Below are positions 1-44,670 of a DNA stretch of 44,670 nt, in pieces (within the stretch, counting starts at the first letter, position 1; every line of letters begins with the position of its first letter). The DNA is from Candidatus Hydrogenedentota bacterium (GTDB taxonomy: Bacteria; Hydrogenedentota; Hydrogenedentia; Hydrogenedentales; CAITNO01), in NCBI GenBank assembly GCA_029776995.1, contig JAKOTZ010000168.1, positions 1 to 44,670 on the forward strand. Reading direction: 5' to 3'. A program made the position numbers and the translations under genes. A model generated the notes under the pieces. That model was not told the DNA's origin. It made no database searches and saw only the letters and a list, made by a program, of their open reading frames with translations.

Positions 1-1
1 C

Positions 2-1438
2 TGGGACGGGGATGGAGACATGGACCTGGTCTGCGGCTCTTTCCTGGACACGCTGACCTGGTTTGAAAACCTGGGCGGCGCCGGCGAGCCGTCCTTTTCC
101 CCGGGACGGCCGGTCATGGCTGAGGGCGCGCCGCTCCGACTGGAGCTGCAGATGCTGCAGGTTGTCGCGGCCGACTGGGACGGGGACGGAGACCCGGATC
201 TGATTGTGGGCAAGGAAGACGGACGGGTTGTCCTGGTGGAAAATGCCGGATATGACCCGGAACACCATATGCCGCGGCTGAAACAGCCCGCCTATTTCAG
301 GCAGCAGGCGGATAAAGTCAAGTGCGGCGCGCTGGCCACTCCCGATATCGCGGACTGGGACGGCGACGGCGACATGGACCTGATCAGCGGCAACACGGCC
401 GGATTCCTGGAATTTATCGAAAACCTCGGCGGAAATCCGCCCCGATGGGAACCTCCCGTCCGGCTGGCCGCAGGCGGAGAAATCATCCGGTTCCAGGCCG
501 GCCCCAACCTGTCCATCCAGGGTCCCGCCGAGGCAAAATGGGGGTACACCATTCCCACAGTGGCCGACTGGAATGGCGACGGGCTGCCGGATATCCTGTG
601 CAACACGATCATCGGAAAAGTGGTCTGGTTCCGTAACATCGGCACGCGGCACCGCCCTGAACTGGCCCCGGCGGAACCGGTCCGGGTCAAATGGCCGGGT
701 ACGCCGCCCATCCCACACTGGAACTGGTGGCGTCCGGGACCGGATGAACTGGTCATTGAATGGCGGACGAAACTGGGCGTTCGGGACCTGAACCAGGACG
801 GGCGGCCGGACCTGATCGCGGTGGACCACGAGGGGTTCTTGGCCTGGTATGAACGGCTGGGCCCGGAATCCAACTTCGCCCTGGCCCCCGGCAGGCGGAT
901 CTTTCACGTGACGGATCCGGAAACCATGGGCGTTATGGACGGATCCGGAAAGCCTACGCGCATTGACGTTAACGCGGACGGCATAAATGATTTGCTCCAG
1001 CGGTCCCCTGCCGGACAGCCTCTTTTTCTGTTCAGCGACAGGGTCCGGGACCGGACGGTTGTCCGGGATTTTAAAACGGTGTTTTATCCGGAGCTTCCGG
1101 TTATGTTTCGCAATCCCCCGAACGGTGAAGGCACGCTTCTTCGGGCAAACGGGGGATGGGCGGGCCGTTCAGGCCGCCGGACCTTCGTCATCACCGACTG
1201 GGACCAGGACGGCAGGGCGGACCTGATCATGAACAGCGTCAGCGTCAACCTGTGGCGGGGCGTCGATTCGGAAAACGGCCACTATACATTCCGGGATGAA
1301 GGCCCCATGACAAGCCTTGTTCTCTCGGGCCACTCCACCTGCCCCGCCGTGGGCGACCTGAACGGAGACGGCCAAGCGGAACTGCTGATCGGCGCGGAAG
1401 ACGGCTTTTTTTACTGGTTCCCCGCGGACATGCCCTGA
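2..1438 (+). CDS. FG-GAP/VCBS repeat protein, 5' partial
   Basis: The reading frame is open to the left edge of the window, so the start lies outside; 478 residues are visible. At least eight calcium-binding-type repeats of the form D-x-D/N-x-D-G-x-x-D-L/I occur, for example DWDGDGDPDLIVG, DWNGDGLPDIL, DLNQDGRPDLI and DLNGDGQAELLIG. They are separated by stretches containing WFENLGG-like or WFRNIG-like strands. This is the pattern of FG-GAP/VCBS beta-propeller blades, usually on secreted or surface proteins that bind calcium. No enzyme motif is visible in the part present. It ends 12 nt from the convergent gltD stop codon. The exact role is unknown; the fold assignment is firm. Confidence 0.85.
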   Translation, partial: WDGDGDMDLVCGSFLDTLTWFENLGGAGEPSFSPGRPVMAEGAPLRLELQMLQVVAADWDGDGDPDLIVGKEDGRVVLVENAGYDPEHHMPRLKQPAYFRQQADKVKCGALATPDIADWDGDGDMDLISGNTAGFLEFIENLGGNPPRWEPPVRLAAGGEIIRFQAGPNLSIQGPAEAKWGYTIPTVADWNGDGLPDILCNTIIGKVVWFRNIGTRHRPELAPAEPVRVKWPGTPPIPHWNWWRPGPDELVIEWRTKLGVRDLNQDGRPDLIAVDHEGFLAWYERLGPESNFALAPGRRIFHVTDPETMGVMDGSGKPTRIDVNADGINDLLQRSPAGQPLFLFSDRVRDRTVVRDFKTVFYPELPVMFRNPPNGEGTLLRANGGWAGRSGRRTFVITDWDQDGRADLIMNSVSVNLWRGVDSENGHYTFRDEGPMTSLVLSGHSTCPAVGDLNGDGQAELLIGAEDGFFYWFPADMP

Positions 1439-1450
1439 CGCCGGAACCGG

Positions 1451-2936
1451 TTACTCCTGAACCGCCCCGTACACCATCATATCCCGGGCGGGGAGTTCAG
1501 ACCGGCCCATCAGATATTCATCGATCTGGCGCGCGGCCTCCCGGCCTTCGGAAATCGCCCAGACGACCAGGGACTGTCCCCGTCGGGCATCGCCCGCGAC
1601 AAACACGCCCGGCCGGGTGGTCGCGTAGCCGTCGACGGCCCGGATAGCCTGGCCGAACCGGTTGCGCTCCATCTCCAGCCCCAGGGACGGAACGATCCGT
1701 TCCGCTTCCGGCTCGACAAAGCCCATGGCCAGCAGCACCAGGTCGCATTCAATGCGCATTTCCGAGCCGGGGATTTCCCGCATCTGGCGCCGGCCGGCCG
1801 CGTCCGGTTCGCTCCACTCCACCCGGACCGCGTGCAGGGCGCACACATGGCCGGTCCCGTCATCTTCAAACCGCTTTGTGTTGATACACCACTCGCGGCA
1901 GTCTCCACCCGGCGCTTCCTTGTGGCTGCTGGACGTGCGCAGCACAAAATCCCATTCGGGCCACGGGTTCCGCGGGGCCCGCTGCAGGGGCGGACGGGGA
2001 AACAGCTCAATATTCAGCACGGATGCCGCGCCCTGGCGCAGCGAGGTGCCGACACAGTCGGAACCCGTGTCGCCGCCGCCGATCACCACGACACGTTTAC
2101 CGGCAGCCGTGATTTCCCGGTCATTAATGGGCTTGCCCAATACTCTCCGGGTGGCCTGGGTCAGGAAACGCATCGCCGGATATATGCCCTCCAGGTCGGC
2201 TCCGGGAATGCCCAGGTCCGCCATGGTCCGCGGCCGGGTGGATCCGATTGCCAGCAGTACCGCGTCATACTGATCCAACTCGCTCAGCGGTATGTTGACG
2301 CCCACCTCGGCGTTACACCGGAACTCAACTCCTTCCGCTTCGATCTGGGCGATGCGGCGCCGGACAACGTTTTTGTCCAGTTTGAAATTGGGGATGCCGT
2401 ACATCAGCAGGCCGCCGGGCTCATCAGCCCGCTCGTAGACCACAACCGTATGCCCGGCGCGGTTCAGCTGCTGCGCGGCGGCCAGCCCCGACGGTCCCGA
2501 CCCCACGACCGCAACCCGCTTTCCGGTGCGGACCCGCGGCGGTTCCGGGCGGATCCAGCCTTCCGCCCAACCGCGGTCGGCGATTTCCTTTTCGATCATT
2601 TCAATGGTCACCGGCGGTTCATTGATCCCGAGGACGCACGCGCTCTCGCAGGGGGCCGGGCAGATGCGGCCGGTAAATTCCGGGAAATTATTGGTGCTGA
2701 GCAGCACCTCAAGGGCGCCCCGCCAGTCGTCGTCTTTCACCAGATCGTTAAAATCCGGAATCTGGTTTCCCAGCGGACATCCGCTGTGGCAGAAAGGCAC
2801 CCCGCAATTCATGCAGCGGTAGCCCTGCGCCTTGAGCCGGTCGGCCGGCAGCGACGAGGTAAATTCCTGGAAATGCTTAACCCGGGATTCGGGCGGTTCG
2901 TAGGGAGGCAACTCCCGGGTAAACGTCATGAACCCT

Positions 2937-2956
<20 letters not shown>
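1451..2956 (-). CDS. gltD: Glutamate synthase small (beta) subunit
   Basis: 501 residues, the usual GltD length. It oxidises NADPH on FAD and passes electrons to GltB, which makes two glutamates from glutamine and 2-oxoglutarate. The N-terminal cysteine clusters that hold [4Fe-4S] centres are present ([14 protein letters not shown] and CPAPCESAC). An FAD-binding glycine motif follows ([15 protein letters not shown]), then an NADPH-binding glycine motif ([12 protein letters not shown]) and a C-terminal FAD motif ([18 protein letters not shown]). The start ATG overlaps the end of gltB by 20 nt and is preceded by AAGGAG at good distance, so the two are translated as a coupled pair. No anomaly is seen. 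Confidence 0.96.
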
Positions 2957-7514
<4,558 letters not shown>

Positions 7515-7812
7515 TTTGCCAGTTCCAGCCTGACCGATGGACCGCCTTTATGGGGACCAAACGGCCGTTTTTAAATTTTTTCATTCCATTTGGTATGGTA
7601 TTTGGAAGAACACCCAATAATCAATAAAAATTTATAATACAAAACAATAAGATTAATATATTGAAAATAAAAGCTTTATAAGAAAAATTTAAATTTTTAA
7701 CTTTAAAAAAGATACCATTTTGTATCTTTTTTAGTCATGCTGAAACAGGAATACTTCAAGAAATGCCTGTAAAACCAGTTTGATCGGCCAGGGAAAGCCG
7801 CGTGAAGGAGGG
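7515..7812. other. AT-rich intergenic region between gltB and metH
   Basis: This 298-bp gap is far richer in A and T than the flanking genes, especially 7570-7735. It must hold the gltB promoter (minus strand) and holds the metH terminator at 7705-7732. I could not fix one promoter: several TTG-type -35 and TATTAT/TATAAA-like -10 strings overlap around 7620-7660. A 24-bp stretch at 7584-7607 has TTCCA/TGGAA ends and an internal GGTATGGTAT, which could be an operator. No ORF or tRNA was seen. Confidence 0.5.
7705..7732 (-). terminator. Rho-independent terminator downstream of metH
   Basis: AAAAAAGATAC and GTATCTTTTTT form a perfect 11-bp stem with a 6-nt loop. In the minus-strand transcript the stem ends in a run of U. 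It lies about 80 nt after the metH stop codon. Because both arms end in A/T runs it could work in either direction, and it insulates metH from gltB. Confidence 0.8.
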
Positions 7813-10800
7813 TTAACTGTAACGGGCCGCGGGGTGGTAACTGACCACCGCGCCTGTGGTTCCGGTGGGGATAAATTCATTCGCGTCGGTCAGGCCGATC
7901 CCCAGGGTATTGCCCGCATCCAGCAGGTCGAACAGAACCCGGTTCATGGATATGTCGGTCATGCCCGGATAACCGGGGGACCACCTCAGGCCGGTTCCGG
8001 GAGGAAGCCCCAGCAGATCCAGCTGCATGCCGTTCACAAAATCGGCCATATCCTCCGCCAGCCGGTCCGACAGCCCCTGGAGATACAGGGCGGATTCACT
8101 GTCCCCCTCCTGTTTCATCCGTTCGATTATTACGTCCACCCCCGCGCCCCCCGTGGTAATCTGGACGCCCGCGGCACCGACCCGCCCGCTGTCCCTGGGA
8201 GGGAAATACTGGGCGCCTGAAACAATGTCCTCATCCCCGGCGCCCAGCACCGTGTTGAAATGCACCCGTGCGATCTCCCGGTCCGGCGCTTCCGGATCGA
8301 ACAGCACGACCCATTCCCCTTCCGAGACACAGGGGAATATCCCGAAAACGCCCGCCGGACGCAGCCAGCCTTCCCTGTCCGCCCGGTCCAGCCATTCGTG
8401 CAGCAGCCGTTCCAGCGATTCATCGGTGTGCCCGGTCCGTTCCCGCGCGGAACTGCCGCCAAAGATCCAGTTCAGGGAGAAGAGCGTTTTCCGGTCGATC
8501 CGTGGCGCGAATTCCCGCAGCCCCACCGTTACGCGCCGCATCCGGAACCGCGGTTCCGGGGGAATCCAAACGCCTTCCCATGAGACTTTCCGCCGGGGCA
8601 GCGCGGCCAGCAGGCGTTCTTCCCGTTCCTGTTTCTGGCGGGCGACCGCGGCCTTGCGCAACAGTTTTTCCCGGTTGCGGGCGTATTCCGCCTCCCGCTC
8701 TTCCGGGGTCATGTCCATCAGCCGGTTCATGACATTCACGCCGTCCATGGCTGTCCGGCAATAGAAAACGTCCCCCCGCATGCGGGACTCGTCCGTTTCG
8801 CCCATCATGGCCACGGTAGCGGCGTGCCGTTCATTCACGGGGGCACCTCCGATCAGCAGCGGAATGTTCAAACCCTGTTCCCGGGCCATGCGGGCCACGG
8901 TGATCATGTGGTTGGAGGTCTGCACCAGCAGGGCGGACATGCCGATCGCGTCCGCCTGATATTCCCGGGCCGTGTCAATGTACTGCTGCAGGGGCACCAT
9001 GGTCCCCAGGTCGATTACCCGGTATCCGTAGTTTTCGAGCAGGGTTTTGGCCAAGTCTTTCCCGATGGAATGCACATCCTGGAATACCGTTCCCAGCACC
9101 ACGGTGCCTTTGTACTTCACCGCGCCATGGAGGTCGATGCCCGCCTCGTCGCGCATAACCTGCTCCAGAAAGCCCATGGCCTGCCGCATGATGTCGGCCG
9201 ATTTGAGCAGGTGCGGCAGGGAAACTTCACCCCGGCCGAAGCCGTCCCCCAGTTCCTGCATGGCGCGCATCAGGTACCGGTTGATGAAGTCCAGGGGTTC
9301 GAAAGCGTCCAGCGCGCGCGCCACGTATTCCACGATCCGGTCCGCATAGACATACTCCCGGCCCCGGAACGTGAGTCGTCCGTCGCAGCGCTGTTTGCGG
9401 GCGCGCACAATGAGTTCGACACAGGCCTCCTCCGGAGGAAGCGCGTCCAGGTCAAGCGCGTCCTGGGGTTTGGCGTCGCCTTTCCGGGCCAACGCAATTT
9501 CCTCGAGCGCCGCGAAGGCATCCATATCCCGCTGAAAAATCACCCGGAGCGCGAGCCGGTAATGTTCCGGGTCAAGGTCCTGGGGGAACAGGTAATGGTT
9601 CGGGTTCAGGATGGCCGCGTCCAGCCCCCGTTTCCGGGCTTCATCGAGAAATACCGAGGTCAGCACGGTGCGCATGTAGGGCTTGGAAGCCAGCCCGTTG
9701 GTCAGGTTGCCCACACCCAGGATGGTGCGCGTGTCCGGATACTTTTCCTTGACCAGGCGGATGCCCTCCAGGGTCTCCACCGCGAAGTTCATGGACTCGT
9801 CGGACTCGGAACCGATGGGAAAGACGTTTACATCCACAAACAGCCGGTCCGGGGAAATGCCGTAACGGTTCCGGGCCCGTTCAATGATCGCGGACGCGAC
9901 TTCCAGCTTCTCCCGCGCGGTTGCCGCCGGACCGCCCGGCCCCGTACACAGCGCCACGTAAAGCGGCGCGTGCCCACCGGTGGCTTCGATAACCGCGTCG
10001 AGCTTGGGAACCCCCGGCGCAATCTCTTCCATGGATATGGAGTTGATGATCGGCCTGCCGGGATACACCTTCACGGCTTCCGCCAGGGCGTCAACCTGAA
10101 ACGAGTCCAGGCACATGGCGCCTTTGAAATCGGTGGTCTGCGCGCGCACCACCTCACGCAGGGCCGCCACCGTGTCCACCACGTTGGAGTCCATGCAGAC
10201 GTCGATTACTTCGCAGCCCAGCCCCTCCACCTGCTCCCGGACCACCTCCTCCAGGACATCATGGTCGATATCCCCTTCGCGTTCCACGGCCTCGCGGACT
10301 TTTTTCGATCCCCGCACATTCAGCCGTTCCCCGAATCGAATCAGCGCGGCGGAACCATCCAGCCGTACGGCTTCCTGTGGTCCCGACACGAACAGCCCGG
10401 GATCCGGCGCGCGTTCCCGGGGACGGACGTCCCGGATCGCCTCCACGGTAGCGCGGATATGGTCCGGCGTCGTTCCGCAGCACCCGCCGACAATGTTCAC
10501 CCCGTACTCCGAAACGAATTCACGCAGGTGCCCGGCGAATTTCTCCGGATCAAAGCGGTAAACCGTCCGACCCCCTTCGGATACGGGCAGGCCCGCGTTG
10601 GGAATCACCGATATGGGCAGGCGGGAATACCGGCTCAGGATCTCCACAGTCCTGGCCATCAGGTCCGGGCCGATCGAGCAGTTGATGCCGAACACGTCAA
10701 TGCCGATATCCTGCATGGTCACCAGCGCGGCATGGGCGTGGGTGTTGAAAATCTGCATGCGGCTGAACTGGTCTACCGTGACCTGGGCCATGATGGGCAC

Positions 10801-11445
10801 CTGCCGGTTCAGGTCGGCCATGGCGCGTTTCGCGCCGAACACCGCCGCCTTAAGTTCCAGCACGTCCTGCTGGGTTTCGAACAGGAGGACATCCGCGCCG
10901 CCTTCCAGCAACCCCAGGCACTGCTCCCGGAAGTTTTCCGCCACTTCGTCGAAGGTGGCGCGCCGCAGGTCGGCCCGGGTACTCGAGACCACCCGGTTGG
11001 ACGGCCCGATCGATCCCACAACGAACAGCGGCTGGCCGTCCCATTTTCCGCTTTCCCGGTAGCGGCGAACGGCTTCCCGGGCCAGCCGGGCGGCGCGGCG
11101 GCTCAGCAGCCTGGCCAGCGCGCCATGGCTAAGCCGGCGGGGATCGATCCCTTCCGGATCCGGGGACCAGGCGCGCAAATCCAGGCCGGTAAAGTCATAC
11201 TCCGACAGCCGGAACGCCGACGCCCCGAAGCTGTTCGTCTCCACGGCATGCGCGCCCGCCTCAAGGTACGCGCCATGGATGCGGGTAATCTCCTCGGGGA
11301 GCGACAGGCAGAGCAGGTCTCCCAGCATGCGGTAGTCGGCCCCGCCGTAATATTCGTCGCCGAGCCCCAGGGCCTGGACCATGGTGCCCATCGCGCCGTC
11401 AAGACAAAGCGGGCGGCTCCTTATGTAACTGTTGAAATCGTCCAT
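7813..11445 (-). CDS. metH: Cobalamin-dependent methionine synthase
   Basis: 1210 residues, full length. It transfers methyl from methyltetrahydrofolate through cobalamin to homocysteine. Domains in order: a homocysteine-binding barrel with zinc cysteines C256 (GINCSIGP), C322 and C323 (GGCCGTTPDHI); a pterin-binding domain from about residue 370; a cobalamin cap and Rossmann domain with the DxHxxG motif (DVHSIGKD, His792); and a C-terminal AdoMet reactivation domain ending with a GYPGMTD segment near the usual RxxxGYP site. All modules of the four-domain enzyme are present, so B12 must be made or imported. It starts 15 nt after leuS with no strong ribosome-binding site of its own, which suggests translational coupling. 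No cobalamin or SAM riboswitch is seen before it. Confidence 0.96.
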   Translation of the reverse strand: MDDFNSYIRSRPLCLDGAMGTMVQALGLGDEYYGGADYRMLGDLLCLSLPEEITRIHGAYLEAGAHAVETNSFGASAFRLSEYDFTGLDLRAWSPDPEGIDPRRLSHGALARLLSRRAARLAREAVRRYRESGKWDGQPLFVVGSIGPSNRVVSSTRADLRRATFDEVAENFREQCLGLLEGGADVLLFETQQDVLELKAAVFGAKRAMADLNRQVPIMAQVTVDQFSRMQIFNTHAHAALVTMQDIGIDVFGINCSIGPDLMARTVEILSRYSRLPISVIPNAGLPVSEGGRTVYRFDPEKFAGHLREFVSEYGVNIVGGCCGTTPDHIRATVEAIRDVRPRERAPDPGLFVSGPQEAVRLDGSAALIRFGERLNVRGSKKVREAVEREGDIDHDVLEEVVREQVEGLGCEVIDVCMDSNVVDTVAALREVVRAQTTDFKGAMCLDSFQVDALAEAVKVYPGRPIINSISMEEIAPGVPKLDAVIEATGGHAPLYVALCTGPGGPAATAREKLEVASAIIERARNRYGISPDRLFVDVNVFPIGSESDESMNFAVETLEGIRLVKEKYPDTRTILGVGNLTNGLASKPYMRTVLTSVFLDEARKRGLDAAILNPNHYLFPQDLDPEHYRLALRVIFQRDMDAFAALEEIALARKGDAKPQDALDLDALPPEEACVELIVRARKQRCDGRLTFRGREYVYADRIVEYVARALDAFEPLDFINRYLMRAMQELGDGFGRGEVSLPHLLKSADIMRQAMGFLEQVMRDEAGIDLHGAVKYKGTVVLGTVFQDVHSIGKDLAKTLLENYGYRVIDLGTMVPLQQYIDTAREYQADAIGMSALLVQTSNHMITVARMAREQGLNIPLLIGGAPVNERHAATVAMMGETDESRMRGDVFYCRTAMDGVNVMNRLMDMTPEEREAEYARNREKLLRKAAVARQKQEREERLLAALPRRKVSWEGVWIPPEPRFRMRRVTVGLREFAPRIDRKTLFSLNWIFGGSSARERTGHTDESLERLLHEWLDRADREGWLRPAGVFGIFPCVSEGEWVVLFDPEAPDREIARVHFNTVLGAGDEDIVSGAQYFPPRDSGRVGAAGVQITTGGAGVDVIIERMKQEGDSESALYLQGLSDRLAEDMADFVNGMQLDLLGLPPGTGLRWSPGYPGMTDISMNRVLFDLLDAGNTLGIGLTDANEFIPTGTTGAVVSYHPAARYS

Positions 11446-11460
11446 GCGTGAAAACCGGAC

Positions 11461-13998
11461 TCACTTCACCACGAAGTTAACCATCTTCCCCGGCACATAG
11501 ATTTCTTTAAGCACCTGGCGGTTTTCCAGGTGCGGCTGAATCTTCGGGTCGGCTTTTGCCGCGGCGATAATCGCCTCCGGAGACGCATCCTTCGGCACGA
11601 CCACCTTGCCCCGCAGTTTTCCCTGCACCTGGACCGGAATTTCCACGGTGTCTTCTTCCAGCAGGGACTCGTCCCACGCGGGCCAGGGCTCATAGGCCAG
11701 CGTGCCGGCGTGCCCAAGCCGCTCCCAGAGTTCTTCCGCCAGATGCGGCGCGAAGGGCGAAAGCACCAGCACAAACTTTTCCGCCGCGTCCCGGCCGACC
11801 GCTTCCGTTTTCAGGGCGAGGTTCACGAATTCCATCATCCGCGCGATGGCGGTGTTAAAAGACAGGTTTTCAATGTCCTGCGTAACGGATTTAACCACCC
11901 GGTGGATTTCGCGCGCCACCGCCGGATCCGGATCGGCCGCGGTAACGCGCGGGGCCAGTGAGCCATTTTCCGCGATGAACAGGGACCAGACGCGCTTCAG
12001 AAACCGGTGGACGCCCTGTATGCCTTCATCGGTCCAGGGTTTATCCCGGTCCAGCGGCCCCATGAACATTTCGTACAGCCGCATGAAATCGGCGCCATAG
12101 GTGGCCACCACATCATCCGGGTTGACCACGTTGTACCGGGATTTGCTCATCTTCTCGATCTGCGTCTGAACCGGTTCGCCCGTGTCCCGCAGCACCCACT
12201 GTTCACCGCGCCGTTCCACCTCATGGGGATAGTGGTACTTGCCCAGGCTGTCCCGGTAGGAGTAGGCGAGAATCATGCCCTGGTTAAACAGTTTCGTGAA
12301 GGGCTCGGGCGTGGACACCAGCCCGGCGTCATACAGCACCTTGTGCCAGAACCGGGCGTACAGCAGATGGAGCACGGCGTGTTCCGCGCCGCCGATATAC
12401 AGGTCCACGGGCATCCAGTAGGATTCGGCTTCCCGGGACCAGGCCTCCCGGTCGTTCCGGGGATCGGTGAAACGCAGGTAATACCAGCAGGAACCGGCCC
12501 ACTGTGGCATGGTGTTGGTCTCCCGCCTGGCCGGCCGTCCCGTCTCGGGATCTGTGGTATTTACCCAGTCCACGGCCCGCGCCAAGGGGGGCTGACCGTC
12601 CGGCGTGGGACGGTAGTCTTCCAGTTCCGGGAGCAGCACCGGCAGGTCTTTAAGCGGGACCGTCTTGACGGTTCCATCTTCCAGGCGGATCAGCGGGAAG
12701 GGTTCCCCCCAGTAACGCTGGCGGGAAAAGAGCCAGTCGCGAAGCTTATAATTCACGGCGCGGCGCCCCAGGCCCTGCTCCTCCAGCCAGGCCGTGATCT
12801 TTTTCTTGGCCTCGGGCACGCGCAGGCCGTTTATGAGCGGCGAATTCACCAGTATGCCGTCTCCGGTGAAGGCTTCTTTCGTGATGTCCCCGCCGGAGAT
12901 GACTTCAATAATCGGCAGGTTGAAGGTCTTCGCGAATTCGTAGTCCCGGGTATCGTGCGCCGGAACCGCCATGATCGCGCCATAGCCGTAATCCGCCAGC
13001 ACGTAATCCGCCGTCCAGATGGGAATCCTGGCGCCATTCACAGGGTTGACGGCATGGGCTCCCGTGAACACTCCGGTTTTTTTGCGTTCGTCCTGCATGC
13101 GTTCCTGGGCGCTTTTGCGGGAAGCCTGCGCGACATATTCCTCCACCGCGGCCCGCTGGCCTTCCGTGGCAATCCGGAGCGTCAGCGGATGCTCGGGCGC
13201 CAGGACACAATAAGTGGCGCCAAACAAGGTATCCGGCCGGGTGGTAAACACCGTGAACCGGTCGCCCGTCTCGGCAACGGTAAACTCGACGTCAGCCCCT
13301 TCGCTTCGGCTGATCCACTCCCGCTGCATGGCCTTGATCCCTTCGGGCCAGTCCAGGCCTTCGAGGTCTTCCAGCAGGCGTTCCGCGTATGCCGTAATCC
13401 GCAGCATCCACTGGCGCATGAGCCGCCGTTCGACCGGATCGCCGGTCTCCACGTAGCGTCCGTCCTTGACTTCCTCATTCGCCAGCACCGTGCCCAGCGC
13501 GGGACACCAGTTGACGGGCGCCTCAACTTCGTAGGCCAGCCCCCGCTCGAACAGCACCGTAAAAATCCACTGGGTCCATTTGTAGTAGTTCGGGTCCGTG
13601 GTGTCGATTTCCCGATCCCAGTCGTAAGAAAGCCCCAGCCGCTGAATCTGCCGGCGGAAGGTGTCACAGTTCTTGCGTGTGATGATCGCGGGATGCTCGC
13701 CGGTACGTACGGCGTGGCGTTCCGCGGGCAGACCGAACGCGTCCCACCCCATGGGATGCAGGACATTGAACCCCCGCATGCGCTTGTAGCGCGCGACGAT
13801 ATCGGTAGCCGTGTACCCTTCCGGGTGCCCCACGTGAAGCCCCGCGCCGCTCGGGTAGGGGAACATATCCAGGACATAGTACTTCGGTTTGGCGGGGTCA
13901 ATTTCCGCTTTGAACGTTTTGTTCCGCAGCCAGTACTCCTGCCATTTCCGCTCTATGGCGTCAAAATCATATATACTGGGATTCATGGCGTAACTCAT
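11461..13998 (-). CDS. leuS: Leucyl-tRNA synthetase
   Basis: About 845 residues. It charges tRNA-Leu with leucine. The class I HIGH-type motif is HVGH (residues 55-58) and the KMSKS loop is intact ([14 protein letters not shown]). A CP1 editing domain is present ([20 protein letters not shown]), as is the [11 protein letters not shown] segment typical of bacterial LeuRS, and the anticodon and C-terminal domains follow. The frame extends upstream to 14076, but I chose the ATG at 13998 (protein begins MSYAMNPS) because GGGGAG lies 7 nt before it; MNPS at 13986 is a possible alternative. It is followed closely by metH and probably cotranscribed with it. Confidence 0.95.
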
Positions 13999-14215
13999 AC
14001 AGGAACTCCCCATCAATGGAAGTTGGAGATCACGGCAAGCCCCTATAGGGTAACACAAGCCGCCTTTTCCGCGCATGCGAAGGCGTTATCCCGGGCGATC
14101 GGGTGATACATTACAGGAAAGCGGTCCGTGGTTGTATGCGTACATTTTCGGCGCACCGGTTTGAGGGAAGGGCCCTTTCAACCGCCGCTTCGAGACAGAA
14201 ATCATAAAATCGGGG

Positions 14216-16534
14216 ATGATAACAGGCCTGTTTAAAAAGCTGCTTCGCGCCGGAATGGTTTTCGGCATCGCGGCGGGGATTTCGGTCGCCCTGCTGTGCA
14301 CCGTTGAAATGGCGTTGCGGTATTCCGGCTGGGGAGAAGACCGGTCACCCTTTATCCGCCGGGAGGCCCAGGGGAAGGTATGGCACGTCCGCAACTTCAA
14401 CTTCTACCGGCAGTTTTCAGGCACTCAGCCCCGGGATAATTTCTTTTTCGCGGTTCCAGACCGGAAAGCGCCCGACACCTGCCGGATTTTTGTTTTTGGC
14501 AGTTCAGCGGCCGCGGACTGGCCCACGGTGGGCACAGGCTTTTCCAGCATCCTCTGGCTGATGCTGGCTGAACGCTATCCCGGCGTCCAGTTCGAAGTGT
14601 ATAACTGCGCGGACGCGGGCGTGAACTCCCACATCATGCGGACGATGGCCAAAGCGTGCGAAAAATTTAAGCCGGATGTGTTTCTGGTCTATACCGGAAA
14701 CAATGAGTTGAACGGCCCCTTCGGAATAACTACGGCCATGCGTTCCGGCGCTGTCCCCTCCGCAGGCATGGCGCAAAGGCTGATCGCTCTGCGGGGACTG
14801 CGACTCACGCAGTTACGGGAAGCCTACACGACGCGACCGGGCAACCCGTACGGTTCCCAGAGCGGGTTCCCATACGCCTACCTGGCGCTGCGCCGCCTGC
14901 CCGGAACGCCTGAAATAGACCGGATAGTCCAGAACTACCGGGAAAACCTCACGGCCATCTGCCGATCGGCATCCAGAAGCGGCGCGCGAACGGTCCTGTG
15001 CACCCTCGCCGTCAACCTGCGGGACTGGGCCCCTGAAGATCCGGCCCACCTCGTTTCGCTTTCCCCGGAGGAGACTGAACGATGGGACCGCCTGTTCGAG
15101 GAGGGGATATCCCTGGCCGAACAGGGCAGGTGGGAGGATGCCCTGCAGCGCTATGACCAGGCGCGCGCGATCGACGATACCCACGCCGGCCTGTGGTGGC
15201 GTACAGCCCAATGCCTCCTCCGGCTGAACCGGAAAGACGAAGCGCGGCAGGCTTTTCAGGCGGCGCGAGACCGCGACTCGGCGCGCTGGTCCGCCACGCG
15301 GTCCTTCCTTAACGAAACCGTCCGTGAAGTCGCCCGCCGGGAGAGATCCGGCGGCGTTTTGTTGGCGGATGTGGAGAAATCGCTTGCTGAACGTTCGGAA
15401 GATGGCATCACGGGCGGCCAGTTTATTCCGGACAGCTGCCATTTCAGCTTCCGGGGACACTGGGAGGCTGCCCGGGCGATCCTGCCCGCGCTTGAATCGG
15501 CCCTGCCGGAAACTGTCCGCCAGAAACGGGCCGAGCCTGAATCGGCGGTATCCGAAGATGATATGGCCCTTCTGCTCCACAATGAACCGTCTCTCATGCT
15601 GACGTTTCTTCGGGGCCTGCAGGGCGTTGTCCAGACCGCGGAAAACCGGCAATACCTCCAGCGGCAGATCGACCAGTACGAACAGTACGCCCGTCAGCCG
15701 AATGACCCGCTGAAGCGCCTAAGCGCACTTGAATCCTATCGTGAAAAGGTAAAGAGGTGTCCATGCAGGGCTGCATTTGAGCTGGATGCCCTGTCGAGCT
15801 TTCCTCCCCGCGACCATGTCGCTTCCGGCCGGGAGCTCCTGGCGCAGTGCCCGCAATACGCCGTCGCGTATGTCGGCTTTCTGGAAAGGCTGCGTACGGA
15901 CCAGCAGTGGGAATCTCTCTGGGAGATATCCCGGTCAGCCCTGACCATGTTTCCGGAAGCCCCCAGTTTTTGGGTTCGTCATATCCAGGCGGCCAAACAT
16001 CTGGGTAACACCGATGAAGTGGCTAAAAAATTAACTGCCTGGCTAAAGCGGTTTCCATGGAGCGCAGACCTCTGGTATTGCCATGGTGATCTGGAATTTG
16101 AACGGCGCCGCACGCAGACCGCGGTTGACGCGTGGTTCACGGCCCTGCTGATCAGTCCGCCGCAGTGCCAGGCCCTAGGATGGCTGTCCGAGCTTTCCCC
16201 GGCAGAGATTACGGTTGATCCAGATCGCCTGCCCCGCAGGGTCATCCGCACGGATATGCTGCCTTTCTTTCTCGCGTGCCTGGATTACCTCAATAGCATC
16301 CCGCACGCGTCCGGCAACGGGGACAGCAGCACAGCAGGAGGCCATGCCAGCCCAAAAGCATCGGCAATCCTGAATGCCCTGGCCAACTCTCCCCTGAACG
16401 CGCCGGCCTACTGGCGAGACCAGCTGCTGGCTGCCGCCGCCGGCCTGGAAAATGAGGATAGGCCCGCCCCCGCCAAGGCTCTGCGCCAGCTGGCCGAACT
16501 GCTGCATACCGCATCGGGCACGCGTACGCCCTGA
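14216..16534 (+). CDS. Membrane-anchored SGNH-family hydrolase with TPR segment
   Basis: 772 residues. Residues 10-32 form a membrane anchor. A GDSL/SGNH-like hydrolase domain follows: FGSSAA (likely nucleophile Ser97), a conserved-Gly block NCADAGVNS (about 130-138), GNNE (161-164) and a late DSCH block with Asp406 and His409. Between the last two blocks lies a TPR-like pair of helices (about 295-360: EEGISLAEQGRWEDALQRYD). After the hydrolase part comes about 350 residues of helical, TPR-like sequence. SGNH enzymes with this build often act on acyl or acetyl esters of surface polysaccharide, but the substrate here is not known. The ILEI-domain protein and a WecA-type transferase follow on the same strand. 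The ribosome-binding site at the chosen ATG is poor. Confidence 0.7.
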   Translation: MITGLFKKLLRAGMVFGIAAGISVALLCTVEMALRYSGWGEDRSPFIRREAQGKVWHVRNFNFYRQFSGTQPRDNFFFAVPDRKAPDTCRIFVFGSSAAADWPTVGTGFSSILWLMLAERYPGVQFEVYNCADAGVNSHIMRTMAKACEKFKPDVFLVYTGNNELNGPFGITTAMRSGAVPSAGMAQRLIALRGLRLTQLREAYTTRPGNPYGSQSGFPYAYLALRRLPGTPEIDRIVQNYRENLTAICRSASRSGARTVLCTLAVNLRDWAPEDPAHLVSLSPEETERWDRLFEEGISLAEQGRWEDALQRYDQARAIDDTHAGLWWRTAQCLLRLNRKDEARQAFQAARDRDSARWSATRSFLNETVREVARRERSGGVLLADVEKSLAERSEDGITGGQFIPDSCHFSFRGHWEAARAILPALESALPETVRQKRAEPESAVSEDDMALLLHNEPSLMLTFLRGLQGVVQTAENRQYLQRQIDQYEQYARQPNDPLKRLSALESYREKVKRCPCRAAFELDALSSFPPRDHVASGRELLAQCPQYAVAYVGFLERLRTDQQWESLWEISRSALTMFPEAPSFWVRHIQAAKHLGNTDEVAKKLTAWLKRFPWSADLWYCHGDLEFERRRTQTAVDAWFTALLISPPQCQALGWLSELSPAEITVDPDRLPRRVIRTDMLPFFLACLDYLNSIPHASGNGDSSTAGGHASPKASAILNALANSPLNAPAYWRDQLLAAAAGLENEDRPAPAKALRQLAELLHTASGTRTP

Positions 16535-16675
16535 AGCCTTTTTTATCCCGAGACAGGACAACGTGGCATACTATCCGGCAAGCCTCCCGAGGGAGCCATA
16601 TAACCTATCAAAAAGGAAAATCCTCTGAGTTCTTCTCGCGCGCAACAGAACCGGAGTTACAGCGCCCCGCGCCAA

Positions 16676-17686
16676 TTGATTATCACGTGGGCGATCACGG
16701 GACTGCTGTTTCTCCTGTTTAACCTGCTCTGGTGGCCCGCGGAGTACCGGCGGCTGGCGGCTGACCCGGAACGTTTCCCCGAGCAGGCCAAGGTGTTGCT
16801 GCAGTCCGGCAAACGGGAAGAAGCACTGCGCATGCTGGAAGAGGGGCTCTCCAGATTTCATCCGCCCGCGCCCGATCCGTGGAATGCCTATGCCGGACTG
16901 ATTCGCGGACCGGCAAAGATCCAGGCATCCCTGCGCGCCGGATGGCTCTCCTGGAGGATGAACCGGGGCGGTGCGGATCAGCTGCTGGAGCTCAGCCGGA
17001 AAGCATGCGGCGCCTGGCCCTGCTGCGCGGGAGCACCCGAGGCTAATGAAACCACGGCCGGACTTGCCCGGTGCTGGCAGCTCGCGCTTGGCCTGCCGGA
17101 GAATTTTTCGTTTTCTCTCCGCGACCTGGCGGCCCTGGCCTGGTTAACCGGCGGGCGGGTCTCCTGTGACGGCATGATCGGCGCCACCGGATTCCGAACG
17201 GATAGGCTCCTCGCGGTCTGGAGCCCAGGCGCGGATGCCCGCGCGGGCGTCCTGATTGCGCTGGGCAGCACGGTCTACACGGACACCAGGCGGGGCATGC
17301 ACGTAGCCCTGCTGACGCCCGGCCTGGACCAGCCCACGCCAACTTTCTACTGTTTCGATTTCTGGAACGGCGAAGAAACCGCCCGGGAATTCAGTCGTAT
17401 TCTCAAGTCCGCGCCCACCGGAACCATCGGGATTTTCGCGGTCACCCAGGACAGCCGGCTCAATTTCAGCGATTCCGCCGAGCAGTGCCTGGCGGAGTTC
17501 GGCATACCCGTTGAAGCCTGGGAAAATGGCCACCTGGTTTCTTTCGGGCTTCGGCACGCGTTCTGCGCGATCGGCGCCCGGGGAGCCCCCGCAGGCACGG
17601 CCATGGCCGCCTGGTCTCCCCATACCTGGCGCGGCACGCCCGGCCATCCCGTATCCTGCATGGTATACCCGGAGCACAGCCCATGA
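16676..17686 (+). CDS. Membrane protein with C-terminal ILEI/PANDER-like domain
   Basis: 336 residues from the TTG at 16676, which has no ribosome-binding site. The frame is open back to 16604, and a CTG at 16625 has AAGGA 7 nt upstream. That start would add 17 polar and basic residues before the membrane segment (IITWAITGLLFLLFNLLWW). Residues about 50-75 look like a TPR helix pair. Roughly from residue 195 the sequence follows the ILEI/PANDER (FAM3-type) domain layout: a GMHVALLTPG strand, FDFWNGEE, a P-x-G-T-I-G-I-F-A-V turn, LNFSDSAEQCLAEFG and a final AFCAIGARG strand. The role is unknown. It ends in a 4-nt ATGA overlap with the WecA-like gene, so it is cotranslated with it. Confidence 0.65.
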   Translation: MIITWAITGLLFLLFNLLWWPAEYRRLAADPERFPEQAKVLLQSGKREEALRMLEEGLSRFHPPAPDPWNAYAGLIRGPAKIQASLRAGWLSWRMNRGGADQLLELSRKACGAWPCCAGAPEANETTAGLARCWQLALGLPENFSFSLRDLAALAWLTGGRVSCDGMIGATGFRTDRLLAVWSPGADARAGVLIALGSTVYTDTRRGMHVALLTPGLDQPTPTFYCFDFWNGEETAREFSRILKSAPTGTIGIFAVTQDSRLNFSDSAEQCLAEFGIPVEAWENGHLVSFGLRHAFCAIGARGAPAGTAMAAWSPHTWRGTPGHPVSCMVYPEHSP

Positions 17687-18792
17687 TTTTCCCCGGTCCG
17701 CTGGAGTATCTGCTGACCACCGCGGTGGCGTTTCTGGTCGCCGTGGCCACGACACCGCTGTTTCGCGCCGTAGCCCGACGGTACGGCATTCTGGACCATC
17801 CCGTCCTGCCCCGAAAAATCCACGCCAGATCTGTTCCCTACCTGGGTGGCATGGCTTTTTTAACGGCCTATCTGGCCGTGCTGGTGGAATCCATCTGGCG
17901 GCGGCCCGAACTCATCGCCCCCGTGCATTACCCCCTCGCCGCGCTGGGCACGGTCATCATATTGCTCGGATTGGCCGACGATATTTTCGATCTGTCAGGA
18001 ATAGTGAAATTGCTGGTTGAACTGGCAGTAGGCGGTCTGCTGTATTACTGGGCCGTTGGGGAACAGGGGCTCGCGAAACCCCTCCATGCGATTGTCGACC
18101 TTGGGCCATTCGCGCCCGCAATCGCCGCGCTCTGGGTGGCCGGGGTCATGAACGCGATTAATTTCACCGACGGCCTGGACGGCCTGGCCGCCGGCCTGGT
18201 CGCCATAGCGTCCGCCATGCTCCTGGTCGTCGGCATCATCAACCAGCAGCCGGCCACCTGCCTCGTCATGGCCACGCTGCTGGGTTCCTGCCTGGGTTTT
18301 CTGGTGTATAACTTTCATCCCGCGTCGATTTTCATGGGAGATGCCGGCGCGCTGTTTCTGGGCTTCATGCTCGGGGGCGCCACGCTTGTGGAACAGCAGA
18401 AAGGCGCCGCGGTTGTCGCGCTGCTGGTGCCCGTAATTACGATTGCGCTTCCTATCGCGGATACCCTGCTCAGTTTTCTGAGACGCCTGCGCAGGGCGCG
18501 TGAAGGGCAGTTTTTCCATCCGGACCGGGAACACCTGCATCACCGGCTGCTGGCCCTGGGCCTGAATCAGCGGCGCGCCGTGCTGACCATGTATCTTTTT
18601 TCGTTCTTCATGGGGCTGCTGGCCATCCTGGCCGGCGTGCTTCCCGGCCGCCTGAAACCGGCGGTGCCGTTCGCGGCTGCCGCGTTTACTGCCGCGGCGG
18701 TATTATGGCTGCACCGTCTGGAACAGCGGCAACGGTCGAAAGAACAGGCATCCGCAACCATCCGCATCGATGACCCTAACATTCCCGCCTGA
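17683..18792 (+). CDS. Undecaprenyl-phosphate sugar-1-phosphate transferase (WecA/MraY family)
   Basis: 369 residues with about ten hydrophobic helices. It transfers a UDP-HexNAc 1-phosphate (probably GlcNAc) to undecaprenyl phosphate to start surface-polymer synthesis. Family signatures are clear: RKIHARSVPYLGG near the N-terminus, GLADDIFDLSG, NFTDGLDGLAAGL (Asn160, Asp163 and Asp166 are the Mg/active-site block), NFHPASIFMGDAGALFLG, and DREHLHHRLLALG in the cytoplasmic loop. These fit WecA/TagO better than MraY, which has a different last motif. It is coupled by ATGA overlap to the preceding ILEI-domain gene, so the three-gene cluster probably serves envelope polysaccharide. The nucleotide-sugar specificity cannot be read from the sequence. 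Confidence 0.88.
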   Translation: MIFPGPLEYLLTTAVAFLVAVATTPLFRAVARRYGILDHPVLPRKIHARSVPYLGGMAFLTAYLAVLVESIWRRPELIAPVHYPLAALGTVIILLGLADDIFDLSGIVKLLVELAVGGLLYYWAVGEQGLAKPLHAIVDLGPFAPAIAALWVAGVMNAINFTDGLDGLAAGLVAIASAMLLVVGIINQQPATCLVMATLLGSCLGFLVYNFHPASIFMGDAGALFLGFMLGGATLVEQQKGAAVVALLVPVITIALPIADTLLSFLRRLRRAREGQFFHPDREHLHHRLLALGLNQRRAVLTMYLFSFFMGLLAILAGVLPGRLKPAVPFAAAAFTAAAVLWLHRLEQRQRSKEQASATIRIDDPNIPA

Positions 18793-18826
18793 GTCCTGCG
18801 CGTCTTACCACAGCACAGAACCAGGA

Positions 18827-18855
18827 CCGCCGGCGGGGACGTTCCCCGCCGGCGG
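18827..18855. terminator. Strong GC hairpin between convergent genes
   Basis: A perfect 13-bp stem (CCGCCGGCGGGGA with its complement) and a 3-nt loop sit between the WecA-like gene (plus) and the first porin gene (minus). No U-run follows on either strand. It probably ends transcription from both sides, perhaps with Rho. Confidence 0.6.
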
Positions 18856-18896
18856 CGCGAGCAGGAGGATGGAGCAGGTGAGTTCCACACGGAAGG

Positions 18897-20219
18897 TCAG
18901 AAGCTGATCTGAGTCTCTATGAAGAGGTAGTCGTAATCATCATCTCCGGATCCGTTCCAGGCCAGCAGCCCGTTACCGATAAACCGGTTATCCGCCAGGC
19001 CGTCGTTGCCGAAGAAATGCACGTACCCGGCGTTAAAGGTCAGGTCCTCGCTGTAGGCGTAGCTGCCATAGAGCCCCAGTTCCAGGCCGATGTTTCTGTC
19101 CGCCCGGCGGCTGCCGAAGAGCCCGCTGGAGACCAGCGCCCGTTCATCCGCTACAAAGTAACCGCCAACCAGCTGCAGCGTTACGGCTTCGGTGGGGGTG
19201 AGGTCCAGGCCAAGGCCGTAATAGAAGAAGTTGCTCTCGTCCGTGTTGGCGAAGAATTCCGTGTACTCGTAGTTGGAGAAAAGGCGGTTGAACGGAAGGG
19301 TCCGGTCATTGGACCACGGGCTGTTGTCCGGATCTCCGCCATCCAGCCACGAAAACCGCGCGAACAGCCTGGGTTTCCAGGTAATGTCGAAGGTATAGCC
19401 GGCCTGGGCAAATACCCCGAAACTGTCGTACTTCACGTCAGCCTCGCCGAATCCGGCCGGACACGCGGAAGGCAGCCCATCCACGTCCCCGAACTGATAG
19501 GCGCCTTCCACCTCATAATCGAAAGCGCCGAATACGCCGGCAGCGCGGATGCCAACCGTGTGCAGGTCCACATCGAAGGCGGTCAGGAAATTATCGTCCC
19601 GGACATAGAACCAGTAGGCGTCAAACGTATGGTCCTCGATGGCGGTAACGGAGGCGTACACCCCGTAGAAATCCAGGTCGTCCGACCCAAAATCACTGGT
19701 CACGGTTTCTCCCAGTTTTGCCGCAAAGCCGTCCACCCTGAATGCCTCATCGACCCAGGACAGGCGGATTGCGTCGAAAGAGAGCCCCTGGTAAAACGAC
19801 GCGGCGTCGTTCACTCCGACCAGCCACTGGCTTCCAAACGCAAGTTCCTGGCGACCGACTCTAAGCTGAATCGGCGTACCCCACATATTTCGGGCTTCGA
19901 TATACGCCTGGTATATCTCAACATCATCGGAACTGTTCGCGCGGCCGTCAATTCCACGGAGATAGTCCGACCGGAAATCCTCACCCCAGAGATCAAAGCT
20001 GTCCAGCTCCACGAAAGCCGTCACTTCATCGGTGAAATCCGCCTTTACACTCAGCCGGGTGCGCTGTTCAATGTAGGAAAGATCCCCCAGGCTGTCCAGG
20101 TTGTAATAGTTCCCCCGAATCCGCAGGCTTCCGCCAACTTCCACATTCTGCAGTTCGGCGTAAAGTGGACCCGCCAAAAACAGTACGGCTGCCAAAGGCA
20201 AGATATAGCGTCGGTTCAT
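18897..20219 (-). CDS. AlgE-like outer-membrane beta-barrel protein, copy 1
   Basis: 440 residues with a signal peptide (MNRRYILPLAAVLFLAGPLYA, cut before ELQN). The mature part is a chain of alternating amphipathic strands rich in aromatic and acidic residues, and it ends in a terminal Phe (LFIETQISF) as outer-membrane barrels do. The pattern of R-x-R near the start, EQRTRLSVKADF, VEIYQAYIEARN, LRVGRQELAFGS and LSFDAIRLSW matches the alginate-export (AlgE-like) family. AAGGAG stands 8 nt before the chosen ATG. The frame also runs upstream to an in-frame ATG at 20303, which would destroy the signal peptide position. It is a clear paralogue of the gene at 20756-22069 (ELQNVEVGG start, FVELDSxDxWGEDFRS). 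The transported substrate is unknown. Confidence 0.82.
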   Translation of the reverse strand: MNRRYILPLAAVLFLAGPLYAELQNVEVGGSLRIRGNYYNLDSLGDLSYIEQRTRLSVKADFTDEVTAFVELDSFDLWGEDFRSDYLRGIDGRANSSDDVEIYQAYIEARNMWGTPIQLRVGRQELAFGSQWLVGVNDAASFYQGLSFDAIRLSWVDEAFRVDGFAAKLGETVTSDFGSDDLDFYGVYASVTAIEDHTFDAYWFYVRDDNFLTAFDVDLHTVGIRAAGVFGAFDYEVEGAYQFGDVDGLPSACPAGFGEADVKYDSFGVFAQAGYTFDITWKPRLFARFSWLDGGDPDNSPWSNDRTLPFNRLFSNYEYTEFFANTDESNFFYYGLGLDLTPTEAVTLQLVGGYFVADERALVSSGLFGSRRADRNIGLELGLYGSYAYSEDLTFNAGYVHFFGNDGLADNRFIGNGLLAWNGSGDDDYDYLFIETQISF

Positions 20220-20300
20220 AGATATTCTCCTTGTCAGTGTTTGTTGAGTTCGACTCGTGTATACGCGCAAATCAGAAATCAGGTCCCGCTGCGTTGCTGA

Positions 20301-20312
20301 CATCCCTCCTTT
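20301..20312 (-). promoter_or_regulatory. AAAGGAGGGATG element, porin 1 leader
   Basis: The string is a perfect match to the 16S anti-Shine-Dalgarno, followed at once by ATG (20301-20303). The ATG is in frame with porin 1, 28 codons upstream of its start, but its spacing from the AGGAGG core is too short for good initiation. The same string lies in the porin 2 leader at 22219-22230. It may be a ribosome standby site or part of an RNA fold. Confidence 0.4.
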
Positions 20313-20357
20313 CCTGCGGCAGTCTGACCCGATCCTGAAACTGTTGCTGATCCGGCA

Positions 20358-20380
20358 GTCTCCTCTTGCGGTCCGGAGAC
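20358..20380 (-). promoter_or_regulatory. Leader hairpin with ACCGCA loop, porin 1
   Basis: In the minus-strand transcript GTCTCC pairs with GGAGAC around an 11-nt loop that contains ACCGCA. A hairpin with different stem bases but the same loop hexamer lies in the porin 2 leader (22234-22255). The matching loop and changed stem suggest a structured RNA element, though two examples are not proof. Confidence 0.4.
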
Positions 20381-20689
20381 CCGGGATCACGGCCCGGATC
20401 CCCGGCACCGCACTGGGCTGACGCAAATCTGATTCAAGGAGGGCAATCCATGTGCCAAAAAAATCGTATGGCCGGCCTGCTCTTGCCGCGCTTGTAAAAT
20501 TTTTTCTAAGTTCAATTTTTTGAATTGTTTAAGAAAAAGTTTTGCCATGGTCACGGCTTAACGATTATTGGAAGCCCGATACCATACCGTCTTATTGATG
20601 CGCTTATCCTACCCACCGGTAGTTTTTTAAATCTCCCGGCTCTGCGGGCAGATTCCACCCCTATCCCCCCGGCAGATGATTTTTCTCGC

Positions 20690-20733
20690 AAAAGAAAAAA
20701 AGAACTCCCCGGCCGGGGAAGCCGACCGGGGAG
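20690..20733 (-). terminator. Rho-independent terminator of porin 2
   Basis: On the minus strand CTCCCCGG pairs with CCGGGGAG (20726-20733 with 20705-20712). A T-rich run (TTCTTTTTTTCTTTTG) follows directly. It lies about 25 nt after the porin 2 stop codon. Confidence 0.88.
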
Positions 20734-20755
20734 CGAAGCGCCTTCAGAAATGACC

Positions 20756-22069
20756 TCAGAAGGAGATCATCATTTCGGCGAAGACATAGTCGTAATCATC
20801 GTCATCAGCGATGCCGATGTTGGTCAGGCCGTTGTTGTCAACCACCTGCACATCGTTGTCATCAGCCGTGGCGAAGAAGTGGGCATAACCGGCGCGGAAC
20901 GCCAGGTCTTCGGTGTAGTTGTACTTGCCGACCAGGCTCAGTTCCCAGCCCAGATCGCCGTCCGTGCCATAGTCTTCATCCGCATCGAAGTACTTGCCGG
21001 CCAGTTTCAGGGAAACGGCTTCCGTCGGCATCGCTTCGACCGCAAGGCCATACACGAAGATGTTGCTCAGGTTGGCGGCGCCCACGTTGTCCAGGAAGTA
21101 GCTGTATTCTTTGTCGCTGAACAGCCGGTTGAAGGGCAGTTCGCGGTCATTGGACCAGCAGCTTTCATCCGGATCGCCACCATCGTACCAGGCGAACAGG
21201 GCGGACACGCGGGGCTGCCAGGCGACGTCGAAGGTGTAGCCAAGGTCAGCACTCACGGCCCAGGCCTGGTAATCGACATCCGCTTCGCCGAAGCCAAACG
21301 GGCAGGCGGAGGGCTGTCCGTCAACTTCGCCAAACTGGTAAGCGACTTCAACGTCGAAATCGAAGCCGCCCATTTTGCCAGCGCCGCGCAGGCCGACGGT
21401 GTGGATGTCAACGTTGTCGCCCAGCAGGACTTCGTCATCGCGGACATACAGCCAGTAAGCGTCGATCACGACATCTTCGATGCCCATGTAGGACCCGTAA
21501 ATGCCATACAGATCGATGTCATCGGAAGCGAAATCGCTGATGATGGTGTCGGCCAGTTTCGCGGTGAACGCGTCAACGCGGAAGGTGTCGGTCACATACG
21601 CCAGACGGATGGCGTCAAAGGACAGGCCACGGAACAGGGCTTCCGTGTCATTGTTGCCCAGCAGGAATTCACTGCCGAATACCAGTTCCTGACGGCCGAC
21701 CCGCATCATGAGGGGCGTTCCCCACATTTCGCGGGCTTCGATGTAGGCCTGGTAGAATTCGACGTCATCCGTGCTGGCCTGGCGGCCATCGGCGCCGGTG
21801 AAGTAATTGGAACGAAAATCTTCGCCCCAAATGTCATAGCTGTCCAGCTCCACGAACGCCGTCACGTTGTCCGTGAAATCCGCTTTCACGTTCAGCTGCG
21901 TGCGCTGTTCGTAGAAGGAGATCTCCTGATCCTGGCCGTCATCCAGGGACCAGTAGTTGCCGCGGATGTGCAGTTTGCCACCCACTTCCACATTCTGCAG
22001 TTCAGCGGTCGCAATGCCGCCCAGCGTCAGGACGAGCGCTGCCAAAACGATCATTTTCATCGTACGCAT
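20756..22069 (-). CDS. AlgE-like outer-membrane beta-barrel protein, copy 2
   Basis: 437 residues with a signal peptide (MKMIVLAALVLTLGGIATA, cut before ELQN). It is a close paralogue of the 18897-20219 product along its whole length, with the same ELQNVEVGG mature start, YEQRTQLNVKADF, VELDSYDIWGEDFRS, FYQAYIEAREMWGTPL, RVGRQELVFGS and terminal Phe (MMISF). Loops between strands differ most, as is usual in porins. Two starts are possible: ATG at 22069 (AGGAG 9 nt upstream), or ATG at 22060, which overlaps the stop of a 54-codon upstream frame as ATGA. It has a strong promoter about 314 nt upstream and a strong terminator, so it is probably highly expressed as one gene. Confidence 0.83.
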   Translation of the reverse strand: MRTMKMIVLAALVLTLGGIATAELQNVEVGGKLHIRGNYWSLDDGQDQEISFYEQRTQLNVKADFTDNVTAFVELDSYDIWGEDFRSNYFTGADGRQASTDDVEFYQAYIEAREMWGTPLMMRVGRQELVFGSEFLLGNNDTEALFRGLSFDAIRLAYVTDTFRVDAFTAKLADTIISDFASDDIDLYGIYGSYMGIEDVVIDAYWLYVRDDEVLLGDNVDIHTVGLRGAGKMGGFDFDVEVAYQFGEVDGQPSACPFGFGEADVDYQAWAVSADLGYTFDVAWQPRVSALFAWYDGGDPDESCWSNDRELPFNRLFSDKEYSYFLDNVGAANLSNIFVYGLAVEAMPTEAVSLKLAGKYFDADEDYGTDGDLGWELSLVGKYNYTEDLAFRAGYAHFFATADDNDVQVVDNNGLTNIGIADDDDYDYVFAEMMISF

Positions 22070-22221
22070 GTACGTATTCTCCTATGTTGTTTGCATTGAC
22101 CAACTTCTGTCACGCGACTCGCATGACACGGATACCGGACCCGGTCCGGCACCCTCGATATATCGCCACATCTGAGCCCGTTCCGCACGGAGTTATGGCC
22201 CCTACGGCCTTTAACGCGCAT
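22057..22221 (-). other. Possible 54-codon upstream frame in porin 2 leader
   Basis: A frame from the ATG at 22219-22221, preceded by AAAGGAGGG, runs 54 codons and ends in TGA at 22057-22059. That TGA overlaps the ATG of porin 2 codon 4 as ATGA. The peptide would be Arg- and Cys-rich and does not resemble a known protein. It may be translated only for coupling, or not at all. Confidence 0.25.
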
Positions 22222-22233
22222 CCCTCCTTTCTG

Positions 22234-22255
22234 CTCCAGGTTGTGCGGTCTGGAG
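22234..22255 (-). promoter_or_regulatory. Leader hairpin with ACCGCA loop, porin 2
   Basis: On the minus strand CTCCAG pairs with CTGGAG around a 10-nt loop beginning ACCGCA. AAAGGAGGGATG follows 3 nt later. It corresponds to the hairpin at 20358-20380 of the porin 1 leader. Confidence 0.4.
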
Positions 22256-22389
22256 ATGGCAATGCCTGATTCACACGCGCGCCCGGGCGCAACACACGAT
22301 CCAGGCGCCGCAAAAAACTTAAACTTTCCCGCACTGTTGAACAGACAGTCAACCAGTGCACCTCAAAAATGCTCCGCTGTTTGCAGGAC

Positions 22390-22418
22390 AGTTTACCACG
22401 TTTTCACGCCAAAGTCAA
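22390..22418 (-). promoter_or_regulatory. Sigma70-type promoter of porin 2
   Basis: TTGACT (-35) and TAAACT (-10) are separated by exactly 17 bp. Transcription should start near 22383, leaving a 5' leader of about 314 nt before the porin 2 start codon. Confidence 0.65.
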
Positions 22419-22514
22419 GTCTTTTCTCAAACTTTTTTTGCTACGGATTGTGCTTTTTTTAGGATGTCAATAATAAAAACGCAAGATCTTGGGATTTATT
22501 CAATCCGCGCAGGT

Positions 22515-23495
22515 TCATGCGCCCACGCGAACCACCACTTTCCCCAGAGGACCTTCAGCCAGGCGGCCGAACGCGGCCTGTACGGATTCAAAATCAAAAA
22601 CACGGTCAATCAGCGGTTTTCTTCCTGTTTTGTCCAGGAGTCCCGTGATTTCGGTCCAGGCCTCTTGCGCTTCTTCCGGCGTGTACGCGCTCACGCTGAG
22701 CCCTTCCACCCGCAGGTTTTTGTGGATCAGCAGTCCGATGGTCACTTCCGCGGTCAGGCCCGCCAACAGTCCCACCACCATAACACGCCCGTGGGGAGCC
22801 GCCATCCGCAGGCAGCGGTCCAGCCAGTCTCCGCCCAGGTTCTCCACCACCAGACGCACGCCCTCCGGCGCGGCAGCTTTAACCTGTTTTTCCAGGTCCG
22901 CGGCGGTCGCGTCCAACACGGCATCGGCTCCCAGGGCACCCAGTGCTTCCCTTTTGGCCGCATCCCGGGAAAGCGCGATGACCCGCGCGCCCAGCCCTGA
23001 GGCCAGCATCACCGCCGCCGAACCTACGCCGCCCGAGGCGCCCGTTATCAGCACTGTCTCCCCGGGTTCCAGGCCGCCCCGTACCCGCAACGCCCGCCAT
23101 GCGGTAAGAAAGGTCAGCGGTCCCGCCGCGGCCTCTTCCAGAGTCCATCCATCCGGCACCGGCGCCAGCCAGGCATCCGGCACGGCGCAGTATTCCGCCA
23201 GCAGGCCCGGCATGGAAATACCCGTGAGTCCCCCCAGCACACATACCTGATCCCCTTCCCGGAAGCGGCCGGAACTCCCCGGCTTTACCACGATCCCCGC
23301 GCCATCCCTGCCCGGCGTAAACGGCGGCCTGCCCGCGCGGGGATACTGCCCCTGAACCAGGTACCGGTCCGCGGGGTTCAGGGCAGCCGCAACGACCCGG
23401 ATCAGCGACTCGTCCGGGCCAGGTTGGGGGTCCGGAACCGTGTCGAGCACCAGATTTTTGATATCGCCTGTTTCGTGAAACCGCCACGCGCGCAT
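22515..23495 (-). CDS. Quinone oxidoreductase / zinc-free MDR-family dehydrogenase
   Basis: 326 residues of the medium-chain dehydrogenase/reductase superfamily. The N-terminal GroES-like domain has ALNPADRYLVQGQYP and PFTPGRDGAGIV. The Rossmann domain carries the NADPH-binding GASGGVGSAAV motif. The zinc ligands of alcohol dehydrogenases are missing, which points to the NADPH:quinone reductase (QOR) branch. It probably reduces quinones or enones with NADPH in the cytoplasm; the substrate is not known. It is divergent from the phosphatase-superfamily gene across a 155-bp gap that holds an imperfect inverted repeat at 23526-23548. Confidence 0.88.
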   Translation of the reverse strand: MRAWRFHETGDIKNLVLDTVPDPQPGPDESLIRVVAAALNPADRYLVQGQYPRAGRPPFTPGRDGAGIVVKPGSSGRFREGDQVCVLGGLTGISMPGLLAEYCAVPDAWLAPVPDGWTLEEAAAGPLTFLTAWRALRVRGGLEPGETVLITGASGGVGSAAVMLASGLGARVIALSRDAAKREALGALGADAVLDATAADLEKQVKAAAPEGVRLVVENLGGDWLDRCLRMAAPHGRVMVVGLLAGLTAEVTIGLLIHKNLRVEGLSVSAYTPEEAQEAWTEITGLLDKTGRKPLIDRVFDFESVQAAFGRLAEGPLGKVVVRVGA

Positions 23496-23525
23496 AAGCC
23501 GTCCCTCCAGCTACGCCATTATTCT

Positions 23526-23548
23526 GAACTTATAATTGTGATAAATTC
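23526..23548. promoter_or_regulatory. Inverted repeat in divergent intergenic region
   Basis: GAACTTAT and ATAAATTC are inverted with one mismatch and a 7-bp spacer. The site lies midway between the oxidoreductase and phosphatase genes and overlaps a TATAAT string. It could be an operator; no regulator gene is adjacent. Confidence 0.3.
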
Positions 23549-23650
23549 AAACCCCGATTCACCGCGCAATCTTCCTGCTGGCGTGCCAAACAGCATTAAA
23601 CACCGGATCCGTCCCTCCCCGGGGGTAAAATACGGGCGGAGTATTAATAC

Positions 23651-25264
23651 ATGGGAAAAAAAATCCGAATTCTGGGATGGGACGGAGCGGACCCTGACCT
23701 GGCCGCGGCGTGGATGGCGGATGGACTCCTTCCCAATCTGCAGCGGTTGACCGCCGGGGGAGGGTATTGCGGACCGCTGGGTGGGGTTACCCCTCCTGTC
23801 ACCTTTCCGGCCTGGACGACCTGCGTGACAGGCGTTACCCCGGGCCGGCACGGCATTATTGATTTTACAGTCATCCCGCCGGGGACGCGCCGGCTGCATT
23901 TTGTGACCGGGGCCAACCGCAGGGCGCCCGCCGTGTGGGAAACGCTGTCCGCGGCGGGAGCGCGCTGCGCCGTGCTGGGCGTGCCGGCTACCTGGCCCGC
24001 GGCGCCGCTGAACGGCGTCATGATCGCCGGATTTGACTCTCCCCTGGGTGGGGGGATCACGCCTTCCCACGTGTACCCCGAAACCCTGCTGCCTCTGGCG
24101 CGGCACTGGCGATACGCCGACACGGATGAGCACTTCACCGGGCGGCCGGGCTGGCACCACCGGTTTGCGGAACACCTCCTGGCGCGCCTGGAGGATAAAC
24201 TGGCTGTCGCGCTGCAAATCCTGGATATGGAGCCCTGGGATTTTTTCATGTGCGTGCTGGGGGAGGCGGACGCGGCGTCCCATCATTTCTGGAGGTTCAT
24301 GGATGCCCGGTCGCCCAGATATTGCCGGGATGACAGTCTCGCCACGGTAATCCTTCGCGCCTACCAGCGGCTGGACGCTTTTCTGGGCGAGGTCATGCGG
24401 CGATCGGATGGCGACACCGTGATCATGGTGGTGTCGGACCACGGTTTCACCGGCGCGGGCATCCATCAGGCCAGCCTGAATCGGTACCTGGAAGAATGCG
24501 GATGGCTGTCCCGCCGGAGACATCCAGCCGCCGGGGTTAAACAGATGCTGCTTCGGGCGGTGCCCGCAACCAGCCGGGCCAGGCTCGCCCGACAGTTTCC
24601 GCGCCTGTTCGGCGGTTTGGAAGCCCGGGCGCGCATGGGAGGAATCGACTGGTCCCGCACCCGAGCCTGGTCCGAAGAGCTTTCTTATTTCCCGTCCGCG
24701 CGGCTGAACCTTGCCGGGCGCGATCCGGACGGCATCGTGCCCCCGGAGAAATACCGTGAAACGGTTATGGAACTGGCCGCGCTGCTGGAAGCCTGGGAGC
24801 CCGTCCGGCGCGCTGTGCCGCGGTGGGAATGCTTTGATATGCCCGGGCAGGAATTCGCGCCGGACCTGATTATTGAGCCGGCCGCCGTGAATGGGTACCC
24901 CTGGGGGTTTTGCCGCCGGCAGGCAGGACCGTCCACCCGTATCCTGGATCAGGACTCCTACGCCGGCGGACGGGAGCAGGGTTTCAACGGGGTTCACCGA
25001 AATCCCGCTTTTTTTGCCGCAAACGTTTCCTGTGGCGCGGCTGCCCCCTCGCTGACCGATATTACCCCGACCGTGCTGGGATTATTCGGCCTGCCTGCCG
25101 AAGGGCTTGACGGTTCGGATCTGCTGGCGGCCGGCAAGAAATCCTTCCCTTCCAGGAGCAATAAGGGGCTCTTTCCGGAGAGCGCCAAGGTCCATCGGCG
25201 CCTCACGCCCCGGGAAGAAGCCGAACTGGAAGACCGGCTCCGCAGGATGGGATACCTGGACTGA
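23651..25264 (+). CDS. Alkaline-phosphatase-superfamily hydrolase (nucleotide pyrophosphatase/phosphodiesterase type)
   Basis: 537 residues without a signal peptide. Metal- and substrate-site motifs of the type I phosphodiesterase family are visible: GWDGADP (Asp11), TPPVTFPAWTT with likely nucleophile Thr51, GEADAASHHFW (Asp and His of the DxxxH type), VVSDHGF and a late NGVHR. It is expected to hydrolyse phosphodiester or phosphomonoester bonds using two metal ions. The substrate cannot be told from the sequence; homologues act on nucleotides or sugar- and lipid-phosphates. The GGCGGAG ribosome-binding site 9 nt before the ATG supports the start. It is divergent from the oxidoreductase gene and convergent with a small membrane-protein gene. 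Confidence 0.85.
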   Translation: MGKKIRILGWDGADPDLAAAWMADGLLPNLQRLTAGGGYCGPLGGVTPPVTFPAWTTCVTGVTPGRHGIIDFTVIPPGTRRLHFVTGANRRAPAVWETLSAAGARCAVLGVPATWPAAPLNGVMIAGFDSPLGGGITPSHVYPETLLPLARHWRYADTDEHFTGRPGWHHRFAEHLLARLEDKLAVALQILDMEPWDFFMCVLGEADAASHHFWRFMDARSPRYCRDDSLATVILRAYQRLDAFLGEVMRRSDGDTVIMVVSDHGFTGAGIHQASLNRYLEECGWLSRRRHPAAGVKQMLLRAVPATSRARLARQFPRLFGGLEARARMGGIDWSRTRAWSEELSYFPSARLNLAGRDPDGIVPPEKYRETVMELAALLEAWEPVRRAVPRWECFDMPGQEFAPDLIIEPAAVNGYPWGFCRRQAGPSTRILDQDSYAGGREQGFNGVHRNPAFFAANVSCGAAAPSLTDITPTVLGLFGLPAEGLDGSDLLAAGKKSFPSRSNKGLFPESAKVHRRLTPREEAELEDRLRRMGYLD

Positions 25265-25273
25265 CGGCAAACG

Positions 25274-25744
25274 CTAGCCCCTGGGAGATCCGGCCTCGGA
25301 TGGCGGGCTGGGCGGTTCCGGCGGCACCAGCGGATTTCGGCGCAATTCAAAACCCCGGACCAGCACATAGGCCACCAGCGCGAACACAAAAAACACCAGC
25401 AGCATCCAGGCAATACTGGACAGGGTATCCACCAGCGTACGGTAGACCTCCAGCACCCACCGTTCCGGGGTAAGCTCCAGAGCCGCGCCACAGGCACGGG
25501 AATCTCCATCTCCGGCCGGAGCGTTGGGGCCCGTTATATATCGTTCCAGTTCATATATGCGGACCCCGCCCGAAACGCCGACCACCAGGATGGCAAACTC
25601 CAGATACCGCCTCCAGGCGCCGCTGATCTCATGGGAGACAATCCGGTCCAGAATGGACTGGATCGGATTCCGGAAAATCCGGCTGACGCCATAGCTGGCC
25701 GTAAGCGACACCAGCAATGTCACGCTGAGCAACGCAAAAAACAT
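25274..25744 (-). CDS. Small membrane protein, function unknown
   Basis: 156 residues. Hydrophobic segments lie at about 1-18, 48-62 and 108-132; the last is followed by basic residues and a proline-rich tail (PPEPPSPPSEAG). Between the second and third is a loop with two cysteines. I do not recognise the family. AGGAGGAG lies 8 nt before the ATG, so the gene is likely translated. Its stop codon is TAG, the only intact gene in the window to end so. It is convergent with the phosphodiesterase-type gene. Confidence 0.6.
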   Translation of the reverse strand: MFFALLSVTLLVSLTASYGVSRIFRNPIQSILDRIVSHEISGAWRRYLEFAILVVGVSGGVRIYELERYITGPNAPAGDGDSRACGAALELTPERWVLEVYRTLVDTLSSIAWMLLVFFVFALVAYVLVRGFELRRNPLVPPEPPSPPSEAGSPRG

Positions 25745-25833
25745 AATCTGCTCCTCCTGTTCTACGGAACCCTATTTTAAACGATTTCTCCCGGTATAGG
25801 GCGGGATTTCCGGATGAGCCCCGCCGAAGAGTA

Positions 25834-25848
25834 AAATATTGAATATTT
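25834..25848. promoter_or_regulatory. AAATATT-G-AATATTT palindrome upstream of the ApgM-like gene
   Basis: A perfect 7-bp inverted repeat around a single G lies in the AT-rich stretch about 90 bp before the ApgM-like start. It could bind a regulator of the ApgM-like/cimA pair; no matching regulator gene is in the window. Confidence 0.3.
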
Positions 25849-25937
25849 CAGAATAAACTATTGTTGCTTTACTAAGTTTCAGGTTTGCCGTGGCGGCTTA
25901 TGCTGTTGAGCCGGGCGGACAACAGGCAGGAACAACC

Positions 25938-27158
25938 GTGAAATATCAGGTACTCATCGGTGACGGCATGGCTGATCACCCGCTTGAAGAGCTGGGTGGC
26001 CGGACGCCCCTGGAAGCGGCGCCCACGCCGGCCATGGACGAACTGGTCCGGCGGGGGGTGATCGGGCTGTACTGCCCGATCCCGGAAGGGCTGCCCCCGG
26101 GCAGCGACATCGGGAACCTTTCCCTGTTCGGGTACAACCCCCGGGAAGTGTTCACCGGCCGCGCGCCGATCGAAGCCGCCAGCCAGGGAATCCGGCTGGG
26201 GCCAAAAGATGTCGCATTCCGCTGCAATCTGGTTACCCTGACCGACGGCGTGATGGCCGATTTCACAGCCGGGCATATCACGTCGGAAGAGGCGGCGGAA
26301 CTGATCGCCGCGTTAAACCAAACGCTGGGGGCCCGGTATCGGATCCATTTCAACGCGGGGGTGAGCTACCGGCACCTGACGGTTTTCCCCGGCGACAGCC
26401 ATCCATCCGACGCGCTGGCCCGGGCAGCCTGCGAGCCGCCCCACAACATTACCGGCCAACCCTACGCGCCCGCTTTGCCTTCCGGTCCGGGAAGCGAACT
26501 GCTGCGCGAAATCATGGAACAGTCGCGGACGGTCCTTGCGGAGCATCCGGTCAACCGCGCCCGGGTTGCGTCCGGAAAACTTCCCGCGACTTCCATATGG
26601 CTGTGGGGGCAGGGGCTGGCGCCGAAGATGTCTTCCTTCGCCGAGACCCACGGGCTGACCGGCGCCGTGATATCCGCGGTGGACCTGGTGCGGGGCATCG
26701 GCACCTGCGCCGGCATGGAAATCATCCGGGTGCCGGGCGCAACCGGCTGGCTGGACACCAACTATGAAGGCAAGGTCAGCGCGGCGCTGGACGCGCTGGA
26801 ACGCCTGGACGTTGCGTATATCCACGTGGAAGCGCCGGATGAAACCGCCCACCAGGGCAGAACCGACCTGAAAATCCAGGCCATAACGGATTTCGACGCG
26901 CGGGTGGTCGCCCCCTGCCTGCAGTACGCGGACCGGCATGGCGACATTCGCCTGCTGGTCGCGCCGGACCATTTCACCCTGATCTCAACCAAGACCCACG
27001 CCGGAGGCCCGGTTCCTTTCGGCGTGTTCGGCCCGGGAATACCCGCATCCGGCAGCGCCGGATATTCGGAGGGCACCGCCGCGTCAAGCGGCATATTGAT
27101 TCCGGAAGGGTACACCCTCGTCCGTCGTTTTTTCAGGGAAACGGATTTGCGTTTCTGA
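25938..27158 (+). CDS. ApgM-family protein: phosphoglycerate mutase or proposed homoserine kinase
   Basis: 406 residues of the cofactor-independent phosphoglycerate mutase (archaeal ApgM) family. The N-terminal metal motif is VLIGDGMADHP. The expected catalytic Ser lies in PPGSDIGNLSLFGYNP. GRAPIEAASQGI, AFRCNLVTL, GVSYRHL, APDETAHQG and APDHFTLISTKTHAGGPVP complete the family pattern. The start is GTG at 25938, preceded by GCAGGA; the frame runs further upstream without support. Subfamily is the open question: a branch of this family next to aspartate-pathway genes has been proposed as homoserine kinase, and the wording of these motifs and the neighbour cimA fit that branch. I cannot tell the two apart from one sequence. 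Confidence 0.85.
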   Translation: MKYQVLIGDGMADHPLEELGGRTPLEAAPTPAMDELVRRGVIGLYCPIPEGLPPGSDIGNLSLFGYNPREVFTGRAPIEAASQGIRLGPKDVAFRCNLVTLTDGVMADFTAGHITSEEAAELIAALNQTLGARYRIHFNAGVSYRHLTVFPGDSHPSDALARAACEPPHNITGQPYAPALPSGPGSELLREIMEQSRTVLAEHPVNRARVASGKLPATSIWLWGQGLAPKMSSFAETHGLTGAVISAVDLVRGIGTCAGMEIIRVPGATGWLDTNYEGKVSAALDALERLDVAYIHVEAPDETAHQGRTDLKIQAITDFDARVVAPCLQYADRHGDIRLLVAPDHFTLISTKTHAGGPVPFGVFGPGIPASGSAGYSEGTAASSGILIPEGYTLVRRFFRETDLRF

Positions 27159-27213
27159 TTTTCAGGCGGCGGAAACGCTTTAACCAACAGCCTGCCTTGA
27201 CTGGAATCCACCC

Positions 27214-28812
27214 ATGAAGCAAAAGAAACAGCAAATACTTATATACGACACCACGCTGCGGGATGGCGCACAGGGCGCGGGCGTTAAGTTTTCCGCGGAG
27301 GACCAGGTCCAGGTGGTCAAAGCGCTGGACCTGCTGGGCTTCCACTACATTGAAGGCGGACAGCCCGGCTCAAATCCTAAAGCCGCGGAGCTTTTTGAAC
27401 GGGTTCGGGACATTAAACTCGAAAACGCCGTGATGGCCGCTTTCGGGAGCACCCGGCACCCGCGTAAAGCCGTGGAAGACGACCCCAATATCCAGGCGCT
27501 GCTGGATGCCCGCACCAGCGTGGTCACGATATTCGCCAAATCGTCCCGCCTGCATGTCCGCGAGGTACTGGGGGTTTCCCTGGAAGAAAACCTGCGGATT
27601 GTGGAAGAGTCTGTCCGGTACCTGGCCGCGCAGGGCCGCCAGGTGTTTCTGGACGCCGAGCACTTTTTCGACGGGTATTTTGAGGATGCCGAATACGCGC
27701 TGGCCGTGCTTTCCGCCGCGCTTGAGGCCGGAGCGCACTCCGTGCACCTGTGCGAAACCAATGGCGGCAGGCTGCCTTTTGAGGTGCAGGAGGCCACCCG
27801 TGCTGTCCGGGCGCGTTTTCCGGAAGCCATAATCGGGATCCATACCCACGATGACACCGGATGCGCGGTCGCCAATACCCTGATGGCCGTCCGGGAAGGC
27901 GCGGTGATTGTCCAGGGGACCATGAACGGATACGGCGAGCGGACCGGAAACGCCAACCTGTGCACGATTATCCCCAACCTGCAGCTCAAGATGGGATATG
28001 CCGTGCTGCCTCCGGACCGGCTCGCGCGGCTCACCCGGAAATCCCACCTGATCGCGGAACTGGCCAACATGACGCCGCGGGACTTCGCGCCGTATGTCGG
28101 CCGGGACGCGTTCACCCACAAAGGCGGCATGCACGCCGACGCGGTGCGGAAACTCAAAGCCAGCTACGAACACATCGATCCGACCCTGGTGGGCAACCAT
28201 ACCCGGGTCACCGTGAGCGAGGTCTCGGGGCGGTCCAGCCTGATCCAGAAAGCCGCGGAACTGGGCATTACCCTGGAGAAAGACAGCCCGGCAACGCGGC
28301 GGATCCTCGCGAAGATCAAGGCGCTGGAAAACGACGGGTTTGAATTCGAAGGCGCGGACGCGTCCCTGGAACTGCTGATCCGGCGGGAACTGGGACATTT
28401 TTCGCCGTTTTTCCGGACGGTCGCGTTCCATGCCCGGGTCAACCAGAACGGGTCGGGCGGCGAGCCCGTTTCCGAAGCGACGGTCAAAATGGAACTGCCC
28501 GGGGGCGTTATCGAACACACGGTATCCGAAGGGCACGGCCCGGTCGACGCCCTGAACAACGCCATGCGCAAGGCGCTGGAAAGGTGCTATCCCCAGATCG
28601 CGGAAGTTCGGCTGAAAGACTTTAAAGTGCGTATTCTGGACGCAAAACAGGCCACCCGAGCCAAAACCCGGGTACTTATTGAGTCCGGCGACAACGAAGA
28701 AACCTGGAGCACCGTGGGCGTTTCGGAAAACATTATTTCGGCTTCGTTTATGGCCCTGGTGGACAGCGTGGAATACAAACTACTCAAGACCGCCCGGAAA
28801 AACAGGGATTAA
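27214..28812 (+). CDS. cimA: (R)-citramalate synthase
   Basis: 532 residues, the full length of CimA. It condenses pyruvate with acetyl-CoA to (R)-citramalate, the first step of the threonine-independent route to isoleucine. The HMGL-like barrel begins YDTTLRDGAQGAGVKFS; the metal ligands are Asp in DTTLRDG and the HTHDD histidines, and GTMNGYGERTGNANL and THKGGMHADAV follow. The C-terminal LeuA dimer (regulatory) domain is present (about 400-525), so feedback control by isoleucine or a related end product is expected. CETNGG stands where CDTNGG is the more usual form. It lies 55 nt after the ApgM-like gene on the same strand and is probably in one operon with it. Confidence 0.92.
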   Translation: MKQKKQQILIYDTTLRDGAQGAGVKFSAEDQVQVVKALDLLGFHYIEGGQPGSNPKAAELFERVRDIKLENAVMAAFGSTRHPRKAVEDDPNIQALLDARTSVVTIFAKSSRLHVREVLGVSLEENLRIVEESVRYLAAQGRQVFLDAEHFFDGYFEDAEYALAVLSAALEAGAHSVHLCETNGGRLPFEVQEATRAVRARFPEAIIGIHTHDDTGCAVANTLMAVREGAVIVQGTMNGYGERTGNANLCTIIPNLQLKMGYAVLPPDRLARLTRKSHLIAELANMTPRDFAPYVGRDAFTHKGGMHADAVRKLKASYEHIDPTLVGNHTRVTVSEVSGRSSLIQKAAELGITLEKDSPATRRILAKIKALENDGFEFEGADASLELLIRRELGHFSPFFRTVAFHARVNQNGSGGEPVSEATVKMELPGGVIEHTVSEGHGPVDALNNAMRKALERCYPQIAEVRLKDFKVRILDAKQATRAKTRVLIESGDNEETWSTVGVSENIISASFMALVDSVEYKLLKTARKNRD

Positions 28813-28933
28813 CCGCAACAAAACAGCACAATTAGGGTATTATTTAAATTAAGCGCGGGTTGCGTTTTAAAAATCCGGCCGGAGGCGTATGATTTTTTTT
28901 GACACCTTCCAAAACCATCGGGGGGGAATCCGC

Positions 28934-29716
28934 ATGGCGATACACAGTTTCGCGGTTATGGTGGCCGTTTACTCGACCTATCTGGTTCCGGCCGGCGTCG
29001 TCGCCCAGCCGATCACCCTTGCCCTGCAGCGGACCGTGGAGCCGGCCGCGTATGCACCCGGAGAAGATCTTCTGGTCACACTGACCATTACCGCCGAAGG
29101 ATCAGGGACCGTTACCGCCCTTGGCGGAGAGGAAACCCTTCCCGCGGGATGGCAGTTTAAGGAGTCGGTCGCCGGGCCAAACGGCGATCCGCCCATCATT
29201 CCGGGCAAGACCCCGGGGAAAGTGGAATGGGCTTTCATCAACATTCCGGAATTTCCCATCCAGTTTTCGTATCGGGTTACGGTTTCGGCGAGCAGCCGGG
29301 GCACCCAGCAGATTTCCGGGTACCTACGCTACCGGCTTACCGGAGGAGAAATCCTGAGCCCGGAAGTAACCACGGAGATTCCCCAGCAATCGGGGCCGGT
29401 AATGACCGCGGAGCAGCTCCGTGAACTGCTGCGCAACGCGCTGGGCCAGGCCGATACCGACGGTGACGGGCAAATCAGTTTCGCTGAGGCTTCCGCTTTT
29501 TCTTCCGGCATAAGCCAGGAACTGTTCTCGCAACTGGATCTCGATGGCGACGGGTTTCTGTCTCCCCTTGAGCTGGGCGCTGCCATTCAGCGGGGATGCG
29601 GCTGCCTGGCCAACCTTCTGGACAAGTCCCCCGGCGCCACCGCCCGGCCCTGGAGCGACCTGCTCGTCCTGCTGTCCGGCCTGCTGGGGCTGGCTGCCGC
29701 GGCGGTTAAACGGTAA
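28934..29716 (+). CDS. Exported EF-hand protein with Cys-Gly-Cys C-terminal anchor
   Basis: 260 residues from the ATG at 28934, chosen for GGGGGGA 6 nt upstream and for the signal peptide (MAIHSFAVMVAVYSTYLV...VVAQ); an ATG at 28889 is possible but poorly spaced. Residues 30-150 are a beta-rich domain like those found in bacterial surface-repeat proteins (TLQRTVEP-type start, LTITAEG, VEWAFINIP, YRVTVSAS). Two EF-hand loops follow: ADTDGDGQISFAEA and LDLDGDGFLSPLEL. The end has Cys222-Gly-Cys224, a 16-residue linker, a hydrophobic helix and a basic tail (AVKR). That order resembles Cys-type C-terminal sorting signals. It is probably calcium-binding and cell-surface attached; the role is unknown. 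Confidence 0.68.
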   Translation: MAIHSFAVMVAVYSTYLVPAGVVAQPITLALQRTVEPAAYAPGEDLLVTLTITAEGSGTVTALGGEETLPAGWQFKESVAGPNGDPPIIPGKTPGKVEWAFINIPEFPIQFSYRVTVSASSRGTQQISGYLRYRLTGGEILSPEVTTEIPQQSGPVMTAEQLRELLRNALGQADTDGDGQISFAEASAFSSGISQELFSQLDLDGDGFLSPLELGAAIQRGCGCLANLLDKSPGATARPWSDLLVLLSGLLGLAAAAVKR

Positions 29717-29748
29717 GCGGCATCCGATAAACCGTCAACGAACCGGAA

Positions 29749-32049
29749 TCAGCGTACAGGCACTTCCAGCATCACCGCTGAAAGCGCCGGGACCTGCACC
29801 GTCAGGCGGCCATCATCGGGCACGCGCCGAATTTCCACGCCGCCTTTGGGAGACGGCACAAGGCACAATGCTTCACGGTGGGGTTCCGGAATCCGTACCT
29901 GCGCTTCCTGGGGCTCTTCGGTATAGTTAACCAGGAACTGAGCCGTTTTTCCCCGGTACTGCCACCGGCAGGTCAGCAGGGAGGGCATCGGGATCCGCTG
30001 GTCCCGCGGGGTAATGAACGGGATATCGCGCGTCCCCTCGACGGGGAAAGGCTTCAGCATCCGCCCCCAGGCCAGGTACGGTTTTCCGGCCCCCCGGCGC
30101 CAGGCGTTCAGGTTGCGCATCAGGGTAATGACCGAATCATGGTCCGGGCCCTCGGCGTTCCAATCGCCGCTCCACTCCCAGCAGAGCTTTCCGCCCCCTT
30201 TCAGAATGCCCGTCAGCAGATCCCCCGCGATGAAGGACATGGCTACCCGCTGATGCAGGTTCAGGGGCGATTTCTCAATATCCACAAACGCCCGGGTCGC
30301 GTTCTGATTCCCCATGAAATTGACCACATACTCGTGGTTCACAAAAGCGTACGCCGGAACCGGTATCCCCGCGTGCAGGTTGAGGTAGTTGCGGTTGTCG
30401 TTCATGAGCAGATACGGCCGGAACGGCTCACCGGCGGCGCCTTCGCAACCGATGACCGTATCCGACCCCGTCCGGCGCAGGAGTTCCTGAATCCGGCGGT
30501 ACAGGTCGGACATGGCTTCGTTCTGCCAGATTCCCGGACCTGGCGGATGTCCGTGGGTTTTCGCGTAACACCGGTAACAGGACCCGCCGAGGTTCTGGTC
30601 GAAATACTGCAGGTAATCCACGCCAATGGGGAGGATTTTGGCGATTTCCTTCACCACCACGTCCTTGACCCATTCGTTCGCCGGGCACATGTCGTAGCCG
30701 ATGCGCTGGGCCTGGGGGCCGCAGCAGACGCCATTTTCCGCCGGTTTGCCCTCGGGATCCCGCACCACGATGTCCACCAGGCGCTTTTCTTCAAACTCCC
30801 GGGTCATGTCATAAGCGGGATCCGTATTGCTGCGGATGGTATATCCGGTGCCGCTCGCGTACAGGCCCAGCAGGTGCCCCTTTTCATGGAGCGCGGCCAC
30901 AAAGCGTCTGAAATCCTCCATGTCGCCGTAGGGCGGCCAGACATAGGGCGGCGCCCAGGGCGCCGAACCTTCCCAGTGCATCAGCAGCGCCATCACCGGG
31001 CTGTCCAGTTCCTCGGACAGGCGGAACAGGTGCGGCAGCGCGTTGGTGTAGGGGTAATATTCGTTGGGCGTCATGTCGCCCAGATCCTTTGTGCCCCGCA
31101 CGGGATAACCGATGACCACAGGCGACTCGGCATACCAGCCCGGCACCGCCGGATTTTCCTCAAACCGGGGCGGACGGGGCATACCGCTGTTTTCCAGCCA
31201 GTTCCGATAAATTTCAGCGGCGTCATACCAGTCTCCCCGGAATCCGCCCAGCGCAACTTCGTACGGCAGGGAGATCTCCCGGTCCGGAGCGGCTCCGGTG
31301 AAATGGCGCAGGTCCAGAAAAATGCCGCCATCCGGATGGGGATGGTATTCAATCCCTTTGGGATGACCCTGCGGGTCGTGGGCAGCCAGGTACAGCCCCG
31401 CCTCCGGCGTGTAATACGCCATGAACTGCATGGGGCAGGATGAAGGATACAGGCCGATCCAGCCCATCGTGGGATGCTCGATAGGACGCCATTTCCACCA
31501 CCAGCTCTCGCGCAGGGCCATGTCTTCCACCACCACGCCTTCCATGGCCGGCCAGAACAGCCGGGCATCTCCGCCCTGGCCAACCAGCCGGTCCGGAACC
31601 ACCACAGTGGGGAAATCGACGTGTTCGAGCCGCTGTCCCGTTTCATTCCGCACGGCAATGTGCCAGTACGTCATCGCGCAGGACGCCGGGCAGCGTACCG
31701 TGACAACAGCGGAGACGGGCAGGCCGCGCAGCGAATCATAATGAACCAGAAGCAGGTTATCTTTTTCCGCCTGTTTTTGTTCCACCCGGATGGATGACGC
31801 TTCCAGCGCGTTGAGATCCGTGGCCGCGCCGGCATCATCCCGCAACCGCAGGGAAAACAGCGCGCGGGGCTTGCCGCTGTTGAAAATCATGTCCCGGCCA
31901 AAAATACTGAACGATATGAGGTCTCCCGTGGCCGGATTCATCCGCAGCGCATACTGCTCTGTCTTCATTTCGGGAACCACCTGCCCCATCACGGCAGCCT
32001 GCGACAAAACCATTCCAAGAACCGCGAGAACAAACGGCTTACCCACCAT
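29749..32049 (-). CDS. Exported DUF6259-like glycoside hydrolase candidate
   Basis: 766 residues with a signal peptide (MVGKPFVLAVLGMVLSQAAVMGQ). AAGGAG 8 nt upstream fixes the start at 32049 and not the upstream ATG of the same frame. The N-terminal region is beta-rich (residues 20-260), as in galactose-mutarotase-like parts of glycosidases. The middle is a TIM-barrel-like region with LGLYASGTGY, YLQYFDQNLGG (a candidate catalytic Asp) and VIGCEGAAGEPF (a candidate acid Glu). A C-terminal beta-sandwich ends with VPALSAVMLEVP. The layout matches DUF6259, a putative glycosidase family. The substrate is unknown. It is transcribed divergently from the beta-helix gene, which suggests a shared saccharide target. 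Confidence 0.7.
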   Translation of the reverse strand: MVGKPFVLAVLGMVLSQAAVMGQVVPEMKTEQYALRMNPATGDLISFSIFGRDMIFNSGKPRALFSLRLRDDAGAATDLNALEASSIRVEQKQAEKDNLLLVHYDSLRGLPVSAVVTVRCPASCAMTYWHIAVRNETGQRLEHVDFPTVVVPDRLVGQGGDARLFWPAMEGVVVEDMALRESWWWKWRPIEHPTMGWIGLYPSSCPMQFMAYYTPEAGLYLAAHDPQGHPKGIEYHPHPDGGIFLDLRHFTGAAPDREISLPYEVALGGFRGDWYDAAEIYRNWLENSGMPRPPRFEENPAVPGWYAESPVVIGYPVRGTKDLGDMTPNEYYPYTNALPHLFRLSEELDSPVMALLMHWEGSAPWAPPYVWPPYGDMEDFRRFVAALHEKGHLLGLYASGTGYTIRSNTDPAYDMTREFEEKRLVDIVVRDPEGKPAENGVCCGPQAQRIGYDMCPANEWVKDVVVKEIAKILPIGVDYLQYFDQNLGGSCYRCYAKTHGHPPGPGIWQNEAMSDLYRRIQELLRRTGSDTVIGCEGAAGEPFRPYLLMNDNRNYLNLHAGIPVPAYAFVNHEYVVNFMGNQNATRAFVDIEKSPLNLHQRVAMSFIAGDLLTGILKGGGKLCWEWSGDWNAEGPDHDSVITLMRNLNAWRRGAGKPYLAWGRMLKPFPVEGTRDIPFITPRDQRIPMPSLLTCRWQYRGKTAQFLVNYTEEPQEAQVRIPEPHREALCLVPSPKGGVEIRRVPDDGRLTVQVPALSAVMLEVPVR

Positions 32050-32076
32050 GGCCCGACTCCTTGTGGTTTCTGTCAG

Positions 32077-32104
32077 TGTATACAATCCAACAGAAAAAGC
32101 TCAA
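32077..32104 (-). promoter_or_regulatory. Promoter of the DUF6259-like gene
   Basis: TTGAGC and TATACA are separated by 16 bp and lie about 28 nt before the start codon. Transcription should begin near 32070, giving a short leader. Confidence 0.5.
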
Positions 32105-32192
32105 TGCCGCGGACGGCATAAGAAGGCCCGACCGCGTTCAAACGGCGGAAGGGATCATATATTCAGTTTGAAAGCGGAATCAGATTATCCGA

Positions 32193-32222
32193 TTGCAGGT
32201 GAGGACCATATTCGGGTGTAAT
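32193..32222 (+). promoter_or_regulatory. Promoter of the beta-helix gene
   Basis: TTGCAG and TGTAAT are separated by 18 bp, with the expected start of RNA near 32229, about 26 nt before the ATG. Confidence 0.4.
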
Positions 32223-32254
32223 GTGAAAAATAAATCCAACCCGGAGGACAGGTC

Positions 32255-33655
32255 ATGCGCAACTTTGGATGGTTATTAGGGGTATGGCTGGCGGTTATGG
32301 CAACGGCGTCCGCCGAAGATGGAACCGCCGCCGGCGCGCCGGCCAGCGGCGTCCCGGCCGTGCGGAATGTCATGGCGTACGGGGTAACGCTGGACGGCAC
32401 GAGAGATTGCACGGCGGCGTTTCAGCAGGCGCTGAATGAGGTGGCGGCGCTGGGCGGGGGCACGGTCGAAGTGCCCACGGGACGCTACCGTTTTGACGGT
32501 TCCCTGGAAATTCCTTCGAATGTCACGCTGCGCGGGACTTTCGCCTACAGCCCGGCCCACGCCGGGATTCGGGATGTGGGCCAGAAAGAACCGCCCGTAT
32601 TCGGCAGCGTGCTGGAACCTTACGGAGGGGCGGGCTCGGAGGAAGGGGCGCCTTTCCTGCTGCTGCGGGACAACGCCACGGTACAGGGGTTCACCGTGCA
32701 CTATCCGGCCCAGGATCCGGCGGCGGAAAAGCCGACGCCCTATCCCTGGACCGTCATGATGCGTGGAAACAACTGCGCCCTGCTGGACATGCAGCTGCTC
32801 AACCCTTTCAATGCCATTGACGCCCGGGAGAACCAGCGCGTGCTGATCCGAAACATCCACGGCCAGCCAATCCACATTGGGATTATCGTGGACAAGGTAT
32901 ACGACATCGGCCGAATCGAAAACGTGCACTGGAACCCCTGGTGGTCTTTCAGGACTCCGGTATACCAGTGGCAGATGGAAAACGGCACGGCCTTCATTTT
33001 CGGCCGGACAGACTGGCATTACGTGCTGAATACGTTCTGTTACGGCTACCACGTGGGGTACCACTTCACGGAAACCAAAGACGGCGCCTGCAACGGCAAT
33101 TTCCTGGGCATCGGCGCGGACGACTGCAACACGGCCGTCCTGATAGACCAGACCGCGCCCATGGGACTGCTGATCACGAACGGCGAATTCACCTCGTTCA
33201 ACGGCGATGACCCGGTGATGATCCGGGTATCCCGGCATCACAGCGGCACGGTCCGGTTCGTAAACTGCGCCTTCTGGGGCCCCTGCCGTCGCATCGCGGA
33301 CGTGGACGGCACCGGAACGGTGGGTTTCGGGGACTGCACGTTTCAGGAATGGAGCCTCGCGCCAAAGGGTTCGCCGGACGCGGACCGGGAATTTCCGGCC
33401 ATACGCGCGCTGGGCGGGTCTCTGATGGTCCGGGGGTGTGAATTCATGCAGAAACGCCCGCAGCTGGAAATCGGCCCCAACGCGATGCGCGTGCTGTTCT
33501 CGGAAAATTTCGTGCTGGGCAACCTCAATGTGCAGAACCGCAATAAGGACGGCAAGGTGCTGATCAAAGACAATCTGGAAACGCCATTGGGCCGCCGGTG
33601 GGAATCCCGTTATAAAACGATGCCCGGACTGCGGGGCAGCCGCCTGAGGAAGTGA
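32255..33655 (+). CDS. Exported right-handed beta-helix protein (pectate-lyase-3 type)
   Basis: 466 residues with a signal peptide ([20 protein letters not shown]). [22 protein letters not shown] followed by [28 protein letters not shown] is the entry segment of Pectate_lyase_3/epimerase beta-helix domains. The rest shows short parallel-strand repeats with conserved Asn and Gly turns ([34 protein letters not shown]). Such proteins act as polysaccharide lyases, hydrolases or epimerases, or only as binding folds; no catalytic set is evident, so the activity is not assigned. GGAGG 7 nt before the ATG supports the start. Its partner across the divergent promoter region is the DUF6259-like gene. 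Confidence 0.78.
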
Positions 33656-33671
33656 CTGCCGCTCCCGGCAG
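33656..33671 (+). terminator. Hairpin directly after the beta-helix gene stop
   Basis: CTGCCG and CGGCAG pair around a CTCC loop immediately after the TGA. No T-run follows, so it may only slow or stabilise the RNA end. Confidence 0.3.
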
Positions 33672-33798
33672 GGTAGGCGGAAATCTTCGGCATGGGGTAT
33701 CAGCCACCCCGGCCGGATACGGTACAATACGGCTATTCCTGACAAATTGTTTTTCGGCAAGGCTCAGCGCGAGCCGTTCAGACTGTGGAGCAATGGCC

Positions 33799-35022
33799 AT
33801 GACATCGGAAAAAAGAAAAATTGTGCTGGCGTATTCAGGCGGACTGGACACCTCGGTGATCCTGCGTTGGCTGATCGAAACCTATGACGCGGAGATAATC
33901 GCCTTTATCGCGGACCTGGGACAGGGTGAAGAGCTGGAAGAAGCCCGGGCCAAAGCCCTGCGGACCGGCGCCACCCACGCGGTCGTCCGGGATGTCAAAG
34001 AGGATTTCGTCCGCGATTTCGTATTTCCGGCGATGCGGGCAAACGCGGTTTATGAGGGGTTCTATCTGCTGGGAACCAGCATCGCGCGCCCCCTCATTGC
34101 CCGGGAACAGGTGGCGGTGATGCGGGAATTCGGCGCGGATACCATCGCGCACGGCGCCACCGGCAAGGGTAACGACCAGGTGCGTTTTGAAATGACCGCC
34201 ATGGCGTTATGTCCGGAGGTGAAAATCATCGCGCCCTGGCGGGATCCGAAATGGACCCTGAATTCCCGCGAAAAGATGATTGCATACGCGGAGAAGCATG
34301 GCATTCCGGTGCCGGCGAGCAAATCCAAGCCCTACTCCTCGGACCGCAACCTGCTGCATATCTCGTTTGAAGGCGGGATTCTGGAAGATCCCTGGGCGGA
34401 ACCGCCGGAAGACATGTTTGTGCTGAGCGTGTCGCCCCTGAAAGCGCCGGACGCGCCGGAATACGTGGAGATCGATTTCGAGGCGGGCACGCCGGTGGCG
34501 GTAAACGGTGAACGCCTGAGCCCGGCTGCCCTGCTCGCGAAACTGAATGAACTGGGCGGAAGGCACGGCGTGGGACGGGTGGACATGGTGGAAAACCGGT
34601 TCGTCGGCATGAAGTCCCGGGGCGTTTATGAAACGCCGGGCGGCACGATCCTTTATGCCGCGCACCGGGCCGTCGAACAGCTGACCATGGACCGGGAAGT
34701 CATGCTGCAGCGGGACATGCTGTCGCCGAAAATCGCCCAGCTGATCTACAACGGCTTCTGGTATTCCCCGGAAATGGAAGCCCTGATGGCTTTTGTGGAC
34801 AAGTCTCAGGAAACCGTGACAGGCACCGCGCGCCTGCGGCTGTACAAGGGCAGCTGTGACATCGTGGGCCGCAAGGCGCCCCGGTCGCTGTATGACCCGG
34901 CGCTCAGCACCTTTGAGGATGACGCGGGCGCCTACAACCAGGCGGACGCGACGGGATTCATTCGCCTCAACGCCATGCGCCTGCGGGTACGCAACCGGGC
35001 CGGACTCTTTCCGGGAGCCTGA
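33799..35022 (+). CDS. argG: Argininosuccinate synthase
   Basis: 407 residues, the usual length. It joins citrulline and aspartate with ATP to give argininosuccinate in arginine synthesis. The N-terminal P-loop [12 protein letters not shown] is intact. Other family blocks are present: [56 protein letters not shown] and [18 protein letters not shown] chose the ATG at 33799 (protein [15 protein letters not shown]) because GGAG lies 8 nt before it; a second ATG at 33793 is only 2 nt from the site. The frame runs further upstream without a ribosome-binding site. No other arginine gene is adjacent. Confidence 0.96.
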
Positions 35023-35069
35023 TCTCTGCATCCCTCACCAGCCGCGCGCCTGCGCTGAAAGGATCACCG

Positions 35070-36281
35070 ATGACTCGGCGTGACCGGGTAATGGCTGCCC
35101 TGAATTTTGAGCCAGTGGACCGGATTCCCCGGGATTTAGGCGGAATGCCGTCCACGGGAATCAGCTGTTTTGCGTATCCCCGGCTGCGCGCGGCGCTTGG
35201 CCTTCCGCCGCGTCCGCCGAAAGTGTATGACACCGGACAGATGCTTGCCCTGCCGGATGTGGATGTCCTGGACGCCCTGGACTGTGATGTGGTGACCATC
35301 TGCCCGCCGGTAACCAACGCCGTTGAAACGCCGGAACTGTGGCATCCGTTTGATTTTGGAGGACGCCTGGACGCATTAGTGCTGCGTCCCGACGATTTTT
35401 CCGTCGCGGAGGATGGAACCGTTCTGCAGCCGGGCGCGGCCAGCCGCATGCCGCCGGACGCGTTCGTGTTCGACCAGGACCACGCGGGACAGCTGTTCTC
35501 CCTGGATGCCGAGACGCCCCGCCCGGATCTGGAAGCGGTCCAGGCGCAGCTGGCCGGGGAAGCGGAAAGGCTGGAACAAAACTTTGAGGATTTGGTCAGA
35601 CTCTTCGAGCGGGCCCGGGCGTCCACGGACCGGGCGATTATGGTCTTCGGCCTGGGGCTTGGCATGGGGATAGGCGAGTTTACCGGAGTGGCGCTGTTCC
35701 CCCTGCTGTGCATGGAGGATCCCGATTTTGTGCGCCGGCTGCACCGGATGATCACCGATGCCGCGCTGCGCCGGCTGGAACGGCTGCTGCCGCGGATCCG
35801 GGACTGCGTGGACGTGTTCGTGGTCACGGCGGACGACTGGGGCACCCAGCACGGGCCGATCGCGTCGCCGGATATTTACCGGGGACTGTTCGCCCCCTAC
35901 CACCGGGAAGTGAACGACCTGATTCACGCGCTTGCCCCGAAAACCAAAACTTTTCTGCACTCCTGCGGCGCGGTGGAATCCCTGATTGATGATTTCATCG
36001 ATGCGCGTTTCGATGTGCTGAACCCGGTCCAGTGGACTGCCGGAAATTCCAGTCCGGAAGCCTGGAAAAATCGCGCGGGCACCCGGTTGGCCCTGTGGGG
36101 CGGCGGGGTCAACAGCCAGGAAACGCTTCCCTGGGGCACGCCGGACGCGGTAGCGGATGAAGCCCGCAGGGTATCCGCCGTGCTGAGCCGTGGGGGCGGC
36201 TACGTCTTTGCGGCTATCCATAACATTCTTGCCGAGGTTCCGCCGGAAAACATTATCGCGCTTTACCGGGCACTGGACTGA
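35070..36281 (+). CDS. Uroporphyrinogen-decarboxylase-like protein (MtaA/CmuA type)
   Basis: 403 residues of the URO-D superfamily. The zinc-binding His-x-Cys of corrinoid-dependent methyltransferases is present as LHSCGAV (His297, Cys299). True HemE lacks that signature and is shorter. FEPVDRIPRDLGG near the N-terminus and DDWGTQHGPIASPDIYRGLFAPYHREV before the zinc site fit the methyltransferase branch. A role in moving methyl groups between a methylated substrate and a corrinoid protein is likely, but no corrinoid protein gene is next to it. AAAGGA 7 nt before the ATG supports the start. The broken CLC gene follows 21 nt later. Confidence 0.85.
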   Translation: MTRRDRVMAALNFEPVDRIPRDLGGMPSTGISCFAYPRLRAALGLPPRPPKVYDTGQMLALPDVDVLDALDCDVVTICPPVTNAVETPELWHPFDFGGRLDALVLRPDDFSVAEDGTVLQPGAASRMPPDAFVFDQDHAGQLFSLDAETPRPDLEAVQAQLAGEAERLEQNFEDLVRLFERARASTDRAIMVFGLGLGMGIGEFTGVALFPLLCMEDPDFVRRLHRMITDAALRRLERLLPRIRDCVDVFVVTADDWGTQHGPIASPDIYRGLFAPYHREVNDLIHALAPKTKTFLHSCGAVESLIDDFIDARFDVLNPVQWTAGNSSPEAWKNRAGTRLALWGGGVNSQETLPWGTPDAVADEARRVSAVLSRGGGYVFAAIHNILAEVPPENIIALYRALD

Positions 36282-38149
36282 TTGGCACGAAAAACCGCTT
36301 AAATGATGATGATGCGGAACCATATTTTTCGGGTTTGGGAAACTGTACTGGAGAGGCTGTCTCGCCGCCTTCGGGTCTCCGAGACGGCCGGTCCCCTTTT
36401 TCTGGCCCTCGTGGTAGGAAGCGTTGCCGGCATGGCGGCGGTAGCCCTGCGGGTTGCCGTGGAATGGGGCTCCTGGCTGTTTCAGGAAGAGATAGGGGGA
36501 CGCCTGGCGGATGGACTGTCTCGGCTGAACCCGGCGCTGGGCGGCCTGTGGCCTGTCGCCGTCGTGGCTCTCGGGGGACTGTGCGCGGGGCTTGTCTCCA
36601 GGCTGTTCGCGCCCGAGGCGCAGGGACACGGTGTGCCGGAAGTGCTGGCGGCCATAATCCGGGAAGGGGGACGCATTCCCGGGCGGGTGGCGCTGGTGAA
36701 GCTGGTGGCGTCCGCCTTTACGATCGGCAGCGGCGGATCCGCCGGAAAAGAGGGGCCGATCGTGCAGATCGGAGCGGCGGCCGGGTCGCGCCTGGCCCAG
36801 TGGCTCAGGCTGTCCGACCGGCTGATCATACTCGGGGCGGCATGCGGGGCAGCGGGTGGAATTTCTGCCACCTTTAACGCGCCCATGGCGGGGGTCCTGT
36901 TCGTGCTGGAGGTAGTGTTGCGTAAGTTTACCACCCGATATTTTGGCCTGGTGGTGATCAGCAGCCTTACGGCAACGGTAACCATGCGGATGCTCAGCAG
37001 GGAAGGCGAATTTCCCCATTTCGCCTAGGCTGAACCATACCGGCTGGCGGGACTGACTGACCTGCTGCTGTTCGCGGCGCTGGGGCTGGTCTGCGCGCTC
37101 GGCGCGCGGTTCATGACATCCGCCATGGAGCGGTCCACCGCGCTGTTTCAAAACAAAGTGTCCTCTTCCGTGTGGCGGCCGGCGCTGGGAGGCCTGTTTT
37201 CAGGCGCAACAGCCTGCGCGGCGCCGCTCGTGATGGGATCCGGATATCTCGCGATCCGCCACGCCCTGGAACTGAACCAGACGGTCCCTTTCGAAGAGGG
37301 GGCCGGCCTGGCGCTCGGGATGTTTGCCCTGTTTATTGCCAAGGTGTGCGCCACGGCATTTACCGTAGGCAGCGGCGGTTCCGGGGGAGTCTTCGTGCCG
37401 GCGCTGTTCGCCGGCGCCTCCCTGGGCGGGGCTTTTGGCGTTGTGGCGGGATGGGCCGCTCCCGGCCAGGTTTCCCCGCCGGGCGCTTACGCGCTGGTGG
37501 GCATGTCCGCTTTGTTTGCCGCCTCGGCTCACGCGCCCATGACGGGGATCATCCTGCTGGTGGAGCTCACGGATAATTACGGGATTATTCTCCCGCTGAT
37601 GGGGGCGACCGTGCTGGCTACGTTTATCTCGCAGCGGATGTCCCCATACTCCATCTACACCACCCATCTGCGGCACCGCGGCATCGAGATCCATGAACCG
37701 ACGGACGTTAACCTGATGGACGCGGTGACCGTCGGCGAGGCCATGGATGAAGTTTTCGACCTGGTATCCGACCACATGAGCATGGCGGACCTGATTGAAA
37801 AATTCCGGATGTCCCACGAACGCGGCTGTCCGGTGGTCGACGCGGATGGGAACCTGGTTGGCATCGTAACCCTGCGAGACGTGGAGGAAGCGGTATTGCG
37901 GGGCAAAAATCCGGAAACCACCACGGTGGGGGATATCTGTACCCGCCGCGTGGTGGTGTGCCGTCCGGACCAAACCCTGACGGAAGCGCTGTCCATGTTT
38001 GGCGGCCACGGGTTCGGTCGCATTCCGGTTATTGATCCTGACAACCCGCGCAAAGTGATTGGCATGCTGCGGCGTGGAGATATTCTGAGGGCTTACCTGA
38101 ACATCTGGCGGCGGAGCGAAAAGGCCGCGCTGCGGGATGAATTGGTGCG

Positions 38150-38176
38150 CCTGGCCCGCGAGCGCCAGGCCATGAC
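38150..38176 (+). repeat. 27-bp direct repeat, copy 1
   Basis: A 27-bp sequence beginning CCTGGCCCGCGAGCGCC recurs exactly at 38211-38237, 61 bp later. It lies in the frame of the CBS part of the broken CLC gene. Confidence 0.95.
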
Positions 38177-38210
38177 ATCGACACCTACGGCCTTATGCGG
38201 ACCACTGCGG

Positions 38211-38237
38211 CCTGGCCCGCGAGCGCCAGGCCATGAC
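38211..38237 (+). repeat. 27-bp direct repeat, copy 2
   Basis: The exact second copy, separated from the first by 34 unrelated bases. It leads into the TrkA-C part of the broken CLC gene in a shifted frame. Confidence 0.95.
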
Positions 38238-38573
38238 CCTCATCACTGCCGTGGCGGGCATAGGCTCCCCCATTGCGTTTCGGCCGATCAAGACCCTGGA
38301 TTTCCCGAAAGATACCCTGGTGGGCGCGATCCGTCGGGGACATGAAACCCTTACCCCGCGGGGCGACACGGAGATTTATCCGGGAGACGAACTGATTCTG
38401 CTGACAACCAGAAACCGCGAAGCCGAAGCACGGGAGTGGCTTCGGCGCAACACATGATCGGAGTTGATTCCGGCGGAAAAATCGTTTACCATAAAAGCGT
38501 TTGATTTTTGGAGCTGTCTGTACAGTATTCCGGAAAAACGACAGGAAGCCATTACCACGGGAGGGGCTACCGT

Positions 38574-39353
38574 ATGGAACATGGCGATCGGTGGCTGATG
38601 GCGGCAACCCAGGCGGCGCGGGCAGCCGCTTTGTTCCTGGAACGCAATTGGGCACAACCCCAGGAAAAAATCGCTGAACCCGACCATGATGTCAAACTGA
38701 GGGCGGACCGGGAAGCGGAAAAGCTGATTCTGGAGAAATTGCAGGATACGCCATTCCCGGTTGTATCCGAGGAAACCCGGTCCGGGGACGCGCCTCAGGA
38801 CGGCTCTCCCTGGTGGGCGGTGGATCCGCTGGACGGCACCGTGAATTACGAAAAAGGGTTCCCATTCTGCGCGGTATCCGTGGCGCTCATGGAAGGGTCC
38901 ACGCCAGTGCTGGGAGTCATCCATGATTTCGCGCGGCACGAGGAATTTACCGGCATGGCGGGACGGGGGGCATGGCTGAACGGACGAGTCATCGCGCCGG
39001 CGGCTTCTCCTGAAGATCCCGGCCAGGCCCTGCTGGGATGGGGACATCCCCTGACCGGCACGCTGTCGGAACAGGAACTGGCCCGGCACTACCGGATTCA
39101 GCGGCGTTTCCGCAAAGTCCGCCAGATGGGAAGCGCCGCGCTGGCCATGGCCTATGTGGCGTGCGGCCGGCTGGATGCCTACTGGATTGACGGCATCATG
39201 GTATGGGACGTCGCCGCGGGGACGGCTATCATTAACGCGGCAGGCGGATGGTCCGTGTGGGAGCCGGCCGACGGGACCGGACTGATCGGCGTCTCCCGAT
39301 CCGCGTCAAGCCGCGACCTGTGGGAAAAAACCTTCGGCAACGCCGACGCGTAA
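38574..39353 (+). CDS. Inositol-monophosphatase-family phosphatase
   Basis: 259 residues from the ATG at 38574, preceded by GGGAGG; the frame begins further upstream but without a start site. The metal-binding motifs are VVSEET, WWAVDPLDGTVNYEKGFPFCAVS (the DPxDGTxN signature) and DAYWIDGIMVWDVAAGTAIINAAGG. These give a lithium-sensitive type magnesium-dependent phosphatase. Members cleave myo-inositol phosphate, fructose-1,6-bisphosphate, histidinol phosphate or 3'-phosphoadenosine 5'-phosphate; the substrate here is not determined. It ends 3 nt from the convergent HAD gene. Confidence 0.9.
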   Translation: MEHGDRWLMAATQAARAAALFLERNWAQPQEKIAEPDHDVKLRADREAEKLILEKLQDTPFPVVSEETRSGDAPQDGSPWWAVDPLDGTVNYEKGFPFCAVSVALMEGSTPVLGVIHDFARHEEFTGMAGRGAWLNGRVIAPAASPEDPGQALLGWGHPLTGTLSEQELARHYRIQRRFRKVRQMGSAALAMAYVACGRLDAYWIDGIMVWDVAAGTAIINAAGGWSVWEPADGTGLIGVSRSASSRDLWEKTFGNADA

Positions 39354-39356
39354 CCG

Positions 39357-40076
39357 TCAACCGTTATTCAGCAAGGACGGCAGATCCCGGAGGTAATCGC
39401 CCCACGAATCCAGAACCAACCTGGCGGTCGTCGCTTCACGGAAACGGGGATTGACTCCGGCAAAGAGGATGCCGGTTCCGCCGACCGACTGGATTCCCGC
39501 GATGTCTGTCGGTTCGAGGTCGCCGATGTGCGCCAGTTCTTCTGTTGCCACGCCCAGGGCTGACGCCGCCGCCTGAAACGTTACGGCCTGCGGCTTGGCG
39601 GCGCCAATTTCATCCGAAAAGACCATCACTTTCATGTGCGAAGCAAATCCGTTGCGTTCCAGCAGGATTTTCAGGCTGGCGCCTGGACTGATGCCCGTGT
39701 CAGAAATCAGCCCCACCGGAACGTACCGGGCGGTTTCCCGCACCGCATCCAGCGCCTGCTCAACCGGCTCGGGCGGATGCCGGAGGATTATGGTGGCGAA
39801 ATCCTTTTCCAGCGCGGCCCTTGCGCCGGGGCTGATGCTGACTCCCAGCTCCTCGCAGGCCATGCGCACGGCGTCGCCGGGGGTCAGCGTCCGCTGTTCC
39901 ATGATGTGGCACCGGCTGAATTCCGTCATGACGCGATCCAGGCAATTCCGCGCGATTTCCTCGCCGACGCCGGCAGCCTCTGCCAGGCGCCGTACCCTCC
40001 AGGCATGGCGCACATCGCTGTCCCGGTCCCGGAACAAGGTTCCCCAGAAATCAAACGTTACGGCTCGAGCCGCCAT
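39357..40076 (-). CDS. HAD-superfamily hydrolase
   Basis: 239 residues. Motif I is TFDFWGTLF: nucleophile Asp9 is present, but the position two residues later, usually Asp, is Trp11. A cap with alpha-helices follows, then motif II (LISDTG), the Lys in EIGAAKPQAVTF and motif IV (GDLEPTDIAG). The DFWGTL form is seen in some HAD proteins, and the activity may differ from ordinary phosphatases. GAGG 7 nt before the ATG supports the start, which overlaps the end of the acyltransferase gene by 19 nt. The two are coupled and transcribed with the upstream prepilin gene or from it. Confidence 0.85.
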   Translation of the reverse strand: MAARAVTFDFWGTLFRDRDSDVRHAWRVRRLAEAAGVGEEIARNCLDRVMTEFSRCHIMEQRTLTPGDAVRMACEELGVSISPGARAALEKDFATIILRHPPEPVEQALDAVRETARYVPVGLISDTGISPGASLKILLERNGFASHMKVMVFSDEIGAAKPQAVTFQAAASALGVATEELAHIGDLEPTDIAGIQSVGGTGILFAGVNPRFREATTARLVLDSWGDYLRDLPSLLNNG

Positions 40077-40678
40077 TCCTGATCCTCTTCGTAACGCACT
40101 TTACGAAAGCCCTGGGCCGCCACCAATTCCCTGAACTCCCGAAGCCGCGCCTCGGGCACATTTTCGGTACGGTGCCCCACTTTGCGCGCGGGAATGCCGG
40201 CCCATACCTCGCAGGGACCGGTGGATTCAAGCAGCACGCTGTGCGGCGCGAGCACGCTGCTGTCCCCCATGGTCACGCCGGGCCCGACAAAACAGTTGCT
40301 GCCTACCAGGCAATTTTCGCCGATATGGATCGGAGCAATATATTCACGCGCTTCCCGCCAGGGAATTTCTGCCCCGCCCAACAGCGGCATGTGATCCCGC
40401 AGGATCGTGTATTCCGCTATTCCCGCGAAGCGGCCGATTCTGATCTCCGCCTTCGCGTCCAGCAGGCAACCCCAGCTGCAGCCGCTGCGCATCTCGAAAA
40501 TGATACGTCCGCCAGGATGGGCCCGAAGGGAAGTATTGTTGCGAAACCGGCAACGGTCTCCCAGGCGGACGTCTCCGCTGACCCACAGGTCCGGCACGGG
40601 AAAATTGCAATGTTTCCCCCGGACGGCAAACTTCCGCCCATGCCACCAGACCAGCCACATGCGGGTTAAGGAATTCAT
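40058..40678 (-). CDS. Hexapeptide-repeat acyltransferase (LbH type)
   Basis: 206 residues. Left-handed beta-helix repeats are seen from about residue 35: VSGDVRLGDRCRFRNNTS, AEIRIGRFAGIAEYT, APIHIGENCLVGSNCFVGPGVTMGDSSVLAPHSVLLEST, ending in VWAGIPARKVG, which is the typical end of sugar or O-acetyl transferases. It probably moves an acyl group from CoA or ACP to a sugar or amino sugar, perhaps for surface polymers. It starts 13 nt after the prepilin gene and overlaps the HAD gene by 19 nt. The ribosome-binding site is weak, so translational coupling is likely. Confidence 0.85.
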   Translation of the reverse strand: MNSLTRMWLVWWHGRKFAVRGKHCNFPVPDLWVSGDVRLGDRCRFRNNTSLRAHPGGRIIFEMRSGCSWGCLLDAKAEIRIGRFAGIAEYTILRDHMPLLGGAEIPWREAREYIAPIHIGENCLVGSNCFVGPGVTMGDSSVLAPHSVLLESTGPCEVWAGIPARKVGHRTENVPEARLREFRELVAAQGFRKVRYEEDQEWRLEP

Positions 40679-40691
40679 CCGGACGGGGCGG

Positions 40692-41663
40692 TTACTGGTT
40701 GCTCACGAAAATCCAGGGGCCGGCCGCGCGGCGGAACTGGGTCCAGGGCGGCAGGTCGTTGTTGCAGGGCCGCCCGCCCACCGTGTATTCCTGCGCGCCT
40801 TCGCCGCGCTGGGTGCGCGCCTCGAAGTGGAAATCCAGTTCGCCGTTGGCGTTCAGGTCACGGGTGGCCAGGAAATACGCCCGCAGCGCGGTAATGTGAT
40901 ACAGGTCCCGGCCGTTGTTGGCCTGCTCAGCCGGCACGCCGAGCGGATCGGGCAGGATTCCATAAGTGTTGCCGGCCGGACCTACACCAATCAGCACAAA
41001 CGTGTCATATTTGGGCGGAGGAAATGATATCTGGGGGAAATCGGGATCCGACGTATCCCACGCTTCCGCGTAGAAGTACCCTTTATTAATCCAGTACTTC
41101 TGCACCCGGATAAACTGCGCCCGGTTGACCGGAATGTACACAAAAGGCCGCCTGGACGCCTGCAACTGCCGGGTAATTTCATCGCCGACCGGCGTCACGC
41201 CGTCATACCGGGGCAGGCCGCTGTCCAGTACCCACTGTCCGGTGGGCTGCCGCACGCCCCGGGGCAGGAATTCCAGAATGCTCAGCCGGCCGTCGCCGTC
41301 CGTGTCATAGGACCGGGAAAACTCGTCGTACAATTCTTCGTTGCCGTGGTATTTCATCAGCGCCAGGTATGGCTTAAGGACGTAGAACTTTTCCTCGTCC
41401 GCGGGATTGGCGGGCGGCGTCATCTGGTCCTTTGCTCCCTGCCAGATGTACCCGTACGCCGGCGGATAAGTACTGTTGTCCGTGTAATAGGCGATCAGGG
41501 CCGTGTTGACCTGCCGCAATGCTGAATCCATCCGGCGGATCTTGGCCCGCTCGATCATCCGCGGCCCGACCGTCATGGTCAGCGCCGCCAGGATGGCAAT
41601 AATGGCGATGACGGTCAGCAACTCGATAAGCGTAAACCCCCTTCGTAACTGGTGACTGGCCAT
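40692..41663 (-). CDS. Prepilin-type (pseudopilin) protein with EF-hand-like loop
   Basis: 323 residues. The class III leader has G9-F10 at the cut site and Glu14 at +5 ([20 protein letters not shown]), followed by the hydrophobic helix. Beyond it the protein is larger than typical GspG or GspH. It contains DTDGDGRLSILEF (Asp120, 122, 124, Glu131: a full EF-hand loop) and later DLNANGELDF, so calcium binding is likely. AAGGGAG before the ATG and a strong promoter at 41704-41732 support the start. It is probably a minor pilin or secretion pseudopilin; no secretin, ATPase or peptidase gene is in the window. Confidence 0.85.
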   Translation of the reverse strand: MASHQLRRGFTLIELLTVIAIIAILAALTMTVGPRMIERAKIRRMDSALRQVNTALIAYYTDNSTYPPAYGYIWQGAKDQMTPPANPADEEKFYVLKPYLALMKYHGNEELYDEFSRSYDTDGDGRLSILEFLPRGVRQPTGQWVLDSGLPRYDGVTPVGDEITRQLQASRRPFVYIPVNRAQFIRVQKYWINKGYFYAEAWDTSDPDFPQISFPPPKYDTFVLIGVGPAGNTYGILPDPLGVPAEQANNGRDLYHITALRAYFLATRDLNANGELDFHFEARTQRGEGAQEYTVGGRPCNNDLPPWTQFRRAAGPWIFVSNQ

Positions 41664-41703
41664 GACACACTCCCTTGAAGTGGCAACTGTTTCCTATAAC
41701 CTT

Positions 41704-41732
41704 ATCATACCACTGATTTTCGGATTCGTCAA
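41704..41732 (-). promoter_or_regulatory. Strong sigma70-type promoter of the prepilin-acyltransferase-HAD group
   Basis: TTGACG and TATGAT are separated by 17 bp. Transcription would start near 41697, about 34 nt before the prepilin ATG. Confidence 0.75.
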
Positions 41733-41796
41733 ACCCGGCGGAGCCCATACGGGACACAACGCCAATCGCCACTTAAGGGAAAACCCGGTTATCGCA

Positions 41797-42732
41797 TCAG
41801 AATCCGTCGAAGGGACGGTTGTACCTGCCGAAGGTTCGGGCGCTGTCCACCGTGACGGGGAACCGGTCCGCCGGGTAACGCAGGAACTCGACGTGCCCGT
41901 CCAGGTATAAGACGTTCGCACCGCCCGGAAGATGGTTAAAGTCTTTGGTCGCGGTGGTGACGTGATCCCAAAGCACGGGCACAACGCTCTGGGCGGCGGC
42001 CGAGCTTCCCGGATTGTTGATATCGGTGATTAAAAACCGCTCAATACCCTCGCGCAAACGGTATATGACATTCCCGCCGCCGGCCTGGGTCCCATAGAAT
42101 GCCGGCGGGACGGTAAAGTCCCGATGACTGGCCTCGCCGTTTGTGGCGACATTTTCCAGCGCCAGCGCTCCCCAGGGGGTCTGCTGGTATTCCGCCTCCT
42201 CGAAACGCCCGCCGGGACCCGTGCCCGTCTGGCCCGCCAGCGGCCCGAGGATATTCCGGTCTTCCAGAACCATCCAGCCGGTGTAATCATAGGGTTCTTT
42301 GACCAGTTCGCAGGGTTCCACCGTTCCGTTTTTATTGCCCTTTTCCTGGTCATACCACCGCACCGGATCCGGCCCCAGGTACCAGGAAGGACACATCACC
42401 ACCGCAAAATCCGACAGGTACTCCGGATACACCTGGGTACCGTCGAAAATCATGTCGGCGCTGAGCTCTCCGTCACAGCGGTACACTTTTCGGGTCGGGA
42501 ACATGCCCCGCGCCTCACCGGCGTACATTTTGAACACGAGCCCCAACTGCTTCAGGCTGTTCTGGCAGGACGCGCGGCGGGCGGCTTCGCGGGCCCTGGA
42601 CAAGGCGGGCAGCAGGATGGCAGCCAGAATCCCGATGATCGCGATCACGACCAACAGTTCGATAAGGGTGAATCCCCGGCGCGGGGCAGGGGTTGAAGAG
42701 CGGACAATGAAATGAACATGTGGGGAAACCAT
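41797..42732 (-). CDS. DUF1559-type prepilin protein
   Basis: 311 residues from the ATG at 42732 (GGAGG 7 nt upstream). The class III signal is [21 protein letters not shown], with G20-F21 at the cut site and Glu25 at +5. The end has the H-x9-DG type motif [21 protein letters not shown] used to define DUF1559-like proteins of Planctomycetes and related phyla. The middle part is soluble and beta-rich. It is a single gene with its own promoter at 42777-42806 and is not close to other pilus genes. Its function is unknown; many such proteins are present per genome in these bacteria. Confidence 0.85.
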
Positions 42733-42776
42733 AAATCGACCTCCACTATTTTTAATTTTACCGACCTGTTTAGTAG

Positions 42777-42806
42777 ATATTAACAAAAAATTTGTATAAA
42801 AATCAA
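42777..42806 (-). promoter_or_regulatory. Promoter of the DUF1559-type prepilin gene
   Basis: TTGATT and TAATAT are separated by 18 bp, about 38 nt before the ATG after allowing for the start point. The neighbourhood is AT-rich. Confidence 0.42.
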
Positions 42807-42855
42807 GAATTAATGATATATTTCCTTATTGGTTTAGGCTTATGAAAAGGAAATT

Positions 42856-42884
42856 TTGAATTTTCAATGTCAAACCGTTATACT
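42856..42884 (+). promoter_or_regulatory. Promoter of the CocE/NonD hydrolase gene
   Basis: TTGAAT and TATACT are separated by 17 bp and lie about 26 nt upstream of the start codon. The -35 box is in a TTGAATTTTCAA palindrome (42856-42867), which may be an operator. Confidence 0.6.
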
Positions 42885-42909
42885 TTTCTCGATTACTGGG
42901 GAGGTAAAC

Positions 42910-44619
42910 ATGCGCACAGGTATTTCTGACCGCATCCGTTGTGCGGCCGTAGGGCTGCTGATTCTGACGGTAAGTTTTTCCGTTTGGGCCCAGATTCCCC
43001 TGGGCGGACCCGGAACCACGGCCGGGCGGCATCACTTTGAGTTTGTTCCCATGCGGGACGGGACCGGTCTGGCCACGGACGTACACACCCCCGACACGGA
43101 CGACGGTCCCTGGCCGGTGATCGTGGTGCGCAGCACGTACGGGCGGGATTTCAATTTCAACCGCTTCGTGGAAAACGGTTACGCCGTCGTGGTACAGGAC
43201 CTGCGGGGCATGGGCGGAAGCCAGGGCACGCCCCACGTGTTCCACGCGGACGGATGGCGGCCGGACCAGCAGGACGGCGCGGATACCATCGCATGGGTGG
43301 CCAAACAACCCTTCTGCAACGGGAAAATCGCGACTTACGGCGAGTCCGCGCTGGCCATGACCCAGATGATGCTGGCTCCGGTAGCGCCGCAGGTCACCTG
43401 CCAGCATCTGCGGCTGGTACCCTCGAATTTTTACTATGACGTGGTGTATCCCGGCGGGGTATTCCGGAAAAATCTGGTGGAAGGGTGGCTGCTTCTGATC
43501 GGGCAGACCTTCATCGTGGACATTTACAAAGGCCAGCCCCGCTACAGTGAATTCTGGTCATGGTATAACACCCTTGACAAAGTGGGAGACATCAACGCGC
43601 CGGCCATGTTCGTCAACGGCTGGTACGATATTTTCCTGCAGGGGACTATAGAGGGGTTCCTGGCCCGCGAGCACAAAGGCGGCGAACGCGCCCGCGGCAA
43701 CAATCACCTGATCCTCACCTGGGCCACCCATAACGATGAACGCAGCGATGATTACCATTACCGGGACAATCTGGGCCGCGTGAACCTCGGAGAACTGCGC
43801 GACCGGTTCTTCGCGCGCTGGCTTAAAGAGGACGTCCACGCCCTGGACGGCGTTGCCAAGGTATATTATTACCTGATGGGCGACGATACGGATCCCCAGG
43901 CGCCCGGAAACCGCTGGATGCAGGCTGACGCCTGGCCCCTGCCCGCCGAAACGAAACCCCTGTACCTGCTGCCCGACGGAAGGCTGGATGACCGGCCGTC
44001 CGCCGAGGCTGGCTGGCGGGAAGTTCTATTCGACCCGGAAAACCCCGTGCCGACCTATGGCGGCGCGAACCTGCTGCCCAACCTCAAGGCGGGGCCCTGG
44101 GACCAGCGGGGGGTGGTGGCGGGTCGCAAGGATATCCTGCGGTTTGCCACGCCGCCCCTCTCGGATCCCCTGACCGCCGTGGGCCGCGTGACGGTGCGGC
44201 TGTATGTAAGCTCCGATGCTCCGGACACGGATTTTACCGCGAAACTGCTGGATATCTACCCGGAGGGAGATGGGCGGGAAATCCTGGTCACCGACAATAT
44301 CCGGCGGGTGAAAACACGGCAGGGCTTTGACCGGGTGGCTCCACCGCTCCAGGGGCTGGATGATGTCGTGGAGCTGGAAATAGACCTGTGGAGCATCGGC
44401 TGGGCCTTTAACCGGGGCCATCGGATCGGGCTGGACATTGCCAACAGCAACTATCCCCGTTTTGAGGTCAATCCCAACACGGGCGATGATTTTCCGGAAC
44501 CCGGGAAACCCATGCGCAAGGCCACCAACCGGGTGCACATGAGCCCCGACCGGCCCTCCGCGCTGCTGCTTCCGGTGGTGCGTGAAAAGGAACTGATTCC
44601 TGTCGCGGACGCTCAGTGA
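42910..44619 (+). CDS. Exported CocE/NonD-family alpha/beta-hydrolase
   Basis: 569 residues with a signal peptide (MRTGISDRIRCAAVGLLILTVSFSVWAQ). GGGGAGG before the ATG at 42910 supports the start. The alpha/beta-hydrolase domain has DLRGMGGSQG, the nucleophile elbow YGESALAM (Ser146), the Asp in FVNGWYDIF (Asp240) and a His in TWATHNDE (His274) as the likely triad. The C-terminal jelly-roll domain of the family follows (SDPLTAVGRVTVRLYVSSDAPDTDFTAKLLDI, GHRIGLDIANSNYPRFEVNPNTG). It probably cleaves acyl or peptide-like bonds of an exported substrate; the substrate is unknown. It is divergent from the DUF1559 prepilin gene. Confidence 0.87.
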   Translation: MRTGISDRIRCAAVGLLILTVSFSVWAQIPLGGPGTTAGRHHFEFVPMRDGTGLATDVHTPDTDDGPWPVIVVRSTYGRDFNFNRFVENGYAVVVQDLRGMGGSQGTPHVFHADGWRPDQQDGADTIAWVAKQPFCNGKIATYGESALAMTQMMLAPVAPQVTCQHLRLVPSNFYYDVVYPGGVFRKNLVEGWLLLIGQTFIVDIYKGQPRYSEFWSWYNTLDKVGDINAPAMFVNGWYDIFLQGTIEGFLAREHKGGERARGNNHLILTWATHNDERSDDYHYRDNLGRVNLGELRDRFFARWLKEDVHALDGVAKVYYYLMGDDTDPQAPGNRWMQADAWPLPAETKPLYLLPDGRLDDRPSAEAGWREVLFDPENPVPTYGGANLLPNLKAGPWDQRGVVAGRKDILRFATPPLSDPLTAVGRVTVRLYVSSDAPDTDFTAKLLDIYPEGDGREILVTDNIRRVKTRQGFDRVAPPLQGLDDVVELEIDLWSIGWAFNRGHRIGLDIANSNYPRFEVNPNTGDDFPEPGKPMRKATNRVHMSPDRPSALLLPVVREKELIPVADAQ

Positions 44620-44635
44620 TGGGAGAAACAGCGTT

Positions 44636-44653
44636 CCATGGTGAACACCATGG
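44636..44653 (+). repeat. Inverted repeat near the right edge
   Basis: CCATGGTG and CACCATGG form a perfect 8-bp palindrome around AA, 17 nt after the CocE-like stop codon. It could be a terminator stem, but no T-run follows within the window. Confidence 0.35.
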
Positions 44654-44670
44654 CGCAACCCGCTTCGTTG

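Follow-up and report, generated by a model that had tools for sequence, protein, structure and literature searches.

The leaders of two neighbouring porin genes in Candidatus Hydrogenedentota contain, with near certainty, a structured cis-acting RNA. Pairing and covariation comparisons show a predicted hairpin with stems P0, P1 and P2 and an asymmetric internal loop; the 5' side of its apical loop displays GAAAGGAGG-N-AUG. We found this element in the window (the whole 44,670-nucleotide stretch of DNA that was analysed), which comes from a genome whose closest named relative is the MAG Gw_SlDig_bin_152, with 92% identity across porin A. Porin A (20756-22069, 437 aa) and porin B (18897-20219, 440 aa) are tandem Alginate_exp (PF13372) paralogs on the minus strand that are about 60% identical, and such porins occur in 17 of 17 genomes of the family. 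The leaders of the two genes align poorly to each other beyond a 12-mer motif. Two more porin paralogs are encoded in the same genome (G000:C52:29531-30841 and G000:C38:7454-8758) and have no motif upstream, which suggests that this genome also has differently controlled porins.

An exact search located the 12-mer, AAAGGAGGGATG, once in each porin leader, at 20301-20312 and 22219-22230 (minus strand), and neither strand of the 3.41-Mb assembly contains another exact copy. Across 60 relatives the 12-mer was strongly enriched over its reversed pattern, and two copies about 2 kb apart were present in several genomes. The motif in these relatives is longer and reads G-AAAGGAGG-N-AUG. Among porin leaders of the family, it was present with at most a few changes in about 42 of 46, approximately 100-190 nt upstream of the start codon and in surroundings that are otherwise unrelated. 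The distance from the motif to the porin start codon ranged from 94 to 234 nt with a median of 164 nt.

To examine folding, we compared the arms flanking the motif in 55 distinct leaders that were selected by motif and position only. Matched arms paired with a mean energy of -28.1 kcal/mol, as compared with -21.7 kcal/mol when arms were swapped among leaders. None of 10,000 permutations of the arms reached the matched value, the best being -24.0 kcal/mol, and shifted regions gave -20.3 to -21.5 kcal/mol. RNAalifold applied to a plain MAFFT alignment of 14 leaders yielded P0 (CAUC/GAUG), P1, the asymmetric internal loop and P2, with 19 pairs of which 11 had double changes. A covariance model built from those 14 leaders (R1) recovered more porin leaders, including some that the motif pattern search had missed, and scored the window copy upstream of porin A at 49.9 bits. 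A second model (R2) was built from 40 copies and gave 80 distinct aligned copies. In this alignment all 19 modelled pairs had double-sided changes and 89.4% of the cells pair. The covariation score was 0.627 for the 80 copies versus 0.186 after shuffling and at most 0.113 with slid partners; because this alignment was fitted to the model, it is the arm-swap test and the RNAalifold fold that provide independent evidence. At paired sites, G-U combinations outnumbered A-C combinations 99 to 39, which indicates that it is the porin-sense strand that folds. The P2 stem (22189-22193 with 22233-22237, and the homologous columns in alignment A6) pairs freely and is biased toward GGAG/CUCC. The 3' strand of P2 could compete for the Shine-Dalgarno (SD) sequence in the loop or for the SD of the porin, and this is a possible switch. 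We also looked for an intramolecular partner of the loop, and the longest complements in the leaders were no longer than those in reversed leaders.

Variants of the motif were counted from the covariance-model alignment with no preset limit on the bases at the A positions. The motif, which reads GAAAGGAGGGATG in the window, has a core that was invariant in the 80 distinct copies. At the A positions of GAAAGGAGG there were 16 changes in this unbiased alignment, every one of them from A to G, so that wobble pairing with U is kept; these A-to-G changes are common to related copies. The base that follows the core is free and is followed in turn by a near-invariant AUG. An A in the internal loop was conserved in 76 of 80 copies, and a tail of the AUAnA type follows P0, with AUA in about 95% of the copies.

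In the window, the element upstream of porin A (copy A, 22156-22260, minus strand) is a complete P0-P1-P2 hairpin with its tail. It matched R2 over the full length at 64.1 bits, with an E value of 2.8e-14 in 6 kb and 1.6e-11 genome-wide. Its apical loop carries GAAAGGAGGGATG at 22219-22231, as located by exact search. The covariance-model alignment places the remaining parts on the same strand, with P0 formed by CAUCU (22254-22258) and AGAUG (22169-22173), upper P1 by ACCGCA (22244-22249) and GUGCGG (22183-22188), and P2 by GGAGC (22233-22237), which adjoins the motif, and ACUCC (22189-22193), the last pair of which is non-standard. The conserved AUAnA-type tail after P0 is at 22156-22168. The element upstream of porin B (copy B, 20255-20336, minus strand) is a short, divergent form that R2 scored at 16.7 bits (E 0.018 in 6 kb), with GAAAGGAGGGATG at 20301-20313 by exact search. 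Its arms have several changes in the sister species and mostly still pair there. The intact motif, the location and the mostly preserved pairing of the arms in the sister species lead us to accept copy B as an instance of the element.

The original prediction described motifs shared by the two leaders, namely a hairpin with ACCGCA in its loop and, downstream, AAAGGAGGGATG. The exact search upheld the latter before both porin genes. By contrast, the ACCGCA-loop hairpins are not the element. As a shared signal the hexamer is not enriched (23 matches in the window versus 30.9 expected), and it is not kept in the sister species G001, where it reads ACCGTA in copy A and CCCGCG in copy B. The 6-bp stems of both hairpins can be written on paper but each loses pairs in G001. 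In copy A the proposed loop is in fact the 5' strand of the conserved P1 (22249-22244), where the ACCGTA of the sister species still pairs by G-U, and in copy B the proposed hairpin is outside the conserved element. The reasoning that a changed stem with a kept loop reveals selection on an RNA element did hold; however, the loop concerned is GAAAGGAGGNAUG and the stems are P0, P1 and P2. The unequal spacing between hairpin and motif had been seen as a weakness, an objection that falls away once the 12-mer is recognised as the loop. The region of the copy B ACCGCA hairpin and a neighbouring GGGATCCGGGCCGTGATCCC stretch (20358-20381), upstream of the element, are partly conserved in the sister species.

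Matches to R2 were found in 55 of 68 Candidatus Hydrogenedentota genomes, spread over 11 families, so the common control element that had been suspected for the two porin genes extends well beyond them. A search of related genomes with a covariance model, a check of the kind suggested at the outset, produced further examples upstream of porins: all 89 of the R2 matches examined were upstream of an AELQN-type porin signal/mature junction, 87 as judged by pattern and two by eye. On this genomic context, the RNA element is dedicated to AELQN-type porins. Two contigs labelled Nitrospiraceae and Rhodothermaeota (L131 and L148) carry relatives of these porins and had no R1 match; their labels may be wrong or the genes may have been transferred. 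Rfam 15 gave no gathering-level match in the window, and permissive settings returned only noise there.

The best sigma-70-like promoters in the relatives cluster 90-145 nt upstream of the motif, and many combine a perfect TTGACA with an extended -10 box across a 17-nt spacer. These promoter-like sites upstream of the motif imply that the element is transcribed and is inside a 5' UTR of about 250-300 nt. The predicted 5' end of the mRNA is about 90-135 nt upstream of the motif, a distance that counts against the docking model described below. For porin A, the predicted promoter is TTGACT-17-TAAACT (22390-22418, minus strand), and 164 nt separate its -10 box from the motif downstream. A search for a porin B promoter gave no convincing candidate. 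Directly 3' of porin A, at 20691-20737, a GC-rich inverted repeat in the minus-strand sense is followed by a T run and resembles an intrinsic terminator by eye, which makes a separate promoter for porin B probable. We also considered a -10 box within the hairpin. TATAAT-like strings occur in one clade and fall in the internal loop, and this candidate was rejected, the promoter-like sites being about 100 nt farther upstream.

The 3' end of 16S rRNA was read from the eight genomes of the phylum in which this was possible; the window's own assembly has no 16S gene. In all eight this end is CCTCCTTTC, with the rRNA ending in GGATCACCTCCTTTCT, the 3' end in this phylum being CCUCCUUUC. The loop sequence GAAAGGAGG is a perfect 9-bp anti-SD partner with a predicted pairing energy of -15.0 kcal/mol, as compared with -5.2 to -6.9 kcal/mol for porin-type SDs. 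A leader sequence complementary to the 16S 3' end, as is characteristic of STAB-SD sequences, is therefore present. The AUG is 1 nt from GGAGG, a spacing that would be too short for initiation. Start codons at a usable spacing were rarer than expected (6 versus 17.0 +/- 3.8 after shuffling, or about 14 by permuted triplets), with part of this shortage coming from low local U. This pattern points to a putative ribosome-binding sequence that is kept from becoming a start site. We give about an even chance to the idea that the element, within its long porin 5' UTR, uses a hairpin to display a non-initiating docking site for the 30S subunit and works in the manner of STAB-SD or standby sites.

Several other explanations were weighed against this. 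The strong SD with an AUG behind it (GUG once) speaks for AAAGGAGGGATG as a normal start site, serving a leader peptide whose translation would regulate porin expression. However, the original prediction had already called the distance from this SD to its ATG unusable and the site not an ordinary start, and the data agree on both counts. The spacing is 1 nt, three copies have AGG, a 1-nt indel follows the motif AUG between sister species, and the AUG frame has no coding signal, with a median of 16 codons to a stop (range 0 to 100) versus 18 and 19 in the other frames. We therefore consider a leader peptide quite improbable. The idea that the 12-mer common to both leaders is a relic of porin duplication, or a promoter or operator site acting at the DNA level, draws on the paralogy of the porins and their approximately 60% identity, yet we give it very little credence: the leaders align poorly outside the motif, the motif is kept in 11 families in which its flanks and stems undergo compensatory change, G-U exceeds A-C on the porin-sense strand, and the promoter-like sites are about 100 nt upstream. 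It is equally hard to credit that the GGA in the hairpin loop is a CsrA/RsmA target. CsrA prefers GGA motifs in loops and a csrA gene is present in the window's genome (G000:C13:5119-5274); however, of the 13 family genomes scanned, 12 have no csrA although they carry the element, and the conserved stretch is longer than a CsrA site.

A more serious alternative, possible although on balance doubtful, is that the hairpin is the site for a specific trans-acting regulator, such as an uncharacterised RNA-binding protein, a metabolite or a partly complementary small RNA, with the resemblance to an SD being exploited or incidental. An exclusive link to one porin family is what specific regulators typically show. 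Moreover, conservation goes beyond what anti-SD pairing needs: the AUG after the free base, the internal-loop A (76 of 80 copies) and the AUAnA tail are unexplained by pairing with 16S rRNA. These features count against docking, and because of them a reading with a dedicated protein or ligand stays alive. Against such a regulator, the core matches the anti-SD complement at every base, and all of its variation preserves wobble pairing. A fully complementary small RNA is excluded in the window's genome, where neither the 12-mer nor its complement is present anywhere except at the two leaders. For a riboswitch, we found no hint of a ligand, and the associated genes are porins only.

Pairing of the loop with the 16S 3' end and docking of the 30S subunit are what we infer from the leader and rRNA sequences. 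In the docking model, the apical loop would base-pair with the 3' end of 16S rRNA and the 30S subunit would dock without starting translation, since only 1 nt separates the AUG from the paired sequence. Once docked, the 30S subunit would either shield the porin mRNA from decay or keep a ribosome near the true start, and the outcome would be support for high porin output. RNase J was not detected above the cut-off in any of the 68 Hydrogenedentota genomes, and RNase E/G was found in 63 of them. Because RNase J is absent, the classical STAB-SD mechanism is inapplicable, and we ruled out stabilization via RNase J. Any effect would thus be limited to RNase E/G-initiated decay or to ribosome recruitment. 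The porin's own SD had a mean unpaired probability of 0.42, versus 0.40 for the whole leader, so the sequestered true ribosome-binding site (RBS) that is a feature of standby sites was not seen. With no special sequestration of the porin SD, there is no obvious need for standby.

We propose more tentatively, rating it somewhat short of an even chance, that this is a new kind of ribosome-recruiting leader RNA. A hairpin with a perfect 9-nt anti-SD complement and an unusable AUG would capture the 30S subunit without initiation and couple porin mRNA stability or translation to the availability of free ribosomes, across a phylum in which RNase J is absent. If 30S docking is correct, this would be a case of an SD used for structural docking instead of marking a start, among bacteria without the exonuclease usually invoked for elements of this type. 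At about 100 nt, the element itself is compact. This cis-regulatory RNA is uncatalogued, occurs phylum-wide and is associated with a single porin family, and it provides an initial entry point for studying how an uncultured phylum controls its genes.

As a comparison, the cry3A STAB-SD of Bacillus thuringiensis is a 5' mRNA stabilizer near the mRNA 5' end that blocks RNase J1 (Agaisse and Lereclus, 1996, reviewed in PMC4113751), and the major transcript of cry3A begins 129 bp upstream of the start codon (PMC4113751). The porin element resembles it in having a putatively non-initiating SD-like sequence upstream of the gene that could pair with the 16S 3' end, and in its long leader. It differs in that a covarying, conserved hairpin presents the motif, the predicted 5' end is about 90-135 nt away, and the phylum has no RNase J. 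The standby site of Escherichia coli tisB involves a pseudoknot, a single-stranded region, protein S1 and a sequestered RBS (PMC7708055). The two have in common a structure in the 5' UTR about 100 nt upstream of the start; binding of the 30S subunit with later aid to initiation is a feature of tisB that would be shared under the docking model. Unlike tisB, the porin element has a loop that is a perfect anti-SD complement and a porin RBS that is not clearly sequestered. The element is also similar to lineage-specific candidate cis-regulatory RNA motifs from comparative genomics (e.g. PMC2864571), as it is a covarying 5' UTR element associated with one gene family in one lineage. Unlike those motifs, its core is an anti-SD complement and is not aptamer-like, and it matches no Rfam 15 family. 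With covarying structure, a transcribed leader and a single gene family all found here, the element belongs to the general class of cis-regulatory structured leader RNAs.
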